Positions 1-64,000 of a stretch of DNA of 64,000 nucleotides are shown here, in pieces. The position numbers and the translations under genes are program-made. Below the pieces are notes generated by a model. That model ran no database searches and was not told where the DNA came from. It was given only the letters and a program-made list of their open reading frames with translations. Origin of the DNA: Lycocorax pyrrhopterus obiensis (taxonomy: Eukaryota > Chordata > Aves > Passeriformes > Paradisaeidae); the NCBI GenBank assembly GCA_014706295.1, contig JACSVZ010000022.1, forward strand, positions 12,790,830 through 12,854,829. The letters run 5' to 3'. Positions within the stretch are counted from its first letter, which is position 1. Each line of letters starts with the position of its first letter.

Positions 1-3000
1 AATGACATAGTAGGAGAAGTCCTGTTCTCTGAGTCAGGCTTGAGTCAGTTTCCCATCCGCACTGCTGGATGTGTCCCACCTTTTAGACAAGGAGCAAAAG
101 CATGTTCTGAGTGTCTCCAGTTTGCCCCCCGTGCTCTGTCACACTCGAGCGGGTGTGTTAACCCCAGCATTGCACTGCTTTTCACCCCGAGCGCATTCAC
201 TCATCCCCTCGCTTCCTCCGTGGATTCAACTTGACACAGCGCTCTTGGTCCTCCTGCAGTGATAAACAGCTACCAAAGCTCACCCCAGGAGTAGCTGCAC
301 TTTTCTGGTGGGTGAACTGATCTCTGTTGACATGTCAGCTTGTTAAATCTGCAGGGCCCTTCTGGCTGAAGGCAGGGCTCTGTGGCACATTTAAAGCATG
401 ATTTAGTTATTAACATAAAAGCAGCTGTGTTCCTGTTTGAGCTGTGCAAAGAAAAACACGTAGCTAATGATGACCGAGCCCGAAGCGTGCCTGGGAGACA
501 GCACTTACGTGTGTTTTCCATGTGCCCCAGAATAATGCAGAGTTTAGGCTTTAAAAGAAAGTATTTGGGTCCTTGCCAGGTAGACAGACAGTATGAATGA
601 AACACCTGTTCTGGCTTTGGGAGGGTTTTGGAACCATTTGATTACAGAGAAGGTACAGGCTGACCTTAAAGTGAATTGAATTCTCTGGTGTAGAGTAACA
701 TGTCCTGCTACATTACGAATCTTCTTGATCTCTTCGTGAAAATGTCCACAGCAGACAAAACACAGATGTCTGCTCCTTTTGGTTTTAACTAAAAGGTGCT
801 GCTTGGGCATGGCAAATTGACCAGCTCTGTCTCAAAACAGTCTTTTTCAATTTTGAATAAATGTTAAAGGAGGAACACTATAAAGGAAACAAACATAAAA
901 CACATTAAAGTAATTCTACCGAGAGAAGAAAAATAACTGTTCATTCCAGATGTGCCCTAATTCAGCTCTTGCTAATGCTCCTTGGCACTTGGCAGTTTTA
1001 GGGGGTTGCATTTTCACATGGTGTAATTCAATTCCAAAAAAGATATAAAGAATCCTGTCTCTCCTAGAGTTGCTTCCTATTGAATCACCTTATCAGTCTG
1101 GCCTGGTTTGTCCAGTCTTAACTATTTCTGTTAATATGGCAAAACCAGCACCAGGAATACTTTCATAAAAGCAGACTGCAGCAGATGGTAGTGTGATGAG
1201 TTTGATCATCCCCTCTGGCCTTTGGTTTTATATATTCATAAGAACCAGTCTGAGAAATCAAGGCAGATCCTGGTCAAATTCCTCATGCCTTCAACAAAAC
1301 CCTCCAGTCCTTTCCCACTGTAGATTCAAGCTGTGCCCTAGCTCCCCCGATGCAGAAGGGTTTAAAAAGCTGTAATTGAGCTGTCAGTTTGAAGAACAAA
1401 CAGGGGAAATGTACTTTGGGTCTCTGTTTGGGGGCTGTTTGCAGAACTGTCTGTATGTGCATGTGTGGGGGTCTGTGTGAACAGGAGGGGAACTCCTTCC
1501 CGAGCCTCTGTGAACTCAGCGAACGCAGTGCAAACCTCGCATGGAACCTGTTCATGCCTTTTGTGGGTTTGTTTTACAACCTTCTCAGGCAGAGCTTGTG
1601 GAGACTGTAAAATTATAAAGCTGGAGATGTGCTTGAAGGTTATTGATTGCACTTCTGGCTTGTGTTAGTCCAACTCCAGCTCACGTGGAATTAGTTCTTA
1701 GCTCCTGGTAGCTGCTCCTGACACACTCAAGACACAACACGCTTATAAATGGTGAGCTTGGCGTGAAGTTCTTGGGCCAGCACAGAGCACAGCTCAGGAA
1801 ACACATTCCTTCACACAGCCTGCAGCAGGGTAGCAGGAAAGTGATTAAATCTTCCCTAAGATAACATGTTGCTGACCCTACACCACACAGGAACCATATG
1901 CTCACTTATTTCTCTGGGCTCAGGCCCTGCTCCCAGTGACGGCTCTGGCTGTGGTGGTGCCTTGGTAGGAAATACTGTAAGTGAAGGCAACGAGTCTTTC
2001 TGCATTGGCCATATGTTGCTTTTCCTGGAGTGAGGAGAAGTCCTTTCATTTCTCTGTGTAACAGACAATATAAAACCAGAGAATTTATTCACAGCAAGCA
2101 GAATGTGTCTGTGTCACCACTGATTTACTCGGCAGGCCTTGCTTCTGGCTGTGGGATGCTTCCCTGTGCTCCTGCTGTAGGTTAAAAGGGTCTGTGTAGA
2201 GAGGAAAACTCTCACTTGTAACTTGCAGAATCTTTGTTCAGATTTAAGAACTGCATTCCCTCATCAAGATAAGTTGTTTGGAGCCCATACACTCAATTTG
2301 TTCTCAGACCTTTTTTAAGCTCTTTCTGTCCCTCCATGCCCCCAAACCCCTTCTGTCACTCTACAGCTTGCTTGAAGAAAGAAAGAGCTTGTGGTTTCTG
2401 GTGGCAGCTTCAAGCAAGCTCCTCATGGTCCTGCAGTTTTTAGGGAGGCAAAAGTAAAACCTTCAGTGGGACTCGGATGCCTTTAGCGGATGCAGATGGA
2501 TAACAGCACGGCTGAGGTCGTGTTACTACATGTAGGCTCAGAGAAGATTGGAGTAGGAATGCTACTGGCTGGATTTTTTTTCCCCAGTTCTTTCTGCATT
2601 CACTGGCAGTGGATTTGATTTAAAATGAAAAGTCTCTTCTGCTTCAACACCTCTTATTTGAGAGCATGTCACTGTGACCAGCTTTGTGAAGCCGAGCCAA
2701 GAAGCACCACTGCAAGGCTCAGGAATCTAGTAAAATTCAAAGAGAGATCAGAGCAGTAAAGGAATGGCAAATGTCCAGGGATGCTGAAATTTATGCTTAG
2801 AAAAACCTCTTAAATGGAAGAAAGGCTTCACTACTCAAGCTAAGTTCTAGCTGTTATAAATCAGGCAACATCTTTTTTGGGAGCAGAGTATTTCTTGCCC
2901 ACCCATGGGGGTTTTCACTGGAAATGTTTGCTGCTGGTGACTCTCAGGTGAGATGTTAGACCAGATGGGATTCGTGTCCAGTCCAAATTAGCAAATATGA

Positions 3001-5085
3001 CTTTTTTCCCTGAGTGTGGCTGAAAAGAGATGGCATCAGGGAAGGAGTTCGAGTTGTTAACCTCAACTTTTTGGTTAACCTCTAAATTGGATGTTTAGCA
3101 TTATTAGAAACCCTCTGTCCTTTTCTTCCTGAGCTAGAAATAGACCCTCAGAATGCTCTTTCTTTAAACCATTTCCATTGCTTCTCGGACAGCTTCAGAT
3201 CCCCTCAGTTACAGGTGGCCTAAGTATGATTTCAGTCTTCAAACTGTCTTTGAAAGAAGCTCTGCAGTCGACTAGAGGCCAGTTCAGACAGCAGAGGGTC
3301 ATTTTTTCTGCATGGTGCTCCTGAGTCTGTGCCACAAAACCCACGTGCTAACTGTGATTTCACTTTCCTTAATTGCATTTTGGAAGGGAGATTGATTATA
3401 TTACCACTAGAGGGATTACAGATATTAATTAGACTGGCCCAAGTGTTTTGCCCTGAAACTCTTGTGGGGGTGGGAGAAAGTTATTTTCCTAATCTGTGCC
3501 CTGCTCTCCTTGTTAACTCTTTTTACATATTTACAGGTGCCGTGGGGTGTAAGTAGCTAATTAAATAAGGCATTTGATAAAGTTTAAGGAAGTTTTAATT
3601 CCTGTCCTGTGGAGTAGAGCACAAGTATTTTCAAAGGTGGCTGTTCCCAGAGGAACCTACCCATTTTCAAGCACGGTTTAAAGGGCAAAGACTGCCTGTT
3701 CTCGTGATAAGAATTTGTTTTTAAAGGTTCTCTTTAGGTTTTAAAGGATACATTCATCCGCGGAGTGATAAGATCTTGCATTAAGTGGGGAAACCAGGAG
3801 AAATGTCTCCAAAGAGACGGGCGAGCAGGAAGGGGTTAAAAAGATGTCTGAAAGCGCTTTAGGAAGTCTTTCTAAGTGAATGGGCTTGGCGGCCGTGCTT
3901 CAGTGCTTCCTCACCATGTGGAACCAGGCACCTCTCACCGCCCCGCGTTCACAAGTCCTGATGTCATGATAATGTGATCCCCGAGAAACAGATGGCACTG
4001 GGTGGCTCCCTGGCTCCCGAGGGCATGAGGGCTCCGGCACCGCTCCATCTCCCGATGCTGGCACCCACCAGCATTCCCAAGCGGCACCCGGCCGGAGGGC
4101 TGGGACAGTCCCACTGCCTGCAGCACCCTGTGGAAACGTTACAGTAAATCGATATATACACTTAGATACATTTACAGTGCTCCAGACACAGTGAGAGGCA
4201 TCTTTCAAAAGCCCGTGAAAGTGCTGAAATCAGGGTAATTGCAGAGCCTGGCTGGTACACGCCATGTGTGAATTCAGTTTGTGGAACTACATGTTTGATC
4301 CACACACATCACAAAGTGGTTTTGGGTTTATTGGGTTTGGTTTTTTTTTAAAGCTTTTCATACTTAAGACAGTAACTTTTCCAAGAGGACTGGTACCTCT
4401 TAGGTTGTCCACAAAAAAAAGGAAACAAAGAGGATGATGTGATGCAAAGAGGAAATGCCCCGCAGCAACCTGTGAAGACCTGGACACGCTCAAGAGCTTG
4501 TTTTGCTTCCTGTGGGGTTCAAATACCGCAGCAATCCAACTGTTTGGAGTCCAGACCTGGTCTCTTGGTATGTCCTAGTTTAAAGAAAGTCTTGTCCAGT
4601 TCAGGCACAACATTTTGTGTGTATCATTTAATTATTGGATTTAAAAAGAGTCCGTGTTTGCCGGAAAATCGAAGCAGTGGTTTGATGAGTTAATTTATGT
4701 GTTGCTCTATATTTATGTTCAGGTTTTTATCTGTAAAATGTCTTCCCCCCAGCAGCATGTAAAGACCTGACAGTGTGTGTGTCCTTGCAAGTCACACCAC
4801 GGAGGGATTGTCCATGGGCAGCGGAGGGATGGGAGAGAGTTGAGTTATGGCTGAGCTGCTTCCTTCCCCCTTAGGTGAGAAGTTAAAGTCATTTCCCCAA
4901 AGCCATCCTTTCCGGGGAAAGTGGAAGTAAAATTTTCACTGCTCAAATTAATTGAGAACGCACAACATACCTCGAGGAGAGCGAACGCGGTTTGGTCAAG
5001 CCTTCCCGTTTTGTTAATTAGTAATAGAGTTTTTCCTGTAGATAACCCGATCTCTCGGTTAATGGAGTTTAACGCACTAAAACAC
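1..5085. other. Upstream intergenic region, no gene recognised
   Basis: This is 5' flanking DNA of LAMA5. All open frames are short (113 codons or fewer) and overlap on both strands, without splice-flanked segments or protein families I recognise. In mammals RPS21 lies upstream of LAMA5; I looked for its characteristic start and do not see it. A mildly CpG-enriched patch lies at about 3880-4110. The 4900-5080 stretch just before the CpG island is AT-rich with TAATTA-like words. Function of either is unknown. Confidence 0.7.
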
Positions 5086-5194
5086 CAGCGAGCCGCCGCG
5101 GGCAGCGCAGCCCCGCAGATACAATGGGCACATTGTTCCCGGGGGATCCCGTCCCCGTTTATTTGGGAAGGGGGGCATCGCTTCACCCTTCTCG

Positions 5195-5417
5195 GCCTCC
5201 CCTCGCTCCGGCGGGGCCGGGGGGGTGCCGGGGCGAGGCCGGCTGGGCAGAGGGGGGCTCCTGGGGCGGCAAAGGGTTAATCGGGGCGGCGGGGCTGCCG
5301 CGGCCCCTCCCCGCTGCCGGGGCTGAAGTAGCGCGGCGGCAGCGGAGCCGGGGGGAGCGGAGCCGGAGCCGGTGCCGGTGTCGGTGCCGCAGCGCTGCCC
5401 GGCCCCGCCGAGCGAAG
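5195..5417 (+). promoter_or_regulatory. LAMA5: LAMA5 core promoter and 5'UTR region
   Basis: No TATA box is visible. GC-box-like GGGGCGG words occur near 5255 and 5284, and a CCCCTCCCC run at about 5304. From about 5363 to 5395 the leader has an imperfect repeat of GGTGCC/GGAGCC units. The transcription start cannot be read from sequence alone, so the boundary between promoter and 5'UTR is a guess. The start codon at 5418 has A at -3 and G at +4, a good Kozak context. Confidence 0.6.
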
Positions 5418-5702
5418 ATGGCGAGGGCGGCGGAGCGGGGCGGTGCGCGGCTCCTGCTGCTGCCGCTGCTGCTGGCGCTGCCCGCCGCCGCCGCCCGGCC
5501 GCCCGCCTCGTTCCCCAGCGATGTGAACGGGCACAGCCTCCACCCGCCCTACTTCAACCTGGCCGAGGGCACCCGCATCTCCGCCACCGCCACCTGCGGC
5601 GAGGAGGCGACGGGCGCCGGCGGCCGCCGCGCCGTGGAGGATCTGTACTGCAAGCTGGTGGGGGGCCCGGTGGCCGGGGGGGACCCCAACCAGACCATCC
5701 AG
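5418..5702 (+). CDS. LAMA5: LAMA5 exon 1 (signal peptide and start of LN domain)
   Basis: This exon encodes residues 1-95 and ends in phase 0 at CAG|gtacgg. A hydrophobic leucine/alanine core (about residues 12-26) forms a signal peptide, with likely cleavage after the alanine run near 26. Then follow [12 protein letters not shown] and [11 protein letters not shown], the opening of the laminin LN domain, and the sequon N91-Q-T. The ATG at 5418 was chosen because it places the signal peptide at the N-terminus and has a strong Kozak context. The frame stays open upstream to an ATG at 5124, but that extension is low-complexity island sequence. Confidence 0.95.
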
Positions 5703-8700
5703 GTACGGCCGGGGCGGGGGAGGAGGGGACGGACCCCGCGCACGCACGGGCGGCTGGCGGAGCCTGGCCGGGGCGGCGCGGCCGGGGGTGCGCTCGGGTC
5801 CGAGCCCCCTTTGTGCGCCCCCCGTTCTCGGTGTCGCCGCGGAGCGCAGAGGCTGCGGCGGGGGCAGCCCGGGGCTGGGCGGGCAGGGCCCCGCTCCGCG
5901 CGTTTTCCCACGCATCACCGGCTGCCTCGGGCAGGGCTGCGCCAGCAGCCGCGGGTGGGTCCGTGCTGGGGGCTCAGGGAGGGGTGGTCCCAGGGCATCC
6001 CCCTGCCCGGGACGCACGTGCTCGGTCTCTGTCCCAGCCTTGCCAGGAGTTGCTCGCATGAAACGCGGCTCGCTGAGTTCCCGGGGCATTATTTTTAAAG
6101 TTGTGGGTTCTTCGTGTTTTTAAAATCCCGGGCAAACCAGCACCCAAATTCCCTTCGCTAGTCAGGGAATAATGTTCAATGTTTACCTTGATGTGTCTTG
6201 ATCGTGATAATATTTACCTTGATGAGTTTTAACTCCACCGTTCCCCGTGTGTTCGGTGGGGCACTGGGATGAGCAGAGGGGAAAGTTAGGAGGGTGGCTT
6301 TTACAAGCGAACGTCAGGTGACTTATCTCAGGGGTCCCATTTTAAGCTGCCCAGAGGGAGCTTGCGGCCAGGAATGTAGACGGTGTAAGCTGCAGTGCAG
6401 TGTAACAGCTATGGCTCCCTTGAAGGGAGGAAAGAACAGTTGTAAACGGGCTTGTAAAACACCAGGTTTAGTTGCAGGAACTCCGGAGCCAGTGTCCCCC
6501 CTGAGGGCAGCCCAAGCTGGGAAGAGCAGCTCTGATTTGACATGCTCCTGCAGCCTCAAGCCAGCCACGGAGCCACCAGCTGCTGCTCAGTGTTTCCTGT
6601 GTGCTGCTTGTGAGGGTCGTGGTGCCAGTCACCTGTTGCAGTGGAGCAAGGGGGTTGTCCGTGTTGTATGTAACAACATGGATGAGCAAAGGAAAACTGT
6701 CACTTTCTCAGACCGAGCCTTTCTCGGCCTTTTGGTGGGGGTGGCTTTGTTACAAGATCGTCTCTGAAGCGTTTTTCTCATTCTGGCCGCATTCTCCTGA
6801 GTTATTGCTGCATTAGGAATTTTCCGGCTATTGTGCGGTTATGACATGGAATTTTGCTGTCTGTGTAGTATAAATGGTTGAAGATGTCACTGGATGGCAA
6901 AAACCTGATGTATCCTCCTCCGAGTTTTGCCACCTTTTAAAGTGATGTTGCACTGCACTGCACTGTAGAATAGTGTAACTCGAGGAAGCTTTAAGTCCCA
7001 GTAGCAGGAGGCTTACAGGGAGCTCGATGCAGTAATTGTGCCTCCAGTGAGGCGAAGGAGTAAGGAAAGGTGAAGAAGCAACTGCTGCTCGGTGCACTTG
7101 CAAACAAACACGTGAATGATGTGCGAAGCCAAACTGGGCGGATAAGGCTGCTTGGAAAAGCTGGCAAATGTGGGTATGCATTTATCACTCCGCAGGTGTC
7201 CATCTGTGCTCTGGCCACCCTGCTAGCTCAGCATGACACGCAGCACTAAGGATGCTGGTGACTGAAGGAAATCCTTCAGGCTGTACTGGCTCTGGGGGCA
7301 GCCCCAGCATCCCCCTGCTGCCAAACACAGCTCCTGACCTGTGGAATTCTGCGGCGACCCCCTCCTGTCCCCTGTGCAGCTCTGGCACAGGGGGGGCTTT
7401 GATCTGAGCACCACTTCCCAGGCTGGCGGGATTCGCTCAGTTTGAAAGCTTTAGAAAAATCCTTTTGTAGTGGCTCCTTTCCATGACCACAGGCAGCACC
7501 TAAAAGGGAGGGGAGGAAACAGGAGGCATCAGAGCAGAGGTCAGAGTTCTCAATTCATCCCCTTTAGGGGTCTTGGCACCACCCGGTGACTAAAGCAAGG
7601 AGGGAGGTGGGAGGGAAATGTTCAATTTGGGCAGACTGAAACAGCAATAATGAACTCCACATGCATGTCCTCACTGCCTGCATGTCCCACCAGCCCAGAG
7701 TCCCTTCCCTTCTCCGTTCACCTGCTCAGTGCTGCTCATGTGTGATGTGGCTGCGGCATAAGGAGTTTTCATCAGGAATACTGGAACAGTGCTACTTGGG
7801 ACCCTCCAAGAGACATTCGCAGGCTCTGGTGGTGAAGGGACATTTGCTTGATTAAAGACCTAGGATAAACATTAATACAATCATCTAATAAATTAGTTCA
7901 GTCAGTTCTCTGTTTTCTGCTGGTTTAATTTGACATTGTAGAAGACTTCAGAAAGGAGAGTTCACTGGCTTTTAAACATGATGGTCTTAAAATGTCAATA
8001 ATCATTAAGTTTTGTGAAGTAATGCTGCCCTAAAGACGCTTGCAGTGGTTTTGGCACAGCTTGTGGGAAGGCTGTAAACCTTTTCAAGGAGTTTCCTTTG
8101 CTTTATTCAGGGCTTTTTGGCAGAAGACTGCATTTCCAACTGTGGGGGGCTTTTCAGTCTGGAAGGATGTGAGGCACAGCGATGCTGAGGTGTGCTGAAA
8201 GGGACTTGCATGGAGGTTTGCTTCCCTTGTCAAACTCACTCCTCAGCGTGGGCAGCCCTGCCTTAATGATAATGTCTTAAGGATGAGGCAAAAGAGGGAT
8301 CACAGGTTTCTTTTTTTGATTAAGCTTTACTGGAGATGCATGTAACTATCTGTCTTCCAAAACAGGCAGCTCTGCAAAGACATAGCCATGTGGTCATGTT
8401 CCCCGTCCCACCCCTGTGCCTGGGGGCTGTTCCAAAGCCAGCAGGGATCATGCACTGCTCCTGGGGTGGGGCAGGGTTGTAGATGATTATTTCAGGTTAG
8501 GAGTGTAACAGTGAGGCAGGTTACTGGCATTAATTGAAGCAATTATAGACCTCAGAATTTCAGAACGTACAACAAATTTGACCGATTTCAAGTCAGTGCT
8601 GCTTGTGCCTTCCTCTGAAGCCTGTCTTCACCCCAGCCCTGTGTTCAGAGCACTGCTTTGCATGCTGAATTGCAGCCCTGAGCTATCCTTGCCTGAGGAG

Positions 8701-11700
8701 CGTGGGCACTGACCAGGGCTCTGGTCCTCTCACTCTTTCAGGTATTGGTAACAGATGAAATCTGAAGCTGTTTCATTCCTCAGTGTCTCAGAATTAAGTG
8801 ACATTCTCTTTTGATACGCTGCAGTGTTGGTGACCATTTGTCCTGGTGCCTCTTTATCCCGTGCTATGTCTCTGGTGTGTGGCTCTGTGTGGCAGAGGGA
8901 ACTGGGCTCAGCCCAGGGCTCTCAGTGCTCCAGGTGACATTTGGTGCTGTGGCTCTCTGTACGTGTCTCTTCTGTGTTTGCATCTATGATGGTGTTGGAT
9001 TTCAGTGGTTTAACTGTGGCTGAAAACACAGTTTTGGAACAAGTTGTTGTTGCCCACAGAAAAGACACCTGGTGTGACAGCACCTGCTTAACTCCATGTG
9101 AGCAGCTGATCTGCAGGGACAGCCCAGGGAGCAAGCAGGCACTTTGTCTGAAACAGTACTTTTTACACCCCATTTCCTGCCCTTTTTACCTCATTCCCAG
9201 CAGCCCCATGCTCCCTGTGGCTTTCTGATAAATCAGGTGAGGGGAGCTGGTGGTGGGTCACGGCAGGGCCAGGTGAACTGGGACAAAGCCACCTGCGTCC
9301 CCTGAGAGTGGTGCCAGCAGGGTGCCTGGCTTGTCTTTATGCTCAGAGGAAACTTCAAAGTTCCCACTGACCTGTGAAGGATCAGGCCTTGCAGCTCTCT
9401 GGAAGCTGCCCCTCATTCAAACCTCCTCCTTATCTCTCTCTCTTTGCAGTTTGCTCCGATAGTGGCAGTTTTATGTTGTCTGAGCTGCCCTGCAACTCCT
9501 TGCATTGCTGAAGTTCTTTCTTTGGCCATACCTTTGTAGTGTCCACGCCTCTCCTGCTCTGGCAACCTGCTGTCTCTGCTAAGCCTGCAGCTCACAATTG
9601 CTTTTTAATTAAAATCCTCTTGGTGATGTCAGAAATTCCCTGTAGAGAACCTAACACAATGTGCAGGAGCCTGAGTTGCTCTAAAACACAAATAGCTGGA
9701 AATTATTCCGGTCAGGTTTAGATCTGGCTCTAATGAAACAGCTAATGAGCAACTGGTGCATCAGAGAGGCTAATCACACTTTGAACAGCAAACCTGGTTC
9801 AGCTGTTGATGTGTTCCCAGCCCAGCAGGCTGCCCAGGGAGGGACAACAGCAGCATTATAAATGTGGAGCAGCTGATCCTAATTTTTACTTCACTCTTAC
9901 TCAACTTGAGTTGACTGTCTCCCATCAGTGTGAGCTTTGGGTTCAAAATGGTTTTTACATCTGTGGCAAGAATTTAAAGCATGAAAGGACTTTATTTTTT
10001 TGTTACTTATCCCTGTTTTGTAATCTTGCCTCACTTCCCCCCTCCACCTCAGTGTTGTGTGTTGTGCAGCAGAAATTTCCACACAACCTGTTGCACCGGT
10101 TCCAATTAAAGGTTCGAGCTGAAGAGTTGGGTCAGTTTTGTCTGGTCTGCTCTCCCTCCTGGCACAAAGCATGTCCAAACCAGCCTTGTGACCTCTCTGT
10201 ACACTGAGTGCTCCCTGCATGAATGTCAGGGTTACCTGCATGGTTTCAGCTCCCCTTTTCTTTGGCTTTGTGCTTGCCTGTCTCTATTTTCACATCTCTA
10301 GAGGAATTAATTCTAAAGTGTTCTTGTTCAGGACAATTTGTGTTGCATAATTGCCTGCAAGTAACAAAGCAGATGGCAGTGGGGAATAATGCTGTGAAAT
10401 CTGCTTCCTTTGCACTGAGATTCCTCCAGAGTTCGGAGCATCTGGAAAATCACACGCTCTCCGGTGGCTCTGCCTTGCCTCAGCCCTTGCAGGGGCGGGA
10501 AGGGGATTGCCTGTCTTGAGATCTTGTACCTGGTGTAATATTAACGCTGGCTGCAGCTGGGACAGGCAAGGGCAGCATTCCTGCCTGGGGATAACTGCGC
10601 CTTTAAAAGGAAAACTGCCTGTAACACAGCTCCCTTCCAGGCTGTTTGCAGCAGCAATTCAAGTGACACAACAGTGGCTACACAAAACAATTTGCCAGTT
10701 TTCAGGGCTCTTTGCAGGTTTCTTTGAGCGTGGGTCAGATTCATTTGTCCATTAATGAGAGAGAAAGAATTGCCCCTAACAGCTCAGATCTTTGTCTGAT
10801 CCTGCTCAGGAGGTGCTGTTAAAGGTGCGGGGGGGGGTTGTTTTCTCTGGCAGCGTGTCCATGGAGCTGACAAAACCACCCGGGGCACAAAAGCAAGGCA
10901 GAGAAGTGATGGCAGTCCCTGGCCAGCTGACAGCTGGGGCTGTCCCTTTCTGGGCTTGCATTGCAGCATCATCAGCAAAAGGAACTTGGCTGCAGACTAA
11001 GCTTGAAAACATAGCTGAAAGAACTATATTGTGAAATGAATAGGTGGACAAGAAACAGATTGCAGGGAGCTGGGCAGAGGAGCTGCCAGTCTGAGCCCAT
11101 AGAAGTGGCTGAATGGTTCAGGTCAGGATCTCTGGGCTCGGCAGGGGTGGGTGTGAGTGGCAGCCTCAGCAGAGGAGCTGCTGGCCGTGGAGTTTGAGCC
11201 ATTCAGGAGGGATGCTGCTTAGAGCAGCCCAAATTCTGCACAGGGTGGTTGTGGCAGTTTTGAGCCTTTTCATGTACCTTTTTGCATCCACACTTTAAAT
11301 TGGTGCAAACAAAACTTTCTGTATCTTGATTTGCATTAGCAGGCTTACTCCCTGTGTTTTCTGGATTGCTGTGATACCAGTCTGCTTTGTACCACGTTTT
11401 TCTGGCCAGAGTTAAATGTTGTTTTTGTTCTTTCCACCAGGGCCAGTACTGCGACATCTGCTCCTCTGCAAACAGCAACAAGGCCCACCCCATCACAAAT
11501 GCCATTGATGGGACAGAGCGCTGGTGGCAGAGCCCCCCTCTTTCCCGGGGACTGGAGTTCAACCAGGTCAACGTCACCCTGGACCTTGGACAGGTAACAC
11601 GAATCCTTTCTTCATTATATTGTAGACCGTGCTAGTGAGGAACTGCTGCTCTGCTTCTAAGATCCTTTAGTGGACCTTGCTGGAAGTGTGGAACAAAATC

Positions 11701-14700
11701 CACTCATTTAATGACAGGGCAGGAGGCCCTGGTTAAAACAGGGAAGGGAAAACCTCTTGCCTGTTGTAATATTAACTGCATTGTGCTCTTTGCTGTTACT
11801 ATTTAGATTTTCCCTAAAAGCTGAGTCACATGTGGAAGCTCATCCCATTATGTAGGTGCCACTCCCCTTAGAGGGTACCTGCCTCTCAAAGGGGGACACT
11901 TAGCAAGGCCTCACCCCGAAATGGGAAATACAGCCATGAGAAATTCAAGGTTGCGCTCTAAAACTTTCAACTGGTGCGTTTAAAACTCTTTAAGTCGTGA
12001 AGGTCTTCCTATAAAAGACAAAGGGTGACAATGGATGTTTGGTCTCTAATGCTGGCAAGTCAGAGGGAATTACCATTGCAATAGCAGGGCTGCCAGCCCC
12101 CTCTCTGCCACCTCCTCTGCTGCTCCTGTTCATCTGCAAAATGTCCCTCTGGACATGGAGTGTTCTCTCAGACTTCTCTCAGCTCAGAGGGAAGCAGCAT
12201 CAAAGATGTTCTGTGACTTCACAGGTGGCTTTTTCGCTCTCTCTGCTGGAGTAAAGGCTCATTTGTCACTGCAATTTGCAAGGTGCCTGACTCCAAATTT
12301 ACACCCATAGATACCCAGACTGTATTGATGCTGATACCCTTCTGTTGCCTCAAACGCACACTTCAGACCGCAGGATTGGCTCTGGTCTGCTCCCTGCCTT
12401 GCTGCAGCACTCGTCTGGAGTCTGCCAAACACCCTTCATGAATTTGTTCTCTCCGTGAGTGCCAGCTGTCTAAAGCTGTGCTGTACCAGCAGCAGTGAAA
12501 TATCTGCTGCTGCCCGGGGCACAGGAGCTGTGTGGGCAAAGCCTCTCGGGGCCGCTGAGCCCTCACCAGCGTAGGTGGCATCTGCTGTGTCTCTTAGAAA
12601 CAGCCCAGCTGGCAGGGATGTGCTGGTGGGTGGATTGCTTTGCGTTCACTCCCCCTGTGACCAAGGGCCAGCCTGCAGTGTGGCTTTTCCGTCGCTCACC
12701 GCCTCTCTGGAGAGGGATTTTTCAAAGATCAGCTTTCCTCAGGAGCTTCTCCTCCTCTTTGTCATTTCTGTGGCAACTTTCTGGCTGTAGGCCAGAGCTA
12801 ACCCAGCTGCCCTGTGTGCCTGCAAGCTGCTGAGTCTGGCTCACCTGGGGACTTGCAGCCTTCAGAGCTGCTGTGCTGGGAACCAGAGCCTGGAATAATT
12901 TGGGAGGACTTCAGTACTGTTAAAACTGAGCTGGTCTAAGTTCTTCTGTCTCTGAAGTCTGTTTGCCCTCAGTACCCAGGGAGATGGGATTGCACCATCA
13001 TTTCTGCAGGTTTGGTACCAGAATTTGCATGTGTGGTGCTGGTGGCAGATGCATCACCTGGTGTGGATTTTCTCTGGGCTCACAGACCCTCTGCTTCCTT
13101 GTCATCTTTGCAATACATCATAAACCCAGCTGGTCCCAAGAGCAGCACAATCCTAAAGCTTCAGTGGGTTTTAGTGGCTTCCCCTTTATACATGGCCTTA
13201 TTGCACATAATTGCTGTAATAACCTGTTTATGCTCCTGGGGAGAGTCAGTTCTTTGCTTTTAACTCCTTTGTTTTGGTAGGTCGGGCAATAGAAACAAGG
13301 TTAAATGTTAGGGAATCGCTAATTTCCTCCTTTTGAAGTTGACTCTGGTTGAAAGGATGGAAGAGAGAAAGAGAAATTCTTGGGACCCAGTGTGGTCAGC
13401 AGGGCAAGTGCAGGATCAGGCCAGTGTACCTGGCAGCCAGGCTTCCCAAATTCCTTGGATACCAGTGAAAACAGCACAGGCAGCAACACCCTCACAGGCA
13501 TGTCTGACAGCAGGGCTTTTTTTCTGGCTGGCAAACAAGGCCTCTCCTTCCTCTGTGTATCAATCTAGAGAGCTCTTGGACCAATTAAGGTTTAATTTAA
13601 GGGACTCACAGCCACTAAAAGCTTTTGTCCCTCCGGGGGCTCATGAGCGCCTGGAGTGCTGATGGCATTGGGGGCACGGCAGGGGCTGGCACAGGGGGTT
13701 TTGGTGTCAGCCCCTTCCTTTGCTCCTGCTGGCTTCATCCCTCTCCAGCCATAAGTGCTTAATTACCAGCTGGAATGGGGTTTCTCCAGCATTTGGTGAG
13801 GCTGTGGCAACTGGGAGAGGGTCAGTTAATTAAGCAGCCTGTTGGTCTTTGCTTTTTGCTGGCCGGGAGCTTGCTCTCCTCACAGGGGTGTTAAAATCCT
13901 GTGGGAAGGAGAGAAGGAGGAATATTCACAGCCAGCAAATAAGCTCCAGAATGGCTTGGGCTGGCCACCCAGCTGGTGTGAGGATATTAAACACTCTCCT
14001 CACGTCATCTTTGTGCCAGCAGCAGCCTAATCTTAATGGCTTCATCAGCAAGGCGGATCAGGGCTCCCACCATGGTTTGGGAAGGGGCTGTGTCCTATTA
14101 TCTGCTGGGGGGGGTTGGATGGGAATTGCTCCTGCTGGTACCTTGTCTGCTCCGGCCTCCTTGGGGAGAAGTGATTTTTCTTTTCAGAATTTATAGGGGA
14201 GAAAGGCTGCAAGAGGAGGAAAAGTCACTTGAAAGTTTCCATGTCAGACCCAGGTGTGAGCACCAGAAATATGACACACAGCTCCAGAGGGGAAAATTAA
14301 ATGGGTTTTAGGAGATGCTGAGGAGTATGGAGAGGGAATTTTTTTTTCCTTGCTTTTAATCATGACCTTGTGCTTAGTATATTTAGGATGAATGGCTGGG
14401 CTGCTGCATTAATTCGGTGTAAAATACATCATGGCACCATGATGAAGCACGGCTCAGGTTTTGGAGACAGAAGAATTGCGGGTGCTGTGTGCTGGGTGGA
14501 CACTGCTGTTGCTGGACAGTGTGGACTTGTCAAAATCCCAAAAAGTGGCTGTCCTACCTGGCTCTTAGGGCAAAGGTGCATGTTGTGGTGGAGGCTCTTA
14601 AACCCACCCCACTGCTGCTCAGCTCCAAGCTTTCCTCTCCTGGGTGGAGGCTCCAGGCCAGCTGGAAATGGGAACGTGCCTCTGCTGCAAAGGGGCTGTG

Positions 14701-17700
14701 CAGAGAGCAGAGGGACAGGAGACCATGACTCACAGCCACCATGGGAATTGTCCCCTGTGGTCCTGCTGTGATTAAGTGCCACAGTGGGTGGAGGGGGAGG
14801 AAGGGGTGTGATGGAAGATTCTTCCCTGCCCCCCCCCCCCCCCCCCCAAAAAAAGGTCGTTTGAGTCAGAGCTGACAAGGTTTAAGGAAACATGAATGGC
14901 TGGCTCCCTGCCAGAGCCTGACATCTTCCTTGCATGAAGGTGAACCCAGGCCAGCCCTTCCTTGAGATGTTTATGGGTAGTTGGTGCTTTATGATAAACT
15001 CCGGGGGAGGAATGCTTGCAGTCATGCAAGAGCAGGAGCTTCGTGCCAGTGCTTGCTTGAGGTTAATTACTGCAGTGAGAAGGTGGCTGAGTAGCAGCCC
15101 CCATCTCCCCCTGCGTTGTCTGCTGGCCCTGGTGACACTAGAGAACAGCAGGATTTCAGACTGAAGCTTTGCAGGGAGTTTTGATTTACACCCCAAAGGT
15201 ATTTAGTTGGGCAGTGCCTGACAGAAACACCAGCATCCATTCACTTCTGCTGAGGAGAGAAGAGAAGCCTCCTCCTTTGGAGACCTCCAGAGCTCCTTAA
15301 ATGCAGCTCCCTTTGGAGTTAGAAGGAGGAAAAGAAAAAGTTGCATTCGTTGGTAATTCACAGAGATGGAAAGGAAATGAAAGGGATTGCGAGCCAAGCT
15401 CCCAGGCCAGTGCAAAGGTGTGTTTTGTAGTCACTGTGGGATGTATCTCAGCAAGGGAGTAGATTGATAACTTTCTGGGTGCTTTGAGAAGCACCTCTTG
15501 AGTTTCCTGCTAATTACAGTGGGATCTGCCAAAGCTGCCACTTTTTCTGGCCTCTGAACTGATTAATTTGTGCTTGCCAGGCTCTTCCAGCTCCAGAGTA
15601 AAGGTGTTGATACACAAAACACATGAGGTGCTTCAGCCCTTGGCCAACAGGCTGCTGGTCTTTCAGTGTGAAACTTGGCTCAAAAGGAGCTGGGTGTTTT
15701 TCCCGTGGGGGATTTTCAAGGCATAAACCTACTTCGTTTCCCTTTCGCGCTGCAAACGTGGCCCCTCAGGACCAGCTTTGCACAGTGGTTTGATGTGCAG
15801 GATGCCTGCAAATGTTTGAGTGTAGCTAAATGCCTGACTTGCATGAACAGCTCAATCCTTGTTGTGTGAACTGTATTCTTGTTAATGAATATTAAAATCC
15901 TGCTCATCTTTGGCAGGTCTGAGCTGCATTAGACCTGGCCTAATGCTAAAAGAACACCACTGATCCAGAGCATAGTACCTTTTGTGTAACAACACTTTGA
16001 CATCTTCTTTCAGCTCAGTTTCTCACCTCCCATTTATTTTCATTTAGTTGAAATAGTAATGGGAGCTGCTGGTGGAGGTCTTCAGGAGCCCCCTTTGAAA
16101 GGCAACTGGAAGGGAATCCCTCAGACTGATGGGCTGACAGCTCACCTCGCTGTTCACAGCAAAAGCCTTCAACATGAAGATGAATGTGATGTTTATTTCC
16201 TGGCATAATTAATTGAAAAATCCCTCTTGAGGGAGTAAACTCATGAAATTCTGAGAGAACACTCAGGTTTCTTCATGAATAAAGATGATGTCCTAGAGGC
16301 TGCTTTCCCTAGGCTTGATGTGGGATGGGGGTGATGGTCATACAAGCATTTTCAGCTGAAAACCATTTAAATTTCTCCCTTTTTTCACCTTGTTCCTTTT
16401 GCAGCTTCATTTCCGTTGCTGTGAGAGCCCTTACTGCCTCCGGGTGATGAAGCTGCTGCTTACATTTCCCTCGAGGGCACTCTTGTTCATTCTTGCTGTA
16501 CACAGGGGGAAAGTTGAACTGAGTCTCTTCTTTTCCTTCCCCTCCCTGGGGATGTCTCCTGCAGCATTTTTCCCCAGCACACATCCCTGGAAAATGCAGT
16601 GCCCATTTCTCTCGGGGCCACAGGCTGCCTTACCTGCCTGGCATGTTTTTCATGGAGCATTGCAAGAATGGATGAGGATTCAAGATATTTTTTTGTACAT
16701 GGTTTTTACTTTTCTCCTCTTAATGCTGAGGAGTAACTATTTGGTAATTACTCCTACTTGGTCTTCACTGTGCTGGGGCACCACTGTGGGAAAGGGGTAG
16801 GAGGGCTTAGTGACATTTATTGTGAGCTTTTGCACCTTAAATAAAGGGCTGGGGCGTAAAATCTCTAACAAAGACGTTCTTTCTCCAAATTGTTCTCTGG
16901 CTCTTGCAGCAAAAGCAGTATTAAAAATAAAGCACATTAAGTAGGCTGAGCAGAAATCTTTTTTACTTTCAACAGCTGAGCCTGCGGTCTCTTCTCCTGT
17001 GTAGAGTCCTCTGCGACTGCCATAAAATCCTTCAAAAGCAGATCAAGGTCTTTGTTTATGTGCTTCAAAACTATAGTTTCCTGATCTGAAATGGTTTGTG
17101 GGCTCCATTTAACTACAGAGCCTGTTCAGTGCTGCTGTCCTTTGCCATGGCTGTGGAATGGAAGCAGGGTGTATATTTGTAATGCTTCTCTGGGAAAAGC
17201 AGAAAAGGGTGACTGGGAGAGCATGCAGCACTGGACGCTGGAACCAAGCCCAAGTGGATGGATCCTCTCTTCTCTCCCGATTTATTTCCCACTTTATTGT
17301 TTAAATTAACTTAGCTGTGAAGTCTCTTCTGTTTGCTTCAAAGCTGTGGTTCCCCTGACCTGGACCAGCAGCTATTTAGGGGGGTTTTTTTGTGCTGATA
17401 AAGTGAGATTTTTGCCTTTACTTAGTGCAGAAAGGTCGAGAAGGGCCATCTGCCAACTCCCACCAGATTCCTGGCTCCAAGGGCTGTGTGGGAGCCGTTC
17501 AGGTGAGCGGGAAGGGAGTGTCTGGCTGTTAATCAACTGGGGATCTGTCTCCTCTGGCAGCAAGAGCAGACCCATCCTCTGCTTTTCAAACAGCCTTGCC
17601 AAACTGGATGCCAAGCTCCAGGATCCAGAGCAGCCAAGGCTGAAACTTCTTTCCTCTTTGTTGCTGCTGCTGTTGGTCGCTGTTAAGGGAAAAGATGTGC

Positions 17701-20700
17701 ACAATACTTGTGTAGGTAAATCGGGTGACACGTGAATTGTAGCTGTGTGTTATGTTTATTCCAGTCGTGAACCAGTACTGCTTGAAATCAGTCTTCCAGG
17801 GCTGCAATGACTAGAAAGTATTTCACTTGTAACATGTGGTTCCCAAAAGACCTGCCCTGCCTCACGTCTGCCAGGATGTGAGCACGGGGAAGAGCAGGGG
17901 AGCAGGAGGCTCTGGGCAGGTCACTCAGCGTTGTGGCACCTTTTGTGGCCTCAAGGAGGTTGTTTCTGCCTGTCCTTTGCATCTCGTACCAATGACCCTT
18001 GTGCTTCAACAGCTTAATCTTCCCAGAGGCTGTGCTTGCTCTGCCTAGACCTGAACCAGGTGTTAAAATAAGCCTGAACCTCCCTCCCCCCAGAACAGCT
18101 CCAGGTAATGACTGATGAAAGGATAATTGCTGGTTCTAAGAAATGCATGCGAGATTTCCACTGTAGTTTCTCCCTAGGTGTTGTTGCCTATTTATAATGT
18201 CGGTGTGATGAGAAACAAAGAGGCTGATGGTAAGGTCTCCTGCCGTGGAGCTTCTTATTCCCTCCAGGCTGTCCCTTCCTTCTCAACTCCTTGGGATTCT
18301 TCAAAGATTAGGAGAGAGCCTCGGGGTGAGCGCGGGCTGGGGAGAGGTCAGGCTGGCGTAGGGGAGGCTTTAGTTTGTAATGAATAGCTGGAAGGCAAGC
18401 GTGGTAATTTCTTGCTGTTCTCCTGGAAAGTGTCTGCTTGGCTGGGCTGGAAAACAAGAGCGTGCTTTGGCTGGGGTGTGTGTGGGTACACGTGCTCCGG
18501 GGTCAGCGCTGTCCGGGCCGTGCGTGGCTGCACCAGGCGAGTTAAAACAGAGCGGGACCGCCTGGGTCAGGCCCCTGTTTGTGTTGTTCTCCTCCCTCAG
18601 AGACGTATTCCAGGGAGTTTTTTGGGCAGGTCAGGTTACCCAGTGGAAGCAGAGTGGTTCACAGCTGTGACACAGAGCATGCTGGCATCCCAGTTAAGTG
18701 GTTTAGCATTTTCTGTGCTTTGGCTTGTCCCACCTCCAGAATGGGAACACTGCATTTTATCTCCATCGTTTTCTGTGCACGGCCTGCATGCAAGAGCCTG
18801 CGCAGCACCAGACCAGGGAGTACAAAATCTGTTGCAGAAGAGAATGATTTCTTGAGTCAAGCTCTTGGCTTGGCTCTGTGCAGCCCTTCTCCTCTGTCAC
18901 TTCTTGCAGCGAGAGCATCCCTCAGCCCTATGGGTGCTCATCTGTCCATGAATTCGTGTCCTGCACACATCCCCGAGTGCTGAAGCTGCTGAAGCTGAGG
19001 CCTGTGAGCCTCAAATTGCGGCCAGTCCTGCTGTTTGTGTGGGACTGGGAGACAGGCTCATCCTGTGGCATTGCACAGCCAGTTCAGTTCTTGACGCTTG
19101 TCCTGGTCAGGATGGGAAGCCCCTCAAGTGAGCTCTTCCTGCTTCTTGGGGCACGATTCCAGGAGCCGTCCTTGCCCTCCACAGCTCCAGCACAGCTATG
19201 TCCTGGCTCAGATCCACAGGGCTGGCAGGGAGGATGCTGAATACACTTTTGATCATCTGCCTAGTCAGCTCCTCTGCTCTTTCAAGCCTGTTCTAGCCCC
19301 CTGCACCTTTCTTTTGATGCTTTACCAAGCCTGGCTCAGCCCTGCATTCATCTCTGCCATATCCTTTTATTATAGTCATAAACGTGGGGCCTTCAGGCTG
19401 TGCCCAGCCTTGATCCTCAGTTGTTTCCTGTTTTCTGGATTCAGTGCTCTTCAAATTCCAGACCTCCCCTCCTATGTTTAATGCCAACGGTGCAATAAAT
19501 AGTACACTGCTTCCCGTTTGATAGACGTGAAAAGGGAGATCAGTAGGAAGACACAAGGAGAGAGGCACATGCCTGGTGTGCCGGGGTGGAAGAATCTTCC
19601 TAAATGGCTTAAGAGCAGACTCCAGATCAGTGACAGTTCGTTAGGGAAATGTGGCCTATTCACACAGACCTGGTAACTGAAGATTTGTTTCTGGAGACAT
19701 CCTGGAGGTTGGACAGGAGAGATGGGAACAGGGATGAGAGATACTGGGAGATCCAGGGAGGAAGAGAACAAAGCCTTGAGAGTGACACATGGATGACTCT
19801 GCACAAGGCAAGGACTGGGCAGTGGTTTGGGGCTACTTTGGCCACCAGAAACTCTGACAAGAATGAGAGGAATGACATTTTGTTCCCCCCCAGAAGGACT
19901 TGCCAAACATGACTATAAAAAAGCCTTTGTTAACATGAGGTCACTGCTAATGGAAGGTGGGTCTGGATGGTGCCAGCTCCTGTTTGTACAGTGGAGGAAG
20001 CCACGTTGCCTGTTTCCTCCAGGCACCCCAACCTGGCCCCTGTGCTTTGGCAAGGCAGCCAGACAGAGGCAGGGAGAGGATGAGCAGGTAACAGGGCCAG
20101 CAATTGCTGCTGCACCAAGTCTTGCCAGGACTTGTCAGTCAGAGCCCCAGGAGGACAGTGTTAGGATGGTAGTCTGGCATTCTTGTCCTTCCCTCTGTCA
20201 AACAACAGAACATTCATGGGACATGATGTGGCAGAAAGCATCATTCCTTTTGTTCCCAGCCACATTTACCTGGAGAAGCTGGGGCTCAGCCAGTGGGGTT
20301 AAACCAGCTGAGCTCCTCTGTTGCATGATATATGTGGTTATCTGGAAGTTGGAACAGCTTCCCTTAGAAGAAGTTGCCGTTATCCTGGAAGATTTGCATA
20401 TCACTGATGGCTTTTTCTGTGAAGCTGTGTGCTGTAAACTGCATCTTTGATGGAGCAGATTTCCTGGCAGAGGTGGTATTTGTAACTTGCTCTAGTTGGT
20501 GTTCCCTGCCTGAGAATCACTTTGCATCTTCAGCTTGGCATCCTGAGCCTTGCCAGTGGTTGTTTGTGTGACCCATGCAGGGACAAGCAAACAGCCAAAC
20601 TGGGAATTGCCACAATTATTTTTTTTGTTTCTCTTTCTCGTTTCTTTCTCTGCCTGCTTTGATACAGAGCTCTCCCTCACACACACACACTCACTCAGCT

Positions 20701-23700
20701 GAGCTCTATTTATGGGTTCTGCAAGTTCCCATCACTATGGATTGGAGCATGCCCTGTGCCCAAAATCCAGCTGGCATGCTGCTGTAGGCATCTCTTGGAT
20801 CTAGTTAAATGTGCTCAATGCCAAGTCCCGATGGGAAGAGGAAAAGAATGGCTTTCTGGTATTTGCACATAGCTGCAAACTGTAAACACAGACTCATGAC
20901 TGCAAACAGAAATCTGTATCGCTGGCTTCATCATGACTTCACTGTTGTTGTCCTGGCTGTTTGCTAAAGCTGTTCCTTAATCCTATTCCAGGCTTTTGCA
21001 AAGTCTGCATCCACCCAAACTTAGTGGGCACAAAGATTTTGGCTGGACTCCAGGAAGGGGTTTGGTTGTTTCTTTCTCTACCAGTTGTCGTTTTCTGCCT
21101 TGGAGCAGGCTTGCTTCAAGTCTCTGCAAATAGGGCTGGAAATAGAAGGGGGTCTTGAGGGGATTGTGAGTCCATATGTGTTCTTGTGAGCCTCGTAGGT
21201 CTGAACAGCAGCAAGAGCTCCACACAAACAGTGTAGCTGCGGATCTGTGCTGGTGTTAGCAGTGCTGTTGGGAATGTTAATCCCGCTGTGACCCTGGTAT
21301 GTGCTGCTCTTGGGTCAGCTCACCCGGCTCTGAATGGCAGTGTCATGGTGGGGAAACTTGCTGACAGATGCTAACGTGGTGCACGGCTGGGATGCAGATT
21401 TTTAGAAGAATAAACCTGCTTGCATGCGTCAGGTTTGGCTTTGTTGAAATCTGCTAACGACCAGGCTTTAAACCCAGCGCTGTCAAGGCTTGCAGGAGCC
21501 ACACAGAGGAGTTACAGAAAGGCAGTGCTGCCTGGAAGCTGGGTGCTCTTGGGTTTGGTGCAGGGACCTAATACAAGGTGCAAGGGAGACTCTTTTCCTG
21601 TTGGAGCTGGGTCGTCTTGGTACATGTGGGATCTGGAGCCTAGAGAGGGGCCTACCAAAACCACTTGGCCCTGGGAATGGTGAAGTAAGAAATACAAGGA
21701 AAGGCAGGCATTTGCCACCTCCTAGAACTGGGTTCAGAACCAGACAGAAATAAGGTATCAGGGCTTGAGCATCCATATCCCCTTCCAAATCCAATGGAGG
21801 GGGGATTTAGGTATACTCCTTTGGGGTTCCTGAGGCTTGTGTGAGTCATTCATCGCTGGCACTTGGCCATTTGAAATGAAAAGCCTTTCAGGGCTTTGGT
21901 GGCAAGCTGAGACCTCTCACGTTGTGCCAATTTTTAGCTAATTCGTCCTCTTCCGTTTCCTTCCCCTCCTCACCCTTCCCATGCACGCAGGTTTGTGACA
22001 GGATATCCACTTCATCCGAGGGAATTGGGGGAAATACTTTCTTGTAGCGTGGCCTGCTGCCAAGGTTGCTTTGTTCTCCTTGTCGCTGAAAGAACAGCCC
22101 AAGGAAACCCTTGGAGCTGAAGCTGGCATGTGACTTAGAGTGGATTTCCTGCAGCTCTGGAAGTGAAGTGTATGACATAGGGATTTTTTTTTTTTTTTAA
22201 ATCCCATAAATGCAAGGAAAAAGAGGGCTTGGGTAGGTTACAGACGGCTGGGTCTGAAATCCTCTCTTTGATGGGAAATTGCTGTGTCACGGACGTACAG
22301 GCTGTGCCTTGTCAAGGTTAAAATCTCTCTTGGTTTTTTTTTTTTTAGTTGAATTAAGAGCTGAGCTTGCAACAGGCCTGGGGTTTTTAGTAGAATTCAG
22401 TTTGTGGTGGAGATGCTGGTTGACCACGCACCATTCAGTGTGTTGTAGCTGGAGGCTCTGCTTAGCGACTCCCGAGTGCTCCGTGAAGGCATAAGTCATT
22501 TTTGCCACAAATTCAGAGCTGTATTGATAATGGCAAGAAGAGTAGTGAATTTCAGTGTTTGGGACTTAATTCCTTGCTGTGGCTGAAGCAATGATGTCAA
22601 AGGCCCTGGGGTGTTTGTATAGAGAGGGTGAGACGGCTCTTCCCCATTGTGGTGGGCTGGCACCTGGGCATGTGCTCTTAACACCTTGCTCTGCCCTCTG
22701 TGCCCTTTGGGACACAAGATTTGGCTCCTGTTTGTCGTAGCAGATCAGGTAGCATTTATCTGTGTACACAGACTGTGTTTTGGTGGGATCCTTACATCCC
22801 TGCCCAGGACCTCCAGAAAGCTGGGAATGTCACAGAGATCTAATTCACTGTGTTGGCCACAGAAGAAGCAGATGCTGTTTCGAGTCTCATCCAAAGCACA
22901 AAATCCTATTTGTATCCTATGGAAGGGGACTTGAGTGTTTCTTTTTTCAGCCCATGATTTAGCCAATGGCTTCCTGAACAAACTTAGCAAATCAGCAAGG
23001 CTTTGGCAGTACTGAAAACGGTCTTACTATAGCTCTTTTATAGTATTTTTTAAGTTTTATTTTTAGTGCTGCAGAGCCTAGGATGTCTGGATGGAGCAGG
23101 TCCCAGACTTGTACAGCTCCTAGCCCGTTCTGGAGAGCCCGTCCCAACAAGCTTGTGGTCCTGACTGCTGCAGCTATGCTTGTAAAACTCTGGGTGTAAA
23201 AACCAGCCTGCAAGCTGTCTAAAGCACAGACAAGTATTCTTTTGTCTGGCTTCTCCCTTTTAATTCTAAACTGGCCCAGGAACTCCTCTAAGAATATTTA
23301 AATACCTTGTGCAGTGAACCTGTATTGATCTTACTTGCTACAACTCAAACAGCTCATAGAACATACAGTTGGGAACATTTGTTTGCTCTGGATGGTAGGA
23401 ATGTCCTCTTGAAAATGTGCTGTGCTTTGGTAAGAATGAATAGAGGGTTTTTCCACCCCCTCTCCAGGTTTCTGAAGGCCAAAGTCTTGAAACGGCTTAG
23501 AAAGGCTGCTGAAGCTGCTGATAAGATACGCAGCAAATGTGCTTGAAAGCCTAATGTAGGAACAGAAATGTCTGAGCTGTTTGCTTTCCCCTTAACAGTG
23601 TGAAAAATTAGTGTGTCTTATTAAGGAGCCTGGGGAATTGTGTGCTCAGAGTGAGGGCTGTGCTGAGCTATTACTCCTGGCTTGTGTTATCCCTGGGGCT

Positions 23701-26700
23701 GGCAGCTGAAACGCTTGGTTTGGAGTTACTGGGTGGGAGAGTGGAGCTCATTTGGACCCTGCAGAGCCCCAGTTGTTGCAGTTTTGTTTTTAGCAGGCTC
23801 CCTCTGGCCCTGAGCTTGCTGCAGAGAATGGGATGGCCTCCTGATACAGCAAGCCCTGTGTTCGGAGATGGGATTTTTCTATCCAGTTAATTCCTTCTTT
23901 TCTTCCCTCACCACTTTGTTGTTCATGTGTCTCATTGCTGAAGGAAGCTCTCCAGCAACTTTGGTATCAGGTCTGTGCACCTGCTATGAGTGTGCTGGGA
24001 GCTTCTGGTGAGGCTGGGCTCATACACCATCAGCCAGCTCAGGGGGAGGATGCTGCTCTACACTGTGTATTTTATACCAGTGCTGCTTCTTGCTTGAAAT
24101 GTGTGATTGTTACCCCAGGCCAAGGGGACAGAGGAGCAGGGCACTCACTGGAGCTGCAGGATCCCACTCTGCCCGTGCTGGGCTGCTCTGACATCCACGA
24201 GCCATCTGCAGAGAGCCACCTCCATGAAGGCCAGCTGGACACCCTTCATCAGGATGTGGTACCATTGGCAATGACAATGTAGTTATTGCTTAAAAACTTT
24301 TTTAACCTCTCAAGTCAGGCACACCTGTGCTGTGCCCCCACCCTGGACACGTGCCATCCCGTATGCCTCCCCTTCTTTCAGCAGTGGTCTTTATTTCAGT
24401 GGTGTGTGCTTACTCACCCAGGCCTCTTATCTCCACTAAATCAGAGTTTTCTTAAGCCCTTGTGTTTTCCGTAGCACTCCCCTTATCTCTGTTCCTTCCC
24501 AGGGCTGGGCAGTGGGAGCAGGGAAGCAGGAGGGGCTGAGCACACTGTAAATGCCTGTTTGCCCTGCAGTGATGCTGTGTGGCTTAACAGCGACAGACAA
24601 GGCTGAGAGCACCTGGAGGACAGTTGGGTTTTCCCAAATTGCTGGGCAGTGGGGGTTCTGCAAGGTGATTTTATTTTTTAGGGTCTGAGGCAGTGGGGTT
24701 TGCAGTGTGTTAATGCAGTCCGAAATTGCAGTTTCTCCTGTGGATGGCAGGTCAGAGAAAAAGACTGAAACCTGTCTTGCAGGTTGCTGTCAGGTGTATC
24801 TATGGTCTTGTCTCTGCTCTCTGTCCCCTTGTCCTTCTTCCCAACCACCAGAATCAGGATAATGTGAAATCCTGTGGGAATTTGCCATCCACAGGGAAGG
24901 GCAGCAGCTCCATAGCTCACCCCGCCTGTACCCCAGTTGGTAGCTGGAGGTGCAGGTTTGGGCCATGACACCAAACTGCATCTGTAGGTGCTGTTTTGGG
25001 GGAAACCTGTGCAATGTGAGTACACCTGGATGAGGTATGACTGCCTACTGTGGTGCGAGCAGCTGTGTGGATGGATATGCATATATCCTTGGAATAATGT
25101 CTGGGTAGTTATACAGCACTGTCAGTTTTGCTGTTTGTAAGGCATCTGACCTTTCTTTTGCTAAGGCTTTCAACAAGTCAATTTACAGTCTTGGAAGGGA
25201 CCACCCAGAGCCTGGTTTTGTGGCCGAGGAGAAGGAAGGGAGGGAGCTCTTCAAAGAACAGAGGAGACGAAATTACTCCCGTGGCCTGTATATTGATTTC
25301 ATGAACCGTGAGGCTCCGAGGCAGATGCCAGTCTGCTTTGCTGTGATCTTGGCAGAATGTGACCCCTGTCCCTCAGCAGCAGAGCAATGGAGGCGATCAC
25401 GTTTCCCCAGGCAGATCCGATTTCTGGAGGCTGTGAGGGTGATGTACCCTGTGCCTGGGAATGGGGCTGGGAGGCATTGCAGGGGAGGCTTTGGCTGTGC
25501 CTGGTAGACACACACTGAGTGCAAACACCCACCTCAGCAGCTCTGGAGGACGAGTGCCAAACTGGATTGCTTGTAGCTATGCTGTTTGCATGAATGGTTT
25601 TGCCTCTCCTCCTTTGAAGAGGATGATTCTCTTTTGAAAACAGGAGATCAAGAATCTGGTCTCAAGACGTGTTGAAAGACACTATTTACAAATGTTTATC
25701 CTGGAAAATATTTATAAAGCTCCCCTTGGGAGCAGAGCCTTACAGTACAGTGGCCTCCTATGGACTGAAGTCTGACAGCTCATGAGCCAGACCTGCTCAG
25801 GTTGGTGTCCTGCTGAGATCCCACTTCTTCCCAACAGCCACTTATTGCAGACCCCATGGTGTTTCATGTTGCTGTTACACACGGGGCTGTATTCAATGCT
25901 AAACAGCACTCAGAGGGCTCTGCTTCTAGAAGAACTGCAAGTGTTTAGCAAAGGGTAGAAGTTATTTGGCTGCTCTAAAGGTGTTTTGGAACATTCACAT
26001 TAATAAAAGATGAATAAACGCTTCTTGTTAATCTCCTAGTGGCATGATGTGCTACAACAATGCTACTGCCATCTCCAAAGTACCAGCCTCGTGTCCTTGG
26101 TTCTTGCTCCAAGGAGCAGCGCAGATTCCAAATTTCAGCAGCAGTGTGGGGTAATGTGCACTGTCCCTGCCTGAATCAGAGCAAATCCCAGAACCTGATG
26201 AACTCCCTGTGCCTGTGGTGCTGATGGTTGCACGCATCTCCAGTGAGGACATACACTGGGTGTTCCAGGCGTGCTGAGTTTGTCATCCCCTGTTTATGCT
26301 GTATCCATAACTGGTACATGAGTTCCGGTCCTTTTTTTTTCTTGTATTGAGGGGTAGTAAATCACCCCTGGTGCTGTTACTTTCTGGGCAGCGAGTGCAG
26401 ATAAGGCCTTGGATTCTGCAGTGGGGGGACTGATCAGTTATCATGTCCCTACCCTACCAGGAAAGGAGGAAACATGAGATGGCTGGGGTGTTTGTTGTCT
26501 TTGGTGCCGGTGTTGGAAAGGCTTTGGGGTTTATTTTCCCCACATCCCGGCGTCAGCGCTGAGCCTTGGTGCAGCTCAGCGTTCCTGCCCTGCGTGCCTC
26601 GGTGTCCCCGGGGCTGGGACAGGATGTGAGCGCGTTTGTGGCGTGGTGGCCCTGGGTCAGGTTGCTGAAAGGGAGAGGGGTGACAGGTGCGTGGCCGGCG

Positions 26701-29700
26701 GCGCAGCCGGGGCCGTGGCGCGGCTCCCTGTGCTCTGCAAATAAAAACCGCCCGCATTTGGAACTGGGTCAGGAGCACGACCTGAAACACACCGAGGGGC
26801 TCGGGGAGTCTTGGGCTGCGCCGCTTCCTCCCGGCCCTGGCTGCTGCCTCAGCCAGAAATTCGGTGTGAGAAATGTGAGCAGGTGGATTAGCGCTGCCGC
26901 TGGCTCGGTGCTGACTGAGCAGAAGCACTTGCAGTGGTGGGGTTTGCAGTTGGCCTCTTTCTTCTTTGTGTGCCGAGCCCTTTCTGGCCAGGGTGGCTGG
27001 AGGTGTGCTGAAAGCATCAGTCCTCAGTGAAGTGAAGCTGTTGCAGTTGGGCTGGGCTTCTCTGTCAGCAGCAAGACTCGCTTTGGGCAGCCCTGGGGCA
27101 GGTCAGAGGAACACGGGGCTCTACAGAGAGCAGCGTAAAGCTGCTGTGGATGTCTGAGCCGCGGGGGCTGCTGGGCTGGAGAGCAGAGTGACCGCACGTG
27201 TCCGCAGCGTGCGTCGTCTTAATGTGTTGTTTATTTGATGTGCTGTTTGTTCTGGCACAGCCCGGGCGCACGCTGGGGTGGATAATGCTGGAAAACAGTG
27301 TGAGCTAGCCCTGCTTCTCAAAGAGAAGCCTTGCGTTTGTTAGAAGCGTCTTTTCTCCCAGTGCCTGGAATGTGGAAGCCAGGGATTCAGGAAGGGAGGG
27401 GAGTCTCTTTGCCTGTCCCCAAGGCAGGGACAGTAGCACACCTCTGTGTGTGTGGAAGTGCCTTTGATGTTTCAGCATAGCTGCACCAAACCTGGACAAA
27501 GGCTTCAGTTGCCCCACAGCTGCAGGGCAGAGTGCATGGGATGGGGCATCTGGAAAGGCTCTGGATTCTGCCTTCCGTCTTCCCTTATATCTTCTGCTGG
27601 TCCTTCGAAGGGTGTCTGGTGCTTTCCACAGCCAGCAGTGACAGGCAGCACACAGGATATGGCCGCGGTGGGGACAGTCAGCAGCCTGCCCCAGGGGGAC
27701 TGCCTTGTGTCCCACCACATAGCGCGCTGTCAATTTCCTGTTATTGGTTACAATAACACAGCGCCTGTTTAAAAACAACCCGCATTAGCCCTCCCTCTGA
27801 AAGAATTTGAACCTGTCATGAAAGTTAGAGGAGAAACATTTTCCCAGACATCTCATCCAAAGTGGAGCATTTCTGGAGCTCAAGCTGAGGGAGTGGAGGG
27901 ACCTCGCTTGCCATCCCAGGGGGTCGGGGACGTGTCAGCATCACCCAGAGCGTATCAGCTGAAGTGATGTGGGGTGGAGATGAAAAAATTCCCTGGTATT
28001 TCAGTGGCTGATTGAAACCATACTGAAAATCTCTGCCTGCGGGAGTTTCTGCATTTCATTAAATACAAACAGCTTCTCTTCATCCTCCTGGAGTTGAGCT
28101 GATAGGGGCAGACAAAAACCACGTTGTTGATATCACACTCACGATATGATCTTATCAGCCCCTGCCTGCAGATTGTGACCAAGTTTGACTCTTTCCTTGG
28201 ATTGATTTGGGAAGCCTCCTCTTCCCCAGAAATGAGTTTTCCAGATGTTTACTTTAAAGAGAAAAAAAAAATAGTTAGGGATTTTCTTTGGCCACCTTTC
28301 CAGCTTCCAGCTGTTAAGTGCTGGAAATGTGTTCTTCATTATGTCCAAGAGAGAAATGTTTCTTTCTTCCGATTGGGGAGGCAATAAATATTTCACAACA
28401 TAATATGCTGTGGACAAGTGAGTTAGTGTGGTTTGTTCTCTGGGCAGCAGCCCCAGCAGCTGCCGTGGGGAGCCAGTGCCGGTGTGATGGACGGGGCAGG
28501 GATTCAGCTGTCCCCAGGCTGTGCATGGTCACTTTATGGGATTATAGATTCCATAACCAAGTTCTTCTGCCTTCAGAACCAGGCCCCACAGCAGAAATCA
28601 GCAGCAATCCTTAGCAGCCCCTCTGCATTAACTTTCCAGCGCTGCTACTTACAGCCAACACTTCGCCTGCTACGCTTCCTTTCTCCTCATCTGACCCCAA
28701 AGCAGTTGAGTTCTGGGTTGAGCCTGATGAGCCGGCAATGGGGCTATTTTGGATTAAGAAGAGGAGGGGTGAATTCCAGCTTTGTGGATTACTCCATCCT
28801 CTGCCAGCATTAGCTTTGCTGCTAGCAAGGATGCTCCAGTTTGCTTCTAGTGGTCTTGGCCAGCGTGGCCTGGGCACTTCCACAGGTCAGAGAATCGCAG
28901 GGTATCACCCAGCACTTGTTCCAGCTAATGTTAGGCAATTAAGTTGCCAAAGTTTGGCACGTACTTTCCTCTTTGGTCAAGAAGGTGCACAGGGATAGAA
29001 CAGATAAATTTTGGCATCTGCAAGAGTTTCTGTCTGTAGTCACTGCATCCAGCTTGGTGGTGCCAAGGGATGGTGATGCCAGGGACAGCTGTGGCAGTGT
29101 CTAGATCTGAGGGGATTTTCTTGGGAAGGATGGAGAGAGGGGGCTGTCATTGATACTAACAGCAACCCATGACCTAAATCAGCTCATGGAAGTGGTGTTG
29201 AAATCAGGGTGCATCCATGAAGGAGCCCTGGGAGCAGAACAGCAGCGGCTGATGCTGTAGATGATAACTTGTAGTGTGAAAGGAAAAAATATGAAAAATG
29301 CTGTGGGCTGGTGAAAATTCGAAGGAGTATGGGCCCCAACAGGGAGATGACATGACTGAAGGAGCAGAGTTGGAAAATTTCTCGGACAGGAAATGAAGGA
29401 GCAGCCCAGCGGGCGGGAAGGTGGTTGATTCACAGAGTGGGAATTCTCCCGGGTCTCTGCTGTGATCCCTGTTCTGCACCTGGCATGGGCAGCTCTCATG
29501 CAGCCCATGTGTCCTCTGGGGAAGTAAGGAGACACAGGTATCCATATGGGAGTGCTGGGCAAGTTACTGGCTGTTGGTGTAGTTGCATCTCTACAAAGCC
29601 TAACCTGGAGCGTACATCACCTGTTGTGCTCCCTCCTGCCTGTATACCTCTAAAAATTATTCCATCCTTTTTTGCTTCTCACATTTTCTCTGGCAACAGC

Positions 29701-31395
29701 CCAAAACTTACGGGAAGGGCAGAATGGGACTTTTCAGATGTTCTAGACCTTTATTCCCAATATGGGAAATGCTTTAAAATATCTGCTTTGGCCACAAAAA
29801 CTGCAGCATATTTTCCCTTTAAAATAATGTTTAATAAGATTTTTTTAAAAATGAATTAAAATACCAATAGAAGTAGGAGGGCATAAGCCAAGCATTAAGA
29901 AAAAACCCTTGAGGATAAAATGAGTTTGGGAGCAATTTGGTCTTGAACTCTGTGGGAATGGGACTAAATCTGTGAAGTCTTCCCGGATGTCCTGGCATAA
30001 TTTGGAGCCCTAAAAATAGTCCAAAACTTGAATAGCCTGGATGACCTCGAAGCTGCTTTTCAAGAGACTTTTAATGTAGTCAGAGTAGGTGAACACCCTG
30101 CAGCACATCCAGGTTTCAGGAACCCCTGATGAGTCAATTGGGGGATTGCTAATTGGTTACTGGACCTCGTTAGCATCGGGCTTTGATGGATTGGGCTCCC
30201 GGGTTTGCTCCTGCAATGAGCAAATAGTGGTGGGGCACAGTGGCCTCCTTTGGAAATGTGAAGCGAGTCTAAAGGGCCCAATTAAGCGGGTCCCAGGGAG
30301 GGCTGTTTCACAGAAGCCCATGGCCCTCCCTGCTGCCGGCTCTGTTGGCCCCGAGCCCACTCAGTGATTTATTCCTGGGCTCCAGTGCTGACCCCCGGGG
30401 CCGGGAGGGGATGCAGGCGGACGCAGAAAGGTGCTTACGAGGGAGCTCTGCTTTGAAACACAGCAGCCAATTTCCTTTCGCCACAGACAAGCCTTATCTC
30501 GGGAGATTGCCTTGGTCTCCAGTGGAGCCTCTGGTGTCATAACCGTGCTCTTCCTGGGCAGATAGAGAGGCTTGTGCAAAAAATCCCATAGCAGCAGCCT
30601 GAGATCTGATGTGGCTGTGACTCACCAGCCCTGGACTGTGTGGGAGGTGCTGGGACCAGGCAGTTTGGGGCTTTTTGGTTAGTTTTTGTGTTTTTTGTGG
30701 TTTTGTGTTTTTTTTTTAAACTGGCAGAAGAGAAGAGCTGCAGGGCCTGTTGTCCTGGACGTTGTAGAGAGGCTCAGCTCAGGTGTGTTTTGAGGCATCT
30801 CACTGATGCCTGGCTGCTGTTCTCGGTCTCTGCAGATGTGTGGATCCTGCTGTGCTGTCAGGAGAGCACTGCCCACCACCTGGGATCTGTCTTGCTGGTC
30901 TGACAAGGCATGGGGATTTCTCCCAGTAGTCATGCATGGATGCTGTCCAAGGAAAAGGTCTTCTTTGGGACATGTTCTCCTCAGCCAGACAGAGAAGATT
31001 GTTTTCTCCAGCTCCTGGGAAACACTTCTCAGTGCACTCTCACAAATACAAGTGCAGGAATCTACTGCTTGCAGGGTTGTTGTCCATAAAGTTTGCCATG
31101 TGGGTTGTAGATAAGGTGCTTAGTCCGTCATACCCAAGAATGGACCATAGTTTATGTTCCTGGCACAAACATAGCTGAGATATGTTTGCCTTTTTCCCTC
31201 TTCCTGTGATCCCAGTGAATGCTGCTTAGCTTGACGTTACTGATGGGCTGCAAATAGGTTGGTTTGGGGGAATTTCATAGTTACCCTCATCAGCCAAGAT
31301 AGATTACTTCTCCTCATCTCTTCATGCAAAGCCCCATCCTGCCTCTCCAAGTGTGCTGGGTAGCCAGGTTGACCAAGATTTTGGGCTGGTGTTTA

Positions 31396-31428
<33 letters not shown>

Positions 31429-34400
31429 AATCTCATTCATATTGTTCTGTGATGCTCAATGTTCTTTTTGAAGCTGGGGCAGGAAGAGGCTGGAGATAAG
31501 ACGACAATAAAAGGCTGGAGTAAACCCTGCAAGCAGAGATAATGTACTTCAGAGAATATGGGTGAACTGGCAGACTGGAAAGTTCAAGGAAATTAGAACT
31601 TTTGGCCGTTCAGGATGATGACTTTTCCCACCAACTGCTCTGCACAGCCTTGGCTTGTGATGTACCTGAGGCAGCTTTTAGTTTAACTGGGAGCATCTGT
31701 TAGATACAAGTTCATTATGTTCGGAGTTGTATGACAGCGTATCTGTTACTTCACTATTTTTTTTTTTTAATATTAGTCCATTTAAAGGATTTTGCTCTTA
31801 ATACCTGGCCTAAATCAAAAGGTTTCCCATGTACCCTCCTCGGCTTTTCCTCCCCTGCATTCTTGTTGTACAAATCCATCTTGTGATACCTGACACTTCT
31901 ACAATGAGGAGAAATTAATCACTGCATTTTATCTTGATTTTGCACCCTCCCACCCCAGCTTGTTGGGAAGTTGGTGTTATATCATTAGGGATTTGCTAAC
32001 CCTGTGGAGAGAGGTCTCCTTCCTGTCTGCATTGCAGGTTTCTCTCTCTCTAAATGCCTGGGTTTGGGAGGTGTTGAAGGCAGAGTGATGATGGGGAGAT
32101 ACAGTGAGCTACAGGCACTGGTTGCAGGGTCATGCTGGCTCCAGGGGATTTAAGATTTTTGTTTGAATGTCTTGAAGGATAGTTTTGAAAATTGCTGAGT
32201 ATTAACATCTCTCAGGACCTCAGTTCTCATGTTGAACCCGAACTGAGAACCAGGTAGACTCCTTTCTGACTGTGCCAATTTCTTTGCTTGGCTTGAAATG
32301 CCTTTGGGGTGTAATTCCATATTTGTAGGCTCTCCATTTTTATTGGGGTGTAATTTACCCACAGACAGTGTTTGCTGAGCTTAGACATCAGCAGTACAGT
32401 GTAGGTGCCACATAATCTGCCACACAGATTTACCTCAGCCCGCCCAAATCTTCAGCCACCCACGCTGCTTCCGTACAGAAATGGTGCAAAAATCGATGTC
32501 CGGGCTGTACCGCTTTTTAATTGCTGAGCAGAAGAAATGAAGCTGTGTGAAAGGTCAGAACAGATTTTTTAGTGAGGAGCTGTTTGGAGGAAGTTGAAGA
32601 ATTTGGCCCAGCGCAGGCTGAAATTCCTGCTTGGTTGTGTGGGAGCTTCAGCTCTTGGGGGAGGCAGCTCCGTTTGCAAATCCATTGAGGCTTCGCCTGG
32701 ACTTTTATTTATAAGGGCACGAATGGTTTGTACCTTGCAGGCTGTGTTCTGGTGGCTTGCAAGAATGGGAATTGGAGGAGGTGTGGGGAAGAGCCCCTCT
32801 GCCTCCTTCCAGGCAGGCTCGGGGAGAAGGAGAAGACCTGAGCACACCAGAGGCTCCGAGTTCTGCGGTCCGGACGTGGGCCTGTGCTTTGTCACAGCTG
32901 TGCCCATACATCTGGGTCTGGAATGTGCCATGGTTTAATGGCCTGGTTTCATCACATTCGCTGCCAAAGTCACGGATTCCTCCTATATGTTTTAAAAGCA
33001 AACAATCCGTGACTGCGGACACTGTTCCCTGTGTGTCAGCACGCAGGCAGCTGGGGGAACACTTAAACCAAATTAACCCAGAGCTGTTAAATTATTCTCT
33101 GAGGAAATGAGAAAGATGAGCAGCAGCGACTGATGAACTCTTGGTGAAATCCTCTCACAGTGGTGATGTCATTGGCAGGTAGAGGAGTGAACATGGACTT
33201 CTAATGGAATTCTTTTCCTTGTGCTCAAGGTCGTAGTTTCCACCCTGTTAGACTGCACGTTGATAAACAGGAGGTACCAGGCAGGGCTGTTGTTACTAAA
33301 AGTATTACAGCTCTTTGACTTGGAGCCCATTCTCTCTCTGTCCCAGCAGCAGATGCCCAGGGAGCCCTTACAGACAATATCTACAGCTGCTGGGACAGTT
33401 TGGCAGTAGGAAGGGTCTGAACTGGGCTCTCCTCCCAGCTGTGCTTGCTGTGCAGCAATGGCCAGTCACTGGGGAAGAGAAGAGGGACAGGTTTTTCTCT
33501 AAAGCTGGACCTTCTCCCCATGAACTAATGGACAGATCAGGTTTTTTAGCCACGTGGGGAGAGGCTGTGGCAGTGCCATCCTCTCCTTCATGTTTCATGT
33601 CTGTTGTTCCAGTCTTCTTCACAAAGTACCCAGTTGATGTCCTTGAGATACAGGTGTGAGATTGTTCCCTGAGCAAAGGCAGCGTTGGGATCAGCTGCTC
33701 TTGAGGAGTGTTGTTCATGTGAACAGGGCACTGGAGGATGATCAGATGGACTTAAAAGGTTCATTTCCAGGTCAGTGCCGTGCTGGAGCTCAGTGTGAGG
33801 CACTGAGCCCTTTATCCTGGGCACAGGGACTGCTCATCTCCTTCCAGGACAGAGATGTGCTCGTTGTCTAGAATTTGCCAGGGTAGAACGGGGCACTCCA
33901 AGGAGGTTTTTTAATTTCATTTCAAAGTCTATCTGGTATTAAAAACTCAGTCAGTTCTTTCCCATTAGTTACAAAAAAACCTTCTCTCCCTGTGTGTGGA
34001 GTGGCAGCTCCCTGAAGAGACTCTGCTTCTCGCAGTCTCAAATAACTGCAGTCACATGACATCCCTCAAGTCAGGCTTTTTCTTACCAGTTTCAGATTTA
34101 GGCTGCAAGCACACCAGTTAGTATTAGCAAGCTGGAATTCCCTGCTTTTTCTATTTATAGGAAAGCACATTTTTTTCTGTATGTTCTGGAATTACAAGAG
34201 TTTCTGCTGTGGTGTAGTTTTCATTTTGCTAAAATTAGTCTCAAACTCCTCTTAGTTTAAGGGAGGAGAATTAAGGCAGTGGACCCAAGGCCCTTTGAAA
34301 ATCAGCCTTGAGAACCATGTGGGTTTTTTTCTCTCTCATGAAGTAGGTGGCTGGATTTATTTAGCTGCCTGCATTTGAGTGACTTGCAGTTAAATTCCTC

Positions 34401-37400
34401 TAGAACACCAGGTCTTCCTGGGACACCTGCTTATTGCTCAGCTGTCTGCATGAAGCTGCTTGCAGGAACTTTGGCTTTCTCACTTCTGCACATCGGACAG
34501 CATGGCACTAGCACGTGGTACTTCACAGTGAGGGCCATCAGGGCACTTTGTGTCTCTGTAAAAGAGGTTTTTTTCCTTTGAGTCACTTTTTTCCTTACCC
34601 CACTTCTCATGTAATACTGTGTTTTACTGGGAGGAAGACCCTGCTATGAACTGCCACTAATCCTGCCAGCTAATTATTGATGCACATATTTTCCCAGAAC
34701 ACACCACTCCTAAAAAAAACCCCAAACATTCCCGGAAGCTTCCTAGAAGCATTTAACCATCAAGGACAATTGACACCTCAAGGTAAATAGTCTGAGAATC
34801 TGAAATCCTGAATGTAGTTATAGTGTCTTATCTCTGCAGCACCAGGAAGTTTTAAGGGCCTCTTTACAGCCACCTCTGTGCTGGGTTTCTGATGGTGTTT
34901 GCAGGAGGATTAAAGCAACTAGGGAGGGTGGGAGTACTTGTGGTGGGGGCACCTGATCCTCTCCACACTCTCTGGCCTCAGGCAGCTCCTGGGCTGGGCT
35001 GGCCTTGCAGACCAGTGCTTGTACCCCTTTACAGGGTGCCCAAGGACAGGGGAGTCCACTTATCCATTCCCTGAGGGTGTGGTAGATCCAAGTTTGGGCT
35101 AAAAGACAAATATTTAAGTCTTGTGTTTTATGGGTTGCTTAACACTTTGCCCAGCTGCTTAGAAAGTTGCGGAGGCCATCTCAAGTCAAGTGCAGGGAAT
35201 CTCCTACTGCACAGTGAGAGGCTGGTGTGGGCAAAGTCCTTCTCTGTAAGTGACTCAAGCCTCATTCCAAGGAATTCCAGCCATCCCCCTGTGTCTTGAC
35301 CAGTTTTGCTCTGCTGTGGTGCCTCTGGTTACCGAAGTCTGGCTGCAGTGACCTTTGAGTGGCTGTTGGGCACACACAAAGGGCTGGTCTGAATTTGGAA
35401 GGGACCCCCCCTTGCTGGGGTTTAAGCACAGGCTTGTGTTTGACATGTACAGGTTGGTGTGCCAGCATCCCTGAATGCTGCACCTGTAGCTGTGTGGCAT
35501 TTGCTGATAGCAGCTCCAGGTAGGCAGGGATTTAACAGGATGTTCCTCTGTGCCTCTCCTTAGTGCCAGCTGGCTGAACCTGCTGCGAATCAGGCTCTTG
35601 CTGCTGCCCTGTTGGAGGTCATTTCTAAAACTTGGCTATCCAAATCTTCGGTTCAGCACTGTGCAGGCCACAAGTGATGGCGCTGCTCTGCCCTGCCATG
35701 TGCCAAGTGCTGCAGATCTAGTCCCCCAAGGATTTTTGGCAGGAGATGTGTGTGGCACTGGCAGGGGAAGGACAACTTGCGCAGGAGGATGCTGTGAAGA
35801 TAAAGCAGTGCTGTGTGTGAAATTGGTGGATGAGCCAAATCCTTCTCAGAAGTGGTGTTTAAAGAAAAAATCCTTTGTTGAAAATGCTCCATCAGCTGCT
35901 CACGTAAGCCAAGCTGCTTAGGAAGGGAATAGGCACTGTTTAGAAAATAACATCATAAAGCATTGGGTTGCTGCTGCTGCTTGTTATGGCACTGAGCAGG
36001 TTTCATGCTGGCTGGTAGCTCTGAATCTGTGGTTTCCTGGAGAGTGTTTTCTTTGATCTCTCTCAATAAAACTCCAGAGTTTTGAGAGGAAAATTTGAAA
36101 ACAGGTTGGTGCAAAATTAAGTCTCAGTGCTCACCTCTCTCCCCAGCCTCACCGAAGTGTTTAATAGCTGCCACTTTGCACCTCTGTCCTCTCCCCGTGG
36201 TGAAAGGGATGGGTTGTTGTTTCTAAAGCTTGGCTGTCAAAATCTTGAGATGCCAGCATAGGGAACCTTCTCATTCAGAACCCTGTAATCCTTCATGAAC
36301 AAGTTGGAAAAACATCATTTTTAGGAGTGAGGATTTGAGACACAGACATACAAGAACAAGCCAGGAGTTGCTGTGAGGAAAAGAGCAAAATGGGGGCAAA
36401 GCATATTTCAGTGCACACCCCTCTTTCAAACACTGACTTTTGTGCTTTTCTGTGTGGGGTTTGTTTGCTCTCAGGCACTAGAGTATTTTATAAAAAATGA
36501 CTGGATAAAAAGCCATGCCCACTTGGAGGGGAAGCGCCTTTGTTTGCTGCCTGGAAAGGTTGAAGTAGTTCTTGTGTGATTGAAAATAAAAAGTAGGCAC
36601 ACACTAAATGTGAGAGATTTTATTAAAGGATTCTGATGGATGGGCTGGGGAGAAATAAATCTGCTGTTGGACAGCAGAAGCTCAGCAGGGGGACAGTCAG
36701 TTGTTAATGAGTAAATTCACTGCTTCCGTGAGAATAAATGATTACAGGCAAAGGATGCAAAAGGAGCAGATCGCTGACCTAGAGAAATTCAAAGTGAGTC
36801 AGAAGCTCTCTGCCTTTCCAGGGCTTTTCCACCTCCTGCATATTTGTTTGTGGGGATAAAAGGTGCACAAAAAGGCACCTTCTTGGCTTTAGCTGCTGCC
36901 ACTGACGTGGTGCCAGCACTGCCGAGTGTTTCCAAGGCTTATTCATGGCTGCTGAGCAGCCTCTCGCCTGGGCTGTGGACAGAGGTGATCTGTGCTCCCA
37001 GAGAGCTGTTTTTCCCTGGCACTGTGGACTGATAACCCCATCCAGCCTCTGACATCTCCACGTTTTCCAGGTGGGCTTGTGGCTGCAGTGATGGACCAGG
37101 CAGTGCCTGGGGGATGGATGGGCTTGGGAGAGAGTAAAATAATTTGGTTTTTGAAACTGGGGCAAAATAATTAACATTCTCTGACACTTTCCATAGTGGC
37201 TCTTTTTCTGCTTTCCTTGCTTCTGGGTTTTGCAGGTGTCTGGAACTGCTGTGCAGTGACCCAGACTGGGGTGCAGAACGCCCCCAAAACGCTGCAGGTG
37301 CCTGCTGAAGGTGTCCTGAAGCCCTTTGCTGTGCGTATCCAGGAGGCCTCATGTGCCCCTAAACAGTGGGAGTTATTGCCCATGCGCTGGTGTTGAGCTG

Positions 37401-40400
37401 CACCTGCTCAGCAGGTCCATGCGATCCTTCCAGGAAATCCAGAAAAGCGGGAATGAGCAGCGCTGGTGATGCTATCCACACACAGCTCCACGGGGTACGG
37501 AGCAGTGGCGAGGGAGAGATGAACTGCTTTGTTTTTACATGGTGCTGTTTTCATAAGTCAGCACCGAAGGTAATAAATCTGTCCTGGGGAAAATTAGCCA
37601 GTAGTTTACTGTATAAACTCCTCCTGTGGGATCCGGGGCCGGGAGCAGAGCTGGGTGTAGCTCCAGCCAGCACAGCCTGCTCAGACCTTTTAATCCGAGA
37701 ACCAAAAAGAGCCCCTCTTGCTGTTGGTGAAAATGTAGTTGCCAATATTACAACAGTGTGAAGATCTCTTTTGGTTATTGAATGTCTCTGTGTGGCTTTG
37801 TGGTGCCTTGGAGTATCAGTGAGACTTCCCCAAAACTCCCTCACCAAGGCAACCTGGGACACAGCTGGTCCAGCTTGTCTCCTTCCCACGTGTACCTCCC
37901 AGAGCTGGAAAACTGAAATCAGTGTCTCGAGGGAAGGAATGGAGAAGAAATGTGTGAGTTTGCCATCATGTGCTGCTTACACAGAAGGATGGATGAACAA
38001 CTGGACAGAACGTGCTGCTCCAAAAGCAGCTGAGTTTCTTGTGCCCCTCTGGAATCTGTTTTTACTCTTCAAGTCTTTGCACTGTCACACTGGGCAGTAA
38101 GCAGAATTACATTCTCATGGGATTTTGGTGCTGGATAAAGCTGCCCACCATCTAAAGGCACGAAGGGATGGAGTGTGGGACACAGAGGAAATGCCCTCAT
38201 CTCCATCTTCCTCTCCGGGCTCCCCCACTTGCTCCATCCTTCCAGGCACTGGGGCAGCTGCAAGTGATTGTTACTAAGGGAACTTGCTTCAAAACCACTA
38301 ACAGCAACATCAACTACATGTAGGGATGTTACTATTTTCAAAGAAATCTGGTTGCTAATTAAAGCAGTGTCAGAATTTCCTGGCTGGAAGGTTGTTTTAT
38401 GAAATCCCAGAGGCTGGTCAAAGCTTGAGCTGTACGTGGCGTGTTTTCGGAGGTGGGGAAAGCAAGGGATCTGCCTCCCTGGAGACAAGTGTGTGCATCA
38501 AATCTGGTGTTTCATCTCTTTTCTCCATCAAGAAGGGAAAAAATTGTCATAAGTGGCTGGGAGCATAGAGGTTTTTATTCATCTGACTGATAATAGGAGC
38601 TAAATACAGGCTTTGGAAAAAAACCCAACCATTTCTCTTGCAATATTGGTTGGGCAGAACTGTACTGGAACTAAACATGGAATGAAAAGTCTGGCTTTTC
38701 TGCCAGCTCTATTTTTAGAACTACTGCTCCATCTTTGCATCTGAGTTTTCTCAGCAGATGCACTGGAAACAGGCAATTTGCTGTTATTTTTTCCGGCCAG
38801 GCTGTGATACTCTGCAAGATAAGGATGTTGGATGGAGGGACAGGGGACTCGCCAGACTGGATAGAAATCCCCCTGAATACCAGGACATGGGTCTTGTTCC
38901 AGGTTTGGGGTCACTGTGGTCACAGACTCCTGAATATTTTCTGTGCTCCATTAGGAATGACCCTTGCATGCTGGAGGGGAGTGGTTGTGCAGTGTTGGCT
39001 GGCTTCTTTGTGTCCCAAAATTGCGGTCACGACTGGAATAGAATTCAGCAGCAGTACAAGCACACGGCAGTGCTACAGATGGATTCGGGTATGGAGAGAG
39101 GAATTGTGTTTGGCTTTGAGAGCAAATATCTGCCCTGGGCTTCAGCTGAGGTACTGCAGCTGATCCAGACATATCCAGCAAGAACCCAGAGATTCTTGTG
39201 CTTACCTGTGAAAGCAGCAGTAGAAGATAAAAGGTGTGCTAGCCCTGGTCTGGGACATCTAACCCTGCCAGCGGGGCTGGGACTGGCCTTCCAGAGAACT
39301 CCCAGCAAGCATGGCCACAGTTGTGCCCAGTTGTGTGTGTGTGTGTCTCCCATGACTCAAAATGTACTGAAACCATCTCTGCCGCCTTCTTTCAGCCGGA
39401 GAGGGCTCAGAGGGGTCAGGAGCCTGTGGCTGCCCGACCCTGGCTCTCCCTGCCCCAGGGGCATTTACACCAGAGCTTGCAACCAGCAGCCCTGAGTTCT
39501 TTTTCTGGCTGTTGTTTTCACTTGTGAATCACCGAGCCCGAGGCTTGATTTTGTGTCAAGTTTCACTGTTTGGGCAAAAGCTGCACCAATTTGACTGCTT
39601 GGTAATCCGTGCTCTCCAGAGGGAGGGGACTTCTGAGAGCCAGAAGCGTGCGAGGAGTTGGACTCCAGGACATTTAATTAGCAGCACTTTTTTTCCAGCA
39701 TAAAGCTGAACAACGAGGAGGACCCCCTAGAAATTCCGTGGGATTTACTGGCAGTAAACTCCTTACTGGCTTTGCAAAAAGAAGGGCAGAAGAGAGGGAT
39801 GCACCTCACATTTCTAAATTTGCGTTTGTGGTTGCTGTTCATTCAGAGCAGAAAATCCCCCTGTGCCTGAGGGCAGAACATATACAGGTATTCTGGAGCC
39901 ACAGGGGATTTTGTCCAGCTAAAGGCAGTGCTGGATTCCAGAAGGAGCATTAATTTGTTCCCTGCAGAATAAAGCTGGAGGAGGGTTTAGAGTGGAGGGA
40001 AGGTGTAACGTCACAGGCTGGTGTTCAGCCCTGTTCTCATGCCAAGAGGCAGATGTAGAGCTGTGAGAACTGGTCCTGCAGAGAAAGCAGCTGCCTGAGC
40101 TGAAGCCTCCTGTGCTTCACTATCAAATAACAGCTCTGCTGAGGGTAAGCAGGCAGAAAACGCTGCTCCTCCAAAAAAGCTTAATCTTGTATGCCTTGAC
40201 AAAACACCCATGTTGCAGAGGGGAACTAGGGCAGCATTGAAGTCTGTTTTCCCTCAGGTTTTGAAAAGGATGCCTGTTTCCCCCTTGGCTGGGCTTGAAA
40301 GTCTTTTGGCAGCAGGGAACTGAGCTGGGTGACCACTTTGGTTTCTTCATTCTGGATGGCATCAAGTCCTTACCAGTGCAAACCCTCAGAGTGGTAACAA

Positions 40401-43400
40401 ATCCCACCCTCCTGCCCATTCCCAGCTGGAGAACAGCCTCTGCCCTGCTGTGCTTGATGATCATGTGGATTTCCCAGCTGGATCTGGTTCACTCCTCCCT
40501 GAGCATCTCCCTCAAACCAGGTGTGGTTTCGGGTGCCACCAGCCTGCAGTGGGAACCAGACCGATCCCCCTGGTAAGTGGAGGAGAGGCTGCCCCAGAGC
40601 CAGGGGAGCATTTGGCAGTGTCCTGAGGAGGTTTTTGCTTGAATGTCCTGCTGAGGGGGGATTGAGCTGGTGCCAGTCCTCAGGGCTGCCTGCATCCCCT
40701 TGTCCATACCTGCCCACCAGCACTCAGACCCCTTGTCTGAGTGTCCCCAACAAGATCTGTGCTTTATAGGTGGCTTGGTAGATTTAAATACCTCTTTTGT
40801 GTTTCTTCTGCCCTTTACTTGCCCAACCTGTGGCTGATCAGGGCTATTTTGGAGGCATGTTATTAATACTCGTCCTCTGGCTCAGCGATGCGTGTGGCCG
40901 GGGCAGGCTGAGGTGCTGGCTGCTGTTCTGGCCCTCCTGCATGGCAGAGATGGTCATGGAGAAGTCCTTCTCCTCCCCTTGCAGAAATGTCCCTCTGGAT
41001 ACTTCTCGGTCTTTAGCGGGGGTGTATGCTCATACAGCCCCATCTCTGCATGAGGAGGGACTCCTGAGCTATAAATCTCTGCCTTTCAAGCACTAAACTC
41101 CCTTTTGGGTTGTTTTTGACGTTAGGAATTTTCTCCGATAAGAGAACTTTATTTGCCTTTAAATATCACTTTGTGACAGGATGATGGAGTGGGGATTCTT
41201 GGAGCGAGCCTGTGCCAGCCGGGGAAGGGAAATTCTGCTGGGGCTTTTGTTTCTCTCTAACACTGACACTGTAGCTCTTTAAAGACTGCGTTTATTTTAT
41301 ACTTGGCAGGAGCGTGTGCACACGTCAGTGTCCAGACAAATGGGAGCAGCCCAGCATTGGAGCTGTGCTGGAGCCAAATGGGTCTCCTGCTCTCCCCTCC
41401 CGGTGGCACCTGGGGAAGAGGAGCTGTGCTGGGGTTTTTCTGGAACAGGCTTCAGAACACAGGTTGTGCTGGTGAAGCAGGGCTGGTGTATGGAATGCCT
41501 TAAAAAAACAGAAGGAATTTGTGATCTGCAAGGTGCAGATGGATGCTCTCTGGCTGGCAGGCCAGTGTGTCACCTGTTACCCCAAGAACAGCCCAAAAGC
41601 CGAGTCCCCAGGGCAGCATCGGAGCTGGTTTGTAGTGCAGCCTGCTCAGGCTAAGCCTGAGGTGTCTCCCAGCACAGCCTGAGTACAGCCTGTAGCCACA
41701 AAGTCTGAGCTTTGTTTGCATTCAGTGGGAGCTGAGCTCCCTAATCTGGCTCTCTGCAGCAGCCGTGTCCTATCACCATCCCTTTAGATACGGAGGATTT
41801 CGCTCCACAGGCTGCTTGTGAGCAGCAGGAGCTGCAAAGTGCCAGCTCATTTATTCCACTTGGATCCCATGAAGTTCTCTCTGCTTTTCAGGATGCCTCA
41901 AGCAGCCAACTAACTCTGTGTTCCTTTCTTTCAGCTCTTCCATGTAGCTTATGTCCTGATCAAGTTTGCCAATTCCCCTCGTCCTGACCTCTGGGTGCTG
42001 GAGCGATCGACTGATTTTGGCCTCACCTACGAGCCCTGGCAGTATTTTGCCTGTGAGTATGACAGGGGGCTGCAGTTCAGTGCCAGGTGGTGAGGGCAGG
42101 GTGAAGATGACTCTGTGCAAATACAAGGCTGGGTTTGGAGCTGTTCCTGTGTCATTGTTGTGATGCAGCCCATGTCCTCTGTTTCATCTGCCCAATAAGG
42201 CTGCAAGAATTGAAGGTTAAATGCTCCTCGGGGCAGGAGAACTGTTTTGCTCTCTGGTACTGAAATTTTTAAAACACTGTCGTGAAATGTGTGGGGATGC
42301 CAAAGTCGGCACCAGCGTCTGCAGTTGGATGTTGTTGATCTAGATCTGAACATGAGATTTCTTATCATCTCCTCCCTGCCCTCCTCTTCCTGCCTGTCTG
42401 CTCTGTACCATCCCAGACTGTATTTCAGCTCCTCCAGAAGCCAAGCAGCAGCTTGCTTCCAAGTGGCTGCTATCACAGAAAAGTCTGGATGCAGAAAACA
42501 TTCCCTTGTGCTTATCAGTACCAGAGACTGGATCCAGCCTGTGCAGGGCCAGGAACCGCTGTCCTGCCGCTGTGCAAGGTGGGATCAGAGACAGCTGGCT
42601 GGAAAGGAGATCTAGCCTGTGCATTTGGCTTCCTCATTCTCTGATTAAAACCTTAAGAAACAGCTGGTTCTACAAAACTCTTCTCCCAGAGGGTCTGTGG
42701 GGTAGCCGGATGCTGAGGAACTTGTTAACCACCAGCTCCTCCCAGAAGCAGCAGCAGTAATTGGGAGAAGATGTGAGTTAAGATCTACAGCCAGAGCTTA
42801 AAACCTGGCAAGAGAGGACCTGGGAGCACTCAGAGGCCTTGCCCTGGGCTGTCCCTAAAGGCTCATATTTCTGGCTTACCTGTCAGGCTGTGCTTTGGAT
42901 TTCTGGCCTCTTCTTGTGCAAGAAAGAACTGCAGACATGTTACTGCTGTGTTGCCTTAGTGTGGTAGCTCCTCTGCAGGGCGGATGTTTTTCTCTCTGCT
43001 GTGTGCTAGTAGGGAATTACTGCTGTCAAATTCCTGCTTTGCTTTTTTCTGTCTTCTCTGAGAATTTCTCTGCCAGTTCTGAAGCCTCTCTTGGGGCCCA
43101 TTACAGTCGTGTTCCTGTGTGATGTGGAGCTGCACAGGGAGCTCTTGCCCCACTGGCTTGTTCCTGTGTGTAGTGGCAGTGCTGCAACCTCTGGAGTCCC
43201 CTTCGCTCCCAAAACATCAGGCCCTGTTACCACTCCCCTGGAGAAGTGACATGCAGTGACACAGCCCAGTGGAAAATTCCCATGGAAATAAAGAGGTGGC
43301 TGCTCCAAAACCTGCCAGATTTGCTAGCACAAGAAGTCCTCTGCGGAGGTTTATTTTTGTCGCGGGGAATTCTGTAGGTGGTCTAATAGAAACACTGCCA

Positions 43401-46400
43401 GGTCAGTACCAGGGTTAAAAGCAGCTGGCAGAAATGCAGGGTTTCTTCAGAGCTGCCAGTGAGCCTTGCCAGGGGTGACACTGTGGCACTGTCCACCCTG
43501 GCTCAGTGCTGCTCGTCACGGGAGGTGCCAAGGTGCTTTTGGGCTTAGCTCTGCGGGAGGAGGGAGAAGTGACTGCTGGGTGAGGCTCTGTCCTTGTCTT
43601 TTTCCTTAAAGTACTGCTGAGGCTTAAGGTCAATGGGTTACTCTGTTTTAGCTCAGAATGCCCAGCTTCTGGCTCACATGGTTGTGCAGATTTTGCAATA
43701 ACTGGAGGAGTTCTTTGGTTTTCCTGAGTAGTTCCTTGGACTGAGCATCCTGTCTCCCTGCAGCCGTGGCAGTGCTCTGGAAATTAATCATCTTGAGCCA
43801 GTGGTGACAGGTTCCTCGCCTGGGGCTTTAAAAATAAATCGCCTTTAAAAAAGCACCTGGTGAAGCAAACCTTGGCGGCCAGAGACCTGATGTTAAATGT
43901 TTCCACATCTTCCTGTGGATGCAACTGAGCTCTTGCTGTTGCCAAAACAGTGTTTCCTGGAGCAAGGCCACATTCTGGAGACAAGGTGTGGGTGGGTGCA
44001 AGCCAGAGGTGAATACAGGGAGGCAGAAATTCCCTGCTCCCCCTTTGCTGTTCCTTCTGCCTGGCTCAGCCTGCCCATGCAGCACATGGAGTGAGGGACC
44101 TGCCTTCTGGAGGCACACTGAGACAGATTTTGGAGGATTATTCCTGTGAATGGGGTTAACGTTTCCCCTTCAGTTTCCTGTGTGAGCTGAGCAGAGCTGG
44201 CAGGAACAGGAGATTGTGTTGGCTGCCTTTTCTTCCTTTTTCTCCCCATGGGAACACCCTCAGGAGCACTGCAGTGACACACACTTCAGCACGCTCTGCT
44301 GTGAGCTCCTGGCACAGGTGGAAAGGGAGTGGGAAGGAGCAGCAGCCTTTGTCCAGGCTCTTGCTGAGGGAATAATCCTTGAGAGTAGCACTGTATAGGT
44401 TTTTGCATAGGTAGATGTAGGTGCTCACCACCCTGCACAGTCAGGCCCTGAACTGCCCCAGCCATGGTTGGGTTGGCTCTGCCAGCACAGGGCTGTCACA
44501 CATCCTGGGGATGAGGGTGCTGGACTTGCAGGAGCAGTCGTTCAGGGAAGCCAGGCCATTCCTGTAGCTGCAAGGAGAGTCTTGGCATGCAGCATCCCCA
44601 AAGCAGGTCACCGAGCCAGCAGAGTGGCTGCCTGGTGGTGCCTGTCCCTGACTTTAGCCAGCCTTGCATTGCCACTTAGTGGCAGGAGCCCTCGTTTGCT
44701 GTCTCCAAGAGATGGTTCTTGGTGGCTTTGGCATTTCTGGTTTGTAGCAGTGGTTTAAGAGCAGAGTTCAGAGTATGGTGTGAGGAGGAGACATCCTGCA
44801 GGCCATTGCTCTGCCTCTCCCAAATACTGCAGGTACCCCACACCTGTGTGTCCTCTCTGCTGGTGGGAGATGTCCCTGGTGGTGGCTGTGGCTTGTGGTT
44901 GCTCCTATTGTGGGTCCTGTGCTGGCTTCAGGACTGACCTGGGAAGTTTGGGAGCCACGTGAAATGGCGATGCAGCTTCTACATCAGGAGCAGAGCCCTG
45001 GCAGCAAAGGGCCCTTCTGCAGTTCAGTGGTAGCAGTGTAGCAAATCCACTGCCAGCAAGGCAACAGATTGAGACCAGAGTTAGATCTCAGTTTGGCTAA
45101 AATATGGGCTTAATGCCGAAATGAAGGGCTGGGTTTCTCTGCAGGTGGTGGCAGTAGGTACAGTGGCTGTTCTGACGTTGCTCATTTACTGCAGGGAGGT
45201 GATTTGGGGGGTTTTTCTGCCTGTAACTGTTGGAGTGACTCCCTCCCTTAGTGGAGGACATGTATTTAACCATGACAGAGTTAATGAGACAGAGCAATCT
45301 CTAGGTAGTAAATGCTTAACAAAGATTGTACACCCATCTCTCCTGTGGTCAGCGTGGGAAAATCCACAGAGGGCTGGGAGTTGCTCCTTTTCTCTTACTG
45401 CTCCCATCTCTGGTTGATGAACAGCTTCCAAGAGGGACTGCATTGAGAAGTTTGGCCAGCACACTGTGGACCGTATCACCAGGGATGACCATGCTATCTG
45501 CACCACTGAATACTCCCGGATCGTGCCTTTGGAAAATGGGGAGGTGAGCAGTTGCCTGTTTTCATCCCTTGGAGTTTCCAGGGTTACTCGGTGACTGTTG
45601 GTACTCTATTAATTGGCTCCCTCTTGATTTTCAGATACCACTTAAAGTATTCAGCTAAACCAAATGAGATTCACAGGGATTCAGTCATCTGGATGACTGG
45701 GTTCAGCTGAGGGAGAGATTAATTTCCTCCCACCCCGAAGGATTACTCATAGATTTGTTCTCACAGATTCACAGAATGGCTTGGGTTGGAAGGGACCTTA
45801 ATGACCACCCAGTTCCACCCCGCTACCGTGAGCAGATGCACCTTCTGTAGAGCAGGTTGCTCAATGCCCACTCCAGCCTGGCCTTCTCCCTCCTCCCACT
45901 CACAGATTGTTGTCTCTCTGGTGAACGGGCGCCCAGGAGCCATGAACTTCTCCTACTCTCCTCTCCTGCGGAATTTCACCAAAGCCACCAACATCCGACT
46001 GCGCTTCCTGCAGACGAACACTCTGCTGGGGCACCTGATGGGCAAAGCTCTGAGGGACCCTACGGTCACGAGGAGGGTAAGGCAGGCCTTGATACCACTT
46101 GCTGGTGAGGTGGAACTGCTTGAGGGCTGTGCAAGCCGCCTCTGGGGAGAGCACATCCATGGGTGTTGCCTGTGGGGATTTTCCTCTCTCTTGCACTCCC
46201 TAAAGCTGAAGGTGTCCGCAGCAGATGCTGCTCTGGCTGGAGCTGGAGTCTGCTTGGGAAGACACCAACAATGTGAAACACCTCTTGGTGTCACACGTGG
46301 CTTTCTGGCTGTGCCAGGAGCCCCTCACTCGCAGCTAATGGGCTCTGTTAGAGGTTGTGGATCTTACCATAGGTGGATATTGCAGCCTGCAATGTCACTG

Positions 46401-49400
46401 TAAGGGAAGTATCCCAATGCATCATTTTACTGGATAAAGTCCTACTGAATCCTGAGTAGAACGGTTACGAATCTGATTTGTAAAGATAGTAATGGCCAAC
46501 CTTTCTTGTGCTCTCCAGTATTACTACAGCATCAAGGATATCAGCATCGGAGGGCGCTGTGTCTGCCACGGCCATGCAGACGTCTGCGATGCCAAAGACC
46601 CCAACGACCCTTACAGGTACCTTTTGCAAAATCCCAGTTCTGTGTGAGAGCAGTTGAATTACTGTTCTAAGAATGAAAGATCCCAGTGTTAGTTGTGTCC
46701 TGTCCTGAGCTAGTAATGGTGCTGTCACTGCTGTTTGTGGCTCTGCCCTGAGAAAGAAGCAGAAACTGCTCCAGACAAAGTAGCAAAAATTACACAATTT
46801 GTCGGACTATTTTTCAGCCAGATCAGCTCCCTGATTTAGTTTCCCTGTCCACAACTTTGCTATCCCACTGGAGCAGATTGTGAGAAGGAGAAGGTGGGAT
46901 ACTGATGTGGAACAGGGAGGTTTCCCATCAAAGTCCAGGGATCATTTCTGAACTTGTGCAGAGAAGTCTCTTGCTCCCGACATGGCTTCTTAAGCATTGG
47001 GACAATGCTCTCATAAATAGATGGTCTCCCATGAAACCAGAGACTGCTGCCCATTTCTACTCACAAGAACCATAAATTGGTCATGTTTGTATCTGAACAA
47101 CTCTTTGCAAAAGAACAAGAGCGTGCAAAGAAGTTACATTTTGGCTTATGGGACTTCCCATCTGCCTTGGCAACTTGGAATGCCAAAGAGCTGCTTCAGA
47201 CCATGGAAGTGTTGCTTTTAGCCATCTGTTTGCAGCTTGAATGTTGCCTTTATGAAAAGGATGGGTAGATTCAGCTGGACGAGGGAAGCTTGTATTTCTT
47301 TCTCATCAGGATCATGTAGAACTTTTGGATCGTCTAAAATAAAATTCCAGTGAGTCCCAGCCAAGGTTAAAGCTGTTAAGTATTAAAACAAAGATGTATT
47401 GGTAAGCAAGCCTGCCTTAATGTGCCAAACTCTCTGACAAAAGGAAGTTCATAAATATTTGAACGTACAGTTCCTTGTTTTTTAGACATTGCTGTTGCTG
47501 GATGCACAGTAGACCTGTGTGCAGGGCAAAAGGCTTCATGGGGACAAGTAATTCTTTAACATGGAAGTGCCAGGACCTTTCTTGGTCCTGGGTGTTTCGA
47601 TGGCTTGGGGCTCTCCAAGAAGGGAGGGAAAAACTGAGCAAGGAGAGATACGTTAGAAATCCTTGTTCAGTGCCACCTTTGCTTGCAACTGTCTCTGTCT
47701 CCTGAAATTCCTCTCCTCCACTCTCACTTGGATGCATTTGGCATCTTCACTCTTGGCCCCAGCCCGTTCTGTGATGTTGCAGCACATGTTGGTAAGCAGC
47801 TGTTGCATTTCACCCAGAGCAGATCATGCTGGCCTGAGGGAGAAAACATTTCCTACTTGGGTGCTTTGTACAGTCAGCACATAACAGCTGTAAGTCCTTT
47901 GGGATACAGCGGGAAGAGGTGCTGGATAAACAGATCTTCTCATGGCATTGCTGTACCCTTTAGCAAGTCTAGGAGCACAGGCAAGTCAGCAGAAATCTGA
48001 TACTTTCAGTTGAGAAAATGAGTAATTGGTGAAATGCTGCTGTTCTCCAGGCTCTGGGAGCAGCTGTGTTCAGCCTTCCCATCAAAGTGGGCACTGCTGG
48101 GCAGGATCCCAGCTCTGCTGCCGTGACACAGCACAGAGCCAGCTTGGGTATATCTGTAATGCCACAGCAGCTGGGGCTCAGACACACTGTCCCCTTGAGA
48201 CACAGACCCAGCTACCAGAAACTTGTCACGTCTTCAGCAGTCTGTGTGATATGTCCCTCTGCACACGTCCTGCCTCTTCAGGTGCTGACATGTGACAGCA
48301 ACAGGGCAAGGAAATGCAAATAGAGGGATGTGGATTGGCCTGGCCCTGTTAAAAATCCCACAATCTCAGCCTGTTGGGGTGGTCTCTGCTGCTCACTTTA
48401 ACTTCTCTCTTCTGCACATCCCTGTGTTTCTCGTGCCCGTTGCTCAGAAAGGCAGGATGAGCACTTCGATAGGGGTGAGGTGAGCTAGAAATCTTGGCAA
48501 AGGCTTCAGGACGTGATGAAGCATGTCCATGAGCTGACTTCCTGCCCATAAATGATAGTATTCGTGCAGCTTTGGAAGGTTTGTGTGAAGTGCCAAGCTA
48601 CAGAGGCTGCACATCCTTCTGTGTTGATCTGGCAGCACATCTGGGCCCTGTGTATGTGCAGGGCCCTGTGGGCAGGTACAGCCTCCTCAAGGCTCTCTGC
48701 ACTTCTCACAGCTTTCTCTCTTTGCCCCAAGTTGGAATGGGCTGAATGAAGCAGAGGGAAGGAATGTTCTCCTGGTTAAAGGTGAACACCAGCAGGATGA
48801 GGCACAACCCTTTCTCCTGGCAAACCCTCGAGCAGTGAGATAAAGATCAGCAGGAACCTGGCTTGGAGAGCCCAGACAGGAATCGTGTGTTAACAGGCTG
48901 AGTGAGCTCAGGAGAACCCTGCAAGGGTTCTGCATCTGTTTGTAAGAGCAACTCCTTCCATGGCTTCACTGCCCTGTTACAGATGCCACAAGCAAAGGGG
49001 AGACAACTGTGCCTGATGCTGAAGAAAGACTGCAGCAGCCTCGTTGGTCACAAGCACATCCACAGATGAAGGATGCTTTCCCACTGCTGGATCCTGAACT
49101 CCAGCTTCCCCTTTCCCATTTGGAAGGGAGAGCACCATGTGTGCTAGTAGATTTGTGTGCCATCTGTCAGTCTCTTTTTGCAGGTGGTTTCTTCTCCGTA
49201 CAGTCAGAAACAGAGGAAGGGGCTTTTTTTTTTTTCTTGATTGTGCTCCTCAGATGTCCCTGCCAAATCCAGATGCTGTAGTGTTTGTGTGCTGCTCTCA
49301 GTTCTGCCACAGCTGCTCGCTGGAAACTGTTTAGTCTCTGCTATTGAGCATCAGTTCCAGCGGGAAGACTGCGGTTTCATTTCTTACGGCAGGATGACCA

Positions 49401-52400
49401 GGAAATATGTGCTATGTGAACACAGCCGCTCCCTCTTCTTCCTTGTGTATACTCAATCAATGAAACATGTAAATATTGTGGTTTATGCACATTTGTCCAT
49501 AATTCATTAGCAGCACGGACTCGGCACAAGGTGCAGTAAAGCCAGATAGATGAGCTCTCTGAGAGGTCATTGCTAACTCTGAACAGCAGAGACTAAATAA
49601 ATACCTCCTTCTCCATGTGAAACGAGCATCCTTGCTCATGCAGTGCCATCGTTTTGCATTCTGGGAACTGAACCAGTACTTTTCAAACATCTTGAACATG
49701 AAGGAGCCTGGGGTGTGTGGCTGGAGCCACGTCCTCCACTCAGGGAGGTTTACACTGCTCAGCAGGTTTATAAGTTCCCTGACTCAGTGACCATCTTTCT
49801 CCACACGTATGTATATGGATCTTAATCGTGATCTCCAGCTGCTGCCCTGGAAAGAAACAGTAAAATTTTGTTTCCTTGAAAGTGCTGAGTGGTAGTCAGC
49901 CAGGTGAGAGGTCTGTGGGTGGTTGCATTCCAGAGACACGGGGCCAAGGTTTGCCTCTCATTGAGACTCCTCTTTGGGTCTGCAAAACACTTGGAGAACA
50001 AAGTTCCTAGTGAATGTTTCAGGGCTGTTTTCTGCCACTTAAGTTCTAGCCAGGGGTTCAGTTTCATGCCTGGACTCTGCCAGCTACAGCCCAGCCTGTG
50101 AATGTGGGCAGGGACAGGGCATGACAAGTGCTGAAAGAACTGACTGTGGCTGTGTGTCCCATGGCATCTGCAAGGGAAGGGCTGGGAGCAGCAGTGGGAC
50201 CTCCTGCCTCTCAACCCCTCTGCCTGAAGCAAACATGCTGAGTGTGGATCTTGCTTGTATTCCCCCAAACTTTCAGGTCATCCCGTATTTTATTAAAATG
50301 AGGTCACTAGTCCAGTGCTGCTGCCTCTGTCTGGCAATTCACTATGCATAAACTTGCAGGTCTCACATCTTAAAATTACATGTAGGTGGAAACTGGCATT
50401 CAGCTCCCTGCAGTGTGTGTCTGCACTCCTGCACTTCACCCTGAATGACTGCTCCTTTTGTTTCTAACGTTTTAAAAAAATGACATTTATTTTTAAACAC
50501 ACTGCTTTTGAATGGAAAAGCATTGGAGGGAGGGAGAGGTGGGAGTGGCAGACTGGCCCTGAGGGGAAATGAGTAATTGCACAGATAAAAGCTGGAACAT
50601 GCTGTATTATCCATAAGTCTAATACAACAGAAAGCGTTTGTGTTGGATGGGAATCGCCTTGTGCTAAGTGGAGGTTTTGGGGGTGATGTCACCGACGTTA
50701 ATGAATCACCGTTGCGGTCGGGCAGGGACGAGATCCATCGGGTGCCTGTCGAGATTCCTTGCCTGGCGCCTCCGGAGCCGCCTGTTTACCCAGCACAGCC
50801 CTGCCTGGAAAGCAGGAGGTGCATTGCACAGGGAGCGTGGGGCCAGCATCTATTAAAATGCTTAATTCAAATTTCATGCCCTCCTCCCTGCAGCACAGGT
50901 ATACCTGGAAGAGCAGATAGCAGCTGTGTGGCCCCATCCTTCTCCAGCTCTGGGCTATCATATTGTCCTTTCATGCTGCCCCTGCACCACGCTACACTCT
51001 CTCAAGTAATCTGCTTCAGCTCAGGTTTCTACCACTGCCACTCCAACCATTTCACATTTTATTCTCTGCAGAGCTGGCTAGGCAGTGGCACACTGATTTT
51101 TCTCTTATCCTTGAAGAAAAAAAGGAATGATGGTGGAGGAGAAGAAAGGGAGAGAACAGAGCTGGAATAGCAAAGTTTGGTGTTTGGCTCAGAAAAAAAT
51201 AAATCAATTAAGAAGTTGAAAAAGAAGCCTTAGAAGCGTCTTTTCCAGAACATTTGGATTAGCAAATACCGCTCATTCATGTACCAGCTCAGTGACAGTG
51301 ATGCACAGCAGGGTCACACAGCAGCTCCCCATCCCACACGTCCCTGTCATGGCCCCAACCCTGTCTGTGCCCCGTTCTGTCCCCGCAGGCTGCAGTGTGA
51401 CTGCCAGCACAACACCTGTGGTGGCTCCTGCGATCGCTGCTGCCCCGGCTACAACCAGTTCCCCTGGAAGCCTGCCACTGCCGACAGCGCCAACGAGTGC
51501 CAGCGTAAGTGCGAGCTGGGCTTCTCCTTCCTCCCCAAGCACGGCTCTGCTCTGGTGCAGAGAGGCCGTTCACTGGGCTGGTGGGGCTGGTGCTCAGTGG
51601 GACTGTGTGAACTGGAGGGCAGTGACACAGCAGAGAGGGCTCTGCACAGCGGGTGATGGTGTTCAGGTGAGGCTCACATAGGAAATTCTCCAAGGTCCGT
51701 GTGGGACTTTGGCTTTGCTTGCATTTCAGTTCCTGCTGTGTGTCCAAGGGTTCGTGCAGACGAGTCTCATTGCTCAACTCCGTCTGCAAGATGAATTAGG
51801 TTTGGATGTGTTTACGTACAGGACATCTTTATTTGTCTAGAGAAACCTTTGGTCAGTGCCGACAGTGGAATTTCTGCTGCGCTGGGAGTGCAGAGCACAG
51901 AGCTGCACCACACGGTGTCTTAGGAACGCAGGGTGGCAAAGGTTCTTAATCCTGTGAGTTTGTAAAGCCCCCTCACCGGGTGCTGGATTTTACAGCTCAC
52001 CTCTATCCAGGGTGGGATAAAAGAGGCAAGAATGTTGCTCTCTAAACCAGACTACTCAAGGCCCCACAGTGTGGTAATTTTTCTTTCTCGTCCATACACG
52101 CCTGCACATATTTCACTTGTGATTTTGTGCATGCTGCGCTGTCCTGGTTGCAGACCAGACTCTGTGAGGGAGTTGCTGCTTCTGTGCTTTTGAACTGAAG
52201 GACTTTAGAGAGGGCTTGGGAGATCATGTAATCCCCCAGATGCATTCAGGCATCTTTCCTCATGGAAAAGCAACCCATGCAACATCAAACCCAGGAGGGA
52301 GAGCTGACATCTTGAGATCCAGCTGCTGACTGAAGGAGCTCTGAGGACGGGTGGTTTAGCTCCCATCTCTTTGTCTTCCAGCCTGCAATTGCAATGGCCA

Positions 52401-55400
52401 TGCCTACGACTGCTACTACGACCCGGAGGTGGATCGGCACAAAGCCAGCAGGAGTCGTGAGGACAAGTTTGAAGGGGGAGGTGTTTGTATTGACTGCCAG
52501 GTAGGCCCGAAGAGCTCCTCTGGAAAAGGCTGATGCAAATGTTTGTGTTTGTTTCCGCTGTCAGCCTGGAGTTCAGCCTTGCTGGGACCTCCACCAGGCC
52601 CCTCTGTTACCTAAATTAGGTCTCTCCCTGGAAATTCAGTGTCTTTGCCGTGGATTAAAGGAGTGTGCACCAGCAATGAGAACAGCACTTGGGTTTCTAG
52701 CTGTCCCCTGGTGGTACCACTATCTCCTAAAGCTTTAGTTTGCTGAGACACTGGAATTGGGAGGGACAGGTTGCTGCCCAGCACATTGGGAAGTCCCCAC
52801 CTAGTTCACAGTGTTCTGGCATCTCCATGGATGTCTCTCTGTCCACCAAAATGCCAGTCTTCAGTCTCTGTGAAAGTGGGAAAGTAGCTCTGCCCTTCCC
52901 AAGGTGACGGTGACTGTGGTGTGGTTAAATCACGCACTGGCATGAAACATTTTGCTGTGCTTCTTGCTGGGAGGAAACAGGTTGCTGCCATCCTCCAAGC
53001 ACAAAGTGGTCAGGACATTTTACCATCTGAAGGAAGTGAAATGGGCTCGAGGTCAGGTATGAACCTGAAACTCACACTGTGTTCATGGGAGGATACAGTT
53101 TGTGGGAAATGCTTTGTTTCCAAGTCGGTGCACGTGGAAATTTGAGCAGATTTAGGTCTTTGGTGTGCTGACACTCCTGAGCTGTGTTCTCTGTAACCTG
53201 GAGCTGTTAGTTAATCTGGCAGATGAATGTCAATCCTGCAGGCAGAGGAACTGATGCCTCTCTAACCCACTGTCTTTCAGCATCACACCACGGGCATTAA
53301 TTGTGAGAGGTGCATCCCAGGGTACTATCGATCCCCCGACTACCCCATCGACTCTCCGTACATTTGCTACCGTGAGTGTGAACTCCTTTGCAGTGACATC
53401 CTCCTGGACTTGGTGACACTGGGGAGGGCGCTCTGGAGGGTTCCTGCTGTAGGGAGTCTGAGGCCTCTGTCAGTGACACTGCTGCTGGCTTGTCCCTCTC
53501 TGCAGGCTGTAACTGTGAGTCTGACTTCACCGATGGCACCTGCGAGGACCTCACTGGGCGCTGCTACTGCAAACCCAATTACACCGGGGAGCACTGCGAC
53601 GCCTGTGCCGAGGGCTACCTCAACTTCCCCCACTGCTACCGTAAGTGGGGGGCTCAGATCTGGGAGCCCACAGACCCAGCAGGTGTGGGAAGGGCCAGCA
53701 GCTCCAGCTGTGGCTCTTGGGTTGTCTTTTCCCTGTGCCATGTGGCACTCCTGTCCCAGGAGGAGTTCTTCCAGGTGGGCAAAAATCCACATTTGGCTTG
53801 GGTGGATACTGGACCAGAGCTGAACTGGTCTGAACACAGAGTCAACAGGACTCTTTCCCATTTGGCTGGAGTTTTCTCTCTCACTTTCTGTGAAAGACAG
53901 GCTAAAAAGGGCTGTAATGGATCGTTGTGTAGTGGGACATCTGTGCTTTGTTCCACGTTCCATATTTTCATTCAGTCTGTTCAGCTTTGGGACTGTCAAG
54001 CCCTTGATATTCCATCAGGATTTCTCTGAATGTGTGTGATGACCTGTGCAATGTCTCTTTCTCTGCACAGCCGTTCCAGCTTTCTCTCACAACAATACTG
54101 GAGAACAAGTGCTGCCTGCAGGACAGATAATAAGTAAGCAGTGCAATTTTCCTTGATGCTTGGGCAACGCTGTCATTTCTGTTACACCTCCCATCCAATG
54201 CAAGATCAGTTCTTCAGATTCTTGGGCACGTACGTTATACGAGGCAGCGCTGAGTGGTTGTAAGAGTACAACCAGCAGCTGAGGGTGGGGGAAAGGAAGT
54301 TTTATGATCCCCTTTTTATAGACGTGGAAACTCTAGCCTAGAGTGACAGTGTGATTTTTGTTCTGAAGTCCAGGCCATATGAGGATGTCCCTTATGCCCT
54401 CCCTGTGGGAAGCCTCTCCCAAAGGTTGTGGAGGGGCTGTGGCTGAGCTGGGAGCTCTGCTGTGGGCGCCTCTGAACAGTTGTGCACAGGCAGCCACTTG
54501 CTCTGTGTCACTTCCTCTGTTGTTCAGAAAGCTCATCCATGCTCTCATCCCTGCTCCCCTTCACTTCCCTCCTCTCTCATGCTCACTCCTCTCAGTTCAT
54601 CTACTCCCTTGTGCTTTTTTCTGTCTCTTTTCCCACCGAATCCTCCCCTGTCTCATGCTCCCCAGCACACTCCAGATAACCTTTTCCTTCCTTCTGATAT
54701 TTTGAAGTCTCTGTCTTCCAGACAGGTTTTTTCTTTCCTGAGCTGGAATTTCTCACTTCCCTTCTCATTTCCCCACCTCCCCCTCCCTCTGATTTTTGGA
54801 TGATGTTTGTCCTTCCCTATCCCAGCCCAGCACCCCACACCGCTGCTGTTGGTGACAGCAGGGCTGGCTCGGAGCCTGGGCACTGCCTGCCTGGAACACC
54901 CTGCCCTGGCAGTGGGAAGGTCTCGGGTGCAGCTGAGCGTGGAGTGACCAGAGAGAAAGCCCAAAGTTCACCCTGGTTAGCCAGAGGCTCTGATTTTTCC
55001 CACACTGCACTGAATCAGCTCTGTCTGGGCTTGTGGGAGCAGCATTTGCCTGCCCTGTGCGTTGCCCTGCTGCCCACCCTGCACCTTCACACCTGCGTGG
55101 TGCTGAGGCCTCCCAGCCACCCTGTGAGCCGGGCGTGGTTTGGTTAAAACATTTGCATCTGATAGAAAGGTTATGGAGGCAAATGCTTGAGCATTTCAGT
55201 TGCCTCTCATGGCAACTCCTGCCCTGTCCTTGAGGGCCCTCAGAGCTCGACTGACGGCCGTGTGTGGTGTCGCCTGTTGTGTGTCCCCATCCAGACTGTG
55301 ACTGCTACGCGGGTGGGACCGAAGGCAACGCCTGTCGGAAGGACCCCCGGGTGGGGATGTGCGTGTGCAAGCCCAACTTCCAGGGAACACACTGTGACCA

Positions 55401-58400
55401 GTGTGCCCCAGGCCACTACGGACCCAGCTGCCAGCGTGAGTACCCAGCGCAGCGTCCCCAGGCTCTCCCTGCTGGGCTTCTCCTTGTTCTCCACCCATGC
55501 TGGGGAGGAGGAATTCCACAGCTCCACTTCCAAGTGACAAATTCCCATGACTTCTGCACTTTTGCTGTTGCTTTCCACTCAGCCCTGACCCTCCAGCATC
55601 CTCCCAGGCTCTGGGGGGGGGCTCTTAAGGAATTCCCTATGGACATGAGCTTTGGGCCAGGCATGCTTGCTGTTAGCTCTGTTCCCCATGCTTTCTCCAG
55701 CAACTGCTCTTCTACCCCAGAGGAGCAAGCACTCTGGTTCCTTTCCTGGGAAGGCTAAAGACAAAAACCTGCTTATTTAGTAATGCCCTTGTTGCTTTGC
55801 AGCCTGCCAGTGCTCTGGCCCTGGTCAGTACGATGGCACCTGTGACAGCGAGACCGGACAGTGTCTGTGCCGGACGGGATTCGAAGGGCACTCATGTGAC
55901 CAGTGTGCTCCAGGCTACTTCAGCTACCCTCTGTGCCAATGTAAGTATCTGTCCCTCACAGGCCTGGGTGGGGACACACAGCCAGAGTGCTCTGGCAGGG
56001 GGTTGAAGGACCGGACAGTGATTTTTTGAGTGTTTTGGAGAATTTGTGCCATGGGCAGATTGATGGTTTGAACGCTCAGAACAGCACCTAATGCTTATCT
56101 GAGAAGCGCAGGACAAAGACATTTTGCCATGAGCTGTGCCCCAGGCTTGCAGCTCAGGGAGGGTGGTTTCTGTGTGTTGCAGTGTGTGGCTGCAGCTCAG
56201 TCGGGACGCTGCCGGGAGGCTGCGACTCCGCCGGGAATTGTTTCTGCAGAGCCGAGTTCGCAGGGCCGCGGTGTGAGCAGTGCAGCCCTGGGCACCACTC
56301 CTACCCCCACTGCTACGGTAAGCACCTGAACCTTCAGCTCCTGCTGCTCTGAAAAGCATACCTGTGCTTGCAAGACTTCGGTGTTTCTCAAAATCAACCC
56401 CATGTGGTTTGCACTGTGAATTTGGCAGGCTTGTTTTGGAGGTCCTGGATCATAGCAAAGCCTGGAAGACAAAGCAGTTTTTATCAGTCACACTTCCTCA
56501 TCACAACCCTGCCATGACCTGGTGTCTCAGCTTATGCCTTTTTTGTGTGTCAGTTCAGTGCATTAACCTACTAAACTGCTGGGGAACATTGAATGGGCTG
56601 TAAAAACCCCTCAGTGGCATTTTCCTGATATGGCTGTGATAATACCGCATGATTTGCCAAGGGATTAAGAAATTAATTTAGTTCTGATGGAAATGGCTAA
56701 TTCCTGGGGGGCTGAACGATGGTTCAGACCAGCAGTGCTTGGCCACAGATCACAGGGATCATCACAGTCCTGCTCTTACAGCTTGCTCCTGCGATTCCCG
56801 GGGTGCAGTGGACAACAACTGCAGCCCAGCGGGGCAGTGCCGGTGCCACGAGAATTTTGCAGGACACACCTGCAACCAGTGTGCCCTGGGCTTCTACGGA
56901 TACCCCAGCTGCACACGTGAGTAACACCTTACTGCTCTCTACTACCTGACAGGAGGGGGTAGCCAGACCGGGGTTGGTCTCTTCTCCCAAGTAACAAGTG
57001 GCAGGACAAGAGGAGACGGCCCCAGGTTGCACCGTGGGAGGTTTAGGTTGGGTATTAGGAAAAATTTCTTCACCAAAACAGTTGTCAAGCATTGGATCAG
57101 GCTGCCCAGGGCAGTGGTGGAGTCACCATCGTTGGGAGGATTAAAAAGCCGTGCAGATGTGGCACTTGGGGACATGGTTTAGTGGTAGGCTTGGAAGTGC
57201 TGGGGGAACAGTTGGATGATGATATTAGAGGTCTTTTCCAACCTTAATGAGTCTCTGATCCTGTCCATTTCTCCTGGACTATTGCTGCTGGTGCCAGGAC
57301 TGAGCAATGGCTGTGGTAGGTGCCTGCAGCCCCAAATTCTCTGACCAGCCCTCCCCAGCTCCAGGCAGAGTGTCCTCATCTCCCTCCCTGTCAGCAGTCC
57401 CGACTGGAAGCCAGATGTACTCTTATGTCTCCCAGCAAGAATTTACTGCTCATTAAAAAGTAATCCATGTTACAATTTCCCTGAAGCAACAAAAGAGCAT
57501 CATCACCCTCCTGCACTGTACTAAATGTGGACTCCTGAGCTGTGCCAGTTGGCAGAACACTCCTCCCAAATGCTGATGCCGGCAATATGCCTTTGAAGAG
57601 GCTGGAGGCAGAGATGAAGTGGTCTCACAGGAGTTCAGTAGTCACTTTTTTTTTTTGTCTCATTAAGCCATGTCCACATTGCAGAGCTGTAGAAGACCCA
57701 CAGTAAAGAAAGAAAAGATCCACCTGATTTTTATATTTTTTTTTCCATCTGTTGTCTTATGAGCAATCTTTTGCTGTTAGCCAGCATGGGGCTGTCAGCC
57801 TAGAATGTCTCCTTTGGCAGGGATTTGAGGTGTGCTGGCTGAGCAAGGAAGGCATGGGCAGCTCCCCATCAGCTTGCTGACCTTTCCTGTGATAGGGCAG
57901 TGGGATCTCTGTGCGTTCATGGGCAGCAGGTCGTGCAGGAAGCTGTGGAACCATTGCCCTGCCCTCACCCCGCTGCCCACATCCAACATCCACATCAGGG
58001 CAGACCCTGATGGCCGAATGCTGCTCTTGGGTGTTTGGGATTTTGTAGGGTCTGATACATCACTGGCGACTGACCTGGGGGGATGAGATCACACCTACCC
58101 CTTCTCCTCAACCAAAACTCTTCCCTGCCTCCTAAATACACGTAAATGTATGTGAATGGGTGTGATAAACATTGAGGTTTCTATTGTTTTTCTTAAAAGA
58201 TTGGGGTGGTTTTAACCAAAAGCAAAGAATGAGAATTTTATTTATAACCCACATTTCTGGCTGCTTTTGGTGAAGGTCAGGCAGACGAAAGAGTCTGCTG
58301 CTGGGAAGCCCTGAATGCAGCTGCAGCAGTTCTCCCCGCTCTCTTGCAGCTTGCCAGTGCTCCCGGGAGGGGTCTCTGCACGGCACCTGTGACCAGGACA

Positions 58401-61400
58401 CGGGGCAGTGCAGCTGCCGGCCCAAGGTGACGGGACTGCGCTGTGACAGCTGCGTGCCTGGCGCCTACGGGTTCCCCCACTGCGAAGGTAGCCCCTTCTC
58501 CCTGATCCCTTGGCACACTCCAGTGTCTTGGGTGCTGGTAAATGCATTTATCATCCCCCAAAAGCTTTGCAAGGGGAGAAATAACCCCAGTTAGGGACGG
58601 CCAAGGGGAGAGCTGACTCTATAAATCTGTTCTTTTACCCCTCTTTTCTAGTGGGCTCCTGTAACCCAGCAGGGTTGGAGACTGCAGATCCCTCTCTGGC
58701 CCTGGTGAGTATTAAATGAAGCCACCACAACCCCTGCAGGTCATTTTTGTGTGATCCCCTTTATCTCATGCTGGATCAGGTCCTTCCTTAAGCTCAGCCC
58801 GAAAGCATCCAGAGCAGCAGACCCCACGTTCAACCACTGTGCTGCAAATTCTCACCTGCTCTTTTCTCCCCCAGGGTTCCTGTGCATGTCTGGCATACGT
58901 TGAAGGCCCAGCTTGTGACAGATGCAAGCCTGGATACTGGAACCTGACTCCAGAGAACCCCTATGGCTGCCTGAGTAAGGAAATGGCATTTGCACAGCCC
59001 ACAAAAGTGGGAGCTTTTTGCTTGGGATGAAACATAGGGCTCATGCAATGAGTTCTGCCATTCTCAGCCCACCCTGCAGACACTTAACTTTTCATGGCCA
59101 AATAGGCAGAAAAGGCAAATGTCTTTGGTAGCTGTGTCCTCAACAGTAGCTGTCCAAAATGGAATGTGAGCCCTTGTGCGGGGCTACCTTCTACTTGACC
59201 AGTTCCTGGCTCCTCTTACCCAACCAGTATCCTCTGGTGTGGTGGGTGCTGACCCCATCAGGCATCTTCTCAGGAGCTGATTGACCTTCTGGCTTTCTTG
59301 TTCATGTCCCTCTCCCCAGGCTGCAAGTGTGACACCAAGGGCACCATCAGCGGAATCTCGGAGTGCCGGCAGGTGGGTTTGCTCCTCTGCTTCCAGGCTC
59401 CTCTGAGCGTGCTGTGTTGGGAGTGTTCAGCTCTGTCTCTCACAGCAGCTGCTGGAGACGCCCTGACGCAGCTCCCAGTGCTTGCACCACAATCTGGGCT
59501 TGCATGAGAATGTGGGATTAAGACCTGTCATAAATTAGGCACCTAAATATTTCTGGGTCTGTCCCAGGATGCCTGGATTTTTGTTTTCCTGCATTGTTGG
59601 GTAATTTAAGTTATCTGGCCCTTATCTGGCCCACCCACACGCAGGAAGCCGTGTGGAGCGTGAAACTCAAAATGCTTCTGCAGTGTCTCAGACCAGAACC
59701 CAAATAACTGAGGAACAGCTTAGCCATGACAAGCAACAGGAGGGAATGAGTTTCCATGCCTGCCTCTCTCGCAGGGCGATGGGCAGTGCTTCTGCAAAGC
59801 CAATGTGTGTGGGCAGTTCTGCTCGGCCTGCAGGGACGGCTTCTTCAACATGGAGAACGCAAATTACTTTGGCTGCCAAGGTGAGCCCCCTTTGTGGTGT
59901 ATCCAGTGAGTGAGGGGGGCCACAGGAACTGACCCCACTGCACAGACTGACTGGTTGGTGACCTTGGAGAGAAGGGGCAAGCGATGTCCCACCTCCTATT
60001 TTGGGTCATCATTTTTGGGGTGATGTGGTTTAGTGCTTTAGGGGTTTCAGTGGTAGTGCTGGGTTGTTGGCTGGAATTTGATGATCTTAAAAGTCTCTTC
60101 CAACCTTGATTCTATGATTCTATACCACAGCCCAGAGCATGGGCTGGGAATTACTGTGGATGTGGAGACCTGAGGTCATGTTTTTCCACTACTGGACACA
60201 GGTCTGTCAGGCTGGGGAGCGAACAGCCGGGTAAGGTACCCCTTTGGGTACCAGAAACTGGTGTTTGAACCACTGGTCACATCCTTGCAGCTGTGCCCCT
60301 TCCTCCTGCTGGGAGAGGGCGGGCATGGATACACGGGGTTGGCCACTCTCCACCATGTCCATGGGAAGAGGTAAAGGAGGAGATCCGGCTGCTCTGAGCC
60401 ATCCCACGCAGTGCTGGCAGGGCTGGGAGGAGGGAGCGAGGCTGTGGCTGGTGGCAGGGCTGCGGCGCCCGGCCGTGAGGGTTTGCAGACCTTGTTCCCT
60501 CAGCCGCCTGGAAATAGCTCGGCGCTGAGGTGGAAGAAGAGTCGATCCAAGTGGGTCCGGGGCCAAATATGAAAACGGATACAATGGAATAAAAATAGTG
60601 GCCCCAGGCTCCCCACCCGCTGGGATGTGCCTTTGATTAGCGACCAGGAGCTCGTTAACACGGCGGGAATGTAAACAGGCGCTTCCTCCCGCAGGCTGCC
60701 GGTGCGACGTCGGCGGGGCGCTGGGGCCGTCCTGCGAGGAGCGGAGCGGAGCCTGTCGCTGCCGGCAGAGCACACGGGGTCCCACCTGCACCCAGTAAGC
60801 TGCACCTTGGCGTGCTCTGCCTCCCACGGTGTCCTCTGCCACCATGGGGATGGGGACCTCGTCGTCCGGGCTGCTGTCGCATCAGCCGCGTGCCCGGCGG
60901 AGGTGTCCTCTTGCCACTCCCTCCGGGTAGCCCAGCAGGTAACGGTGCTCTCTCTTTTCCCCAGACCGGCACAGGACCATTATTTCCCTGACCTTCACCA
61001 CTTGAAGTTCGAGCTGGAGGAAGGCACCACGCCGGCCGGCCGGGCCGTGCGCTTTGGCTACAACCCCCTGGAGTTCGAGGGCTTCAGCTGGCGAGGATAC
61101 GCACAGATGTCCTCCATCCAGGTACACCTGGGGGCTGCAGCCCAGCCCAGCTCCCCCTGGGGAGGACTGATGTACTTTTGGCACACATCTTTCACCCCAA
61201 GTGCTCCTGAAACCCCCAAAGTCACAGGATGGCCAACATAAACAGCACAGTGTATATATAGCCTGTTTGTGCAGATATTTCCTGTAGTGCTGGGGGTGGC
61301 ATAGACTGATGAGGGGAAGGATCCTAAATTGGGAATCCCGTGACATCCTAATCCATTTAGACAAAGGTGGTAGCATGGTGATTACTTACAGGGATGTCTA

Positions 61401-63377
61401 TAAACACTGTCTCTCAGTTTCCTTGTTCCTCTTTCAACTGACTCTGCTCTTTCCTATAACTCTGCATAACCTTTCCTCCCTTTTCCAAAAATAAGTTATC
61501 TCCTCCTCAGCTGCCATGTTCAGCTTGGACTTCTTGTTACCCTTCAGCCTTTGCCCTTGCTGTTAGCTGGTTTGCTGTAACAATGGTTTACACTAACCTG
61601 GAGTTGTGTAAGTCCTAGGAGTGAAGCTGTTTCATCTGTTGACTCTTTTTCTCTCCTTGGTGGTTTCTTCTGCATGGCCCCTGCGGAAGCGTGTGCGTGT
61701 TTGGGGATGGAGTGCAGGGCAGTGATTCTCTGATAGTCTTGTCCCATGTGAGATGCTCCATACTCTGGTGCATGTACTTTCAGTTCTCTTCACATTTTTG
61801 TGCTTAGGTGAAATAACAGAGGGGCTGTCTACTGCTGAATTTTTGGTGGGAGCTAAGCAATGAACTCCTGTAGGATCCCTTGAGAAAATCCCATCCTTAA
61901 AACTTGAGGGTGGAGCTCATAGCTCCAGTGTTACATCCAGTGTTGGTGTTTGAGCTAGAAATAGACCTTGATAGAAGGGCTAGCACGTGGCTTTCTGCTG
62001 GCAGGTCTCACTGTAGTTTGTTATCATCAAAACCCTTCCAGTTTGCTCTCCAGCGGGAAGATGGTGTGTAACTGGAGCTTTGAAGAACACAGCCCTCATT
62101 AGAAGTCTCCTTGGGCAGAGCCCAGCTTTGCCCTATAGGCAGGAGGTTATTTAAGCCTAGATCTCTTTGATTAAGCATCTCCTTAGCCGGGGTCTTGCCA
62201 AGCAGTGTCCAGGCGGGTTGTCTTGGAGTGACTCTATCATGTGTATCTGCTATCATGCTCTATGCCCAAAAAGTAATTTTGTGCCTTTTCTGTGCCTTTA
62301 AACTGAGCTTGAGAAAAAAAAAACACAAAGGACACAGAGAAGGGTGGAGGGCAGATGTGCCATCAGCGGTATGGTCCATTAGCACTGCACATTCCTGAGG
62401 ATGAGGCACCAGCTCAATCCCCAGCCTCTTCTGTAGGCAGTTGGGCAGAGCTCCATAAACACAGGGGCAGGAGTTTGGTACCTGGTGGCTGGTTATGGCA
62501 CACTAAGCCCAAAAGCCGCAACTTCTTATAACCTTTCCCTTGTCGTGGTGTGTGCCCCAGGAGAACTGAACCACCGTGCTGTGCGTCTTCCAGATGTGAT
62601 CACAGCCTTCCCAGCCCCTTCCACAGGCAGGTTGCTCCCTCGGTGTCTGGCCCCAGCAAGGGGACAGTGCCACGAGGTGCCGTGAGCAGCAGGGTCCGTG
62701 TGCTTGTCTCCTCCTTGCGCTGTGGCATGATGCTTTGGGAGCAGTGAGCCGAGCGGCTGCGCTTGGGCTGGCAGTGTGGGTGGTGGAGGTAACTGAAGGT
62801 GTGCTCTGCTTCTCTCCCCTTTCTCTCTCCCACCAGCCCAAGGTAGTGGTGACTCTCAATGTGACCTCCCCCGACCTCTTCCGCCTCGTCTTCCGCTACG
62901 TCAGCCGGGGGCCCGCCAGTGTGGAAGGGAGGGTCTCGGTCGTTGAGGAAGGAAAGTTTAATGTTTGTGGCAACTGTAAGTGCATTTTTCACTTCTAGAC
63001 TAACTCAGAGCATCCCACGCTGCGACACTGCTCCTCTGCCCCTTCTGCCCCAAGGTGTGTCCGTCCCAAGTGTGCCCATCTCAGGTGGCCGGCCAGAGCC
63101 GTGCCGTGGGCTGGCGAGGGAGGGGGAAGAGAGGCAGGCAGGCAGGCAGGTAGGGCAGGCGGGTCAGGCCCTCCCCAGAGCGGGCGGGCGCTCAGGAGCT
63201 GCCCCCCCCAGTGACGTGTGCCCCGTGTGCTCTTTTGCTTTTTGCAGAATAAAATCAGAGTCACTGTAGACGTGAAGGAGGCAGAGCTCTATCTGTTCCA
63301 TGTCATCCTGAGGTATATTAATTCAGGAGGGGCCACTGTGTATGGCAAAATTACAGCTTATCAGCCACGAAGGAGAG
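5418..63377 (+). CDS. LAMA5: LAMA5, laminin subunit alpha-5 (N-terminal part, gene continues past the right edge)
   Basis: Laminin alpha-5 is a very large secreted chain that joins beta and gamma chains into laminin-511/521, major basement-membrane networks. Twenty-two constitutive exons with matching phases give 908 residues, then a choice of exon A or B. Order: signal peptide (about 1-26); LN domain (about 40-295) with WWQSPPL and [12 protein letters not shown], which lets laminins polymerise; LE repeats 1-3 (about 296-468); a 21-residue spacer; LE4-LE11 (about 490-858); then the start of L4b (FSWRGYAQM). Identity as alpha-5 rather than alpha-3 rests on near-identity with what I know of mammalian LAMA5, for example [17 protein letters not shown] in exon 1. 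The remaining domains are outside the window. N-glycosylation sequons are seen at about residues 91, 139, 239, 248, 448, 476, 640 (N-C-S) and 759. The span given includes introns; exons are listed separately. Confidence 0.97.
5703..11440 (+). other. LAMA5: LAMA5 intron 1
   Basis: This 5.7 kb intron separates exons 1 and 2. Its first 330 bases are the tail of the CpG island. A short tandem GCACT/TGCAC run sits near 6949-6966. I see no coding segment, RNA gene or recognisable transposon in the rest. The ends are gtacgg and tttccaccag. Confidence 0.85.
11441..11593 (+). CDS. LAMA5: LAMA5 exon 2 (LN domain core)
   Basis: This exon encodes residues 96-146 and is phase 0 at both ends (acceptor ccaccag, donor CAG|gtaaca). 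It carries [19 protein letters not shown] and the hallmark [13 protein letters not shown] of laminin N-terminal domains, with sequon N139-V-T in NVTLDLGQ. Its flanks are the two longest introns in the window. Confidence 0.97.
14829..14854. repeat. Poly-C(19) followed by A(7) tract
   Basis: A run of 19 cytosines at 14829-14847 is followed by seven adenines in intron 2. The minus strand is therefore an uninterrupted G run. Tracts of this kind are length-unstable and prone to sequencing error. Confidence 0.95.
22184..22198. repeat. Poly-T tract (15)
   Basis: This is a homopolymer T run within intron 2. A second T run lies about 140 bases downstream, near 22334-22346. Neither is followed by an exon. 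Confidence 0.9.
26540..27270. promoter_or_regulatory. Intronic CpG-rich block, possible internal promoter or enhancer
   Basis: By eye, roughly 30 CpGs fall in about 26540-26900, close to the number expected from GC content, while surrounding intron DNA is CpG-depleted. A second CpG cluster lies near 27160-27270. An AAATAAAAA element near 26740 within the block could act as a weak TATA-like box. Overlapping long open frames on both strands (159 and 154 codons) reflect GC richness. No exon of LAMA5 is here, so an alternative promoter or enhancer is inference only. Confidence 0.45.
30125..30505. promoter_or_regulatory. Enhancer-like stretch in intron 2
   Basis: A perfect AP-1 word TGAGTCA lies at 30130-30136, a TCF/LEF-like CTTTGAT at 30181-30187, and a GATA-type TTATCT at 30494-30499, with CAATT words near 30134 and 30270. 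Each motif is common by chance. The cluster is only suggestive, and no conservation data are available. Confidence 0.2.
31394..31428. repeat. (TA)n followed by T(17)
   Basis: A TA dinucleotide microsatellite runs directly into a 17-base T tract, in intron 2. I see no transposon body next to it that would explain it as a retroposon tail. Confidence 0.95.
41935..42052 (+). CDS. LAMA5: LAMA5 exon 3 (LN domain)
   Basis: This exon encodes residues 147-185 and the first base of codon 186 (phase 0 to phase 1). The acceptor is ctttcttt-cag and the donor T|gtgagt. The protein reads [21 protein letters not shown], then [13 protein letters not shown], a strongly conserved beta-strand part of the LN jelly roll. 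It lies after the 30 kb intron 2. Confidence 0.97.
42053..45424 (+). other. LAMA5: LAMA5 intron 3
   Basis: This is a 3.4 kb intron beginning gtgagt and ending gaacag. I see no repeat family, RNA gene or extra exon in it. Confidence 0.85.
45425..45543 (+). CDS. LAMA5: LAMA5 exon 4 (LN domain)
   Basis: This exon completes codon 186 (T+CT, Ser) and runs to residue 225, ending in phase 0 at GAG|gtgagc. It reads [11 protein letters not shown], then [23 protein letters not shown]. The cysteines of RDC and ICTTEYS belong to the LN fold. Confidence 0.97.
45544..45905 (+). other. LAMA5: LAMA5 intron 4
   Basis: This is a 362-base intron. Its last third is a CR1 fragment, listed separately. Its 3' end is a short pyrimidine tract plus cactcacag. 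Confidence 0.93.
45761..45890 (-). mobile_element. CR1 LINE 3'-end fragment in intron 4
   Basis: The + strand reads TCACAGATTCACAGAATGG, then GGTTGGAAGGGACCTT, and further on GCAGGTTGCTCAA and CAGCCTGGCCTT. This is the complement of the 3' end of avian CR1 elements, so the element lies on the minus strand. Similarity fades at about 45890, only some 15 bases before exon 5. Confidence 0.88.
45906..46076 (+). CDS. LAMA5: LAMA5 exon 5 (end of LN domain)
   Basis: This exon encodes residues 226-282 and is phase 0 at both ends (donor AGG|gtaagg). It reads [19 protein letters not shown], then [12 protein letters not shown] and [17 protein letters not shown]. It contains sequons N239-F-S and N248-F-T. 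The match to mammalian LAMA5 is nearly complete. The acceptor borders a CR1 fragment. A 205-codon frame at 45786-46403 is this exon plus read-through of the repeat and intron 5. Confidence 0.97.
46077..46518 (+). other. LAMA5: LAMA5 intron 5
   Basis: This is a 442-base intron, gtaagg to ctctccag. Nothing else is recognised in it. Confidence 0.9.
46519..46616 (+). CDS. LAMA5: LAMA5 exon 6 (LN to LE1 junction)
   Basis: This exon encodes residues 283-314 plus two bases of codon 315 (phase 0 to phase 2; donor AG|gtacct). [14 protein letters not shown] ends the LN domain, and [16 protein letters not shown] starts the first laminin EGF-like repeat. This is the usual boundary seen in all laminin chains. 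Confidence 0.97.
46617..51388 (+). other. LAMA5: LAMA5 intron 6
   Basis: This 4.8 kb intron splits LE1. A 12-base T run lies near 49224-49235. I see no other repeat, RNA gene or coding segment. Confidence 0.85.
51389..51504 (+). CDS. LAMA5: LAMA5 exon 7 (LE1)
   Basis: This exon completes codon 315 (AG+G, Arg) and runs to residue 353 plus one base (phase 2 to phase 1; acceptor ccccgcag, donor C|gtaagt). It reads [20 protein letters not shown], then [13 protein letters not shown]. The eight-cysteine pattern of the first LE repeat is completed here. The double cysteine RCCPG is a known LAMA5 feature. Confidence 0.97.
51505..52381 (+). other. LAMA5: LAMA5 intron 7
   Basis: This is an 877-base intron with gtaagt and cttccag ends. 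No further feature is seen. Confidence 0.9.
52382..52500 (+). CDS. LAMA5: LAMA5 exon 8 (LE2, first part)
   Basis: This exon completes codon 354 (C+CC, Pro) and runs to residue 393, phase 1 to phase 0 (donor CAG|gtaggc). It reads [18 protein letters not shown], then [10 protein letters not shown]. The long loop between the first cysteines (about 25 residues) is typical of LE2 in laminin alpha chains. Confidence 0.97.
52501..53280 (+). other. LAMA5: LAMA5 intron 8
   Basis: This is a 780-base intron, gtaggc to gtctttcag. No repeat or extra exon is recognised. Confidence 0.9.
53281..53371 (+). CDS. LAMA5: LAMA5 exon 9 (LE2, second part)
   Basis: This exon encodes residues 394-423 plus one base (phase 0 to 1; donor C|gtgagt). 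It reads [20 protein letters not shown], then SPYIC, completing LE2. The following intron 9 is only 134 bases. Confidence 0.97.
53506..53640 (+). CDS. LAMA5: LAMA5 exon 10 (LE3)
   Basis: This is a phase 1-1 exon encoding residues 424-468, one complete LE repeat. It reads [19 protein letters not shown], then [18 protein letters not shown], with sequon N448-Y-T. Its 135-base length keeps the frame if skipped. Confidence 0.97.
53641..54070 (+). other. LAMA5: LAMA5 intron 10
   Basis: This is a 430-base intron, gtaagt to ctgcacag. Nothing else is recognised. Minus-strand frames across it are shadows. Confidence 0.9.
54071..54133 (+). CDS. LAMA5: LAMA5 exon 11 (non-LE spacer)
   Basis: This 63-base phase 1-1 exon encodes residues 469-489, [20 protein letters not shown]. 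It has no cysteine and carries sequon N476-N-T. Mammalian LAMA5 has an equivalent spacer ending in [11 protein letters not shown] between LE3 and LE4, so it is genuine despite its size. The donor is A|gtaagc. Confidence 0.94.
54134..55294 (+). other. LAMA5: LAMA5 intron 11
   Basis: This 1.2 kb intron contains a long pyrimidine-rich C/T tract at about 54530-54800. It makes several overlapping low-complexity open frames but shows no gene. Confidence 0.88.
55295..55435 (+). CDS. LAMA5: LAMA5 exon 12 (LE4)
   Basis: This is a phase 1-1 exon of 141 bases encoding residues 490-536: [20 protein letters not shown], then [20 protein letters not shown]. It is one whole LE repeat, close to the mammalian sequence. 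Confidence 0.97.
55436..55802 (+). other. LAMA5: LAMA5 intron 12
   Basis: This is a 367-base intron, gtgagt to ctttgcag, with no further feature recognised. Confidence 0.9.
55803..55940 (+). CDS. LAMA5: LAMA5 exon 13 (LE5)
   Basis: This is a phase 1-1 exon of 138 bases encoding residues 537-582: [20 protein letters not shown], then [19 protein letters not shown]. It is one LE repeat with the regular eight cysteines. The donor is T|gtaagt. Confidence 0.97.
56183..56317 (+). CDS. LAMA5: LAMA5 exon 14 (LE6)
   Basis: This is a phase 1-1 exon of 135 bases encoding residues 583-627. The first codon is T+TG (Leu), then [19 protein letters not shown] and [19 protein letters not shown]. It is one LE repeat. 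The donor is G|gtaagc. Confidence 0.97.
56318..56781 (+). other. LAMA5: LAMA5 intron 14
   Basis: This is a 464-base intron, gtaagc to tcttacag. No repeat family is recognised. Confidence 0.9.
56782..56916 (+). CDS. LAMA5: LAMA5 exon 15 (LE7)
   Basis: This is a phase 1-1 exon of 135 bases encoding residues 628-672: [20 protein letters not shown], then [19 protein letters not shown]. It has the rare N-C-S type sequon at N640. It is one LE repeat. The donor is C|gtgagt. Confidence 0.97.
56917..58349 (+). other. LAMA5: LAMA5 intron 15
   Basis: This 1.4 kb intron starts with a CR1 insertion, listed separately. The remainder has short T runs (about 57645-57656 and 57738-57745) and nothing else I recognise. 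Confidence 0.88.
56945..57260 (+). mobile_element. CR1 LINE 3'-end fragment in intron 15
   Basis: About 315 bases match the 3' end of avian CR1 in sense orientation. Landmarks are GGTTGGTCTCTTCTCCCAAG, GGAGGTTTAGGTTGG, GGCTGCCCAGGGCAGTGG, GGACATGGTTTAGTGG and the terminal GGTCTTTTCCAACCTTAATG. The 5' end is truncated, as is usual for CR1, so no reverse transcriptase sequence is present. It starts only about 30 bases after the donor of exon 15. Confidence 0.95.
58350..58487 (+). CDS. LAMA5: LAMA5 exon 16 (LE8)
   Basis: This is a phase 1-1 exon of 138 bases encoding residues 673-718: [20 protein letters not shown], then [20 protein letters not shown]. It is one LE repeat. The donor G|gtagcc lacks the consensus G at +5 and is the weakest-looking donor in the window, but the next exon joins in the right phase and matches mammalian LAMA5. 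Confidence 0.95.
58652..58704 (+). CDS. LAMA5: LAMA5 exon 17 (LE9, first part)
   Basis: This small 53-base exon (phase 1 to 0) encodes residues 719-736: [18 protein letters not shown]. The mammalian equivalent is GSCHPAGL. Acceptor ttttctag, donor CTG|gtgagt. Confidence 0.93.
58875..58974 (+). CDS. LAMA5: LAMA5 exon 18 (LE9, second part)
   Basis: This exon encodes residues 737-769 plus one base (phase 0 to 1): [20 protein letters not shown], then [12 protein letters not shown], with sequon N759-L-T. It completes LE9. The donor is A|gtaagg. Confidence 0.97.
58975..59319 (+). other. LAMA5: LAMA5 intron 18
   Basis: This is a 345-base intron, gtaagg to tccccag, with no other feature seen. Confidence 0.9.
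59320..59372 (+). CDS. LAMA5: LAMA5 exon 19 (LE10, first part)
   Basis: This 53-base exon (phase 1 to 0) encodes residues 770-787: [18 protein letters not shown]. It has the same size and phases as exon 17, so LE9 and LE10 share one intron position. This suggests they arose as a duplicated two-exon unit. The donor is CAG|gtgggt. Confidence 0.95.
59373..59774 (+). other. LAMA5: LAMA5 intron 19
   Basis: This is a 402-base intron, gtgggt to tctcgcag. Nothing else is recognised. Confidence 0.9.
59775..59880 (+). CDS. LAMA5: LAMA5 exon 20 (LE10, second part)
   Basis: This exon encodes residues 788-822 plus one base (phase 0 to 1): [20 protein letters not shown], then [14 protein letters not shown]. 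It matches the mammalian KPHVCGQ region with the extra cysteine typical of this LE. The donor is G|gtgagc. Confidence 0.97.
59881..60694 (+). other. LAMA5: LAMA5 intron 20
   Basis: This is an 814-base intron holding a CR1 3' tail, listed separately. Its last 300 bases are CpG-rich and continue into exon 21. Confidence 0.9.
60017..60124 (+). mobile_element. CR1 LINE 3' tail in intron 20
   Basis: Landmarks are GGGGTGATGTGGTTTAGTG, GTGCTGGGTTGTTGGCTGG, TTTGATGATCTTAAAAGTC, CTTCCAACC and the terminal GATTCTATGATTCTAT repeat. That octamer-like tail is diagnostic of the CR1 3' end. Sense orientation, strongly 5'-truncated. Confidence 0.93.
60695..60794 (+). CDS. LAMA5: LAMA5 exon 21 (LE11)
   Basis: This exon encodes residues 823-855 (phase 1 to 2): [20 protein letters not shown], then [14 protein letters not shown]. 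It is the last, shortened LE repeat before L4b. Acceptor ctcccgcag, donor CA|gtaagc. It is much richer in CpG than neighbouring exons. Confidence 0.96.
60965..61121 (+). CDS. LAMA5: LAMA5 exon 22 (start of L4b domain)
   Basis: This exon completes codon 855 (CA+A, Gln) and runs to residue 908, ending in phase 0: [20 protein letters not shown], then [20 protein letters not shown]. This is the conserved opening of the globular IVb (L4b) domain of alpha-5 and alpha-3B chains. The donor CAG|gtacac lacks G at +5, a suboptimal site just before the alternative exon pair. Confidence 0.96.
61122..62836 (+). other. LAMA5: LAMA5 intron 22
   Basis: This 1.7 kb intron lies upstream of the alternative exon pair. 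An A run lies near 62312-62322. The 3' end has a strong pyrimidine tract from about 62804. No further exon is recognised. Confidence 0.88.
62837..62975 (+). CDS. LAMA5: LAMA5 exon 23A (L4b domain, mammalian-like alternative exon)
   Basis: This 139-base exon (phase 0 to 1; acceptor cccaccag, donor AACT|gtaagt) encodes residues 909-954: [20 protein letters not shown], then [15 protein letters not shown] and [10 protein letters not shown]. It aligns well with the segment I recall in mammalian LAMA5 (TSPDLFWLVFRYVNRG). It contains sequon N916-V-T and a cysteine close to the split codon T.., which would restore a C-x-x-C pair if that codon is Cys. Third-position GC is about 74%, like its neighbours. 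It appears to be mutually exclusive with exon 23B. Confidence 0.93.
62976..63247 (+). other. LAMA5: Intron between alternative exons 23A and 23B
   Basis: This is a 272-base spacer, gtaagt to ctttttgcag. It contains a (GGCA)n repeat and several GGG triplets, followed by a C-run near 63201. If 23A is retained unspliced, a stop arises at 62996. Confidence 0.85.
63133..63165. repeat. (GGCA)n tetranucleotide repeat with G-rich flank
   Basis: Nearly five GGCA units at 63133-63150 are followed by GGTAGGGCAGGCGGG, inside the short intron between alternative exons 23A and 23B. G triplets in this position are potential binding sites for hnRNP F/H-type splicing factors; that role is inference. Confidence 0.85.
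63248..63377 (+). CDS. LAMA5: LAMA5 exon 23B (L4b domain, second alternative exon)
   Basis: This 130-base exon (phase 0 to 1; acceptor ctttttgcag, donor GAG|gtaagg) encodes 43 residues: [20 protein letters not shown], then [18 protein letters not shown] and QPRRR. It aligns over its length with exon 23A (about 12 of 41 identical with a two-residue gap: K-x-x-V-T, V, L, RY, G, A, V, G) and has the same phases. It lacks the sequon and cysteine of 23A, and its third-position GC is about 47%. Splicing 22 to 23B is in frame; splicing 23A to 23B gives TAA TAA. The RYINSG wording reminds me of the equivalent part of laminin alpha-3B, so it may be the older form. It could instead be a rarely used exon, but an intact frame and sites argue against a relic. 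Confidence 0.85.
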
Positions 63378-64000
63378 GTAAGGATCCCAGACTGCTCTGC
63401 TTCCCTGTGCCATCGCCACCTCCTCCCCATTCCAGGCAACCTTCTGCATCATCCTTTCCAGAAGACGCTTCCATATGGCTTTACCCATTAGTCCTGCCCT
63501 CCCAGTTGAAAGGCTGATTTGAGTTTGCAGCCCCCTTTATTTACCAGAGCAGCAGCAAGGTGGGCCCAGCCCCGGGGCTGCTCCCTGAGGACTGATACCA
63601 GCCAGGCTGGTGGGAGATAAGGCTGTTGTACAATTCCGTACAACCTTTCCAGCACGGGACAAAATCACCCCAGTGCCCCAGGCAAAACTGCGCTGACTTT
63701 CCACAAATCCAGAATGGGCCAAGAGCTGGGAAGTGGATCCAAACTTTGGCAGCTGGATGTGGCTTTATTTAGCAGATGCCCTGACGTGGCAGTCCTGCCT
63801 TTTCCGTGTGCTTCTCCCAAACCAGGCTGCTGGCTTCACACGTGGTGTGGGGCTTGGAAGTGCCATGGAATTACACGTTACACAGGCTTTGCACTCTGGT
63901 GCAGTGTCCCCTCAGCAAGCCACGAGCTGCTGGACAAGAGCCACCAAAAGATGTCTGAACAAGCCTAGAAACCTGGACAGCAAATATTCTGGGAAACAAT
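63378..64000 (+). other. LAMA5: Start of next LAMA5 intron, runs off the window
   Basis: The sequence begins gtaagg and reaches the window edge. The next exon, which should begin in phase 1 and continue L4b, is not present: no frame here resembles the expected PAFITVPQ-type continuation. Nothing else is recognised. Confidence 0.88.

Follow-up and report, generated by a model that had tools for sequence, protein, structure and literature searches.

Two adjacent exons of the laminin gene LAMA5, here called 23A and 23B, are very probably tandem mutually exclusive exons, predicted to encode the same three strands of an LF-like fold. They were found in a 64,000-nucleotide stretch of DNA from Lycocorax pyrrhopterus obiensis (the window, in full). 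The gene is LAMA5, judging from sequence identity: the mean identity of 17 exon pieces was 96.5% to a Corvus protein bearing the name laminin alpha-5, while two LAMA3 proteins gave only 53.5% and 50.8%. One-or-the-other splicing, as proposed in the initial annotation, is supported by the reading frame, by an annotated isoform pair in Calypte anna, by 21 LAMA5 proteins with 23B in place of 23A, and by the transcript-like protein P0057. The spliceosome would join exon 22 to either 23A or 23B, and either exon would rejoin the next one in frame. Two alpha5 laminins are expected to result, identical except within part of one domain, and the choice between them is presumably regulated.

Exon anatomy and reading frame

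The features are listed in Table 1. Exon 22 matched bird LAMA5 proteins at 92-100%. The borders are cccaccag/CCC (acceptor) and AACT/gtaagt (donor) for 23A, and tttttgcag/AAT and AGAG/gtaagg for 23B. A script confirmed base for base the earlier statement that each exon begins in phase 0 and ends in phase 1, and that their joint use creates TAA TAA; the joined 22-23A-23B product reads CGN, two immediate stops, then NQ. Use of neither exon had been said to shift the frame, and this was borne out: exon 22, ending in phase 0, would meet a next exon whose reading depends on one base contributed by 23A or 23B. This downstream exon is outside the window, and its phase was taken from the proteins of relatives (C-TEQ after A, G-TEQ after B). 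Double-inclusion transcripts would run into TAA TAA and double-skip transcripts would be frameshifted; neither kind would survive, with nonsense-mediated decay the probable route. No steric ground for exclusivity was found in the intron between the exons (272 nt, with a short AG-exclusion zone), and exclusivity therefore appears to be enforced by the frame.

Table 1. Features of the LAMA5 exon pair (positions in the window; a slash marks an exon border)
Feature	Positions	Strand	Remarks
Exon 22 of LAMA5 (numbering of the initial annotation)	60965-61121	+	Constitutive upstream partner; ends in phase 0, CAG/gtacac
23A acceptor stretch with perfect 13-nt reverse complement at 63605-63617	62826-62838	+	Speculative pairing
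Exon 23A [47 protein letters not shown] + T of split codon	62837-62975	+	139 nt, phase 0 to phase 1
Intron between 23A and 23B	62976-63247	+	272 nt, GT-AG; AG-exclusion zone before 23B 36 nt
Exon 23B [44 protein letters not shown] + G of split codon	63248-63377	+	130 nt, phase 0 to phase 1; LAMA3-like version
Reverse complement of 23A acceptor, downstream of 23B	63605-63617	+	Speculative

It is unlikely that a 13-nt RNA pairing masks the 23A acceptor and thereby selects 23B. The perfect complement does cover the acceptor, a length reached there by none of 300 dinucleotide shuffles, and the other three splice sites are ordinary in this respect (54/300, 289/300 and 201/300 shuffles did as well). 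However, these are four tested sites in one genome only, folding of the whole region was no better than that of shuffles (z +0.50; 15/20 as good), and the minimum-energy fold pairs the 23A acceptor elsewhere.

The view that the two exons are homologous versions of one segment held up well. Their local alignment scored 61 (BLOSUM62), which none of 5000 shuffles of 23B reached (maximum 45), and a profile of 23A matched a profile of 23B with a probability of 96.65% (E 4.8e-10).

Occurrence of the two forms

In Calypte anna, LAMA5 isoforms X1 (P0018, 3694 aa) and X3 (P0027, 3691 aa), whose contigs have equal length, differ solely in the use of 23A or 23B (47 vs 44 residues from residue 910). Among the 83 proteins found, 51 carried A only, 22 carried B only (LAMA5 in 21 cases, LAMA3 in one) and ten carried both. 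The 21 LAMA5 proteins with 23B came from birds, turtles, alligator, lizards and axolotl, and 23B was also found inside teleost models. The pair, sought beyond birds as had been advised, thus appears to be shared by reptiles, salamanders and fish, as far as protein sequences indicate. Clean joins of exon 22 to 23B to the next exon were present in 13 of the 21; P0023 had two extra residues, P0040 lacked exon 22, and six had a shifted start or end of 23B. The B proteins are nearly all gene predictions, and isoform numbers are no proof of abundance. P0057 is a transcript-like protein ('lgn') that reads 22-23B-next exon. Its 2915 residues follow Anolis LAMA5 collinearly, leaving 4 gap positions (longest contig 12,196 bases), which would hardly be possible from intron-bearing DNA.

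It is scarcely credible that 23B is a dead old duplicate or a cryptic exon, picked up by predictors because it is open, while the mRNA uses 23A only. Much of the evidence is indeed predicted protein, in five bird models 23B comes only alongside residues of neither exon, and six more models have shifted borders. Yet retention of 23B in other birds, a check set beforehand, was found at 43/43 identical residues in the window, Anser, Calypte, Athene and Limosa (goose, hummingbird, owl and shorebird). The exon also has the usual splice sites and a fitting phase, the annotated isoform pair differs exactly at 23A/23B, and P0057 joins 23B to both neighbors.

The ten models with both segments bear on a further reading, also very improbable, in which 23B behaves as a normal cassette exon and some lineages, teleosts for example, can splice it in together with 23A. 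Five teleost models (P0044, P0055, P0066, P0075, P0083) do hold both segments in one frame. They enter 23B late, however, which would fit a predictor that dodged the stop by moving to an AG a few bases further in; the other five, all from birds, insert residues of neither exon, and the exact 23A-23B junction occurred in 0/10. Moreover, gar, tarpon and conger X1 models carry 23A alone, and double inclusion in the window stops immediately, while teleosts are known here from protein models. Mutually exclusive use remains the preferred reading.

The initial annotation knew of no description of the second form in LAMA5. No published description of the 23A/23B pair was found in our literature search, but the B form is not new to annotation: automatic pipelines already list the pair.

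Domain and predicted fold

Placement of the pair in the L4b domain had to be corrected, as it sits in the LF-like portion of the insert of alpha3/alpha5 chains and not in an L4 domain. The first insert of these chains is described as not L4, with its first ~200 residues weakly LF-like (Pulido et al., PMC5338690). P0018 has a single Laminin_B/L4 match, at residues 1685-1821, far from the swapped exon at residue 910. In our models the first insert in the short arm of alpha5 forms a CBM35-type, LF-like beta-sandwich, to which each exon would contribute three consecutive beta-strands, the same three in both cases (predicted strands: A 50-57, 61-71, 77-85; B 50-57, 64-73, 79-86). The models of the two isoforms are middling (mean pLDDT 60.7 and 62.1), with block means of 65-86 over the A exon (residues 90-94 below 50) and 70-87 over the B exon. 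For the A-isoform module, Foldseek ranked the LF domain of laminin beta2 (5lf2) first (E 2.3e-4; 16-22% identity, TM-score 0.45), but CBM61, CBM35 and other jelly-roll chains scored nearly as well, and the LF match is not outstanding. For the B model, 5lf2 was absent among the 50 VIA-align rows listed.

The swap involves ~45 residues at ~30% identity. With the next exon as in Calypte, 23A contributes a CGNC motif and two N-glycosylation sequons (NVT, and NCT across the junction); 23A has two cysteines, 23B has no Cys and no sequon, and its first loop is two residues longer. Exon choice thus exchanges cysteines and sequons for a version without either, and would be expected to alter the domain surface.

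LAMA3, mammals and known exclusive-exon systems

The equivalent segment of LAMA3 (alpha3B) lies at the same position in the same LF-like insert. It was closer to 23B than to 23A in 117/117 LAMA3-type proteins (by at least 20 score units in 116), none of which had an A-type copy; the B-like version appears to be fixed in LAMA3 rather than chosen. In a tree, B and LAMA3 grouped together against A with 100/100 support, and the branch between the two sides measured ~2.1 changes per column (LAMA3 stem ~0.58). The tree has 48 rows and only 49 columns, lacks an outgroup, is rooted at its midpoint and leaves 20/45 inner branches open. LAMA3 nests inside B beside axolotl B, not beside all B, in conflict with species history. 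Because of the proximity of LAMA3 to 23B and the tree split, the exon pair probably predates the LAMA3/LAMA5 split; LAMA3 would have kept the B version only.

A less likely but plausible course is that the pair arose within LAMA5 after LAMA3 split off and that 23A then evolved fast. The unrooted three-group tree is compatible with this, and the B-like LAMA3 segment could mean that B is original and A the newcomer. However, the tetrapod-fish difference is no larger for A than for B (0.415 and 0.452), yet mean exon differences are 0.70 for A-B and 0.51 for B-LAMA3 (A-LAMA3 0.715; LAMA5-LAMA3 flanks 0.37-0.39), and the branch that sets A apart has several times the length of the LAMA3 stem.

Mammalian LAMA5, given in the initial annotation as known in the A form only, was A-only in 9/9 mammalian or mammal-like LAMA5 matches. 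The B version may have been lost from mammalian LAMA5, and mammals may use two genes for a division of roles that other groups achieve by splicing. Human surveys could therefore miss the pair; two such exon surveys (PMC5740500, PMC9741552) mention no laminin in their main text.

Exons 4a/4b of OGDH are, like the LAMA5 pair, vertebrate exclusive exons one intron apart, and their mutual exclusion is attributed to distant branch points (PMC7969005). The LAMA5 intron has a branch-point-like ACTAAC near its donor. Unlike in OGDH, a distant branch point is disfavoured in LAMA5: an AG directly follows ACTAAC, and the AG-exclusion zone upstream of 23B spans just 36 nt. In its adjacent homologues, equal phases, unproductive double inclusion, age and conservation, the LAMA5 pair resembles the tandem duplicated mutually exclusive exons of vertebrates.

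Exon anatomy and frame of the pair

The gene, which lies on the + strand of the window, is identified as LAMA5: 17 exon pieces match Corvus laminin alpha-5 at 96.5% mean identity, versus 53.5% and 50.8% for the same pieces against two LAMA3 proteins. The other 20 bird proteins compared were all below the Corvus identity, which suggests a bird close to the passerines; the minimum was 44% for Limosa, whose protein is shorter and, with exon 22 ending at residue 159, has lost much of the N-terminal part. Exon 22 is followed by two exons, 23A and 23B (see table); the exon after 23B is beyond the window. The alignment of their translations spans about 38 residues, contains one gap of two residues and scores 61, a value reached in 0/5000 shuffles, and a profile of 18 A rows matched one of 16 B rows at a probability of 96.65%. 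Judged from sequence, 23A and 23B are adjacent exons with homologous translations. Third-position GC in 23B (0.47) is far below that in 23A (0.74) and exon 22 (0.81).

Exons of LAMA5 at the alternative site
Feature	Coordinates	Strand	Length and borders	Phase
exon 22	end 61121	+		phase 0 exit
exon 23A	62837-62975	+	139 nt, GT-AG borders	phase 0 in / phase 1 out
exon 23B	63248-63377	+	130 nt, GT-AG borders	phase 0 in / phase 1 out

Entry and exit phases are equal for the two exons. The initial annotation had proposed that each, running from phase 0 to phase 1, fits alone, and this is borne out by the exon borders and by an isoform swap in Calypte anna. It had also predicted that double use gives TAA TAA; translation of the 22-23A-23B join reproduced both stops at the junction. 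By that translation double inclusion would be non-productive, and the frame alone would make every combination except single inclusion useless. Annotated isoforms (A and B) and one transcript-like protein (B) suggest that both single-inclusion transcripts are made.

Steric or distant-branch-point enforcement of the choice is poorly supported, the intron separating 23A and 23B being 272 nt long and the AG-exclusion zone 36 nt. An ACTAAC (a branch-point-like or QKI-type word) was found in this intron at 62999-63004, 24 nt from its start and close to the donor; its position is as expected of a distant branch point, yet an AG follows directly. The 23A acceptor has a 13-nt complement at 63605-63617, which is unusual for that site (0/300 shuffles), but folding of 62780-63650 was no better than that of shuffled sequence (z +0.50). 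RNA pairing between the 23A acceptor and 63605-63617 is put forward as a speculative idea.

Vertebrate proteins with the A or B segment

One protein search yielded 83 vertebrate relatives, which were typed by best local match: 51 carried A only, 22 B only (21 LAMA5 and one LAMA3), and 10 both. The B-only LAMA5 proteins were from birds, turtles, alligator, lizards and axolotl, plus the protein P0057. In 13/21 of them, 23B was joined cleanly to exon 22 on one side and to the following exon on the other; P0023 had two extra residues, P0040 was without exon 22, and the start or end of 23B was shifted in P0049, P0054, P0060, P0061, P0065 and P0076. Shifted exon borders are a frequent output of gene predictors. 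P0040 (Anser cygnoides LAMA5 isoform X4) begins about five residues ahead of 23B, and a promoter near 23B or a truncated model may be behind this start.

The clearest pair was detected in Calypte anna, where LAMA5 isoforms X1 (P0018, A form) and X3 (P0027, B form) differ only by the swap of a 47- and a 44-residue segment. P0057 (2915 residues, from a source whose longest contig has 12,196 bases) is collinear with Anolis LAMA5 at 81.7% identity with 4 gap positions, in the order 22-23B-next exon; we take it as a spliced sequence, since intron-bearing DNA could hardly yield such collinearity. The proteins with both segments are five birds, in which A is joined to B via residues that belong to neither and are presumably intronic, and five teleosts, in which the two are joined at shifted points. 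In 4/5 teleosts the B segment begins one or two residues later than it does in tetrapods, and from these protein models we infer a predictor avoiding the stop.

At the protein level, A and B are both present in birds, turtles, lizards, salamanders and teleosts, and B alone was seen in the alligator; the B form was thus recovered in each of these groups, in agreement with the expectation that 23B is conserved beyond the window bird. Both exons are conserved as far as these proteins tell, and this conservation together with the exact isoform pair makes it very unlikely that 23B is a dead or cryptic exon.

All nine mammalian or mammal-like LAMA5 proteins among the 83 (echidna, aardvark, hedgehog, flying fox, rhinoceros, ground squirrel, blind mole rat, jerboa and the mammal-like P0064) were A only. 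These 9/9 cases agree with the first-exon form being the one known for mammalian LAMA5, but the protein database is clustered at 90% identity, which could hide a mammalian B isoform; for that reason the loss of B from mammalian LAMA5 is a lead, not a result. Another protein search returned 24 proteins of 26 candidates, all sauropsid and all among those already found. The absence of mammals from it says little, because P0057 and the B forms of teleosts and axolotl also escaped this search.

LAMA3 and the age of the pair

A gecko LAMA3 query matched 702 proteins, of which 120 were listed (116 of them new) and 582 were outside the listing. The 116 new proteins and the query formed a typing set of 117, with 23A and 23B of the window as the only references because a LAMA3-type B reference would favour the answer "B". 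Among the 120 listed of 702, plus the query, 117/117 typed proteins were nearer to 23B than to 23A, with a margin of at least 20 score units in 116/117; the weakest case was the parrot protein P0190 (87 vs 96). The set spans mammals, birds, turtles, squamates, amphibians, coelacanth and lungfish. Two extra loop residues otherwise separate the B type and LAMA3 from A; however, parrot LAMA3 proteins P0172, P0173 and P0190 are without them, like A.

Some irregular models were observed in this set. P0115, an alligator protein labelled laminin subunit alpha-2 isoform B, is of LAMA3 type at the exon, and its name looks wrong. The B-like exon ends about seven residues early in bird LAMA3 proteins P0164, P0167, P0176, P0182 and P0183, and also in P0187, P0188, P0191, P0197 and P0199, with SAW-AAQ instead of forms like SACQSRPETGAAQ; this suggests an alternative or mispredicted donor.

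Mean exon differences were 0.70 for A-B, 0.715 for A-LAMA3 and 0.51 for B-LAMA3, and the flanks of LAMA5 and LAMA3 differed by 0.37-0.39. A-B divergence thus exceeds both LAMA5-LAMA3 divergence in the flanks and B-LAMA3 divergence in the exon. Between tetrapods and fish the exon difference is 0.415 for A and 0.452 for B, and A and B appear to evolve at similar rates. In a tree of 48 rows, built on 49 columns with unreliable inner forks, all A rows fell on one side (support 100/100), and LAMA3 formed one group (100/98) among the B rows, adjoining axolotl B (97/88); LAMA3 inside B is not species history. As the tree has no outgroup, the sequence of events is judged by the rates. No invertebrate, shark or lamprey protein was present among the 120 listed of 702, and a search of viral contigs for an outgroup relative gave 12 pattern matches, none related.

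The pair is probably older than the LAMA3/LAMA5 split. We also favour, by a narrower measure, a fuller history in which it was present in a single ancestral alpha3/5 gene, LAMA3 fixed B after the duplication, LAMA5 kept both, and mammalian LAMA5 later lost B. Mammals would then have the two versions in separate genes, where birds, reptiles, amphibians and fish still choose between them by LAMA5 splicing. If true, the LF-like domain has two ancient, separately conserved states.

Domain setting and relation to known splicing

The pair had been assigned to the L4b domain, an assignment that did not stand: Pfam Laminin_B (PF00052) gave no match over the exon, and its sole match in P0018 is at 1685-1821. 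Nor was Laminin_B found in the module itself (the LF-like part of the alpha3/alpha5 first insert that contains exon 23) in the A or B isoform. No Pfam model matched the module above the cut-off; the one match of the B form (E 0.14) was under it. The module is predicted by modelling to be a CBM35-type beta-sandwich. The laminin beta2 LF domain structure (5lf2) was the first match for A, nearly tied with other jelly-roll folds, and was outside the 50 rows listed for B. No solved structure was related by sequence (all 5 matches E > 0.3), and Rfam gave 0 matches across the window. By eye, P0018 residues 1029-1440 show repeats of a strand pattern resembling exon 23 (for example GKYVLVVEYAN and GRYAFILHYYQ), where no Pfam model covers the sequence; this suggests further modules of the same fold in the rest of the alpha5 insert.

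No description of the LAMA5 23A/23B pair was found in the paper library searched. The view that the second exon was undescribed holds for the papers searched but not for automatic annotation, which already has the pair. The words "laminin" and "LAMA" are absent from the main text of two human surveys of mutually exclusive exons (PMC5740500, PMC9741552). In the passages covered, two laminin reviews mention splicing just for alpha3A/3B and LaNt, an rMATS "MXE" event is reported in human LAMA5 with the exons not named (PMC11652373), and the LAMA5 passages of PMC11670804 and PMC12309053 contain nothing on exon 23.

Weak LF homology has been reported for the alpha3/alpha5 insert in PMC5338690, where the LF and L4 domains of laminins are described as without assigned function and clean excision of such a domain as hard to design. 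The pair, a deeply conserved natural exchange that affects three strands of one LF-like domain, offers a probe that already exists, and differences between A and B in tissue, binding or polymer properties would point to the role of the domain. Mammalian alpha5 may be without an isoform used by other vertebrates. Tandem mutually exclusive exons are a known kind of arrangement, and the LAMA5 pair provides a testable example of an alternative exon turned into the fixed form of a paralogue.
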